Position numbers and translations under genes: made by a program. A stretch of DNA of 42,853 nucleotides. Source: Bacteroidales bacterium (lineage in GTDB: Bacteria > Bacteroidota > Bacteroidia > Bacteroidales > Muribaculaceae). Positions 1 through 42,853 of this stretch are shown in pieces (the first letter of the stretch is position 1; each line of letters starts with the position of its first letter). Location of the stretch: NCBI GenBank assembly GCA_014800515.1, contig JAAVFY010000007.1:1-42853 (forward strand), written 5' to 3'. Below the pieces are notes generated by a model. That model was not told the DNA's origin. It saw only the letters and a program-made list of their open reading frames with translations, and did no database searches.

Positions 1-118
1 AGCGAGCTAAGCGACTGAGTGACAAGGTCAAGATGACCAAAATTAGCCGCATATATCATATTAAGATACTTTCAAAGCTACTGAGTTATTATATCGTTTA
101 ATTTTTCTTAGCTACTTA
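1..118 (+). repeat. MITE-like dispersed element, copy 1 (truncated by window start)
   Basis: Matches the right ~118 bp of the ~196-bp element seen at four other sites and ends in TTTAATTTTTCTTAGCTACTTA. Confidence 0.93.
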
Positions 119-154
119 AGTGCAAATACAATACTATCAAAGCATCTTAGGATT

Positions 155-186
155 TTTGCTCGTTAGGCGCATTTTTACTAATTTTG
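155..186 (+). promoter_or_regulatory. Bacteroidetes-type promoter upstream of trpS
   Basis: TTTG (155-158), 20-nt spacer, TAATTTTG (179-186); fits the -33 TTTG / -7 TAnnTTTG consensus. Confidence 0.65.
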
Positions 187-235
187 TAGAAACGTAGCTC
201 TAAGAAATCAATCAATAGAATGGAATGATATTGAT

Positions 236-1306
236 ATGGAACAGACACAAAACGATAATAAGAAAATAGTATTGAGTGGCATCCGCTCCACCGGCAACCT
301 TCATCTCGGCAACTATTACGGAGCCCTGAGCAAATTCGTAAGGATGCAGGATGACTATGATTGCCGCTTTTTTATAGCGGATTTACACGCTCTAACCACC
401 CATCCTGATCCCAGGACTCTACATGAGAACGTCAAGGATATTCTTGCAGAATATCTGGCCGCCGGACTTGATCCTGAGAAAAATATAATCTACGTTCAGA
501 GCGATGTGCCTGAAATCTCGGAGATGTATCTTCTCATGAATATGCACGTCGGCATCGGAGAACTCATGCGCACAGCCTCATTCAAGGATAAGGCCAGAAA
601 AGCTCTGGGTATAAACTCCGACAGTGACGATATCGAAAAAGACATCATCGGCAATCAGACCAACCAGAGAGTGAACGCAGGTCTGCTCACCTACCCCACC
701 CTCATGGCCTGCGATATCCTTATACATAAAGCTGACTTCGTGCCCGTTGGTAAAGATCAGGAGCAGCATCTTGAACTTACACGCAGATTTGCCTCGCGTT
801 TCAATAACTTCTACAAGACCGATTATTTCGGCAAGCCTGTCAACTTCAATTTCGGAGGGGACGCCGTGAAAGTGCCCGGTCTTGACGGTAGCGGCAAGAT
901 GGGAAAAAGCGAAGGTAATTGTATCTATCTCATCGATGATGAAAAGACCCTCCGCAAAAAAGTGATGAGAGCCGTCACCGATGAGGGCCCTAAAACTCCC
1001 GGTCAGCCCGTAAGTCAGCCTGTGGAAAACCTCTTTACTCTCATGGACCTTGTGAGCGGCAAAGAAACCACCGATCAATACAGAGCAGCCTACGCCGATT
1101 GCTCCATACGCTACGGCGACATGAAAAAACAACTTGCTGAAGACATACTCAAAGTGACTCTTCCTATCCGCGAACGCATACTCGATATCCGAAGCAACGA
1201 GGAATATCTGTCCAAAGTCGTGAGACGCGGAGCAGAGCAGGCTCGTGCGTACGCGGCGGATACTCTGCGCGATGTCAGGGAGATTATGGGTATCCGCCGA
1301 ATATGA
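236..1306 (+). CDS. trpS: Tryptophan--tRNA ligase
   Basis: 356 aa; class I motifs SGIRSTGNLHLGNYYGAL (HIGH-type) and GKMGKSEGN (KMSKS-type). Confidence 0.96.
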   Translation: MEQTQNDNKKIVLSGIRSTGNLHLGNYYGALSKFVRMQDDYDCRFFIADLHALTTHPDPRTLHENVKDILAEYLAAGLDPEKNIIYVQSDVPEISEMYLLMNMHVGIGELMRTASFKDKARKALGINSDSDDIEKDIIGNQTNQRVNAGLLTYPTLMACDILIHKADFVPVGKDQEQHLELTRRFASRFNNFYKTDYFGKPVNFNFGGDAVKVPGLDGSGKMGKSEGNCIYLIDDEKTLRKKVMRAVTDEGPKTPGQPVSQPVENLFTLMDLVSGKETTDQYRAAYADCSIRYGDMKKQLAEDILKVTLPIRERILDIRSNEEYLSKVVRRGAEQARAYAADTLRDVREIMGIRRI

Positions 1307-2253
1307 TCAAGGGAATCCGATTGTCATTCCTTCCCGGATTAATATTTCTATATCTCTTCGTCACACTCTTATCAGGGGGACTGGCGTCGTGTCAGGCCGG
1401 CAATCAGACAGCCGACAGCGATGACAGTCCCACCCTTACCGTGACATACGAACCTCAGCGATGGATTGTGGAACGCATTGCCGGGTCTGAAGACTTCCGC
1501 ATTAATGTCCTTCTTCCTCCCGGAAGCGATGCGGAGACTTTCACCCCGACTGTCAGGCAGCTTAAAAATCTTAATCAGGGAGGGATATGGCTGCATCTCA
1601 ATACCATCGGCTTTGAGAGAAAACTATTGGCATCCGCAGTCAGTGGAAGTGTGAATCCTGTCGATGTTTCATACGGAATCAACACTCTCACTCATACACA
1701 CTGCGGGCATAATCATTCGCATGAGAATGATATAGACCCCGATGATGGAGAGACAGAAAATTATCAACATTCCCACCATGACAATGAGATTGATCCCCAT
1801 CTTTGGAGTTCGGTTAGAAACACGGAGATCATTGCCCGCAATATACTCCGTGAACTTGTAAGACTGAATCCGGACAAAGCTAATCTCTATAATGAAAATT
1901 TCAACCGTCTGGCCGCGGAATTACTTTCTCTTGACATAGAAATAGAAAAAAATCTGACTCAATCGGAGGCCGGAGCATTCATGGTGAATCATCCCTCTCT
2001 CAGTTATTTCGCCCGCGACTACGGCTTGACCCAGATAGCTGTCGAAGCCGAAGGGAAACAACCTTCGATACTCGAATTTCGTGACAGAATCATTGAGGCC
2101 AAACGGGCCGGTGCCCGCGCAATAATTGTAGACGCCGGGTCGGACGCCGACAAAGGAACTGCAATCGCCGACAATGCCGGCCTTAAAGTCATCACACTCA
2201 ATCTCAACACTGCCGGATGGCTTGAGGAGATAAAAAAACTGACGGAATTATGA
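1303..2253 (+). CDS. Zinc/metal ABC transporter substrate-binding lipoprotein (ZnuA-like)
   Basis: N-terminal signal with ASC lipobox-like site, His-rich loop THTHCGHNHSHEN...HSHHDNEIDPHLW, C-terminal AEGKQPS. 4-nt ATGA overlap with trpS. Confidence 0.9.
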   Translation: MIKGIRLSFLPGLIFLYLFVTLLSGGLASCQAGNQTADSDDSPTLTVTYEPQRWIVERIAGSEDFRINVLLPPGSDAETFTPTVRQLKNLNQGGIWLHLNTIGFERKLLASAVSGSVNPVDVSYGINTLTHTHCGHNHSHENDIDPDDGETENYQHSHHDNEIDPHLWSSVRNTEIIARNILRELVRLNPDKANLYNENFNRLAAELLSLDIEIEKNLTQSEAGAFMVNHPSLSYFARDYGLTQIAVEAEGKQPSILEFRDRIIEAKRAGARAIIVDAGSDADKGTAIADNAGLKVITLNLNTAGWLEEIKKLTEL

Positions 2254-2942
2254 ATATCATCGAGATGCGCGACATAACAGTGGCTTACGACAACCATGTC
2301 GTGATTCCCGGAATCTCCCTTAACGTCAGACGCAATGAGTTTCTGGCTATCAGCGGACCCAACGGAGGAGGAAAGACAACTCTTCTCAGAGTTATGCTTC
2401 GTCTGCTGCATCCAAATTCCGGCACTGTGACATACTTCAATGCCCAGGGCCATCCGGATCGGAAACTTGCAATTGGTTATCTGCCTCAGAAAAGCAATAT
2501 CGACACCCACTTCCCAATCACAGTGGGCCAGGTGGTGAGAAGCGGACAACTTCATTCCCCTTTCTCAAAGCGTAAAGAGGAGGATAAACTCCGATTTGAA
2601 GAGATTGTCGAACTGATGGGCATCGGCGATTATCTCAATCGAAGCATCGGGGCTCTTTCGGGAGGACAACTACAACGCACATTGCTTGGACGCGCACTTA
2701 TATCTTCACCTGAACTGGTAGTCCTTGACGAACCTCTATCATACGTAGACAGCAAATTTGAACATCAGATATATTCCATCATGGAGCGTGTGGCCCGAAT
2801 GTCTACAATAGTACTCGTGAGCCATCAGATGTCAGTAATCTCCGGCATGGCAACCCGACATGTGATTGTTGATCGCGGTCTGCATGATTGCACATCCCAT
2901 CATCATGGCACACGCACCTGCGACGACACTTTTCAATCCTAA
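2250..2942 (+). CDS. Metal ABC transporter ATP-binding protein (ZnuC-like)
   Basis: Walker A GPNGGGKTT, signature LSGGQLQR, Walker B LVVLDEP. 4-nt overlap with znuA-like gene. Confidence 0.93.
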   Translation: MNIIEMRDITVAYDNHVVIPGISLNVRRNEFLAISGPNGGGKTTLLRVMLRLLHPNSGTVTYFNAQGHPDRKLAIGYLPQKSNIDTHFPITVGQVVRSGQLHSPFSKRKEEDKLRFEEIVELMGIGDYLNRSIGALSGGQLQRTLLGRALISSPELVVLDEPLSYVDSKFEHQIYSIMERVARMSTIVLVSHQMSVISGMATRHVIVDRGLHDCTSHHHGTRTCDDTFQS

Positions 2943-2954
2943 CGATTAAATCTT

Positions 2955-4184
2955 ATGGTGCTCAACTGGATCTGGATAGCTTTTTTCGCCATCGCCTTTC
3001 TTATGGCGGCCGCCACAAGTCTGCTGACCGGCGAACTCACCATTTGGAGCGACATTATGAACGCCTCCTTCACTCAGGCGGCCTTCGCATTTGAAATATC
3101 ACTCGGACTCACCGGCGTACTCACCCTCTGGCTTGGCATAATGAAAGTGGGAGAGAAGGCCGGTGTCACCGAATATCTCGGACGCCTCATCGCTCCCCTC
3201 TTCAGTCGTCTGTTTCCCGGCATACCGAAGGGACATCCCGCTTTGGGAGCCATCTTCATGAATATATCGGCAAATATGCTCGGGCTCGACAATGCAGCCA
3301 CTCCGATGGGTCTCCGCGCCATGCAGGAGATGCAGACACTCAATCGGCAGAAAGACACCGCCACGGATGCCATGATAATGTTTCTGGTGCTCAACAGTAG
3401 CGGTCTGTGTCTCGTGCCTATAAGTATAATGATGTATCGGGCTCAGGGAGGGGCTTCAAATCCGACGGATATATTCATTCCGATTCTGATAGCTACCGCT
3501 GTGGCCACACTCGTCGGACTCGTCGCCCTCTGTATCAAGCAACGCATCCGTATTGACGGAGTTCTACTCTCATGGCTATTGGGAATAGCAGCCTGTGTGG
3601 CGGGTGTGGTATGGTTCTTTTCTTCACTATCTCCCGACAAAGTGGAACTATATTCCACCTTTGCAGCCAATCTTATTCTCTTCTCCGTAATCATGGTCTT
3701 CATCTGTGCGGGTATCCGCAAACGTCTCAGAGTCTACGACGTATTCATCGAGGGAGCAAAAGAGGGATTCAAAACCGCCGTCACAATAATTCCTTACCTT
3801 GTCGCTATCCTGGTAGCCATCGGTATGTTTCGAGCCTCGGGAGCCTTGGATGCAATCACGCATCAGGTGGAGCACTTTGTGGCATGGCTCGGTGGTGACA
3901 CTCGTTGGGTAGGCGCACTGCCCACGATGCTGATGAAGCCGCTCAGCGGTAGCGGCTCATGCGCCATGATGCTTGACGTGATGAAAGCCAACGGGGCGGA
4001 CGCATTCGTAAGCAAACTTGCGGCTGCCGTGAGAGGCAGCACCGACACCACCTTTTATATACTCGCTGTCTACTTCGGCAGCGTGGGAGTAAGCAAGACC
4101 CGCTATGCAGCAGGCTACGCTCTGCTTGCCGACATTACAGGGGCTGTAGCCGCCGTGATAGTGGCTTACTTCTTCTTCACCTAA
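2955..4184 (+). CDS. Nucleoside-recognition (SpmA/SpmB-type) domain membrane protein
   Basis: 409 aa polytopic protein with SpmA-like N-terminal half (NISANMLGLDNAATPMGL) and SpmB-like C-terminal half (MLMKPLSGSGSCAMMLD...STDTTFYILAVYFGSVGV). Confidence 0.85.
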   Translation: MVLNWIWIAFFAIAFLMAAATSLLTGELTIWSDIMNASFTQAAFAFEISLGLTGVLTLWLGIMKVGEKAGVTEYLGRLIAPLFSRLFPGIPKGHPALGAIFMNISANMLGLDNAATPMGLRAMQEMQTLNRQKDTATDAMIMFLVLNSSGLCLVPISIMMYRAQGGASNPTDIFIPILIATAVATLVGLVALCIKQRIRIDGVLLSWLLGIAACVAGVVWFFSSLSPDKVELYSTFAANLILFSVIMVFICAGIRKRLRVYDVFIEGAKEGFKTAVTIIPYLVAILVAIGMFRASGALDAITHQVEHFVAWLGGDTRWVGALPTMLMKPLSGSGSCAMMLDVMKANGADAFVSKLAAAVRGSTDTTFYILAVYFGSVGVSKTRYAAGYALLADITGAVAAVIVAYFFFT

Positions 4185-4223
4185 CCCGGCAGTAGTTGGG
4201 TTGCCGACGCTTCCCACATTAAA

Positions 4224-4264
4224 GACAAGCCAAATTCCCTATAAAAACGGGAATTTGGCTTGTC
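4224..4264. terminator. Bidirectional hairpin terminator between convergent genes
   Basis: Perfect 16-bp stem GACAAGCCAAATTCCC / GGGAATTTGGCTTGTC with a 9-nt A-rich loop. Confidence 0.75.
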
Positions 4265-4311
4265 AATTATATCAATAAATAAGTAAGTAGCTACTTGTCA
4301 AATACACTTCA

Positions 4312-5418
4312 TCATTTCCCACTACCACCCTTAAGATCGGGAGTCATAGGAGTCGGGATATCGGAGTTAGTCCAGTCGCTCACATCTACAGTAAACTTGA
4401 TAGGACCTCCGAGTACAGGATTACCCGGCTGAGGATCGTCAGGGTCAATATTGCCTGCACCTTCGGTAAAATCAAGGATATAAACATATTTCTTACCCTG
4501 TTCCCAAGTGCCGCTCAGAGGAATTGACGCCCATGCATATTCAACATTCCTCGTATCCGAGGGGAAGGGATACACCACATGACCGTCAGCCTTAGTAGTG
4601 ATTCTTACCAAAACACTGAGATAAGCTTCTCTTGCTACATTGTCAGGGTCACCACTCGGACTCCAGGGCACAAGCGTCTGAGGAATCAACATGGCGTTGC
4701 CGCTCTTTCCCATGATCGACACCGGCGTAGCTCCAAGTGTCACCTCATCGCAGGAAGTAGTGAATACGTCCGTTTCATGCCATTCATCAATAGTCCACTC
4801 ATTGGTCAGGAAGTCAAACGAACCTGTGATCTGAGGACGTCCGATGCGAGCACCTGTCACCTTGAAATCGTAAGTAGGATTTTCAGACTTGGCCTGAAGT
4901 TCTATCTGAGCCAGACGGTGGTCGAACGTCAGTTCAACTCCGGCACTTTCATTATCATTACGATTACCCGTAGCTTCGGCCGTCACAAAGTCCACCTGAT
5001 CTGCTATCTCGGAAGCGACAGTGAAATTCTCCAGCTTTATAGCCTCTGCAGTCTTGCCGTCGGCACTTCCGGTGGTTATGTCCGCACCGAGTTCATCCTG
5101 AGAGGGTGCGTATGCAAAGAATTTATATTGCAATCCGGTGTCGCCCAGCCATTCATAAGAAGGTGTGGACGTAAAGAACGTATCGGCCCCCTTTTGGAAA
5201 TTAAGATTCTCAAAATAGAGTGAATCACCCGCAAACGCAGTGACATAGATAGAGTTAAGATTAGAGTTTGTGGTCTCCTCCGCTCTGGATGACATTCCGG
5301 AACGGAAAGATATATAATCATAATCAGATGCCTTACTCTCCGGTTCGGGAGCCTCCTCGGTACAAGCTGTCAGCGCAACAGCTCCGAGTGCCATCATATA
5401 AAATAGTGTCTTTTTCAT
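4312..5418 (-). CDS. Fimbrillin-family lipoprotein
   Basis: Lipobox ALTAC, then ISFRSGMSSRAEETTNSNLNSIYVTAFAGD (fimbrillin-like N-terminus) and LTFDHRLAQIELQAKS core; followed downstream in the operon by no other pilin. Confidence 0.82.
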   Translation of the reverse strand: MKKTLFYMMALGAVALTACTEEAPEPESKASDYDYISFRSGMSSRAEETTNSNLNSIYVTAFAGDSLYFENLNFQKGADTFFTSTPSYEWLGDTGLQYKFFAYAPSQDELGADITTGSADGKTAEAIKLENFTVASEIADQVDFVTAEATGNRNDNESAGVELTFDHRLAQIELQAKSENPTYDFKVTGARIGRPQITGSFDFLTNEWTIDEWHETDVFTTSCDEVTLGATPVSIMGKSGNAMLIPQTLVPWSPSGDPDNVAREAYLSVLVRITTKADGHVVYPFPSDTRNVEYAWASIPLSGTWEQGKKYVYILDFTEGAGNIDPDDPQPGNPVLGGPIKFTVDVSDWTNSDIPTPMTPDLKGGSGK

Positions 5419-5464
5419 AGCTTCTTAAGGTGTGTTTTTCAATTTCTTTATTTTCTTTCTACTC

Positions 5465-6463
5465 TCACATTTTCATTTCATGGTATTCGGATTCCCAGCC
5501 ATTGACATCGACCGTCAATCCGCCTCCGGTTTTTGAAGGTTCCGGCACTGAGGCTCCGTGTATCACGATGTGCACGTTATGCGGGTCCGCTGCCCCATGC
5601 ACCTGATCGGAAACATCCTTAGTCTGAATCACCAATCCTTCTGACTCGCCGTCTCTTGTCGCTTTGCGGGTCTGAGTATAAAGAGTCAGATGGTGTGTGA
5701 ATCCCACTTCACTGTTCTCTCCGAATGTGACGAACTCACCGTGAAGCGAACGGGATGAATCACCCTTCTGTAATATAAACGGAAGTGCATGGCCTTTGGT
5801 TATCGTATTGCCCGAAAAAATGTAAACACCGTCAGACATATTTGATAATGTTGCCGTCAAAGAGATCTCTTCTCTCTGCTCCAAGCCCTCCACATCGTAA
5901 ATATCGACTGTGTAATAGCAAAGAGGATCAGAGGGACAAAGAACAAGCGTCTTATCCGTCCCATCATAGCGGGCATCGAATCCCAACATACCTGTGGTCC
6001 ATGTGGAATGAGGAAGATCCATCACATTGTCATTGCCATCAACGAACTCAGGATGCGCCTTGACCACATCTACGAGAGAACGCAATGGTGACACCGACGA
6101 CAACTCACTCACATTCACGGAAGCAGACTGCGGATCGTCCATATCCTTCAACATAGCCCAGTCGGTGTTATCCGCATTTATACATATTGCATGATATTGT
6201 CCGAAAGGCAGATGAATCTCTCCACCCTCGCGACCGGAAAAAATATATCTCAACGGTTTTCCTCCTTCAACGGGATAGAGATAGAGAGCCATTGATTGAG
6301 GATCGGCATCCGGAGCGTTTCGCCAGTCAAACACCACTCTTACTTTCACAGGTTCATCCACCTCCATATACATATCCTTATGCCGGCAGCCGCAGACCCC
6401 TGCGGCAAGAAGTACTCCCGCCGAGACTTTAAGGATGGTATGATAATGTGAATAGTCTGACAT
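5465..6463 (-). CDS. DUF5119-type fimbria-associated lipoprotein
   Basis: Cys-containing signal peptide, VRVVFDWRNAPDADPQSMALYLYPVEGG; located immediately upstream of the fimbrillin gene. Confidence 0.72.
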   Translation of the reverse strand: MSDYSHYHTILKVSAGVLLAAGVCGCRHKDMYMEVDEPVKVRVVFDWRNAPDADPQSMALYLYPVEGGKPLRYIFSGREGGEIHLPFGQYHAICINADNTDWAMLKDMDDPQSASVNVSELSSVSPLRSLVDVVKAHPEFVDGNDNVMDLPHSTWTTGMLGFDARYDGTDKTLVLCPSDPLCYYTVDIYDVEGLEQREEISLTATLSNMSDGVYIFSGNTITKGHALPFILQKGDSSRSLHGEFVTFGENSEVGFTHHLTLYTQTRKATRDGESEGLVIQTKDVSDQVHGAADPHNVHIVIHGASVPEPSKTGGGLTVDVNGWESEYHEMKM

Positions 6464-6778
6464 TTTTTATCTCAAGATTGCCGGTTAACCCAAAGCAAAA
6501 TCTAACATCGGGAATGGAATCTTCTGAGGTAAAACACAATGAAATCGTCAGTAGTTCATATGAAAGCCCTTACTATGCTGATAATTAGCATAGATTTATA
6601 GAAAGAATATAGGAAAGGTACAGATTTTGAGAAGGCAACGCAAAAAAGTGTTCCCTTGCGTAAGTTCTCCATTGCAAGGATGTTTTTAAGTTAGTATGAT
6701 GCGACGCGAATGTCGGACAAAACCACATCTTGCAGAAACCATTGAAACAGAAAAAGAGGATGCGTTCGGTGCACCCTC

Positions 6779-7198
6779 TTAACTAATATTTATCTTAGGA
6801 TTTATAGATTTTAATGATGATATAAAGTCTTCTTGGTTCTTGGGAGAGACATAAACCCAGTTCTTTTTCCCATATTTTAATCCAATTCGCTTTGCGGACA
6901 ATGCCGGCGAAGAAAGAATCGTTGATTTATGCGTTATGTCGGTAATTTTGGAAATTGGCAAATCCATTCGAAATAGAATACCACATCTAATATGTAATTT
7001 TGCATCATTTATGGTATAATCGGTATGGAATAACATATCATAAATCATAAGTAGACAGACACCCATAAAAGTTATGTCTATCAAGAGAACCCAGGTGGAT
7101 TTATAACACAGGTATATTGAACCAATGAATGCTATAGTCATACCCACGCAAAACCATATATACCACTTAGCTACTTTTGATTTATAAATCTTATACAT
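6779..7198 (-). CDS. Bacterial PH-domain membrane protein
   Basis: 139 aa, two N-terminal TM segments, then DYTINDAKLHIRCGILFRMDLPISKITDITHKSTILSSPALSAKRIGLKYG. Locally AT-rich. Confidence 0.65.
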   Translation of the reverse strand: MYKIYKSKVAKWYIWFCVGMTIAFIGSIYLCYKSTWVLLIDITFMGVCLLMIYDMLFHTDYTINDAKLHIRCGILFRMDLPISKITDITHKSTILSSPALSAKRIGLKYGKKNWVYVSPKNQEDFISSLKSINPKINIS

Positions 7199-7211
7199 AC
7201 CACAAAATTGT

Positions 7212-7415
7212 TAAGTAGCTAAGAACAATTAATAATATGATAGATGCGCGATAATTTTGAGTCAGGTTGGCTGCGGAGCGAAGGAGCTTGGCGAGCTAAG
7301 CGACTGAGTGACTGAGTGACAAGGTCAAGATGGCCAAAATTAGCCACATATATCATATTAAGATACTTTCAAAGCTATTGAGTTATTATATCGTTTAATT
7401 TTTCTTAGCTACTTA
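7212..7415 (+). repeat. MITE-like dispersed element, copy 2 (8-bp internal tandem duplication)
   Basis: Full-length copy with both terminal inverted repeats; 204 bp because actgagtg is duplicated (gactgagtgactgagtgac). Confidence 0.95.
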
Positions 7416-7600
7416 ATATTTAAGAATGCATATCGGTTTTATTTCCCAAAAATACTACAGACTGAACAATGCCAATCCTAATACAAAATTACACAAAAGA
7501 GTTGGAATACAAAAATTCTACGCACTGAAATGCGTACGTTACGAAGGAATAGTACAAATAAGGAGCAAATATACGTTATAACAGAGTATTTTTGAGCTCT

Positions 7601-7638
7601 AAAGGGCATTCGTCTGAAGTCATAGACGAATGCCCTTT
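7601..7638. terminator. Strong hairpin, terminator-like
   Basis: Perfect 15-bp stem AAAGGGCATTCGTCT / AGACGAATGCCCTTT with an 8-nt loop. Confidence 0.55.
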
Positions 7639-8011
7639 TAATTTCGGCAAGGGACTCCGCAATCGTGTCCCGGTGCCTTATGCTGACCCCCCTCAATAAC
7701 GACTTGGAGAACTCCATAAATGCCTTGAAAGCCTCCTTAAGCTTCTCGTGCAACATATCCAGCATATTCTGTCGGGGGTAAAACGCCTCGACCGGGTCAA
7801 GGGAAGCGCCATTGCGGGCTCTTATGGCAGAACCTTAAGCCCCTCGGGAGAGCCCACAACTTTTAAAGGCACCTCGAAAATACGCCGAAATACGGTAAAA
7901 AGAAAAAGTTTAAACAACATCATTTTTTTGAGGATTACGCCTATTTGCCATTACATTTGTTATAAACTTAGGGAGAGAGATGTTCCCGTCCCGTCAACAA
8001 TCCGACACAAT

Positions 8012-9379
8012 ATGAAAATAGAACCCATTATAAGCTCATTGAAATTCCCCGACTGTATGCTTTACGCAATAGCATGTCTGATTTTCACTTGGATAGCCAC
8101 TCCGACAGGACAGGCAGAGCCCCTTACACCCCTCTCTTCAGACAGAGACTCCTTAATCAGAGATTCACTGGAGATTTATTTTCAACAAAGTCATTCTGAG
8201 ATAGATCCCGCTTATCGACACAATGAGGCAAGGATTGACTCTCTGTGGCACAATATCTCATCATTATCATCTCTATCATCCAAGGGAAATCCCAGGCTTC
8301 TCAAACTGGAAGTTATCGGTTCGGCTTCTCCCGAAGGGTCCTACCGGTTCAACAAAACCCTCTCTGAAAATCGCGCCAAGCATATCTTTGATTATATAGG
8401 GAAGAAGATTGTGTTATCGGATTCGCTCACCCGTTTCCATTTCCTCGGCCGTAACTGGAATGGGCTACGTCAGTTGGTGGCAGCCGATTCCGATATGCCT
8501 CTCCGGGGCCAAGTTCTCGATGCCATCGACCGGACACTGGCGGAGGAGAATCCTCCCTCAGAGTATAGAAGCAATCTCCTTCTCTCCCACCTGAAGGGGT
8601 TGGGGAAAGGGAAAGCTTATCGCTATATGTATCACAATCTATTTCCCCGTCTGCGATTTTCAAGTCTTGTTGTGGAGTACGCAGCATCTTTGGTTGAAGA
8701 GACACCTCTGCCGACCGACTCCTGCGCACAATCCATAGAAATATGTCCGTTAGAACCAGAACCGGAGATAGTCACTATCTCCGAGGAAGATATAATCCGG
8801 ATTCCGGTTTCTTCCGCCCCGAAGCCTTTCTACATGGATCTGCATACGAATCTGCTGCTTGACGGCACGCTCATCCCCAATATCGGCGTGGAGTTTTATC
8901 TTGGAAAAAACTTCTCCATATATGGAGACTGGATGCACGCATGGTGGAGCAAAGACAGTAGCCATAGATACTGGCGCATGTATGGCGGAGAGATAGGCGG
9001 AAGATGGTGGTTTGGGAAAGCTGCACATTCCAAACCGCTCACAGGCCATCATATAGGACTATACGCAGGGGCTTTCACATTCGATTTTGAATTAGGAGGC
9101 ACCGGATATATGGGAGGCAAACCGCATGGCACAATTTTTGATCGATGCTTCGTACATGCCGGCGCGGAATACGGGTATTCTCTTCCCGTTGCAAAAAGAC
9201 TTAATATCGACTTCACTATAGGCGTAGGCTACATGACCGGAAAATATATCACCTACGACCCCGGCAAGCGACCTCATATCTACTATTGGGAATCGACCAA
9301 AAAATTCAAATGGTTTGGCCCCACCAAAGCTGAGATTTCCCTCGTATGGCTAATCGGCAGAGGCAACCGCAACCACTGA
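8012..9379 (+). CDS. DUF3575-type protein with OmpA-like N-terminal domain (fimbria-associated)
   Basis: ORF track opens at 7748, but the in-frame ATG at 8012 begins a signal-peptide-like sequence. C-terminal NLLLDGTLIPNIGVEFYLGKNFSIYGDWMHAWW...GLYAGAFTFDFELGG is typical of DUF3575. Confidence 0.82.
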   Translation: MKIEPIISSLKFPDCMLYAIACLIFTWIATPTGQAEPLTPLSSDRDSLIRDSLEIYFQQSHSEIDPAYRHNEARIDSLWHNISSLSSLSSKGNPRLLKLEVIGSASPEGSYRFNKTLSENRAKHIFDYIGKKIVLSDSLTRFHFLGRNWNGLRQLVAADSDMPLRGQVLDAIDRTLAEENPPSEYRSNLLLSHLKGLGKGKAYRYMYHNLFPRLRFSSLVVEYAASLVEETPLPTDSCAQSIEICPLEPEPEIVTISEEDIIRIPVSSAPKPFYMDLHTNLLLDGTLIPNIGVEFYLGKNFSIYGDWMHAWWSKDSSHRYWRMYGGEIGGRWWFGKAAHSKPLTGHHIGLYAGAFTFDFELGGTGYMGGKPHGTIFDRCFVHAGAEYGYSLPVAKRLNIDFTIGVGYMTGKYITYDPGKRPHIYYWESTKKFKWFGPTKAEISLVWLIGRGNRNH

Positions 9380-9407
9380 AAGTGAGGATTTGGGTCGGAA
9401 GATTATG

Positions 9408-9449
9408 AACAAGCCCCCTTGGCTCTCATCCGAGCCAAGGGGGCTTGTT
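9408..9449. terminator. Bidirectional hairpin terminator
   Basis: Perfect 18-bp stem AACAAGCCCCCTTGGCTC / GAGCCAAGGGGGCTTGTT with a 6-nt loop. Confidence 0.78.
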
Positions 9450-9452
9450 GTG

Positions 9453-9534
9453 TGCGCGCGGGGGGACTCGAACCCCCACGACGGAAGTCACCAGATCCTA
9501 AGTCTGGCGCGGCTACCAATTACGCCACGCGCGC
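9453..9534 (-). tRNA. tRNA-Leu (anticodon UAG)
   Basis: Cloverleaf on the minus strand: GCGCGCG acceptor, CCAGA-CUUAGGA-UCUGG anticodon arm, variable arm, GGGGGUUCGAGUCCCCC T arm, CGCGCGC-A. CCA is not encoded. Confidence 0.95.
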
Positions 9535-9544
9535 AAAGACACCG

Positions 9545-9576
9545 CAAAATTAGTAAGAATCCCTGAATTTTCCAAA
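9545..9576 (-). promoter_or_regulatory. Bacteroidetes-type promoter for tRNA-Leu
   Basis: Minus strand TTTG, 20-nt spacer, TAATTTTG immediately upstream of the tRNA. Confidence 0.7.
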
Positions 9577-9730
9577 TCAAAAAAAATTTATTAATTTTGA
9601 GCCTTGGAAAAAGCCCGCTACAATTCCACTATCTTTTCGAATGAAGCTTTTCCCACGTAGAAGGCGGTCAAATCCCCCTTCTTCAGCTCACTCCACCAAC
9701 ATTTGACAGCAATAGGCAAACTATAAAGCG

Positions 9731-12502
9731 ATGGCCGAAGACAACGAAGATATACGACTTACTGACGACACACAGTTTCCGGAGCAGACATCCGAATCTC
9801 AGGAAATAGCCGAGACCGGCGACACCACAGAGACTACGGAAGAATCCGTCCCTGCAGAATTGAAGAAACCTTCATATAATGTGCCGGGGATGGGCGATAA
9901 ACGCACCATTCTCTCCGGCATGTTCCGTCAATGGTATCTGGAATATGCAAGCTATGTGATTCTCGAACGCGCCGTGCCTCATATAGACGACGGATTGAAA
10001 CCGGTGCAGAGACGTATTCTCCACTCCATGCAACGTCTGGACGACGGCCGGTTTAATAAGGTGGCCAACATCGTCGGCCACACGATGCAGTTTCATCCCC
10101 ACGGAGATGCCTCGATCGGCGACGCTCTCGTGCAGCTCGGACAAAAGGAACTCCTTGTAGACACTCAGGGTAACTGGGGAAATATCCTCACAGGTGACTC
10201 TGCGGCCGCACCGCGATATATCGAGGCGCGCCTTTCGGAATTTGCTCTTGAGACGGTATTCTCACCCAAAATATGTGAATGGACCCCTACGTATGACGGA
10301 CGCCAGAAAGAACCTGTCACTCTCCCGGTGAAATTTCCTTTGTTGCTGACCCAAGGCGTAGAAGGTATTGCTGTCGGACTCTCTTCAAAAATCCTCCCTC
10401 ATAATTTCAATGAGATTATCGAGGCTGCCGTGGCTTACCTGAAGGGAGAACCATTCTCTCTTTTTCCCGATTTTCAGACGGGTGGATTTTTGGATATCAG
10501 CCGCTATAATGATGGAGCCAGAGGCGGAAGTGTGAAAGTGCGTGCTAAAATCGAGAAGATCGACAACAAGACACTGGCCATCACCGAACTTCCTTTCGGA
10601 AAGACTACCTCCACCCTTATCAGCTCCATACTCACGGCAATGGAGAAAGGAAAGATAAAGATACGAAAGGTGGACGACAACACCTCAGCCACAGCCGAGA
10701 TATTGGTTCATCTCATCCCCGGCACATCTTCCGACAAGGCCATTGATGCTTTGTATGCTTTCACTGACTGCGAAATCAGTATCTCCCCCAACTGCTGCGT
10801 CATCATGGATAATAAGCCTCATTTCATGAGCGTCAGCGAACTGTTGTGCCACTCTGTGGATCGCACCCGCGACCTGCTGCGGCGTGAACTCGAGATAAAG
10901 CTTGGAGAGACTCAGGAAAGCCGTATGTTTGCGAGTCTGGAGAAGATATTCATTGAAGAACGCATTTATAAAGATAAAGAAACCGAGCAAGCTCCCGACA
11001 TGCAGGCGGCCGTCGCCCATGTGGAGAGCAGGCTTGCCCCCTTCGCAGAATCTTTCTTCCGCCCGGTCACACACGACGACATCATGCGTCTTTGGGAAAT
11101 AAAGATGGGACGCATTCTGAAATTCAATTCCGAAAAAGCCGACGAAAAGATAGCATCACTTCAGGCAGAAGTGGATCGCATTGAGAATAATCTGGCAAAT
11201 ATGAATCAGTTCACTATCGACTGGTTCATACATCTCAAGGAAAAATACGGCGAACATTATCCCCGACGCACCACTCTGCGTAGCTTCGATTCTATCGTGG
11301 CTACAAAAGTGGCCGAGGCCAACAAACGCCTATACTTCGATAGGGAAGGTGGATTTATCGGCACTTCACTCAAAGACAACGAATATCTCTTCCCGTGTTC
11401 GGATATTGATGATATTCTCATCATATATCGCGACGGCACCTATAAGATTATGAAGGTGCAGGATAAGTTATTTGTAGGAAAAGGGAAAAAAGCCGTGCTT
11501 CATATCGGGCTTTACAAGAAAGGAGACGAACGCACTATCTACAACGTGATCTACCGTAACGGACCCACCGGATCATATTCCTACAAGAAACGCTTTGCCA
11601 TCACCGCTCTCACACGCGACAAGGAATATCATATCGCCAAAGAAGAGGGTGCGAGAGTGGAATATATGACTGTCAATCCCAACGGCGAGGCCGAGGTGGT
11701 GAAGGTGAATCTTCTCAACCGTCCCGACTCCTCCGGAAAAAAACCGCGCTCATTGGAGACTTACGTCAACTTTGCCGAACTAAAACCGCGCGGCAAGGAA
11801 TCACTTGGAAATCTGGTGACTAAATATCAGATAAAGAGTGTGACACTTGAAAAGACGGGAGCCAGCACGCTGGGAGGACGCGAAGTATGGTTTGATCGCG
11901 ATGTGCTTCGTCTCAACTATGAAGGACGCGGCGAAAGTCTCGGTGTATTCCAGGGCAACGACCTTATCCTTGTGGTGACGAAAACCGGTGAATTTTTCAC
12001 CTCCACCTATTCTGACTCCAATCATTTTGACGACAATATCTTACTGATTGAGAAATTCGATCCCTCTAAAATATGGACGGTAGTGCTCCGCGATGCTACT
12101 TTGGGATATCCCTATATCAAGCGTATGCAATTCGAGCCTTCCTCCCGCCCTCAGCGATATGTGGGGTCTGACGCTCAGTCAGAACAGCTTCTGCTCACTG
12201 CCACCCCCTTCCCTCGCCTTGAGCTGACCTACGGAGGCAACGATGCCACTCGCCCGGCCACAGAGATAGATGCCGAGGAATTCATTTCCGTGAAGAGCTT
12301 TAAAGCCAAAGGCAAACGCCTCACCACCTTCGAACTTGAAAATATCAAGGAGCTCCCGCCACTTCGTTTCCCACCGGAACCCGAACCAGAACCGGAACCG
12401 GAAGTATCGGAAAATCAAGAGGAAACTATTGAGGAAGAAAGCGAAAATCCCAAAGTAGTGCAAGGAGATCTCTTCGAATTCGATGAGGATACAAAGGAAT
12501 GA
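9731..12502 (+). CDS. parC: DNA gyrase/topoisomerase IV subunit A
   Basis: SYVILERAVPHIDDGLKPVQRRILHSM and AAAPRYIEARLSEFA active-site region; acidic (PEPE) C-terminus. Confidence 0.93.
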   Translation: MAEDNEDIRLTDDTQFPEQTSESQEIAETGDTTETTEESVPAELKKPSYNVPGMGDKRTILSGMFRQWYLEYASYVILERAVPHIDDGLKPVQRRILHSMQRLDDGRFNKVANIVGHTMQFHPHGDASIGDALVQLGQKELLVDTQGNWGNILTGDSAAAPRYIEARLSEFALETVFSPKICEWTPTYDGRQKEPVTLPVKFPLLLTQGVEGIAVGLSSKILPHNFNEIIEAAVAYLKGEPFSLFPDFQTGGFLDISRYNDGARGGSVKVRAKIEKIDNKTLAITELPFGKTTSTLISSILTAMEKGKIKIRKVDDNTSATAEILVHLIPGTSSDKAIDALYAFTDCEISISPNCCVIMDNKPHFMSVSELLCHSVDRTRDLLRRELEIKLGETQESRMFASLEKIFIEERIYKDKETEQAPDMQAAVAHVESRLAPFAESFFRPVTHDDIMRLWEIKMGRILKFNSEKADEKIASLQAEVDRIENNLANMNQFTIDWFIHLKEKYGEHYPRRTTLRSFDSIVATKVAEANKRLYFDREGGFIGTSLKDNEYLFPCSDIDDILIIYRDGTYKIMKVQDKLFVGKGKKAVLHIGLYKKGDERTIYNVIYRNGPTGSYSYKKRFAITALTRDKEYHIAKEEGARVEYMTVNPNGEAEVVKVNLLNRPDSSGKKPRSLETYVNFAELKPRGKESLGNLVTKYQIKSVTLEKTGASTLGGREVWFDRDVLRLNYEGRGESLGVFQGNDLILVVTKTGEFFTSTYSDSNHFDDNILLIEKFDPSKIWTVVLRDATLGYPYIKRMQFEPSSRPQRYVGSDAQSEQLLLTATPFPRLELTYGGNDATRPATEIDAEEFISVKSFKAKGKRLTTFELENIKELPPLRFPPEPEPEPEPEVSENQEETIEEESENPKVVQGDLFEFDEDTKE

Positions 12503-13379
12503 TATGACAGCGGAATCAGGAGTAACGACCTATTTCTCGAGACCTATCCGGAGAAATTGTCTCCGGATGGGGCTAATAGTTTTGGCATGTCTTATCCGAA
12601 CTATAAGCATCTCCGCTGAAGACTTGCGTCCTGTTTCTTCCATATATGGCCTGCAATTTGGGGGTATATCGGCCTATTCCACATATCTTTCACCACTTAC
12701 CTACACCGGCACCGTCTTCGGAGTCTACGGAAATTGGCAGAAGGCGCTCCCCTTCTCTCCCGATAATGCCATAATGGAGTTTGACACCTCCGTAAAAGGA
12801 GGCACAATGCTGAACCCTCCTGCCACAGCACGCATGGTGGATCTTGACTTCTCCCTGTCATGGGGAATGGCTTATAGAAAACGTCTTCCATATAACCTGC
12901 AAGCCACAGCCGGCGGCGACCTTCGGGTGGACGGAGGAATGCTGTGGCTCACCCGCAACGGTAATAATCCCGTGGCTGCCAGAGCATATCCTGACATTGC
13001 TGCAAAGGGGTCGCTTTCATGGCATCTCTCAATCGGCCGGCTGCCGATTCTGATCGCGGATGAAGTCAGAATCCCCGTCGCCGGACTGTTTTTCTCACCG
13101 GCCTACGGAGAGACATATTATGAAATATATCTTGGCAACCGGAGCGGCCTCGTACACTTCGGATATCCCGGCAATCACTTCACACTCTCCAATCTCTTCA
13201 CCGTCAATCTCGACTTCGGACGCACCGCCATGCAGATAGGCTATCGTCTGGAGACCGACACTTCATGGTGTAACAATATCAACACGCATATCTACCGAAA
13301 TATGCTCGTCATAGGAGTGATCCCCGGCGGACTTGGACTAAAGAACAAAAACAAGAACTGTAATCATGCGCGCTACTGA
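12483..13379 (+). CDS. DUF3316-like outer-membrane beta-barrel protein
   Basis: Signal peptide after an early Met; GIQFGGISAYSTYLSPLTYTG-type N-terminus and alternating aromatic/beta pattern. The true start is probably the internal ATG at 12504. Confidence 0.6.
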   Translation: MRIQRNDMTAESGVTTYFSRPIRRNCLRMGLIVLACLIRTISISAEDLRPVSSIYGLQFGGISAYSTYLSPLTYTGTVFGVYGNWQKALPFSPDNAIMEFDTSVKGGTMLNPPATARMVDLDFSLSWGMAYRKRLPYNLQATAGGDLRVDGGMLWLTRNGNNPVAARAYPDIAAKGSLSWHLSIGRLPILIADEVRIPVAGLFFSPAYGETYYEIYLGNRSGLVHFGYPGNHFTLSNLFTVNLDFGRTAMQIGYRLETDTSWCNNINTHIYRNMLVIGVIPGGLGLKNKNKNCNHARY

Positions 13380-14418
13380 TCAAATACAAAGGCTACCCAA
13401 AACAGTGGCCTCACGGCTACTGCTGTTGCTGCTGCTCCTGGCCGGTTCGTGTCATGAGAAAGAAGAATACCCGGATGATGCAATGGGCAATCTTGAGCTT
13501 CTCTGGACGATCATTGACCGCCATTATTGCTATCTTGAAGAAAAAGGGATTGACTGGGACAGCATAGGCCGAGTCTATAAATCGCGGATTCACCCCGAGA
13601 TAACCTACGGAGAGTATTTCGATCTCTGCGCCTCCATGCTCAACGAGCTTCGAGACGGCCACGTCAACCTCTCCTCCCAATGGGACACGAGTAGATACGC
13701 AAAATGGTGGACTGACTATCCGCAGGATTTCGATCTGCGTACTCTCCAGGAGTATTATCTTGATTTCGACTATCGTCAGACTTCCGGAATCATGTACAAG
13801 ATATTTACCGATCCGGACAGTATCGGATATATGCGGTATGCCTCCTTCTCCTCAACCATAGGAGAGACAAATCTCGACTATATTCTCTCACAGATGGAAG
13901 GCTGCAAGGGTATAATAATCGACATCCGCAACAACGGAGGTGGAGCTATGACCAACATCCGCACCCTCGTAAGCCGATTTATAAAGGAGAAAACCTTGGC
14001 GGGATATATGCGTCATAAGACAGGGCCGGGACATGGAGATTTCTCCGATCCTTATCCCATTGAATATGAGCCGGCCGATTCTCGGCGTGTAAGATATGAC
14101 GGGCCTATAGCCGTGCTGACCAACCGCTCATGCTTCAGCGCGGCCAACGATTTTGTGGCAGTGATGAAGACATTGCCTCAGGCAAAAATAGTCGGAGCCC
14201 GCACCGGAGGAGGCGGAGGCCTCCCCTTCAGTAGCGAGCTCCCTATAGGATGGGCGGTCAGATTCTCTGCATGCCCTGTCACTGATGTGGAAGGGATAGA
14301 CATTGAGGAGGGTATCGATCCCTCCCCCGGATGTGAATGTCATTCACCGGCCGAGGCCCTGGCTTCGGGACGCGATCCCATTCTGGATTTCGCCCTTCAG
14401 CTCCTCTCCACTTCCTAA
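13366..14418 (+). CDS. S41-family (C-terminal processing) peptidase
   Basis: DIRNNGGGAMTNIRTL and VLTNRSCFSAANDFVAVMKTLP motifs with catalytic-Ser context. Confidence 0.88.
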   Translation: MRATDQIQRLPKTVASRLLLLLLLLAGSCHEKEEYPDDAMGNLELLWTIIDRHYCYLEEKGIDWDSIGRVYKSRIHPEITYGEYFDLCASMLNELRDGHVNLSSQWDTSRYAKWWTDYPQDFDLRTLQEYYLDFDYRQTSGIMYKIFTDPDSIGYMRYASFSSTIGETNLDYILSQMEGCKGIIIDIRNNGGGAMTNIRTLVSRFIKEKTLAGYMRHKTGPGHGDFSDPYPIEYEPADSRRVRYDGPIAVLTNRSCFSAANDFVAVMKTLPQAKIVGARTGGGGGLPFSSELPIGWAVRFSACPVTDVEGIDIEEGIDPSPGCECHSPAEALASGRDPILDFALQLLSTS

Positions 14419-14419
14419 A

Positions 14420-14662
14420 TTACTCCCCCATCTGTGCGTATGAAAGCACAGTAGGACTCTTCACGTCCACTCCATATTCTGAGGCAAAGTGAAGAATAGC
14501 CCTGGCCAGTTTCGGTTTGAGTTCTTCGGGACAATAACGGAAGTAAGACTCCGCAGCCCTCACATGTGCTGCGTCAGGCATAGGATATTCCCGCCGTTCG
14601 GGAAGGCCGTAAAGAGAGTCGGGAAGTTCCCGACGTTCGGCACTGTCAAGTATGTCGCTCAT
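14420..14662 (-). CDS. Small conserved-looking hypothetical protein
   Basis: MSDILDSAERRELPDSLYGLPERREYPMPDAAHVRAAESYFRYCPEELKPKLARAIL; in-frame ATG at 14662 preferred over 14689. Confidence 0.6.
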   Translation of the reverse strand: MSDILDSAERRELPDSLYGLPERREYPMPDAAHVRAAESYFRYCPEELKPKLARAILHFASEYGVDVKSPTVLSYAQMGE

Positions 14663-14786
14663 AGTAGTTAAATTTATAATATCATACAATGTTGTAAATA
14701 TAACGCCACAACATACTTGTTATCCTCGCGCCGAGAAATTAAAAAAGATTAAAAATATTAAGGAAGATAATATACTGCTTAACGAC

Positions 14787-15752
14787 ATGATGTGGAAATT
14801 CGAGCCGATCCTCAAGACCACCATCTGGGGAGGCGACCGCATAGCGGTTTTCAAGAAGATTTCAAACACAGATACCAACATCGGAGAAAGCTGGGAACTT
14901 TCCGGTGTCGAGGGTTCGGAATCAATAGTGTCCGCCGGGCCTGACACAGGGTTAACACTCACCGGTCTGATCGATAAATATAAGAGTCAACTTTTAGGAG
15001 AACGTAATTACACACGTTTCGGCCATCGTTTTCCGCTTCTCATAAAGTTTATCGACGCCCGTGAGGATCTCTCCGTGCAAGTGCATCCCGATGATGAAAT
15101 GGCAGCTCGTCTGGGACATTCATGCGGAAAATCAGAAATGTGGTACGTACTGCAAGCTCCTGAAGGCGCGCGTCTTGCCAACGGCTTCAAGACTCCCGTG
15201 GATCCTAAAGATTATGACCGCCTGATTGAGACCGGAGAGATCGAGCAAGTGCTGAACTTCAACGCCATCTCCCCCGGTGACGTATATTTCATCCCCGCCG
15301 GCAGAGTCCATGCCATAGGCAAAGGAGCCTTCGTAGCAGAGATTCAACAGACTTCAGACGACACCTTCCGCCTCTATGACTACCACCGGAAAGGACCTGA
15401 CGGCAAAGAACGCGAACTCCACACCGAACTTGCAAGAGAAGCCATAGACTTCAACGACTGCTCCGGCAAAGCCACCTCCTACACTGTGCATGAGAATATA
15501 CCCGTCAATGTGGTCACCTCCACATTCTTCACCACCAATGTTCTCGCCCTCGACCACGAGATGATGCGCGACTACAGCGAGGCTGACACATTTGTGGCCA
15601 TCGTAGCCACTGGAGGAAGTGCAGAACTTGTATGCGGCACGCAGACGACCACCATAAGGCAAGGAGAGACAGTGCTGGTCAGTGCAGACTCCAACTCCCT
15701 CATCCTGCGCCCCCTGGAAAAGTTTACAGCTCTGGAAACCTACATAAAATAG
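14787..15752 (+). CDS. manA: Mannose-6-phosphate isomerase, class I
   Basis: FEPILKTTIWGGDRI, FPLLIKFIDAREDLSVQVHPDDEMA, VYFIPAGRVHAIGKGAFVAEIQQTSD. Start moved to the ATG at 14787, in frame with the ORF track. Confidence 0.93.
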   Translation: MMWKFEPILKTTIWGGDRIAVFKKISNTDTNIGESWELSGVEGSESIVSAGPDTGLTLTGLIDKYKSQLLGERNYTRFGHRFPLLIKFIDAREDLSVQVHPDDEMAARLGHSCGKSEMWYVLQAPEGARLANGFKTPVDPKDYDRLIETGEIEQVLNFNAISPGDVYFIPAGRVHAIGKGAFVAEIQQTSDDTFRLYDYHRKGPDGKERELHTELAREAIDFNDCSGKATSYTVHENIPVNVVTSTFFTTNVLALDHEMMRDYSEADTFVAIVATGGSAELVCGTQTTTIRQGETVLVSADSNSLILRPLEKFTALETYIK

Positions 15753-15755
15753 AGA

Positions 15756-15787
15756 TTTGCAAAAGAAAAGAATTTTTCTTAACTTTG
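15756..15787 (+). promoter_or_regulatory. Bacteroidetes-type promoter upstream of aspS
   Basis: TTTG (15756-15759), 20-nt spacer, TAACTTTG (15780-15787). Confidence 0.68.
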
Positions 15788-15920
15788 CGCGTTAATACCC
15801 CACTCATCGCAATGAAAGCAAATTTCGACTGCGATTTTTGGGAACTTCCTTTTCCATCTTCCCCCTGCCGGGGAAAATAAAATACGGAAAAGAAAACAGG
15901 ATTTTTCAACACAAGGAAAA

Positions 15921-17684
15921 ATGTATAGAGACAAGACTTGCGGCGAGCTTCGTCTCGCCGATGCCGGCAGCAAGGCGAAAATAGCCGGATGGGTGCAACG
16001 CGCCCGTAAACTTGGCGGCATGACATTCGTGGATGTCCGCGACCGATATGGCATCACTCAGGTGGTATTCAACAATGAGATCAATCCTGAGCTGTGTGAG
16101 GCTGCCAACGCTCTGGGACGCGAGTATGTGGTAGAAATCGAGGGACTCGTCTCCGAACGCCACAGCAAGAACGAGAATATCCCCACCGGGGAAATAGAGA
16201 TTATCGCCGATTCATTGAAGATTCTCAACCGCAGTGAGATTCCTCCATTCACCATCGAGGACAACACCGACGGAGGAGACGATCTTCGTATGAAATACCG
16301 CTATCTTGACCTGCGTCGTCCTTGTGTCCGCAAGAATCTCGAACTTCGCCATCGCATGGCCTTTGAGATTCGCCGGTATCTTGACTCAAAGGGATTTCTT
16401 GAGATTGAGACACCAATCCTTGTGAAATCCACACCGGAAGGCGCACGCGACTTTGTGGTGCCTTCGCGCATGAATCCCGGTGAGTTCTATGCTCTTCCGC
16501 AGAGTCCACAGCTCTTCAAACAGCTGCTGATGGTCAGCGGATACGACCGTTATTTCCAGATAGCAAAGTGCTTCCGCGATGAAGACTTGCGTGCCGACCG
16601 TCAGCCGGAATTCACGCAGATCGACTGCGAGATGAGCTTCGTTGAGCAGGAAGATGTCATCCAAATGTTTGAAGGCCTCGTGAAGCATATCTTCAAATAT
16701 GTGAAGGGAATTGACTTCACCGAGCCCTTCCCGCGCATGACCTGGGCCGACGCTATGCGACTCTACGGCAGCGACAAGCCAGATATCCGTTTCGGAATGC
16801 CCTTTGTAGAGCTCACCGAGCTTGCCAAGGGAAAAGGCTTCTCAGTGGCAGACGATGCCGAACTGACCGTCGGCATCTGTGTGCCCGGTTGCGCCACATA
16901 CACTCGCAAACAGATTGACGAACTCACTGACTTCGTGAAGCGTCCGCAGATTGGTGCCAAGGGCCTTATCTGGGTTAAGCGTGAGGCAGGAGGCGGAATC
17001 AAGAGCTCCGTTGGCAAATTCTATACACCCGAGCAACTCGGCGAATGGCTCGATAAGGCCGGAGCCAAGGAGGGCGATATGCTGCTCGTCATGACAGGCG
17101 ACACGATGAAAGTGCGCAAACAACTCTGCGAGCTGCGTCTTGAGATGGGCAATCGTCTTGGCCTTCGTGACAAGAATGTCTTCGCTCCGCTTTGGGTGAT
17201 TGACTTCCCGCTGTTTGAATGGGACGATGAAACGCAACGCTATTACGCTATGCACCATCCCTTCACGTCACCTAACCCGGAAGATATCCCACTGCTTCAC
17301 ACCGACACCGGCAAAGTCAGAGCCACAGCCTATGATATTGTCGTCAACGGCACAGAGCTTGGTGGCGGCTCAATCCGAATTCACGATGCACAGCTGCAGG
17401 ACACCATGTTCGAACTCCTCGGCTTCACTCCCGAGAAAGCTCATGAACAGTTTGGCTTCCTGATGAACGCATTCAAATATGGAGCCCCGCCTCATGGTGG
17501 TCTTGCCTTAGGCTTCGACAGATTTGTTTCTATCCTTGCCGGACTTGACACAATCCGCGACGTCATCGCCTTCCCCAAGAATAATTCGGGTCGAGACGTG
17601 ATGAATGAATCCCCCTCACCTATCGACAACATCCAGCTCGATGAGCTTTATCTTGAAATCAAACCCGTGGTAAAGAAGGGATAA
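15921..17684 (+). CDS. aspS: Aspartate--tRNA ligase
   Basis: 587 aa; class II motifs [54 protein letters not shown]. Confidence 0.97.
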
Positions 17685-17688
17685 CAGA

Positions 17689-18474
17689 ATGATAAGAGTC
17701 AAGGATATAGCCGCCACTATTGAAAGCTTCGCACCGATAGAGCTTCAAGAGGGTTATGACAACGCCGGTCTTCAGGTCGGCAACCCTGAGATGCCGGTCA
17801 GCGGAGCCCTGCTTTGTCTTGACGTGACAGAAGAGGTGATGGCAGAGGCCAAAGCTCGTAGCTGTAATCTCATCATCAGCCATCATCCTCTCTTCTTCAA
17901 GAATATCCGTCAGCTCACCGGCGCTAACCCCACACAACGTATAGCCGCCGATGCAATTATAAATGGGATCGCCATATATTCGGCTCATACCAATCTTGAC
18001 AGCGCATGGGATGGCGTAAGCCACGAGATAGCCAACGAAATAGGATTGAAAGAACTCAAGGTGCTTGACCCTCGCGGCAATTCCGCTCGTGAAGGGCTGG
18101 GCGTCATAGGTGACCTCACGCCGACGCCTGCATTAGAATTTCTAAGGCGGCTCAAAGATATATTCAACGTCAAAAGTCTGCGCTATACGGCACAGACATC
18201 GCGGCTTGTGGTGAGAAAAGTTGCTGTATGCGGCGGTTCCGGAGCCTCTCTTATCGGCGATGCGATCAAAGCGGGCGCCGATGCCTATGTGAGCGGCGAC
18301 CTGAAATACCATGATTTCACTACCCATGCCCCGAGTATTATTCTTGCCGACATCGGTCACTACGAAAGTGAACTCTGCTCGCGAAAGATATTCTCACGTA
18401 TCATCCGTGAAAGGTATCCCGAAATGGTGGTGTATTTCTCTGAAGTGGAGAAAAATCCCATCAAGTATCTTTAA
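17689..18474 (+). CDS. Nif3-like dinuclear metal center protein (short form)
   Basis: YDNAGLQVG, IISHHPLFFKNIRQLTG, IYSAHTNLDSAWDGVSHEIA, ILADIGHYESE. Confidence 0.9.
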   Translation: MIRVKDIAATIESFAPIELQEGYDNAGLQVGNPEMPVSGALLCLDVTEEVMAEAKARSCNLIISHHPLFFKNIRQLTGANPTQRIAADAIINGIAIYSAHTNLDSAWDGVSHEIANEIGLKELKVLDPRGNSAREGLGVIGDLTPTPALEFLRRLKDIFNVKSLRYTAQTSRLVVRKVAVCGGSGASLIGDAIKAGADAYVSGDLKYHDFTTHAPSIILADIGHYESELCSRKIFSRIIRERYPEMVVYFSEVEKNPIKYL

Positions 18475-18577
18475 GTTATCTTAAATAACAAACCATCTAC
18501 CTCCGTCAGCAACGTTTCCGCAAGCATATCCCGAAGGCCGAGCGAGCGGAGGAACAAGAAATATCATAAATTCTTTT

Positions 18578-19396
18578 ATGGCAACTGAAAAGAAAGCTGA
18601 CAAAGAGCGCAGCGTAGAGGAGCGACTCAAGGCCCTCTATTCCTACCAGACCATTATGTCGAGAATCGACAATATCCGCATCCTTCGGGGCGAGCTTCCT
18701 AACGAAGTGAGCGACCTGGAGGATGAGATCATGCGATTCCAGACCCGTATCCAGAAGTATAACGACGAGATCGCCGCTTCAAAAGAAGATGTGGCTTCAC
18801 GCGAAGCACAGATAGCTGAACGTAAGGCTAAGATCGCTCGTTACGACGAACAGATAAAGAATGTGCGCAACAATCGCGAATACACTTTCCTGGAAAAAGA
18901 GAAGGAGTTTGAGTCGCTCGAAATAGAGCTGGCTGAGAAGAAGATTCGCGAAGCAGTGGCTCTTCAGACTCATAAGAGCGAGGAGATTGCCCGCGCCAAG
19001 GAGGAACTCGCCGACCACGAGCAGATGCTCGTAGATAAGAAGCGCGAACTCGAAGAGATCGTCTCCGAGACCAAGCAGGAGGAAGAATCCCTGAAGGCTC
19101 AGGCCAAGGAGCTGGAACCTAAAATCGATGACACACGTCTGCTGACAGCCTTCCGTCGTATACGTCAGAATTCAAGAAACGGTCTGGGTATTGTGACAGT
19201 GCAGCGCAATGCCTGTGGAGGTTGCTTCAACCGCATCCCGCCTCAGCGTCAGATGGAAATCAAGCTTCACAAGAAAGTGATTGTATGTGAATATTGTGGC
19301 CGCATACTCGTTGACGGAGCTCTCGTCGGACAGGGTGAGACTGCTGTTCCTGCTCCCGAACCCAAAAGAAGACGTGGTGTAAAAAAATCTTCCTGA
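18578..19396 (+). CDS. C4-type zinc ribbon coiled-coil protein (DUF164/CT398-like)
   Basis: Long coiled coil then CGGCFNRIPPQRQMEIKLHKKVIVCEYCGRILV zinc ribbon. Confidence 0.88.
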   Translation: MATEKKADKERSVEERLKALYSYQTIMSRIDNIRILRGELPNEVSDLEDEIMRFQTRIQKYNDEIAASKEDVASREAQIAERKAKIARYDEQIKNVRNNREYTFLEKEKEFESLEIELAEKKIREAVALQTHKSEEIARAKEELADHEQMLVDKKRELEEIVSETKQEEESLKAQAKELEPKIDDTRLLTAFRRIRQNSRNGLGIVTVQRNACGGCFNRIPPQRQMEIKLHKKVIVCEYCGRILVDGALVGQGETAVPAPEPKRRRGVKKSS

Positions 19397-19418
19397 ACAG
19401 CGACATATCCAAACATAT

Positions 19419-19456
19419 AGTAACGGAGTCGTGCTTTCCGGCACGACTCCGTTACT
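19419..19456. terminator. Hairpin terminator
   Basis: Perfect 16-bp stem AGTAACGGAGTCGTGC / GCACGACTCCGTTACT with a 6-nt loop. Confidence 0.72.
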
Positions 19457-19625
19457 TATTACATATCCCCCTACTCAATACTACATAAACTATTAACGCA
19501 GAGGGGGCGCAGATTTCAGTCAGATTTACCCTGCATACGAAGGGGCAAAGCGAGCTATGTAGCTGCACCCAAAAGATGGACGAACGCTGAGACCATTGTG
19601 TAATCTTATTACAATACTCTATGCA

Positions 19626-20255
19626 TCAGGGGATATTCAGATAGCGATGAATCTGCAGTGAAAGTGTCCATCTCGGATCAGCGAGCACACGGCGCACAGT
19701 GGCCAGACGGTTGGCCGCGAATTGTTTTTCATCCGCCACAAAACAAGGCTGCAGATACATCAGCGTTTTGTCATGAATACAAGGCAACGAGAAATAAGGA
19801 TCGAGAGGTTGCCCCAGATCCACCACCTTTATCTCGTCCGCACGATCTATCTTCAGAGCAGCGGAATCAACAGTATTTTCCGCCATTTCATCCGCTGAAG
19901 AAGAGCAGATTCCCGACTTGGGAGACACCGTCACCCAATCAATTGACGGAGGCACCGACAATGTTCCATTCGTCTCGATAGCCACCTTTTTCCCCGTGGC
20001 ACGCTTGAGAAGACGCACGAAAGCCTCATCTATCCACAAGGCCGGTTCGCCGCCGGTCAGCACAATCCAATCTGCGGAATAAAGCTGCACGGCACGCAGA
20101 ATATCATCGTCTGACATCAGAATACCCTCCTGATGCTTAGTGTCGCAGAACGGACACTCAAGATTACATCCGGAAAAACGGATGAATACGGATGGATAAC
20201 CAGTATGATGTCCCTCACCCTGCAGGGAATAGAATATCTCGTTGATTTTTCTCAT
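19626..20255 (-). CDS. queE: 7-carboxy-7-deazaguanine synthase
   Basis: Radical-SAM motif CNLECPFC; INEIFYSLQGEGHHTGYPSVFIRFSGC; last gene of the que cluster. Confidence 0.94.
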   Translation of the reverse strand: MRKINEIFYSLQGEGHHTGYPSVFIRFSGCNLECPFCDTKHQEGILMSDDDILRAVQLYSADWIVLTGGEPALWIDEAFVRLLKRATGKKVAIETNGTLSVPPSIDWVTVSPKSGICSSSADEMAENTVDSAALKIDRADEIKVVDLGQPLDPYFSLPCIHDKTLMYLQPCFVADEKQFAANRLATVRRVLADPRWTLSLQIHRYLNIP

Positions 20256-20269
20256 TTACAATATTATTC

Positions 20270-20464
20270 TAAGTAGCTAAGAAAAATTAATAATATGATA
20301 GATGCGCGATAATTTTGAGTCAGGTTGATCGCGGAGGTAAGGAGCTTAGCGAGCTAAGCGACTGAGTGACAAGGACAAGATGGCCAGAATTAGCCGCATA
20401 TCTCATATCAAGATACTTTCAAAGCTATTGAGTTATTATAGCGTTTAATTTTTCTTAGTACTTA
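20270..20464 (+). repeat. MITE-like dispersed element, copy 3 (inside the que operon)
   Basis: 195-bp copy with both termini (right terminus TTAGTACTTA lacks one C); lies between queD and queE. Confidence 0.94.
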
Positions 20465-20483
20465 TGATAAAGGCGACAGAGAC

Positions 20484-20822
20484 TTATAAATCATCAGATT
20501 CATATATCGCTATATTCCCCTTGCTTTCCTGAACTTCACACCGATAGCACTCCGGAATCGAATCAACAATCCAGCGGGCGATATTCTCCGCAGTAGGGTT
20601 GAACGGAAGCACGTCATTAAGAATCTTATGGTCAAGCCGCTCATTGATCCGGCGTTTGATGTGAGTGAAATCCACTACCATGCCGTCAGCATTCAATTCA
20701 CGAGCCTTACACTCCACAGTGATAATCCAATTATGGCCATGCAGCTCCGAACATTTACTCTCGTATGACAGGCAAAGCCGATGCGCGGCCGACACCTCAA
20801 ATGTTTTCTTTATATAATACAT
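20484..20822 (-). CDS. queD: 6-carboxy-5,6,7,8-tetrahydropterin synthase
   Basis: FEVSAAHRLCLSYESKCSELHGHNWIITVE; HGHN motif. Confidence 0.95.
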   Translation of the reverse strand: MYYIKKTFEVSAAHRLCLSYESKCSELHGHNWIITVECKARELNADGMVVDFTHIKRRINERLDHKILNDVLPFNPTAENIARWIVDSIPECYRCEVQESKGNIAIYESDDL

Positions 20823-20834
20823 CTTGCGGTCAAA

Positions 20835-21482
20835 TCAAAAGTCAATAAATCGCTCCAGGCCGGCGTCTCTCAACGCTTCAGCTCTTTCTCTACATGTGCC
20901 GCAGCATCCACAGTGGCGCTCTCCCCCTTTATAGCATGAATAAGTCATCGAATAATCCACATCGAGCGAGGCCCCTATGCGCGCTATATCGCTTTTTGTC
21001 ATTTCGGAATACGGGGCTTCTATATCAATTCCTTCATACGTACCTCTGGCGGCCGCTATGCTCATAGCCTCAACAAAGGGGGTGCGACAGTCGGGATATA
21101 TGGCATGATCACCGCCATGACTCGCAATCAGAACGTGATGCAGCCCGCGCGATTCCGCAAGTCCCACAGCTACAGAAAGCATGATACCGTTGCGGAAAGG
21201 GACTACCGTCGACTTCATATTCTCATCATCATAATTCCCCTCCGGAATAGCGTCAGCTCCCGAAAGGAGGGAACTCTCGAAATACTGTCCGATAAACTTA
21301 AGAGGAATAATTATATGCGGAATGTCCAGCAGCTCACACTGCCGGGCAGCACACTCCAATTCGCGGGCATTATGGTTTGACCCGTAGTCAAAACTTACGG
21401 CAAGAGCTATTCTCTCCTTACGCTGGTGCATCAGCGTCACGGAGTCCATTCCTCCGGAAAGCACTATCACAGAATCTTTCAT
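20835..21482 (-). CDS. queC: 7-cyano-7-deazaguanine synthase
   Basis: [12 protein letters not shown]-loop; [20 protein letters not shown] zinc-binding C-terminus. Confidence 0.96.
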
Positions 21483-21964
21483 CTCCTACCGCAATTTATG
21501 TTAGACTCGAAAGCCTGGGCAATGCGGGTATTGACAAGCTGCTGATGTTCGGAATCACCCCAGGCCGCAAAAGGATAGATACTTATTCCTCCACGCGGCA
21601 TAAACACACCTTTCACCTCGATATATCGGGGGTCCATAAGCCGGCGCAGATCGTTCAGGATAATGTTGACACAATCTTCATGAAAGTCGCCGTGATTGCG
21701 AAAGGAGAAAAGATAGAGCTTGAGACTCTTACTCTCCACCATTCTCTCTCGCGGAATATAAGATATGTAGATATGCCCGAAGTCCGGCTGACCGGTTTTC
21801 GGACAAAGAGTGGTAAATTCCGGACAATCAAAAGTCACTACATACTCTCGTTCCGGATGCTTGTTTTCAAAAGTCTCGAGAATATCCGGATTATAATCCG
21901 TGCGATATTCAGTGCCTTGGCAGCCCAGAAGGGTCACGCCCTGCAGTTCGGATTCGGTTCTCAT
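21479..21964 (-). CDS. queF: NADPH-dependent 7-cyano-7-deazaguanine reductase
   Basis: [50 protein letters not shown]. Confidence 0.96.
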
Positions 21965-22116
21965 ATACGCTTTCTAATCTTTGTCATTACCAACGCGCTG
22001 CCACCATCGTCAGCAATGAAGTGTAAAAAGATTTCTTTGAAATTACAAAATTAAGAAAATTATTCCTATTGACAAAGTCTCATTCCCCCATACTTCATCC
22101 GTACCCTCACAAGTCA

Positions 22117-22156
22117 AATCAAAAGCGTCCGCTCTCACGAGTGAACGCTTTTGATT
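22117..22156. terminator. Hairpin terminator-like structure
   Basis: AATCAAAAGCGT / ACGCTTTTGATT stem with an inner TCAC-GA-GTGA hairpin. Confidence 0.6.
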
Positions 22157-22236
22157 CATCTCTCTCTGACTGCACCGGTCAGAAACCTGAGATAAAAACT
22201 TAATGAACAAAAATCTATCTTCTTTCTTACGTTATT

Positions 22237-22281
22237 AAAAACACGTCCGGGAGAGAAATGGTTCTCCCGGACGTGCTTTTT
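22237..22281. terminator. Intrinsic terminator (bidirectional)
   Basis: AAAAA-CACGTCCGGGAGA ... TCTCCCGGACGTG-CTTTTT; 13-bp perfect stem with T tract on either strand. Confidence 0.88.
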
Positions 22282-22493
22282 AACGTTTCTTATATTTATG
22301 GAATATCCGTATCACTTCATCTATGGAAAGATATCAAATTCCTATATCCCTATGCGGCCGCCGGCCGCTATTAATTGCTGCAGAGACGATTTAACACGTC
22401 CCTTTACCGCAAGAAAGCGGAATATTCACACTTCCATATATGTCGTCACACCGATGCTTCCATATATGAGCCGGAGGTTTGAATAAGATTTTA

Positions 22494-22886
22494 TCAATTA
22501 TTGCGGAGAGCCGCGATACGCTGCTCGATCTGGGCAGCCTGACGCTCAAGCTCCTGAAGGGCTCTCTGACGACGGATTTCAGCGTGATTTACCACTGCGT
22601 CGTTCATAGCCTCAACTTCCTTCTGCAGACGCTCGCACTCTCTCTCAGTGAGTTCGGGGAGCTCCACGAGTTTCTTGCGGAGTGTGCGGAGAGTCTCTAC
22701 GATGCCGGAGGGAGTGGTAGCCATCGGCTCGCCGGCCTCAGCTTTGAGTTTCATACGACGACGCCAGCTGATAATGGAGGCGTACTGATTGTCGACACTT
22801 CTCTTCATGAACTTCTCGCGATACTCGGGCTTACGCTCTGCGAGAAAATCATCGAGATACTTATTGACTGTATCTATCTTTGCCAT
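22494..22886 (-). CDS. Uncharacterised coiled-coil protein
   Basis: 130-aa charged helical ORF with a downstream terminator on the same strand; family not recognised. Confidence 0.65.
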   Translation of the reverse strand: MAKIDTVNKYLDDFLAERKPEYREKFMKRSVDNQYASIISWRRRMKLKAEAGEPMATTPSGIVETLRTLRKKLVELPELTERECERLQKEVEAMNDAVVNHAEIRRQRALQELERQAAQIEQRIAALRNN

Positions 22887-23182
22887 GATTAATATATAAT
22901 ATGAGTGATTGTATATCCTATCTATTGTCTCTGTCCGTAATCAACAGTTTATTTTACTTTTCACCCTGCAAAATTAAATTATCAATTTTAATCTCGCAAA
23001 TTATTTTATAAAAATATCAAAGGCAAAACCTCATAAAGGTCTTAAATTATATTATTTCATGGTCAACGGCAACAAAAACCCCACCAAAAACACTATATCC
23101 ACCCCTCTACGCTCATCATAAATTACATAATCCTCGCAATATCCCGCCATCTTTGACCTATATCATTTTTATGAGATGTGGC

Positions 23183-25114
23183 CTAAGATTGCATTTTTTG
23201 CAACAGTTCGGTTTCAACATCACAAGCAGCAACCACTCGTCTCATATCCCCCTTGAGTTTCGACTGCGCATCAAGTCCGAACAGCCATACGGGGATACCT
23301 ATCGGAAAGATAACAATCATAAGATATGACAGCCATTTATGCTTTGAGGGAGCATATACCCAAAGCGGCGCAATCACCGGAAACTCTGTCAACTTGTTCA
23401 CCACGAAGGGATCTCTGCAATCTGTGAGATACTCCACCTCGTCGTCTGTTGTGACACCGATTCTCCGTATGTCATTCATATCATATCCCTTTATCCAATA
23501 ATCAAAATACGACTGCCTGCGAGAATATCGCGTGAGAAATGCGACTACATCCTCCTTGAGCCCGCCGAGACGCTTGATAGCCTCGTCAACAGATATATCA
23601 TTGATGATTACCTCCTTTGCACGCACACTTCGAGCCTGCCTGCGTCCGAGCAGTCGGTTGAAGAAATTGACGTAACGGTCTCGGTCGAACACTGAAGAAT
23701 CATTCATAGCCTTAATAGTCACATAGCATCCGAGCGGAATCAGGATAAATGACGAAAGCCACATTCCGAACCATACAGGCCAATGGCCATCACGAGCCAT
23801 CTTATAGCCTGTATTGTCAAAAATATAGTATACAAGGAAGAGTAGCACCGATATCACAAGCGGAGTGCCGAGACCGCCTTTTCGTATAATGGCACCGAGA
23901 GGCGCACCGATGAAGAAAAATACCAGACAGGCCACAGAGAGTGTATATTTCTTAAGCAACTCTATCTCATGACGGCGGATTGTCTTCTTCTCGGCCGCCA
24001 TATCATCGGCCCTGAATTGAAGTTCGCCGGAACGCCTGCGGGAGAGATTTTTGGCAGCATCAAACACGGCTGCCTGCCTCTGTGCATCAAGCGATGTTAT
24101 CAGAGAATCAATATTCACTTCCTTAACAGCACTCGGCTTATCTTTCTTACCGGATACTTCTGAGATTCCTGATTTAGACTGTGTGTCGCCAGAACCGGAC
24201 TGATCACCTCTGAGAGCGGGGAAAGAGGTGTGACGCAATTCCGCCGCATAATTCCTTCCTATAGAATCGACTCTCCTGCCCACAGAGTCAATCGTGGCTC
24301 TCAGCTCCGCGATATTTTTTCCGACATACTGACGCCGCATCCCGTCTTCGTCAAGGCGGTTGAAGTTGGCGTCAAACTTTATCAGCACCTCCTTATCCTT
24401 AAACGTTTCTCTACGGAAAGGCACATTTCTGTCAAGATTGCTCTGATCGCGCAGATTCTCGAACTGTTCTCCCGTGAAAAGATGCAAGTAGAGATAGCGC
24501 ATATCCGGAGTGAAGGCGAGCCGGGCAGAGTCGCTGAGCAGGATAGTGGCGTTATCTCCGCCCCGCGATATGTCGTAAATCATCATATCGTAAAGCATAC
24601 CCGTCTCCTTGTCCTTATGCTTCACAAACAGATTGTAGCCGGGAATCTGATCATAGAAAGTGCCCTCCGGAATCTCAAGTTCCGGACTCTTCTGTCGCAT
24701 GGAGAAAAGGAGTGTCCACATCTTCACCTGAGCCTTAGGCAACACATCATTCTGAAAAAAGAAAGCCCCGACAGCGATAAACCCGATAAATATTATCAAA
24801 GGCCTCATCACCTTAAGCAGCGATATGCCCGATGCCTTCATGGCGGTAAGCTCGAATTTCTCACCGAAATTGCCGAATGTCATGAGCGATGCAAGAAGTA
24901 TGGCAAGCGGCAAAGCCATCGGCACCATACTGACGGCAGCATAGAAGAAAAGTTCGCCGAGCACACCCATCGACAGACCCTTTCCCACAAGATCGTCGAT
25001 ATATTTCCAGAGGAACTGCATAAGCACGATGAAGAGCACGATGAAAAACGTCATCGCGAACAGAGGCAGGAAACTCTTCAATATAAAGAGATTAAGACGC
25101 TTGATAATTCTCAT
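23183..25114 (-). CDS. LptF/LptG-family (YjgP/YjgQ) permease
   Basis: FILKSFLPLFAMTFFIVLFIVLMQFLWKYIDDLVGKG; ELTAMKASGISLLKVMRPL; 643-aa form with C-terminal extension. Confidence 0.92.
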   Translation of the reverse strand: MRIIKRLNLFILKSFLPLFAMTFFIVLFIVLMQFLWKYIDDLVGKGLSMGVLGELFFYAAVSMVPMALPLAILLASLMTFGNFGEKFELTAMKASGISLLKVMRPLIIFIGFIAVGAFFFQNDVLPKAQVKMWTLLFSMRQKSPELEIPEGTFYDQIPGYNLFVKHKDKETGMLYDMMIYDISRGGDNATILLSDSARLAFTPDMRYLYLHLFTGEQFENLRDQSNLDRNVPFRRETFKDKEVLIKFDANFNRLDEDGMRRQYVGKNIAELRATIDSVGRRVDSIGRNYAAELRHTSFPALRGDQSGSGDTQSKSGISEVSGKKDKPSAVKEVNIDSLITSLDAQRQAAVFDAAKNLSRRRSGELQFRADDMAAEKKTIRRHEIELLKKYTLSVACLVFFFIGAPLGAIIRKGGLGTPLVISVLLFLVYYIFDNTGYKMARDGHWPVWFGMWLSSFILIPLGCYVTIKAMNDSSVFDRDRYVNFFNRLLGRRQARSVRAKEVIINDISVDEAIKRLGGLKEDVVAFLTRYSRRQSYFDYWIKGYDMNDIRRIGVTTDDEVEYLTDCRDPFVVNKLTEFPVIAPLWVYAPSKHKWLSYLMIVIFPIGIPVWLFGLDAQSKLKGDMRRVVAACDVETELLQKMQS

Positions 25115-25385
25115 TACTCTGAAGTAGAACTATTAGGCCTCATGCCGAGGTCTTAAGCAGAAAAACGGGTGTAAAGTTAGTTATTATCGCTGACAGAATC
25201 CGTAGAATGAGTCAAAAAACGAAATTTAACACCTTTCAGGCTATCCCGAAGACCATGATGGAAGAAGAACAAAGCCAACGTCAGCATAAAAAAGAAAGGA
25301 GAAATGAAAACAGACAAGGAATTTTTATTAATTTTGCACAATAAGACCCCATCAACATAAAGTCTCACCTTTATAAAATAATATC

Positions 25386-26399
25386 ATGACATTATTCGAA
25401 AGACTTACCAAGAAAGCACAGGAGCATCCCCAGAGGCTCGTGCTTCCGGAATCGACTGAGCCCCGCACTCTCCAGGCCGCTGACAAAATCATAGAAATCG
25501 GCGCCGCCGAGGTTATCCTCCTTGGTCGTAAAGAGGAGATTGAGGCTAAAGCAGCCGAACTCGGACTCTCCAACATATCCAAGGCTCACATATATTCCTG
25601 CGAAGACATCACTTTCACCGAGAAGTATGCCGAGCTCTTCACCGAACTTCGCAAGAAGAAAGGCATGACTCTCGACGAGGCTCGTGAGATTGTCAGGAAT
25701 CCTCTCTATCTCGGCTGTCTTCTCATCAAGGCCGGCGATGCCGACTGTATGGTGGCCGGAGCCCTCAGCCCCACATCCCACGTGCTTCGTGCAGCCTTCC
25801 AGGTGCTGAAGATGAAACCGGGTATCACTGTAGTAAGCGGTGCCTTCATCATGCTTCTCCCCGAGAATGTGCCCTACGGCGACAATCACATGCTCGTATT
25901 CGCAGACTGCGCCGTGGTGCCCGATCCCACCACTGAGGAACTCGCCCAGATCGCTATCGCCACTGCCAAGACCACTAAGGATATAGCCGGTCTTGACCCC
26001 GTGGTGGCAATGCTCAGCTTCTCCACCAAGGGTAGTGCAAGCCATGAGCGCGTTGACAAAGTGCGCAATGCCGTTGAACTCGTACATCAGCTTGCACCCG
26101 AACTCTGTGTTGACGGTGAGATGCAGAGCGATGCAGCCATCGTTGAAAGCGTAGGCAAGCAGAAGGCTCCCGGCAGCCCCGTGGCCGGCCATGCCAACAC
26201 ACTCATCTTCCCCTCGCTCGAGACCGGCAATATCGCCTATAAGCTCGTGCAGCGACTGGCAGGTGCCGGCGCCGTAGGCCCCATCCTCCAGGGTCTCGCA
26301 GCTCCCGTCAACGACCTTTCCCGCGGTGCAACCGTAGAGGACATCGTCAACACAATCATCGTCACCTGCAATCAGTCGATAGGCGATAAGGGACTCTGA
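25386..26399 (+). CDS. pta: Phosphate acetyltransferase
   Basis: LVLPESTEPRTLQAADKI; CLLIKAGDADCMVAGALSPTSHVLRAAFQV; followed by ackA. Confidence 0.96.
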   Translation: MTLFERLTKKAQEHPQRLVLPESTEPRTLQAADKIIEIGAAEVILLGRKEEIEAKAAELGLSNISKAHIYSCEDITFTEKYAELFTELRKKKGMTLDEAREIVRNPLYLGCLLIKAGDADCMVAGALSPTSHVLRAAFQVLKMKPGITVVSGAFIMLLPENVPYGDNHMLVFADCAVVPDPTTEELAQIAIATAKTTKDIAGLDPVVAMLSFSTKGSASHERVDKVRNAVELVHQLAPELCVDGEMQSDAAIVESVGKQKAPGSPVAGHANTLIFPSLETGNIAYKLVQRLAGAGAVGPILQGLAAPVNDLSRGATVEDIVNTIIVTCNQSIGDKGL

Positions 26400-26433
26400 A
26401 CCTACTGAACAATACCATACAACACACTCTTAT

Positions 26434-27633
26434 ATGAAAATTCTTGTTCTCAACTGCGGCAGCAGCAGTGTGAAATATAAACTCATTGAATCAGACACCA
26501 AGGAAGTACTCGCCGAAGGCGGCGTAGAGAAAATCGGTCTGCCTGATTCTTTCTTGAAATTCAAGCGTCCCGACGGCTCCAAGGAGACTATCGTAGTGGA
26601 AATGCCCGACCACACCGAGGCGGTGAAGAATGTGCTTAAGGTGCTCACCGATCCTAAGGAGGGTGTGATCAAGAGCTTCGATGAGATCGGAGCCGTAGGT
26701 CATCGTGTGGTGCACGGCATGGAGAAATTCAATAAATCCGTGCTTATCACTCCCGAAGTGATCGAGAAGGTGAAGGAGTGCTACGCTGTCGCTCCGCTCC
26801 ACAATCCGGCCAATATCACCGGTATTGAGGCTGTGACTGCCCTTATGCCCGATGTTCCCCAGGTAGGTGTGTTCGACACAGCTTTCCATCAGACCATGCC
26901 GGCCAAGGCTTTCATGTATGCCCTCCCCTACGAGGATTATGAGAAATTCGGAGTACGCCGCTACGGCTTCCACGGCACCAGCCATCGCTACGTAGCACGT
27001 CGTGCCTGCGAGTTCCTTGGTCTCAACTACGAAGACCAGAAGATCATCACCTGCCATATCGGCAACGGCGCCAGCATCACAGCTGTCAAGGACGGTGTGA
27101 GCGTTGACACCTCCATGGGTCTCACTCCCACAGAGGGTCTGATGATGGGCACTCGTGTAGGCGACGTTGACCCGGGCGCGCTCATCTATCTCATGCAGTG
27201 TGAGAATCTGGATGCCGACGGCCTCAGCAATCTCGTCAATAAGCGTGGCGGTGTGGCCGGTGTGTCTGAGATCTCAAGTGATATGCGCGACATCGAGGAT
27301 GCCATCGCAGCCGGCAACGAACGTGCCAAACTCGCCATGGATATGTATGAATATCGCATCCTGAAATACATCGGTGCTTATACTGCCGTGCTCGGTGGTG
27401 TCGACGTGATTGTCTTCACAGCCGGCGTGGGTGAAAATGGTGTGGATATGCGTGCCTCTATCCTCAAGCAGCTCGCCTTCATGGGTGTCACACTCGATGA
27501 AGAGGCCAACAACTCCCGTGGCAAAGAGGTAGTCATCTCCGGCAAAGACTCCAAGGTGAAAGTGGTGGTCATCCCCACCGACGAAGAGCTTATGATCGCT
27601 CAGGACACAGCTGCCATCGTAGGTGGCAAATGA
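26434..27633 (+). CDS. ackA: Acetate kinase
   Basis: MKILVLNCGSSSVKYKLI; VFDTAFHQTMP; GFHGTSHRYV; TAGVGENG. Confidence 0.98.
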   Translation: MKILVLNCGSSSVKYKLIESDTKEVLAEGGVEKIGLPDSFLKFKRPDGSKETIVVEMPDHTEAVKNVLKVLTDPKEGVIKSFDEIGAVGHRVVHGMEKFNKSVLITPEVIEKVKECYAVAPLHNPANITGIEAVTALMPDVPQVGVFDTAFHQTMPAKAFMYALPYEDYEKFGVRRYGFHGTSHRYVARRACEFLGLNYEDQKIITCHIGNGASITAVKDGVSVDTSMGLTPTEGLMMGTRVGDVDPGALIYLMQCENLDADGLSNLVNKRGGVAGVSEISSDMRDIEDAIAAGNERAKLAMDMYEYRILKYIGAYTAVLGGVDVIVFTAGVGENGVDMRASILKQLAFMGVTLDEEANNSRGKEVVISGKDSKVKVVVIPTDEELMIAQDTAAIVGGK

Positions 27634-27708
27634 TCTGTCACTGATTTTGAACCTATACTCTGTCCTGCACGTATCTTCTATAGCGGATAGGACAACTGAT
27701 TACAGTCA

Positions 27709-27747
27709 AAGCCTCCCTCCGGCCGGAGGGAGGCTTATTTCCTTTTT
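27709..27747 (+). terminator. Intrinsic terminator after ackA
   Basis: 28-nt perfect palindrome AAGCCTCCCTCCGGCCGGAGGGAGGCTT followed by ATTTCCTTTTTT. Confidence 0.88.
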
Positions 27748-27779
27748 TCCTTAAGAATTCCTTAAGACCTCATTCCATC

Positions 27780-28622
27780 ATGCTTGACATTATTTACTGG
27801 AATGCCGACCCCGTCATCTTCTCTCTCGGTCCGATAGCCGTGAGATGGTATGGACTTGCCTTCGCCATAGGATTCATCCTCGGCTATAATATCGTGGCAA
27901 AGATGTTTCGCCACGAGGGTGCCCCCGAACGCTGGCTCGGCATACTCCTCACATACATAGTGATAGCCACGATCGTCGGGTCCCGACTCGGGCATGTGTT
28001 CTTTTACGAATGGGACTATTATTCCAAACATCCGGCTGAAATTCTTCAGATATGGAATGGCGGCCTCGCATCGCATGGAGGCACTATCGCCAATATAATC
28101 GCAGTCTTCCTGTTCTCTTGGTTTGTCTCTAAGAAGCCGGCATCCTGGACTTTCGACAAACTGGTCATACCTATTGCACTTGTCGGAGGACTAATCCGCC
28201 TCGGCAATCTGATGAACAGCGAGATATATGGCGGTCCGACGTCGCTGCCCTGGGGTTTCGTTTTCCTTCGCGACGGTGAGACTCTCCCCAAACATCCCAC
28301 TCAGATATATGAAGCTGTGTGCTATTTCGCTCTCTTCGCCCTGCTTATGTGGATGTATTGGAAACGAAATGCAGAGGAACGCCCCTGGCTCATCACGGGT
28401 ATATTCTTTCTGGGAATATTTGTCCCCAGATTCTTCATAGAGTATATCAAGAACGTGCAGGTAGGGGCGGAATACGACATGATAGCCCGCTACGGTATGA
28501 ATCTCGGACAGATGCTCTCGCTGCCTTTTATAGCAATAGGTATTTTCCTCGTGATATGGGCTTTGGTACATCCTCGCCAACATTGGCAGTTTCCCGACAA
28601 ATTTGCTCCGGAAACCAAGTAG
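27780..28622 (+). CDS. lgt: Prolipoprotein diacylglyceryl transferase
   Basis: VRWYGLAFAIGFILGY; GSRLGHVFFYEWDYY; HGGTIANI; RLGNLMNSEIYG; HPTQIYEA. Confidence 0.96.
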   Translation: MLDIIYWNADPVIFSLGPIAVRWYGLAFAIGFILGYNIVAKMFRHEGAPERWLGILLTYIVIATIVGSRLGHVFFYEWDYYSKHPAEILQIWNGGLASHGGTIANIIAVFLFSWFVSKKPASWTFDKLVIPIALVGGLIRLGNLMNSEIYGGPTSLPWGFVFLRDGETLPKHPTQIYEAVCYFALFALLMWMYWKRNAEERPWLITGIFFLGIFVPRFFIEYIKNVQVGAEYDMIARYGMNLGQMLSLPFIAIGIFLVIWALVHPRQHWQFPDKFAPETK

Positions 28623-28662
28623 AACACTCCCCTTTTCCTCCACCTAAAAAACTCATAATCGA

Positions 28663-30933
28663 ATGCGACTCATCCACACTCTCATCGGAATCTGCGCCTT
28701 TTCGTCAGCACTTCCCGCAGCTGCGCACACATACGTCAGCAATAAGGAATACACCTGGCGGGGAGATTCAATTATCCAGGGCCCATACGTGGCCACTGCC
28801 CCGGATGCCGGTCATATTGTCTCCACCTACTCAGCCCGACCGGGCTATTTCATGCCGGTTGACAAAGAATGGAGATTGAAAAATGATATTTCATCCTATC
28901 CGCGTCTCTCCACTCCCAATCTGCTTCATCAGGCAATCTACAATATGGGACTCGACGAGATGATCAATGCCGTCGAACCTGACACCACACTTCGTACCGG
29001 CAAAGAATGGGCCGGTGTGTGGACCCGTGATGTCTCTTATTCCATCCTCCTCTCAATGGCTTACATGCAGCCGGAAGCGGCCCGTATCTCTCTGATGAAA
29101 AAGGTAGACTCTATGGGTCGCATCATTCAGGACACCGGGTCGGGAGGTGCGTGGCCGGTCTCGACCGATCGCCAGATATGGTGTGTCGCAGCTTGGGAGG
29201 TATATAAGGTGACCGGCGATCGTAAATGGCTTGACTTCATTTATCCGGTCATGAAGCGTTCTCTCGAAACCGACCGAAAAGCCTTCTATCATGACGAGGG
29301 CGGCCTTGTGAAGGGGGAGACTTCCTTCATAGACTGGCGCGAACAGAGCCATCCGCGCTGGATGCAGACTGCCGATATATTCGCCACAGAGACTCTCTCC
29401 ACCTCCGTTGTCCATGCCCGCGCATGGGAGGTGCTCTCGGAAGCAGCCCGTCTGTCGGGAGATAAAACCACTGCCGCTCAGGCCGCCGCCCGCAGCAAGG
29501 AGATTAAGGAGGCCATCAATAAGGAATTGTGGATGCCCTCAAAAGGATATTACGCCATGTATCTTTACGGGCGCGACAACATGATTCTCAATCCTCGCGT
29601 GGAGACTCTCGGCGAATCCTTAGCTATACTATGGGACATAGCCTCTCCGGAGCAAGCCGTGAGTATCACTGAAAATAACCCCACCACCCCCTTTGGTCCC
29701 GGCGTATTCTATCCGCAGATTCCGGATATTCCCTCCTACCACAATAATTCGCTGTGGCCCTGGGTCGGCGCATGGTGGACCATCGCCAACGCGAAGGCCG
29801 GCAACTCTCAGGGTGTCGTGGAGGGATTCGGTGCCCTTTTCCGCCCCGCAGCTTTATTCTGCACCAACAAAGAAAACTTCCGACTCGACAACGGAGATAT
29901 CGCCACCGAACTCAACTCCTCCAATATGCTGTGGTGTCTGAGCGGCAATATCGCCCTTACCCATAAAATTCTGTTCGGTATCGATTACAAAACCGACGGA
30001 CTGGAATTTCATCCCTTTGTGCCGGAAGTGCTCGCCGCTGACAGAAGTCTGGAGAATTTCCCTTATCGCGGAGCATCCCTCAATATTTCGATTAAGGGCT
30101 CCGGCGACCGCATAAAATCTTTCAAGGTCAACGGCAAAGAACAATCCCCTTTTATCGAGGCTTCCAAGGCTAAAGGCACTCTCAATATCGAGATTGAGAT
30201 GGCCGACAACCGTCTGCCTGACTACACCGTCAATCATCAGGATAATAAAATGACTCCGACCACGCCTATAGCATGGCTCGAAGGGAAAACTCTCATGTGG
30301 AATCCGATAGAATATATCGATCACTACGTTGTGGTGTGCGACGGAGAAAGAATAGCCGAAGTCACCACCACCACCTTCGAGACTCCCCGCCCGGGAGAAT
30401 ATCAGGTGATAGGGGTTGACACAGAGGGTGTGGAAAGCTTTGCATCCGAACCACGTTCCACCCGCCTCGAACTTCTGATTGACCTCCCCGGAGAGACCGT
30501 CGCGATGGTTTCACCGGAAGTAGCCTATCCTTCCTCAGGACTCATATCCGGCTATCACGGTGATGGATTTGTGGAGATCGATCATAAGAGCGGGACAATC
30601 ACCATCCCTGTAGACATCGCCCATACCGGCAACTACTTCATCAGCCTGCGTTATGCCAACGGCAACGGACCTGTGAATACCGAAAGCCGCTGTGCCATCC
30701 GCACGGTTGGAGTTGACGGTAAACGCCTCGGTATAGTAGTCATGCCCCACCGTGGCCGCGGCAACTGGAACGACTGGGGCCACACCAACTCCCTTCCTGT
30801 CCACCTCACCGAAGGTCATCACGAACTGACCCTCAGCTTCGAACCTGACAATGAGAATATGGACATAAAAACCAATCATGCCCTCATCGACGAAATCCGC
30901 CTTGTAAAATCAGAAAATAGAGCTTCTGAATAA
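28663..30933 (+). CDS. Secreted six-hairpin (alpha/alpha)6-type glycosidase with C-terminal accessory modules
   Basis: Signal peptide; EWAGVWTRDVSYSILLSMAYMQPE, NNSLWPWVGAWWTIANAKAG, then Fn3/CBM-like C-terminal region. Confidence 0.75.
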   Translation: MRLIHTLIGICAFSSALPAAAHTYVSNKEYTWRGDSIIQGPYVATAPDAGHIVSTYSARPGYFMPVDKEWRLKNDISSYPRLSTPNLLHQAIYNMGLDEMINAVEPDTTLRTGKEWAGVWTRDVSYSILLSMAYMQPEAARISLMKKVDSMGRIIQDTGSGGAWPVSTDRQIWCVAAWEVYKVTGDRKWLDFIYPVMKRSLETDRKAFYHDEGGLVKGETSFIDWREQSHPRWMQTADIFATETLSTSVVHARAWEVLSEAARLSGDKTTAAQAAARSKEIKEAINKELWMPSKGYYAMYLYGRDNMILNPRVETLGESLAILWDIASPEQAVSITENNPTTPFGPGVFYPQIPDIPSYHNNSLWPWVGAWWTIANAKAGNSQGVVEGFGALFRPAALFCTNKENFRLDNGDIATELNSSNMLWCLSGNIALTHKILFGIDYKTDGLEFHPFVPEVLAADRSLENFPYRGASLNISIKGSGDRIKSFKVNGKEQSPFIEASKAKGTLNIEIEMADNRLPDYTVNHQDNKMTPTTPIAWLEGKTLMWNPIEYIDHYVVVCDGERIAEVTTTTFETPRPGEYQVIGVDTEGVESFASEPRSTRLELLIDLPGETVAMVSPEVAYPSSGLISGYHGDGFVEIDHKSGTITIPVDIAHTGNYFISLRYANGNGPVNTESRCAIRTVGVDGKRLGIVVMPHRGRGNWNDWGHTNSLPVHLTEGHHELTLSFEPDNENMDIKTNHALIDEIRLVKSENRASE

Positions 30934-30955
30934 ATTTATAAATATTCTATTTCGG

Positions 30956-30991
30956 ACAAGAGCAGACATGGCGCGCCATGTCTGCTCTTGT
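30956..30991. terminator. 36-nt perfect palindrome, hairpin terminator
   Basis: ACAAGAGCAGACATGGCG / CGCCATGTCTGCTCTTGT between convergent genes. Confidence 0.75.
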
Positions 30992-31121
30992 AATATATTG
31001 CCGGAGGAGCCAATAATCAAGGCTAAATTGCAAATACAATGGAGGATGGGATTATGCCGCATCTCGCGGCATTACTATGCCGACATGGCACGCCACGTCC
31101 CTACATGAGCCGGGTATGCGG

Positions 31122-32336
31122 TCAGAACATGGCGACGACTCTCTTGAGAGCATCTATAAAGGCGGCGGCTTCTTCGCGGGTATTGTAGACGGCGAAGGAG
31201 GCGCGGACTGTGCCGGGGATGCCGAGTCGCTCCATCAGAGGTTGGGCACAGTGATGGCCGGTGCGGACGGCCACTCCAAGTTTGTCGAGGAGCATCCCGA
31301 TATCGTAAGGATGGATGTCGCCCACAAGAAAGGATATGACCGCACTCTTATGGGGAGCCGTGCCGAATATTCTCATTCCCGGAATCTCGAGTAGTCGGTC
31401 GGTGGTGTAGCTCAGCAGTTCAAGTTCGTGATTCTCGATACTCTCTATTCCTATTTCTTCAATAAAATCCAGAGCTTTTGAGAAGGCTGCTATGTCTACA
31501 AAATCGGGTGTGCCGGCCTCAAATTTAAATGGTAATTCTGCGAAGGTGGTGCCGCTGAAGCTGACATGGCCTATCATCTCTCCTCCTCCCTGATAGGGAG
31601 GCATCAACTCAAGCAGGGCTTTCTTTCCATACAGAATACCGATGCCAGACGGTCCGTACATCTTATGGGAGGAAAAAGTATAAAAATCAGCGTCAAGAGC
31701 CCTGACATCAATCGGAAGGTGGGGAGATGCTTGCGCTCCGTCTACCAACACCGGTACACCCTTAGAGTGAGCGAACTCGATCATCTCTCTTACGGGGTTG
31801 ATGGTGCCGAGTACATTGCTGACATGACAGAAAGAGGCGAAGACAGTCCTCCCGGTGAATTGAGACTTGAAAGAGTCCATGTTGAGAGACCCGTCAGGAT
31901 TTATGTCAGCCACCTTTATCACGATACCGGTCCGGGCCTGCAGGAGTTGCCAGGGAACGATATTGGCATGATGCTCCATCACTGTGAGAACCACCTCATC
32001 CCCCACTCGGAATCGCTGACCGAAAGAGGAGGCTACAAGATTGATCGCTTCAGTAGTGCCTCGTGTGAAAATTATCTCCTGTTCGCTCTCCGCATTGAGG
32101 TAGTCGCGCACACGACGTCTCGTAGACTCCTGCAAATCCGTCGCTTCCTGCGACAAGGTATGAACACCTCTGTGGACATTAGCCTTGGTGTTTTCATACA
32201 TCCCGACTATGCTGTCCACTACCCTCGACGGTGTCTGCGATGTGGCAGTGTTGTCAAGATAGATGAGAGGGTATTTCCCTATTTTACGCGAGAGAATCGG
32301 AAACTGCTCGCGAATACCAGTGATATCCATTGTCAT
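31122..32336 (-). CDS. sufS: Cysteine desulfurase SufS
   Basis: PLIYLDNTATSQTP; VLTVMEHHANIVPWQ; FYTFSSHKMYGPSGIGILYG; VRTGHHCAQPLMERLG. Confidence 0.96.
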   Translation of the reverse strand: MTMDITGIREQFPILSRKIGKYPLIYLDNTATSQTPSRVVDSIVGMYENTKANVHRGVHTLSQEATDLQESTRRRVRDYLNAESEQEIIFTRGTTEAINLVASSFGQRFRVGDEVVLTVMEHHANIVPWQLLQARTGIVIKVADINPDGSLNMDSFKSQFTGRTVFASFCHVSNVLGTINPVREMIEFAHSKGVPVLVDGAQASPHLPIDVRALDADFYTFSSHKMYGPSGIGILYGKKALLELMPPYQGGGEMIGHVSFSGTTFAELPFKFEAGTPDFVDIAAFSKALDFIEEIGIESIENHELELLSYTTDRLLEIPGMRIFGTAPHKSAVISFLVGDIHPYDIGMLLDKLGVAVRTGHHCAQPLMERLGIPGTVRASFAVYNTREEAAAFIDALKRVVAMF

Positions 32337-32349
32337 TCTTAAATATCTG

Positions 32350-32361
32350 CTTAGCTACTTA
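32350..32361 (+). repeat. Solo terminal fragment of the MITE-like element
   Basis: CTTAGCTACTTA, identical to the outer 12 bp of the element's right end, in the sufD-sufS gap. Confidence 0.4.
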
Positions 32362-32388
32362 TTGACCAAGAGATTCTTATTGTTTTAC

Positions 32389-33777
32389 TCACACTTCCGC
32401 GCCGGGTTCTCCGTCCTGCCGCACTGCCCCGCAATCCCGTGTGCATGAAGAGCATGCGGAGGAGGCCCCGGCAAAGCGTCGCTCTACAAGGAGACGCAGA
32501 CGATCGCGAAGGGAGTCGAGTCTCACACCGTCGATGACATCGGCCATAAAGGCTTGTTTCAGCAGTAGTCGCGCAGTTGACTCCTCAAGACCTCGGGTGC
32601 GCATATAGAAGAGCTGCATTGGGTCAAGCTGACCGATGGCTGTGCCGTGCGAGCACTTCACATCATCGTTATAGATTTCGAGCTGTGGTTTGGAGAACAT
32701 ACGGGCTGTGTCACTCCCCACTATATTTCTATTTGATTGATAGGCCTCAGTCTTGACAGCTCCGGGAGCCACATATATGCGGCCCGAGAAAGAAGCTATC
32801 GACTCATCGTCAACCACGAATTTCATCAGTTCGTCAGTGTGGCAATGACCCGTTTTATGGTCTACGTATGAGTAAGTCTCTATGTGGCGCCGGCGATCCT
32901 CGATACCCATTCCAAGGAGGCGCAGGGAAGCGTCAGATCCGTTGAAGACTGTGTGATATTCATTGCGGGTAGTTCCGTTGAAGAGAGTGATACCGTCAAT
33001 CAGGACGTTGCTGCCCTGTTCCTGACTCAGATAAAGCGAGCTGAGTCGAGAAGTCCGCTCTGTAGATTCCTCCATGTCGTAAAAATCAAGACGGGAGTTG
33101 GGTCCGGCGTATATCTCCACTGTCTGCAAAGCCAGGAACTCCACATCCGGATTCTGGGTATGGTCGCAGGTGAGCAGGGTAAGTTCGGCACCCTCCTCAA
33201 GCACAATGAGCACACGGCGCACTGCCATCAGAGGCCGACCGTTGTTGAGGATATTCACGAGCTGAAGCGGTTGTTCCACTCTCACCCCCTTAGCCACATG
33301 AATCATGAATCCATCCTGACAGAGCATCGTGTCCAGAGCCACGAGCGGATTGGAAATCGAGGCCAAGCGACCGTAATAACGGTCTACTAATTCCGGATAT
33401 TCCAGAGATATTGACTTCAACGACCCTGCCGTCACGCCGTCGGGCAGCGAACCGCGTCCCGGAGCGGGCGGCATCGGCGTGTCATTGAGTGTGAGATAAA
33501 GCATGGTCTGCATATCAGGCACATCGCAGCGGAAGGAAGCCGCCGGATTAATGTCGATATTCACACCGGCAAGATTCAGTCCGAAGTCAGGAGCGAGCAT
33601 CTTCTCAAGATCAGTATGCTCATAATTCTCCGCTCCTTCAGCAGGGAGCGTGGTCTCTTCCAGCACGCGACAGGCCTCCTCTCTTCTTGAATTGAGCACA
33701 GGAGAGGAATGAGAGTCGATTATATTTCGCGCTGAGCGGAAGAGGTCGATATACTGTGTGAGTGCATTTTTTGCCAT
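32389..33777 (-). CDS. sufD: Fe-S cluster assembly protein SufD
   Basis: SufBD-core sequence VEIYAGPNSRLDFYDMEES...NDDVKCSHGTAIGQLDPMQLFYMRTRGL; adjacent to sufC. Confidence 0.94.
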   Translation of the reverse strand: MAKNALTQYIDLFRSARNIIDSHSSPVLNSRREEACRVLEETTLPAEGAENYEHTDLEKMLAPDFGLNLAGVNIDINPAASFRCDVPDMQTMLYLTLNDTPMPPAPGRGSLPDGVTAGSLKSISLEYPELVDRYYGRLASISNPLVALDTMLCQDGFMIHVAKGVRVEQPLQLVNILNNGRPLMAVRRVLIVLEEGAELTLLTCDHTQNPDVEFLALQTVEIYAGPNSRLDFYDMEESTERTSRLSSLYLSQEQGSNVLIDGITLFNGTTRNEYHTVFNGSDASLRLLGMGIEDRRRHIETYSYVDHKTGHCHTDELMKFVVDDESIASFSGRIYVAPGAVKTEAYQSNRNIVGSDTARMFSKPQLEIYNDDVKCSHGTAIGQLDPMQLFYMRTRGLEESTARLLLKQAFMADVIDGVRLDSLRDRLRLLVERRFAGASSACSSCTRDCGAVRQDGEPGAEV

Positions 33778-33779
33778 AA

Positions 33780-34541
33780 TCAGTCCTCTTTGCCGTCAAC
33801 ACTGCTCTTAATCCAGTCGTAGCCTCTTTCCTCGAGTTCAAGCGCGAGTTCCGGGCCACCGGTCATCACGATACGTCCTTTATAGAGAATATGCACGAAC
33901 TGCGGGCGAATGTAGTCGAGCAGACGCTGATAATGTGTGATCACGATAGTGGCATTATTCTGTGTCTTGAGCTTATTTACACCCTCTGCCACGATGCGCA
34001 GAGCATCGATATCGAGTCCGGAGTCAGTCTCGTCAAGAATGGACAGCTTGGGTTCAAGCACCGCCATTTGGAAGATCTCGTTGCGTTTTTTCTCACCTCC
34101 GGAGAATCCTTCATTGACCGAACGGGAAGCGAGTTTGTTGTCAAGCTCCACAATGGCTCTCTTTTCGCGCATCATCTTCAGGAAATCGGTGGCACTCATG
34201 GGAGCTTCGCCAAAATATTTTCTCTTGGCATTGACAGCGGCACGCATGAAATTGACCATGGAGACCCCGGGAATCTCCACCGGATACTGAAATCCGAGGA
34301 ACAGACCCTCATGGCTCCTCACATCGGGCGACATCGCCAGAAGGTCTTTACCGTAGAATGTGGCCGAACCGTCTGTCACCTCGTAGGCAGGATTGCCCGC
34401 AAGCACCATAGAGAGTGTGGACTTACCGGAGCCGTTGGGCCCCATAATGGCGTGCACCTCTCCGGGACGAATCTCGAGATTAATACCTTTCAGAATTTCC
34501 TTTCCGTTGATCTGAGCATGAAGATTTTCTACTTTAAGCAT
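33780..34541 (-). CDS. sufC: Fe-S cluster assembly ATPase SufC
   Basis: GPNGSGKSTLSMVLAGNP; FSGGEKKRNEIFQMAVLEPKLSILDETDSGLDIDALR. Confidence 0.97.
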   Translation of the reverse strand: MLKVENLHAQINGKEILKGINLEIRPGEVHAIMGPNGSGKSTLSMVLAGNPAYEVTDGSATFYGKDLLAMSPDVRSHEGLFLGFQYPVEIPGVSMVNFMRAAVNAKRKYFGEAPMSATDFLKMMREKRAIVELDNKLASRSVNEGFSGGEKKRNEIFQMAVLEPKLSILDETDSGLDIDALRIVAEGVNKLKTQNNATIVITHYQRLLDYIRPQFVHILYKGRIVMTGGPELALELEERGYDWIKSSVDGKED

Positions 34542-34584
34542 TATCGTGAGTTAAGTAATTGTCTAAAACTAAAACTTTATGGCT

Positions 34585-35178
34585 CTAAGCCTCCATTTCT
34601 ATAACAGCGGGGAGCGGCCTACGGTTGCATGAAATGAGCCTTGCGTCGCGAAGCTGCACTTCATGATGAAGGTCGCACGCATCCGGCGAACCGAATACGG
34701 CCGGCGCCAACAGCAAGACTATCTGCGGAGCATTCGCATCGTCTGCGCCGCAAAGCTTCAGCAACACCCCCTCCGGATGAAGACACAGCCATATATTCAT
34801 CACAATGGAAAGCATGAACACTCCATTGAAGATTGCGAACAGGGCTCCGAAGAGCGAGTCGACGACATTGCTGTCGAGCATGGAGAGCGCACGGCGCACG
34901 ATTCCGGTCAGCATCACACACACGGCATAGACGGCGGCATAGACCACCGCCGAAGAGAGAAAGGCCACTGCGAAACGTGCTGCAATAGGATTGTCGGCCG
35001 GAATGAAAGGAGCCAGGAAAGACGTGTCCACTTCCGAAGAGAAGATATGGGCACACAGCGAGGCAATGCAGAAGCCCGTCACGGCACACACCTGCCCCGT
35101 GAATCCTCTGCGCCATCCGGCGATGCCGGCCACGAACACTGTGGTGCAAATAGCCACTGTCCAGAAGACTACCTCCAT
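34585..35178 (-). CDS. CvpA-family membrane protein
   Basis: Four predicted TM segments; GWRRGFTGQVCAVTGFCIA and MLDSNVVDSLFGALFAIFNGVF. Confidence 0.82.
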   Translation of the reverse strand: MEVVFWTVAICTTVFVAGIAGWRRGFTGQVCAVTGFCIASLCAHIFSSEVDTSFLAPFIPADNPIAARFAVAFLSSAVVYAAVYAVCVMLTGIVRRALSMLDSNVVDSLFGALFAIFNGVFMLSIVMNIWLCLHPEGVLLKLCGADDANAPQIVLLLAPAVFGSPDACDLHHEVQLRDARLISCNRRPLPAVIEMEA

Positions 35179-35264
35179 TCTGACTGCAAATTTAACACTT
35201 TTTGTTGGATGGTACTAAAAATCTTGAAATCGCAAATACGCCACAAAATTTTGATTGGGGCATA

Positions 35265-35296
35265 TTTGGAGAATAGAGATTTTTTCACTATATTTG
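35265..35296 (+). promoter_or_regulatory. Bacteroidetes-type promoter upstream of the GH25 gene
   Basis: TTTG (35265-35268), 20-nt spacer, TATATTTG (35289-35296). Confidence 0.7.
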
Positions 35297-35333
35297 CAAT
35301 GCGATTTAATTCTTGCCCGCGACAGACATCACG

Positions 35334-36101
35334 ATGAAATTCCCCTCGATACCCACCAAACACAAAGATATGCTGGCCGGCATAGGATTCATAGTCCTTG
35401 CCATCACATTGGCTTACACTTCGGTGTGGGCATATCGGGTATTCATCACCTCTCCCCCCTATGTCGATGAGGAGAAATATCCCATACGGGGGATTGACGT
35501 GAGCCGCCATAACGGACTGATGAATCTCGACGCCGCCGCCGACGACGGAGTGGAATTCATCTTTATAAAAGCGTCCGAGGGATGCGACTTCCGCGATGAA
35601 AACTTCCGCCTCAACTACCGCAAAGCACGCCATGCCGGACTGAAAATCGGTGCCTACCATTTCTTCCGGTTTGATAAGGACGGTGTGGAGCAGGCAAAAA
35701 ACCTTATACGCACCATCGGTTATCGCAAACTTGAACTCGGAGTCGTGATCGATGTGGAGCAACATGGCAACCCCGACAGCATCCCTGTGGAACTCGTCAC
35801 CGACCGCCTCACCCGAATGAAGGAATATCTCAACCTGAAAGGGCTGCGCGTCATGTTCTACACCAACCGCAACGGCTACTACGATTATTTGGCTGAGTGT
35901 TTTCCGGGGTCTCCCCTCTGGATCTGCTCTTTCTCTTCCACTCCCATAAATGCGGAATGGACCTTCTGGCAATACAACCATCGTGGCCATGTGGCAGGAA
36001 TCAAAGGAGATGTCGACCTGAATGCCTTCTGCGGTTCGCGTGAGGAATGGGAATCTTTCCTAAAAGGGGATGTCTGGCCATATAACGGCACCGGAGAGTG
36101 A
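35334..36101 (+). CDS. GH25 lysozyme-like glycoside hydrolase, membrane anchored
   Basis: RGIDVSRHNGLMNL, FIFIKASEGCDFRDENF, GAYHFFRFDKDGVEQA, VVIDVEQHG; start moved to the ATG at 35334. Confidence 0.93.
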   Translation: MKFPSIPTKHKDMLAGIGFIVLAITLAYTSVWAYRVFITSPPYVDEEKYPIRGIDVSRHNGLMNLDAAADDGVEFIFIKASEGCDFRDENFRLNYRKARHAGLKIGAYHFFRFDKDGVEQAKNLIRTIGYRKLELGVVIDVEQHGNPDSIPVELVTDRLTRMKEYLNLKGLRVMFYTNRNGYYDYLAECFPGSPLWICSFSSTPINAEWTFWQYNHRGHVAGIKGDVDLNAFCGSREEWESFLKGDVWPYNGTGE

Positions 36102-36189
36102 GCCGCCGGGCAACGCCATGCAGCCAGACAATATTCAGACTTTTAAACCGTTATCTCAAAAGAATATCTTTACTCTATTACAAAGCAGC

Positions 36190-36385
36190 TAAGTAGCTAA
36201 GAAAAATTAATAATATGATAGATGCGTGATAATTTTGAGTCAGGTTGGCCGCGGAGCGAAGGAGCTTAGCGGGCTAAACGACTGAGAGACAAGGTCAAGA
36301 TGACCGAAATTAGCCGCATATATCATATTAAGATACTTTCAAAGCTACTGAGTTATTATATCGTTTAATTTTTCTTAGCTACTTA
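36190..36385 (+). repeat. MITE-like dispersed element, copy 4
   Basis: 196-bp full-length copy with perfect ~20-bp terminal inverted repeats. Confidence 0.96.
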
Positions 36386-36434
36386 AGAATTTCTTTTTTA
36401 TTTTTCTGCACTTAATTTAATTTCGATCATAACC

Positions 36435-39400
36435 GTGAACCGATACCTGAACAATATACAGTCTCTTCTGCGCCGGGATTTCTCTCTCCGGGCGATAGTA
36501 TTGGCAGTCGTGGCGTGCATCACGCTCATGGCAGCCACGTCTGTGTTTGCCCTGCAGGAGTCCACATTCTCCGCCTCATCAAGAATGGCTTCGGGCAAAT
36601 GGGTGCGTGTACGCGTGGAGAACACAGGTATGTATCTCATCACCGATGCACAGCTGAAACAGATGGGATTCTCCGACCCCTCGAAAGTGAATGTCTACGG
36701 CTTCGGAGGGCGTATGCTTAGCGAGAATCTTACTGACGGGATGCCTGATGACCTCCCGGCAGCCCCCTCTATGCGTACATCTTCGGGTATCGTGTTCTTC
36801 GCTACGGATATCTTCCGTTGGAGCGGCAGTCCGCGTATGTCGCACACGATAAACGCCTATTCGCTCGACAGCTATTATTTTCTGAGCGACTGCCCCTCTC
36901 CGGAGAAGATGGAGAGTGAGAGCAGATTGCCTTCCGACACGCAGAACGCCACCATCTCCTTCATCCATTATCAGGTGCATGAGCAGGAACTCAACGCGCC
37001 CGCCGAGAACGGACGCGACATCATGGGCGAAGAGCTTAGAAGCGGCCAGTCGCGCAGTTTTTCATTCGCTACTCCCGACATGGCTTCTGATGAGGTGAGG
37101 GTGAACTTCACCTTTGCGGCCAATATCAAAGGAGGACAGTCTTCGGTGATTCTCTCGGCCAACGGAGTGCAACTCCCCTCCGGTGACACCGACAAACTTG
37201 ACGGCGTCACCTCCTCCGCAGGATTTCTGACACGTCGCACCACCTCCAAAACTTTCTCACACTCCTCCGACAAACTTGATCTCGGAGTTAAATACTCAGC
37301 CAGCGGCACTTTCTACGGCGCTTGGGTCGACCATATCGAGGTGTCCTACGAGCGAGAGCTTCGCTTGCGCGACGGTCAGCTTCATTTCTTCCTCAACCCT
37401 GTTGTCGAGACCAACGTGACTTTGGAGGGTGCTTCAGCCGCCACCAAGATATGGGATGTGACGGATGCCATGCGTCCTGTGCAGATAGATTTTGAGCTTT
37501 CGGGATCTACGGCTCGTTTCCATGCCACTTCCGGCCTGCGTGAATATGTGGCTTTCAATCCTGAAAGTATCAAGGACGCACCCTCGGATCCGGAAGAGAT
37601 GGACAACCAGAATCTCCACGCCATGGAGTCGGCGGAATTTGTGATTATCGCCCCGAAGGAATATTTCGATGAGGCCGAGCGTCTGGCAGAGATGCACCGC
37701 CGGGTGGACGGCATGAGCGTTCACGTGATTCTGCCCGAGAAATTCTACAACGAGTTCGCATCCGGCATGGCAGATCCCACAGCTTTCCGCAAGGCTTTCA
37801 AGATGTGGACTGACAGGAGCGAGAACGGTCAGGGCGACCGTCTGCGCTACGTATTGCTCTTCTCCCGTCCCACCTTCGACAATAAGATGATCACTCCGAC
37901 GGTGCGTCAGGCCGGCTATCCACGTATTCCGCAGTGGCAGTCGGAGGGTATCTTCTCCGATGAGACAGCCTACGGCACCGACGACTACATCGGCATGATG
38001 GAGGAGGGTGACAACTTCCGTATGTCAAAAGCCAAGGTTGACCTCGCCGTGGCCCGCTGGGCTGTGTCGAGCAACGAGGAGGCGCGCCAGATGGTCGACA
38101 AGACTATCCGCTATGTTGAAGAACCCGATTTCGGAGCATGGCGTAATTCGGTGCTTCTTATCTCTGACGACGGCGACAACAATATCCACATGCGTCAATC
38201 CGATCAGGCACGCGACAATATGATGAACTACGGCAACGGAGCAGACTTCATCTACGAACGTCTTTACACCGATGCCTTCGTCCGCAAGGCTTCCGGCACC
38301 GGTCTTAGCTATCCGGATGCACGCGAGCGTATGCAGAAGCGCCTTAGCGAAGGTGTGGGTCTGATTCAGTATGTGGGTCATGCCAATCCTCGCGCATGGA
38401 CTCATGAGAATCTCTTCGTCTGGAACGACATCACCTCAATGAGCAATACTCGTTTGCCCTATCTGACGGCCTATTGTTGCGAATTCATGCGGTGGGACGC
38501 CAACAGCGTCAGCGGTGGGGAGAAGATGTGGCTTCATCCGGAGAGCGGCGTCATCGGCATGTTCTGCGCCACCCGTTCAGTATTCATGGGTCCCAACGGC
38601 CGTCTTAGCACCGCCTTCGGCAAGGCTCTCTATCAGAAAGACACTGAGACGGGTCTGACAAAAAGAATCGGCGATGTGGCTGTGGAGGCTAAAAACAATG
38701 CTGACTCCTACGACGACAACAAACTTCGTTTCGCTCTCCTCGGCGACCCGGCTCTCAAAGTGTTGAGTCCGGATATGAAGGTGGTGCTCGACCGTCTTGG
38801 CGATGCCACCCCCTCAGCCGACTCCGAAGAGCTCCCCGAGCTTGGAGCCGGCGCCACGGTGAGTGTGGCCGGTTCGATTCTCGAGCCCGACGGCACACCC
38901 GCATCAGACTTCAACGGCATCATCGAGCTGTCGCTCTATGATGCAGAAACTCCCGTCACAACCAACGGATGGGACAGCGACGAATACAGCTATAATGAAC
39001 GCACCGCACGACTCGGCAACGTCAGGGCCCGTGTGAAGGACGGCAAATGGGAAGCTATGGTGCATGTCCCCATAGAAATAACCAACAACTATTCGCCGGC
39101 TCTGCTCAACTTCTACGCATACAGCGACGCAGGCCGCGAGGCCGGAGGTTCGTTCACTGATTTCTATGTCTACGGATATGACGACCGCACGGCTGACGAC
39201 ACTACCGGCCCCGAGATTTCCAGATTCGTACTCAACAGCGATCGTTTCACCAACGGGTCATCTGTCAGCACATCTCCTGTGGTATTGGCTGATTTTTCCG
39301 ATCCCTCCGGAATAAATGTCAGCGACACGGGTATCGGCCATAAGATGACTCTCACTCTTGACGGCAGAACCTATTTCGATGATATCAACCTCTACTTCTC

Positions 39401-39866
39401 CTCCGATCCGGACGATTCCTCGAAGGGCAGCATACTCTATCCCCTCTCCGATCTTGAACCCGGAGCGCACACGCTTGAACTCACCGTGTGGGACAATGCC
39501 GGCAACTCCTCAAGATCTACCATCGACTTCCAGGCTGCTGTAGGTGTGAATCCCACCATCTATGATGTGACCACGGACTGCAGTCCGGCCCGCACATCTG
39601 TGGTATTCACTGTGACTACCGATCGTGCGCTCTCCTCTCTGGGATGCGAGATGGAGGTGTTCGACCTCAGCGGACGCCGCGTCTGGAACACCAATGCCGA
39701 CGGATTCACCGACAGCCATAGCGATATCCGCATTGACTGGGATCTGCGCGACAACAGTGGCGTGCGTGTCGGCAGAGGCATCTACCTCTACAGGGCCACA
39801 ATCATCACTCCCGAGGGCACTCGCCAGACGCTTACGCGCAAGATGGCAGTGGCCGCTGCAGAATAA
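36435..39866 (+). CDS. PorU-like C25-family type IX secretion sortase (paralog 1)
   Basis: 1143 aa, GTG start; YVGHANPRAWTHENLF (His region) and YLTAYCCEFMRWD (Cys region); T9SS-type C-terminal domain VFDLSGRRVW...GRGIYLYRATIITPEGTRQTLTRKMAV. Confidence 0.86.
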   Translation: MNRYLNNIQSLLRRDFSLRAIVLAVVACITLMAATSVFALQESTFSASSRMASGKWVRVRVENTGMYLITDAQLKQMGFSDPSKVNVYGFGGRMLSENLTDGMPDDLPAAPSMRTSSGIVFFATDIFRWSGSPRMSHTINAYSLDSYYFLSDCPSPEKMESESRLPSDTQNATISFIHYQVHEQELNAPAENGRDIMGEELRSGQSRSFSFATPDMASDEVRVNFTFAANIKGGQSSVILSANGVQLPSGDTDKLDGVTSSAGFLTRRTTSKTFSHSSDKLDLGVKYSASGTFYGAWVDHIEVSYERELRLRDGQLHFFLNPVVETNVTLEGASAATKIWDVTDAMRPVQIDFELSGSTARFHATSGLREYVAFNPESIKDAPSDPEEMDNQNLHAMESAEFVIIAPKEYFDEAERLAEMHRRVDGMSVHVILPEKFYNEFASGMADPTAFRKAFKMWTDRSENGQGDRLRYVLLFSRPTFDNKMITPTVRQAGYPRIPQWQSEGIFSDETAYGTDDYIGMMEEGDNFRMSKAKVDLAVARWAVSSNEEARQMVDKTIRYVEEPDFGAWRNSVLLISDDGDNNIHMRQSDQARDNMMNYGNGADFIYERLYTDAFVRKASGTGLSYPDARERMQKRLSEGVGLIQYVGHANPRAWTHENLFVWNDITSMSNTRLPYLTAYCCEFMRWDANSVSGGEKMWLHPESGVIGMFCATRSVFMGPNGRLSTAFGKALYQKDTETGLTKRIGDVAVEAKNNADSYDDNKLRFALLGDPALKVLSPDMKVVLDRLGDATPSADSEELPELGAGATVSVAGSILEPDGTPASDFNGIIELSLYDAETPVTTNGWDSDEYSYNERTARLGNVRARVKDGKWEAMVHVPIEITNNYSPALLNFYAYSDAGREAGGSFTDFYVYGYDDRTADDTTGPEISRFVLNSDRFTNGSSVSTSPVVLADFSDPSGINVSDTGIGHKMTLTLDGRTYFDDINLYFSSDPDDSSKGSILYPLSDLEPGAHTLELTVWDNAGNSSRSTIDFQAAVGVNPTIYDVTTDCSPARTSVVFTVTTDRALSSLGCEMEVFDLSGRRVWNTNADGFTDSHSDIRIDWDLRDNSGVRVGRGIYLYRATIITPEGTRQTLTRKMAVAAAE

Positions 39867-39874
39867 TATTCAAG

Positions 39875-40543
39875 ATGAACAATCATAAAATCGAACTTCA
39901 GGTGCCGGTGCAGACTGGAATTATTCTGCCTGAGCCTACGCTGCGGCGTCTGCCGTGGTATCTTGCCTATATAGACATACTGTATGCGCAAGGTACCGGC
40001 CACGTGAGTTCCACTCAGATATCCCGCGCCCTCAACGTAGATGCATCTCAGATAGCTAAGGATCTCTCCTTTCTTTCGATAAAAGGGAAAACCCGTATCG
40101 GATATGACGTGGCGCAGCTGCGTGACATTCTTGCCGACTTCCTCGGATTCCGCGTGAGCCATAAGGCTCTCGTCATCGGAGCCGGGAGTCTGGGACGGGC
40201 TTTGATGTGCGACACCGGTCTCTCCACCTACGGGCTTGACATAGCAGCGGCTCTCGACATAGACACCGCGCTTGTCGGCACGGAGGTAAACGGACGGCCG
40301 ATATGCCACATCGACGATATCGAGGAAGTGGCACAGACCACCGGAGCTGTCATAGCAATCCTGACGGTGCCTTTCGAAGTGGCTCAGGAGGCGGCAGACA
40401 TCGCTATCTCCGCCGGCATTAGAGCCATCTGGAATTTCACTCCCTATCGCGTCAAGACCGCCGAGGGAATAGTAATGGCCAATACCTCCATATATGCTCA
40501 TCTTGCAATGATTTACAACAGGCTTGAAAATCTCAATCGTTAA
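39875..40543 (+). CDS. rex: Redox-sensing transcriptional repressor Rex
   Basis: PEPTLRRLPWYLAYIDIL; VSSTQISRALNVDASQIAKDLSFL; ALVIGAGSLGRAL Rossmann motif. Confidence 0.94.
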   Translation: MNNHKIELQVPVQTGIILPEPTLRRLPWYLAYIDILYAQGTGHVSSTQISRALNVDASQIAKDLSFLSIKGKTRIGYDVAQLRDILADFLGFRVSHKALVIGAGSLGRALMCDTGLSTYGLDIAAALDIDTALVGTEVNGRPICHIDDIEEVAQTTGAVIAILTVPFEVAQEAADIAISAGIRAIWNFTPYRVKTAEGIVMANTSIYAHLAMIYNRLENLNR

Positions 40544-40592
40544 CATATCCTTTCCCGCCCCTCTTCACTCCCTGAAAGGTGAGAATTCTTAA

Positions 40593-41216
40593 GTGATGAA
40601 AGCAATAGCAGTAGTCAACAATCATCGACTCTCCCCCGATAGCAAGACGGAGAGCAGCCATATCTCTCCCTCTCTGATTGATATTCCCGATTCATGCCTG
40701 ATACGCAGCGGGAAACCATTCTTCATTCCGGAGTTCGACTCTGACTTTCGGGCATACCCCTCGATTGCAGTGAGAATTAACAGACTCGGAAAGTGTATCG
40801 CGCCTGTTTTCGCTCCCCGTTATTGGGGTGAACTGACAGGAGCGGTCAGCATACGGGGTGAGCAGACTCTGGGCAGGCTCAGGGCAAACGGACTGCCATG
40901 GTCGGAAGCTCTTGTGTTCGACCGTTCGCTGATAGTGGGCGATCTCGTCGGCAAGGATTCGCTCCCGGAGCAGTTCAGCTTACTGACCGTATGCGGCGAT
41001 AAGACTATCTCAATATCGGAGATTGATTTGGCAGAGTCGATCGACATGACAATTTCTCGTGTGAGCCGGCATAACACTGTGCGTCAGGGCGACTTCATTC
41101 TCGTCGGGCTCGCTCCCGAGGGTATTCCCCTCTCCGCCCCTTCGCGTCTCACCATGTCTCTCGTCGATAAAGAGGGGAAAGAGATTATGCCATTGCTCTC
41201 CAACAATATCAGATAA
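40593..41216 (+). CDS. Divergent fumarylacetoacetate-hydrolase-fold protein, probably catalytically inactive
   Basis: GKPFFIPEFDSDFRAYPSIAVRINRLGKCIAPVFAPRYW...GLPWSEALVFDRS parallels FAH-family proteins; metal-ligand acidic residues appear absent. Confidence 0.7.
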   Translation: MMKAIAVVNNHRLSPDSKTESSHISPSLIDIPDSCLIRSGKPFFIPEFDSDFRAYPSIAVRINRLGKCIAPVFAPRYWGELTGAVSIRGEQTLGRLRANGLPWSEALVFDRSLIVGDLVGKDSLPEQFSLLTVCGDKTISISEIDLAESIDMTISRVSRHNTVRQGDFILVGLAPEGIPLSAPSRLTMSLVDKEGKEIMPLLSNNIR

Positions 41217-41409
41217 GTAGCTAAGAAAAATTAATAATATGATAGATGCGCGATAATTTTGAGTCAGGTTGGCCGCGGAGCGAAGGAGCTTAGCGAGCTA
41301 ATTGACTGAGTGACAAGGTCAAGATGGCCAAAATTAGCCGCATATATCATGTTAAGATATTTTCAAAGCCACTTAGTTATTGTATCGTTTAATTTTTCTT
41401 AGCTACTTA
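41214..41409 (+). repeat. MITE-like dispersed element, copy 5 (supplies upstream stop codon)
   Basis: 196-bp full-length copy; its leading TAA is the stop codon of the FAH-like gene. Confidence 0.96.
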
Positions 41410-41486
41410 AGTCGCCAAGCTGCTGCTTAATCCCAATATCCTTGACATTCACGTGGCCCGGCCACACTCCCCCATTTTCCATTGAC

Positions 41487-42853
41487 ATGAAACAATCCCT
41501 CTTCTTTCCCCTCGCTGTCGCTCTCGCACTTCCCATAGCGGGTTTCGCCACCCCTACTGCCACCGGCTTCTTTGCACCCTCCTCACGTCTTGCCTCGGGA
41601 AAATGGGTGAAGATAGGTGTGGACACCAATGGCATATATGAGATTTCTTACTCGCGACTGAAAGAGATGGGATTCTCAGACCCTACACGTGTCGGAGTGC
41701 TGGGAAGAGGCGGACATCAGATGGAGACGGATTTCACGGATGAAAACGGCGAACGTCTGAATGCCGACGACCTCTCGCCGGTGGCTGTGCTTCATCTCAA
41801 CGGACGCATCTACTTCTACGGACAGGGCACCGAGAACTTCAAATTTCTTCTTAACAGCAAGCTTGACACGCAGGGTTATTATCAGAGGGTATCAAAAAAC
41901 CTTTATACCGACCTCGGCTATTACTTTCTGTCGGATTCAGATGGGGCTCGTGTGGATATGACCGTGCCCGAACCCGACAAGAGACGCCGCCGCCCCTCAA
42001 CCGGCGTCAGCTACGTCAGCCATGAAGTGGACCTCGCGCAAAACACTACCCACTCCGGTCAGCTATTCTGGGGAGAATCTTTCAACAATGGCAACCCCTC
42101 CCGTCAGGAGTGGAGCTTCGACATTCCCGATGTCGACATCGATGTGAAGGCTTTGATGGAGTGTTACTTCTACACCGAACGACTCGCCACCGGTACGCTC
42201 AAATGGGGCGTCGACGGTTCTTCCGATCTACGAAGCGGCAACACACGCATCTATAATTCCGTGAAATTCCGACCCCAGGAACCACTCACCCACACCACTG
42301 ACATCTATTCTGAGAAATTCAAGGTGTTCATAGACTATAATTCGCCTGACAATCCCGATGGAATTGCCAATCTCGACTACTGGACACTGACCTACGGCAC
42401 ACTCGTGCCCTCACTCCGCACCTCCGTTGGCACGCATCTCGCTCAGCAGCACGTCGGCTATCCCGGCCTTGGCCGTCAGGGAGAGATAGATATGAGCGCG
42501 ACACCCGCCGGGGTGGTCTTCAACGTCTCTGATCCGGCGAATCCTCAATTCTCCGAAACATTTCTCAATGACAACGGCACTCCTATCGCCGTTGTGACCC
42601 CCGGCATCGGATCCACAACCGAACTATATATCGCAGACCTCTCCCTGCCGCAACTGCAGATCAAAGGTTACGGCACAGGACAACGTATAGAGAATCAAGA
42701 CCTCCACGCGCAGGCTGCAGCCGGGGCTTCGCTGCTCATCATCTGCGTACCCTCGCAGATTGCTCAGGCCCAACGGCTTGCACAGCTCCATCGTCAATAT
42801 GACGGCATCAATGTGATGGTGGCCACAACAGATCAGGTTTACAACGAGTTCTC
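41487..42853 (+). CDS. PorU-like protein (paralog 2), runs off window end
   Basis: Open frame from ATG 41487 with no stop: MKQSLFFPLAVALALPIAGFATPTATGFFAPSSRLASGKWVKIGVDTNGIYEISYSRLKEMGFSDPTRVGVLGRGG, parallel to ASGKWVRVRVENTGMYLITDAQLKQMGFSDPSKVNVYGFGG of paralog 1. Confidence 0.88.
   Translation, partial: MKQSLFFPLAVALALPIAGFATPTATGFFAPSSRLASGKWVKIGVDTNGIYEISYSRLKEMGFSDPTRVGVLGRGGHQMETDFTDENGERLNADDLSPVAVLHLNGRIYFYGQGTENFKFLLNSKLDTQGYYQRVSKNLYTDLGYYFLSDSDGARVDMTVPEPDKRRRRPSTGVSYVSHEVDLAQNTTHSGQLFWGESFNNGNPSRQEWSFDIPDVDIDVKALMECYFYTERLATGTLKWGVDGSSDLRSGNTRIYNSVKFRPQEPLTHTTDIYSEKFKVFIDYNSPDNPDGIANLDYWTLTYGTLVPSLRTSVGTHLAQQHVGYPGLGRQGEIDMSATPAGVVFNVSDPANPQFSETFLNDNGTPIAVVTPGIGSTTELYIADLSLPQLQIKGYGTGQRIENQDLHAQAAAGASLLIICVPSQIAQAQRLAQLHRQYDGINVMVATTDQVYNEF

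Follow-up and report, generated by a model that had tools for sequence, protein, structure and literature searches.

A putatively IS630-mobilised MITE at the stop codon of an FAH-like gene in a Muribaculaceae genome, and the hairpin at its apex

When a mobile element supplies the stop codon of a gene, has it shortened the gene, was it drawn to the stop, or did it land there by chance and leave the protein as it was? This question is raised by an FAH-like open reading frame (ORF) in a 42,853-nucleotide stretch of a Muribaculaceae genome (hereafter the window), whose last codon lies inside a short repeat. The window forms the start of a 117-kb contig in a 2-Mb draft genome (81% complete) and holds five copies of the repeat, the fifth at the stop codon. 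We consider it very probable that the repeat is a MITE mobilised by an IS630-family transposase, that it entered at a TA and thereby restored the stop, and that purifying selection, with no preference for stop codons, shaped where its copies are found. The grounds for this account are observations: the sequence at the stop, the TA and inverted ends, the match to IS630 ends, the absence of copies from genes, the C-termini of orthologues and the lack of enrichment at stops. The features concerned are listed below in window coordinates.

1..119, + strand: MITE copy 1, incomplete because the contig begins within it
7212..7415, + strand: MITE copy 2, carrying an 8-bp internal duplication
20270..20464, + strand: MITE copy 3
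36190..36385, + strand: MITE copy 4
39875..40543, + strand: Rex-like redox repressor gene (PF06971, PF02629), upstream of the FAH-like ORF
40593..41216, + strand: FAH-like ORF, with GTG at 40593 and ATG at 40596; its stop codon lies inside MITE copy 5
41214..41409, + strand: MITE copy 5, 196 bp including terminal TAs, 94% identical to copy 4, with 21-bp inverted ends
41214..41216, + strand: TAA stop of the FAH-like ORF, made of the target TA and the element's first base
41214..41234, + strand: left terminal inverted repeat TAAGTAGCTAAGAAAAATTAA, with stops in 3/3 frames within 11 nt
41281..41310, + strand: apex hairpin of copy 5, CGAAGGAG-(stem-loop)-TGACTGAG, with tandem G.A motifs; outermost stem pair broken (C-T)
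41389..41409, - strand: right terminal inverted repeat, reverse complement of the left; the right end reads ...TTAATTTTTCTTAGCTACTTA
41408..41409, strand not applicable: second copy of the duplicated TA; A41410 follows, giving a pre-insertion codon TAA
41487..42853, + strand: start portion of the downstream gene, 77 bp 3' of MITE copy 5 and running past the window

A short repeat bounded by TA

The repeat occurs far beyond chance. An 18-base motif from its end, allowing up to 2 mismatches, matched 278 times across the 2-Mb genome (136 on one strand and 142 on the other), and the reversed control motif gave 0 matches in the same sequence; from the strand counts, the genome therefore contains ~140 copies. 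Full copies measure ~196 bp, share 90–97% identity with copy 4 and fold into a single long hairpin (z ~ -8 for the RNA of copy 4 and ~ -9 for the DNA of copy 5). As a short element (196 bp) with 21-bp terminal inverted repeats and no transposase gene, the repeat has the make-up of a MITE.

Of the 67 full copies for which both flanks could be read, 58 carry a TA at each end, and two tandem pairs of copies each overlap by exactly 2 bp. Both patterns fit insertion at a TA target. Together with ends that match those of IS630, a TA-targeting family, they support the model of the initial annotation, by which the MITE would insert at TA and duplicate it.

Several other properties of the copies were noted. 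In 21 of the 67 full copies (e.g. C10:17053, C12:4229, C29:4784), the right end is followed by a further 8 bp (GCTACTTA), whereas the corresponding unit flanks the left end in no more than 4 of 67; the asymmetry possibly goes back to a source copy whose right end had been doubled. A further MITE subfamily of this genome, with TAAGTAGCTGCTCAAATT ends and the stem CGATGC/GCATCG, occurs at L007:1711–1916, near a first-subfamily copy. On two contigs, a 2.3-kb segment with 99.6% identity (C47:1–2288, C58:2171–4459) stops exactly at an element end, beyond which the contigs diverge, reflecting recombination between copies, a strain mixture or a misassembly. Partial copies (36) lie at the ends of sampled stretches, many of which are contig ends, including window position 1, and the repeat appears to break the genome assembly.

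The FAH-like gene, its stop codon and the choice of insertion sites

The 3' end of the FAH-like ORF (40593–41216) reads AAC AAT ATC AGA TAA in frame, with T41214, A41215 and A41216 as the stop. These are also the first three bases of the element, which opens TAAGTAGCTAAGAAAAATTAA, just as the initial annotation had stated. It had further proposed that insertion regenerated the stop, which the right flank bears out: an A (41410) follows the right-hand TA, so the codon before insertion would have been TAA. Removing the element and one TA in silico joins ATC AGA TA to A GTCGCC, an in-frame TAA, and the locus before insertion is predicted to read ATCAGATAAGTCGCC. An A likewise follows the right-hand TA in C20 and C70, the two remaining full copies that exactly provide a gene's stop, and their stops would thus have been TAA as well. 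No DNA-level match to the copy 5 locus outside the element was found in the genomes tried, where the closest orthologue has 49% protein identity.

The proposed course of events is that the non-autonomous MITE, moved in trans by an IS630-family (Tc1/mariner-type) transposase, landed on the TA of the existing TAA stop. The duplicated TA and the element's first base, A, would then have rebuilt TAA and left the protein unchanged. The reading of such an insertion as nearly neutral is right for copy 5, where the stop was restored, and the locus shows cleanly that a TA-targeting element can enter the end of a gene and leave the protein unchanged.

Had the insertion truncated the gene, the present stop would be premature. 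Orthologues of the FAH-like protein were found in 103 of the 111 genomes of the genus, and 18 of 19 aligned homologues end at the position that aligns with the last residue of the window protein (the remaining one, from a locus with a read-through frame, runs further). Their C-termini carry a short tail of the form hydrophobic-x-V/I-K/R right before the stop, to which NNIR of the window protein conforms. The gene is not truncated, as the initial annotation had expected, because its orthologues end at the same place with the same type of tail. Truncation could draw on the poor alignment of the C-terminal 20 residues with orthologues and on the diverged nature of this FAH relative; set against the shared end point and tail in 18 of 19 homologues and the TAA at the same place in the reconstructed pre-insertion sequence, it is very unlikely.

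The name of the gene itself needs qualification. A remote relationship to FAH stands, with a match to PDB FAHD1 at 5.5e-7; membership of the curated Pfam family FAA_hydrolase does not, as the window protein scored 16.8 bits against a cut-off of 23.9 (E=0.0055). Three homologues (L032, L045, L060) pass that cut-off. These comparisons support the view of the protein as a diverged, remote FAH relative. By inspection, it and L032 are missing residues that the family usually has: they have YPSI where L060 has YELE, and lack TARD; the two may possibly belong to a pseudoenzyme clade of the genus.

Is the element drawn to stop codons? For the count, genes were predicted in 1.31 Mb of the genome's sequence by a simple home-made caller based on hexamers; of 172 insertions, 164 have an intact end. 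Although 77% of TA sites are coding, genes contain none of the 94 MITE copies that exceed 150 bp. Of the TA sites that tolerate insertion (intergenic ones and those within a stop codon), 3.0% fall in a stop codon. The element's TAA serves as a gene's stop in 5 of the 164 insertions versus 4.9 expected (95% range 0.3 to 2.3 fold, compatible with a modest bias in either direction; two of the five represent one gene on two contigs). Two further copies were entered in the second frame, and there the gene ends at the element's TAG. The enrichment at stop codons that the initial annotation had suggested looking for was thus not observed. Chance and selection against gene disruption therefore predict the stop landings seen; such landings are ordinary events at the level of chance, and the count requires no special targeting. 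The location of copies would be set by purifying selection against insertion into genes, with no preference for stop codons. Orientation relative to flanking genes gave no convincing bias (22 versus 14 in tandem settings; 30 versus 26 gene ends entering the left or right end).

One property of the element could nevertheless speak for an attraction to stops. Its end (TAAGTAGCTAA) closes all three frames within 11 nt, as do 1% of composition-preserving shuffles, so that a gene entered near its 3' end would be terminated within a few codons, whatever the phase. An end of an autonomous IS630 element (TAAGTAGTTGCTAAAAATTAATGT) has stops in 3/3 frames within 15 nt (by inspection), and the three-frame stops of the MITE are inherited and not special, because this autonomous end has them too. 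An element that targets stop codons, or is selected there because insertions are neutral or its ends serve as stops, would account for the several copies at stops and for an end so rare among shuffles. Against this reading stand the count itself (5 of 164 versus 4.9 expected at tolerated TA sites), an alternative end among relatives (TAAGTAAGTG...) that lacks an early stop in the third frame, and the likeness to autonomous IS630 ends, by which the stops were inherited and not selected for that purpose; we regard it as highly improbable. Chance landing under purifying selection is the reading that we retain.

Relation to IS630 elements

We surveyed 111 genomes of the same genus for transposases with PF13358. 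Genes of the IS630 family were detected in 22 of them (17 above the curated cut-off). The insertion sequences are ~1.1 kb long, with ends such as TAAGTAGCTACTAAAAATTAATGTACAT and TAAGTAATTCAGAAAAATAAATGAACAT. Compared with nine scored IS630 ends, the MITE end is identical at 17–20 of 22 positions, a level that 0 to 0.02% of shuffles reach. The best match (L137, end TAAGTAGCTACTAAAAATTAATGTACAT) agrees at 20 of 22 positions and was equalled by 0 of 5000 shuffles; the others agree at 17–19 of 22. Over 22 bp, this IS630 end shows no difference from that of a related MITE (L072) in another genome. Within the genus, the MITE ends thus match those of an autonomous element with an IS630 transposase. 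In the window's own genome we found no intact IS630 bearing the exact MITE end (TAAGTAGCTAAG); the IS630 remnants there are L130, which has an internal deletion, and L131, which a contig end interrupts. The likeness to six IS630 elements of the genus (L133, L137, L138, L140, L154, L155) lies in the termini (17–20 of 22 positions where scored) and the terminal TA, whereas these elements differ in their length of ~1.1 kb, their DDE_3 transposase and their lack of an apex hairpin module. We infer from the ends that the MITE is mobilised in trans by an IS630-family transposase, and file it as a probable IS630/Tc1-mariner-type MITE.

A comparable relationship has been described in the pneumococcus, where RUP, a short intergenic MITE with ~100 copies and a TA target, has IS630-Spn1 as its proposed mobiliser through matching ends (PMC2229807). 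The MITE studied here resembles RUP in its short length, intergenic sites, TA target and IS630-matching ends. RUP differs in size (107 bp), in its 9-bp inverted repeats, in the phylum of its host and in having no reported structural motif, in contrast to the conserved apex hairpin here. Correia/NEMIS elements of Neisseria and other bacterial MITEs likewise have a terminal TA and inverted repeats, some with stops in all frames (PMC2229807); the Correia/NEMIS elements have these features in common with ours, and we claim no relation in sequence.

Many intergenic, palindromic copies with GTAG close to the end would also be expected of a REP/REPIN-type element moved by a RAYT tyrosine transposase. 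A length of 196 bp, 21-bp terminal inverted repeats, TA on both sides and ends that match IS630 argue against such an origin, as does the fact that reports of GTAG REPs cover other phyla and not Bacteroidetes (PMC3733652). We consider a REP/REPIN origin extremely improbable. Read as an IS630-type MITE, the element belongs to a known kind; what is unusual about it is the apex module that it shares with other elements.

The apex hairpin

The conserved hairpin at the tip of the element is common to unrelated mobile elements of Bacteroidales, and is less ordinary than the event at the stop codon. Its consensus is CGAAGGAG-(5-bp stem, 4-nt loop)-YGACTGAG. Drawn as a helix, it has two tandem G.A motifs with two standard pairs between them, and the TAAGTA families have a third tandem G.A motif outside these two. 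In 51 diverse examples, gathered with a pattern in which the two middle pairs, a stem and the G.A positions were obligatory, all eight G and A positions are invariant. Of the 17 standard pairs, 16 show changes in both partners, with 184 covarying cells versus 57 in shuffles and 36–60 when the partner strand was slid. The outer nine pairs, which lie outside the search pattern, covary as well. Rfam gave no match at the gathering score, and its weak matches (E 0.14, 2.6), to a plant miRNA and a snoRNA family, are attributable to chance. A hammerhead ribozyme or a kink-turn was rejected by reasoning only, as the conserved bases do not fit.

A scan of a genome collection of 84,980 species placed the motif, among the matches listed, mostly in Bacteroidales. 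It occurred 273 times in 2.48 Mb, part of which had been chosen for the motif, versus no match in shuffled DNA. Of 247 genomes drawn from across the order, 13 contain the apex according to a covariance model (E<=1e-4). None of the IS630 loci L130–L159 carries it. Its surroundings are inverted-repeat elements with unrelated ends (TAAGTAAGTG..., AGAGGTTGTTTAAAAAC..., GGTAACCTCTAAAAATT..., GGGCGGTTCTAATAATTCTG..., CCCCATCCCACAAAAAATGTTAA...) and target duplications of TA, TNA or 4 bp (flanks read by eye). MITE-like elements of Duncaniella muris (L254, L265) and Prevotellamassilia (L252) share the hairpin CGAAGGAG-(stem)-YGACTGAG with covarying stems. Such apex-bearing elements of Bacteroidales differ from the MITE in their unrelated termini, other target duplications (TNA, 4 bp) and lengths of about 155–330 bp. 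Unrelated ends with different target duplications presumably imply different transposases. Open-access searching found no literature on Bacteroidales MITEs or this hairpin, which is weak evidence of absence.

What might the hairpin do? Among the copies in the window's genome, we sought and did not see a lower divergence of the core (0.033, versus 0.023–0.030 in the arms). That the core is no more conserved than its surroundings speaks against a role at every place of insertion and in favour of a role in the source element. We think that the apex serves the element's own spread. In its fuller form, this idea makes the apex a portable structural module under selection that acts in the multiplication of the element, where a host factor would recognise it as RNA or as single-stranded DNA, and not in host gene control; we give it an even chance. 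If the apex is functional, MITEs of different transposases would depend on a common host-facing structure, providing a testable clue to the very high copy number of MITEs in gut Bacteroidales. Elements of 320 bp with AGAG[GC]TTGTTTAA ends (L254, L265, L319, L345) have one apex hairpin on each strand, the two pointing in opposite directions.
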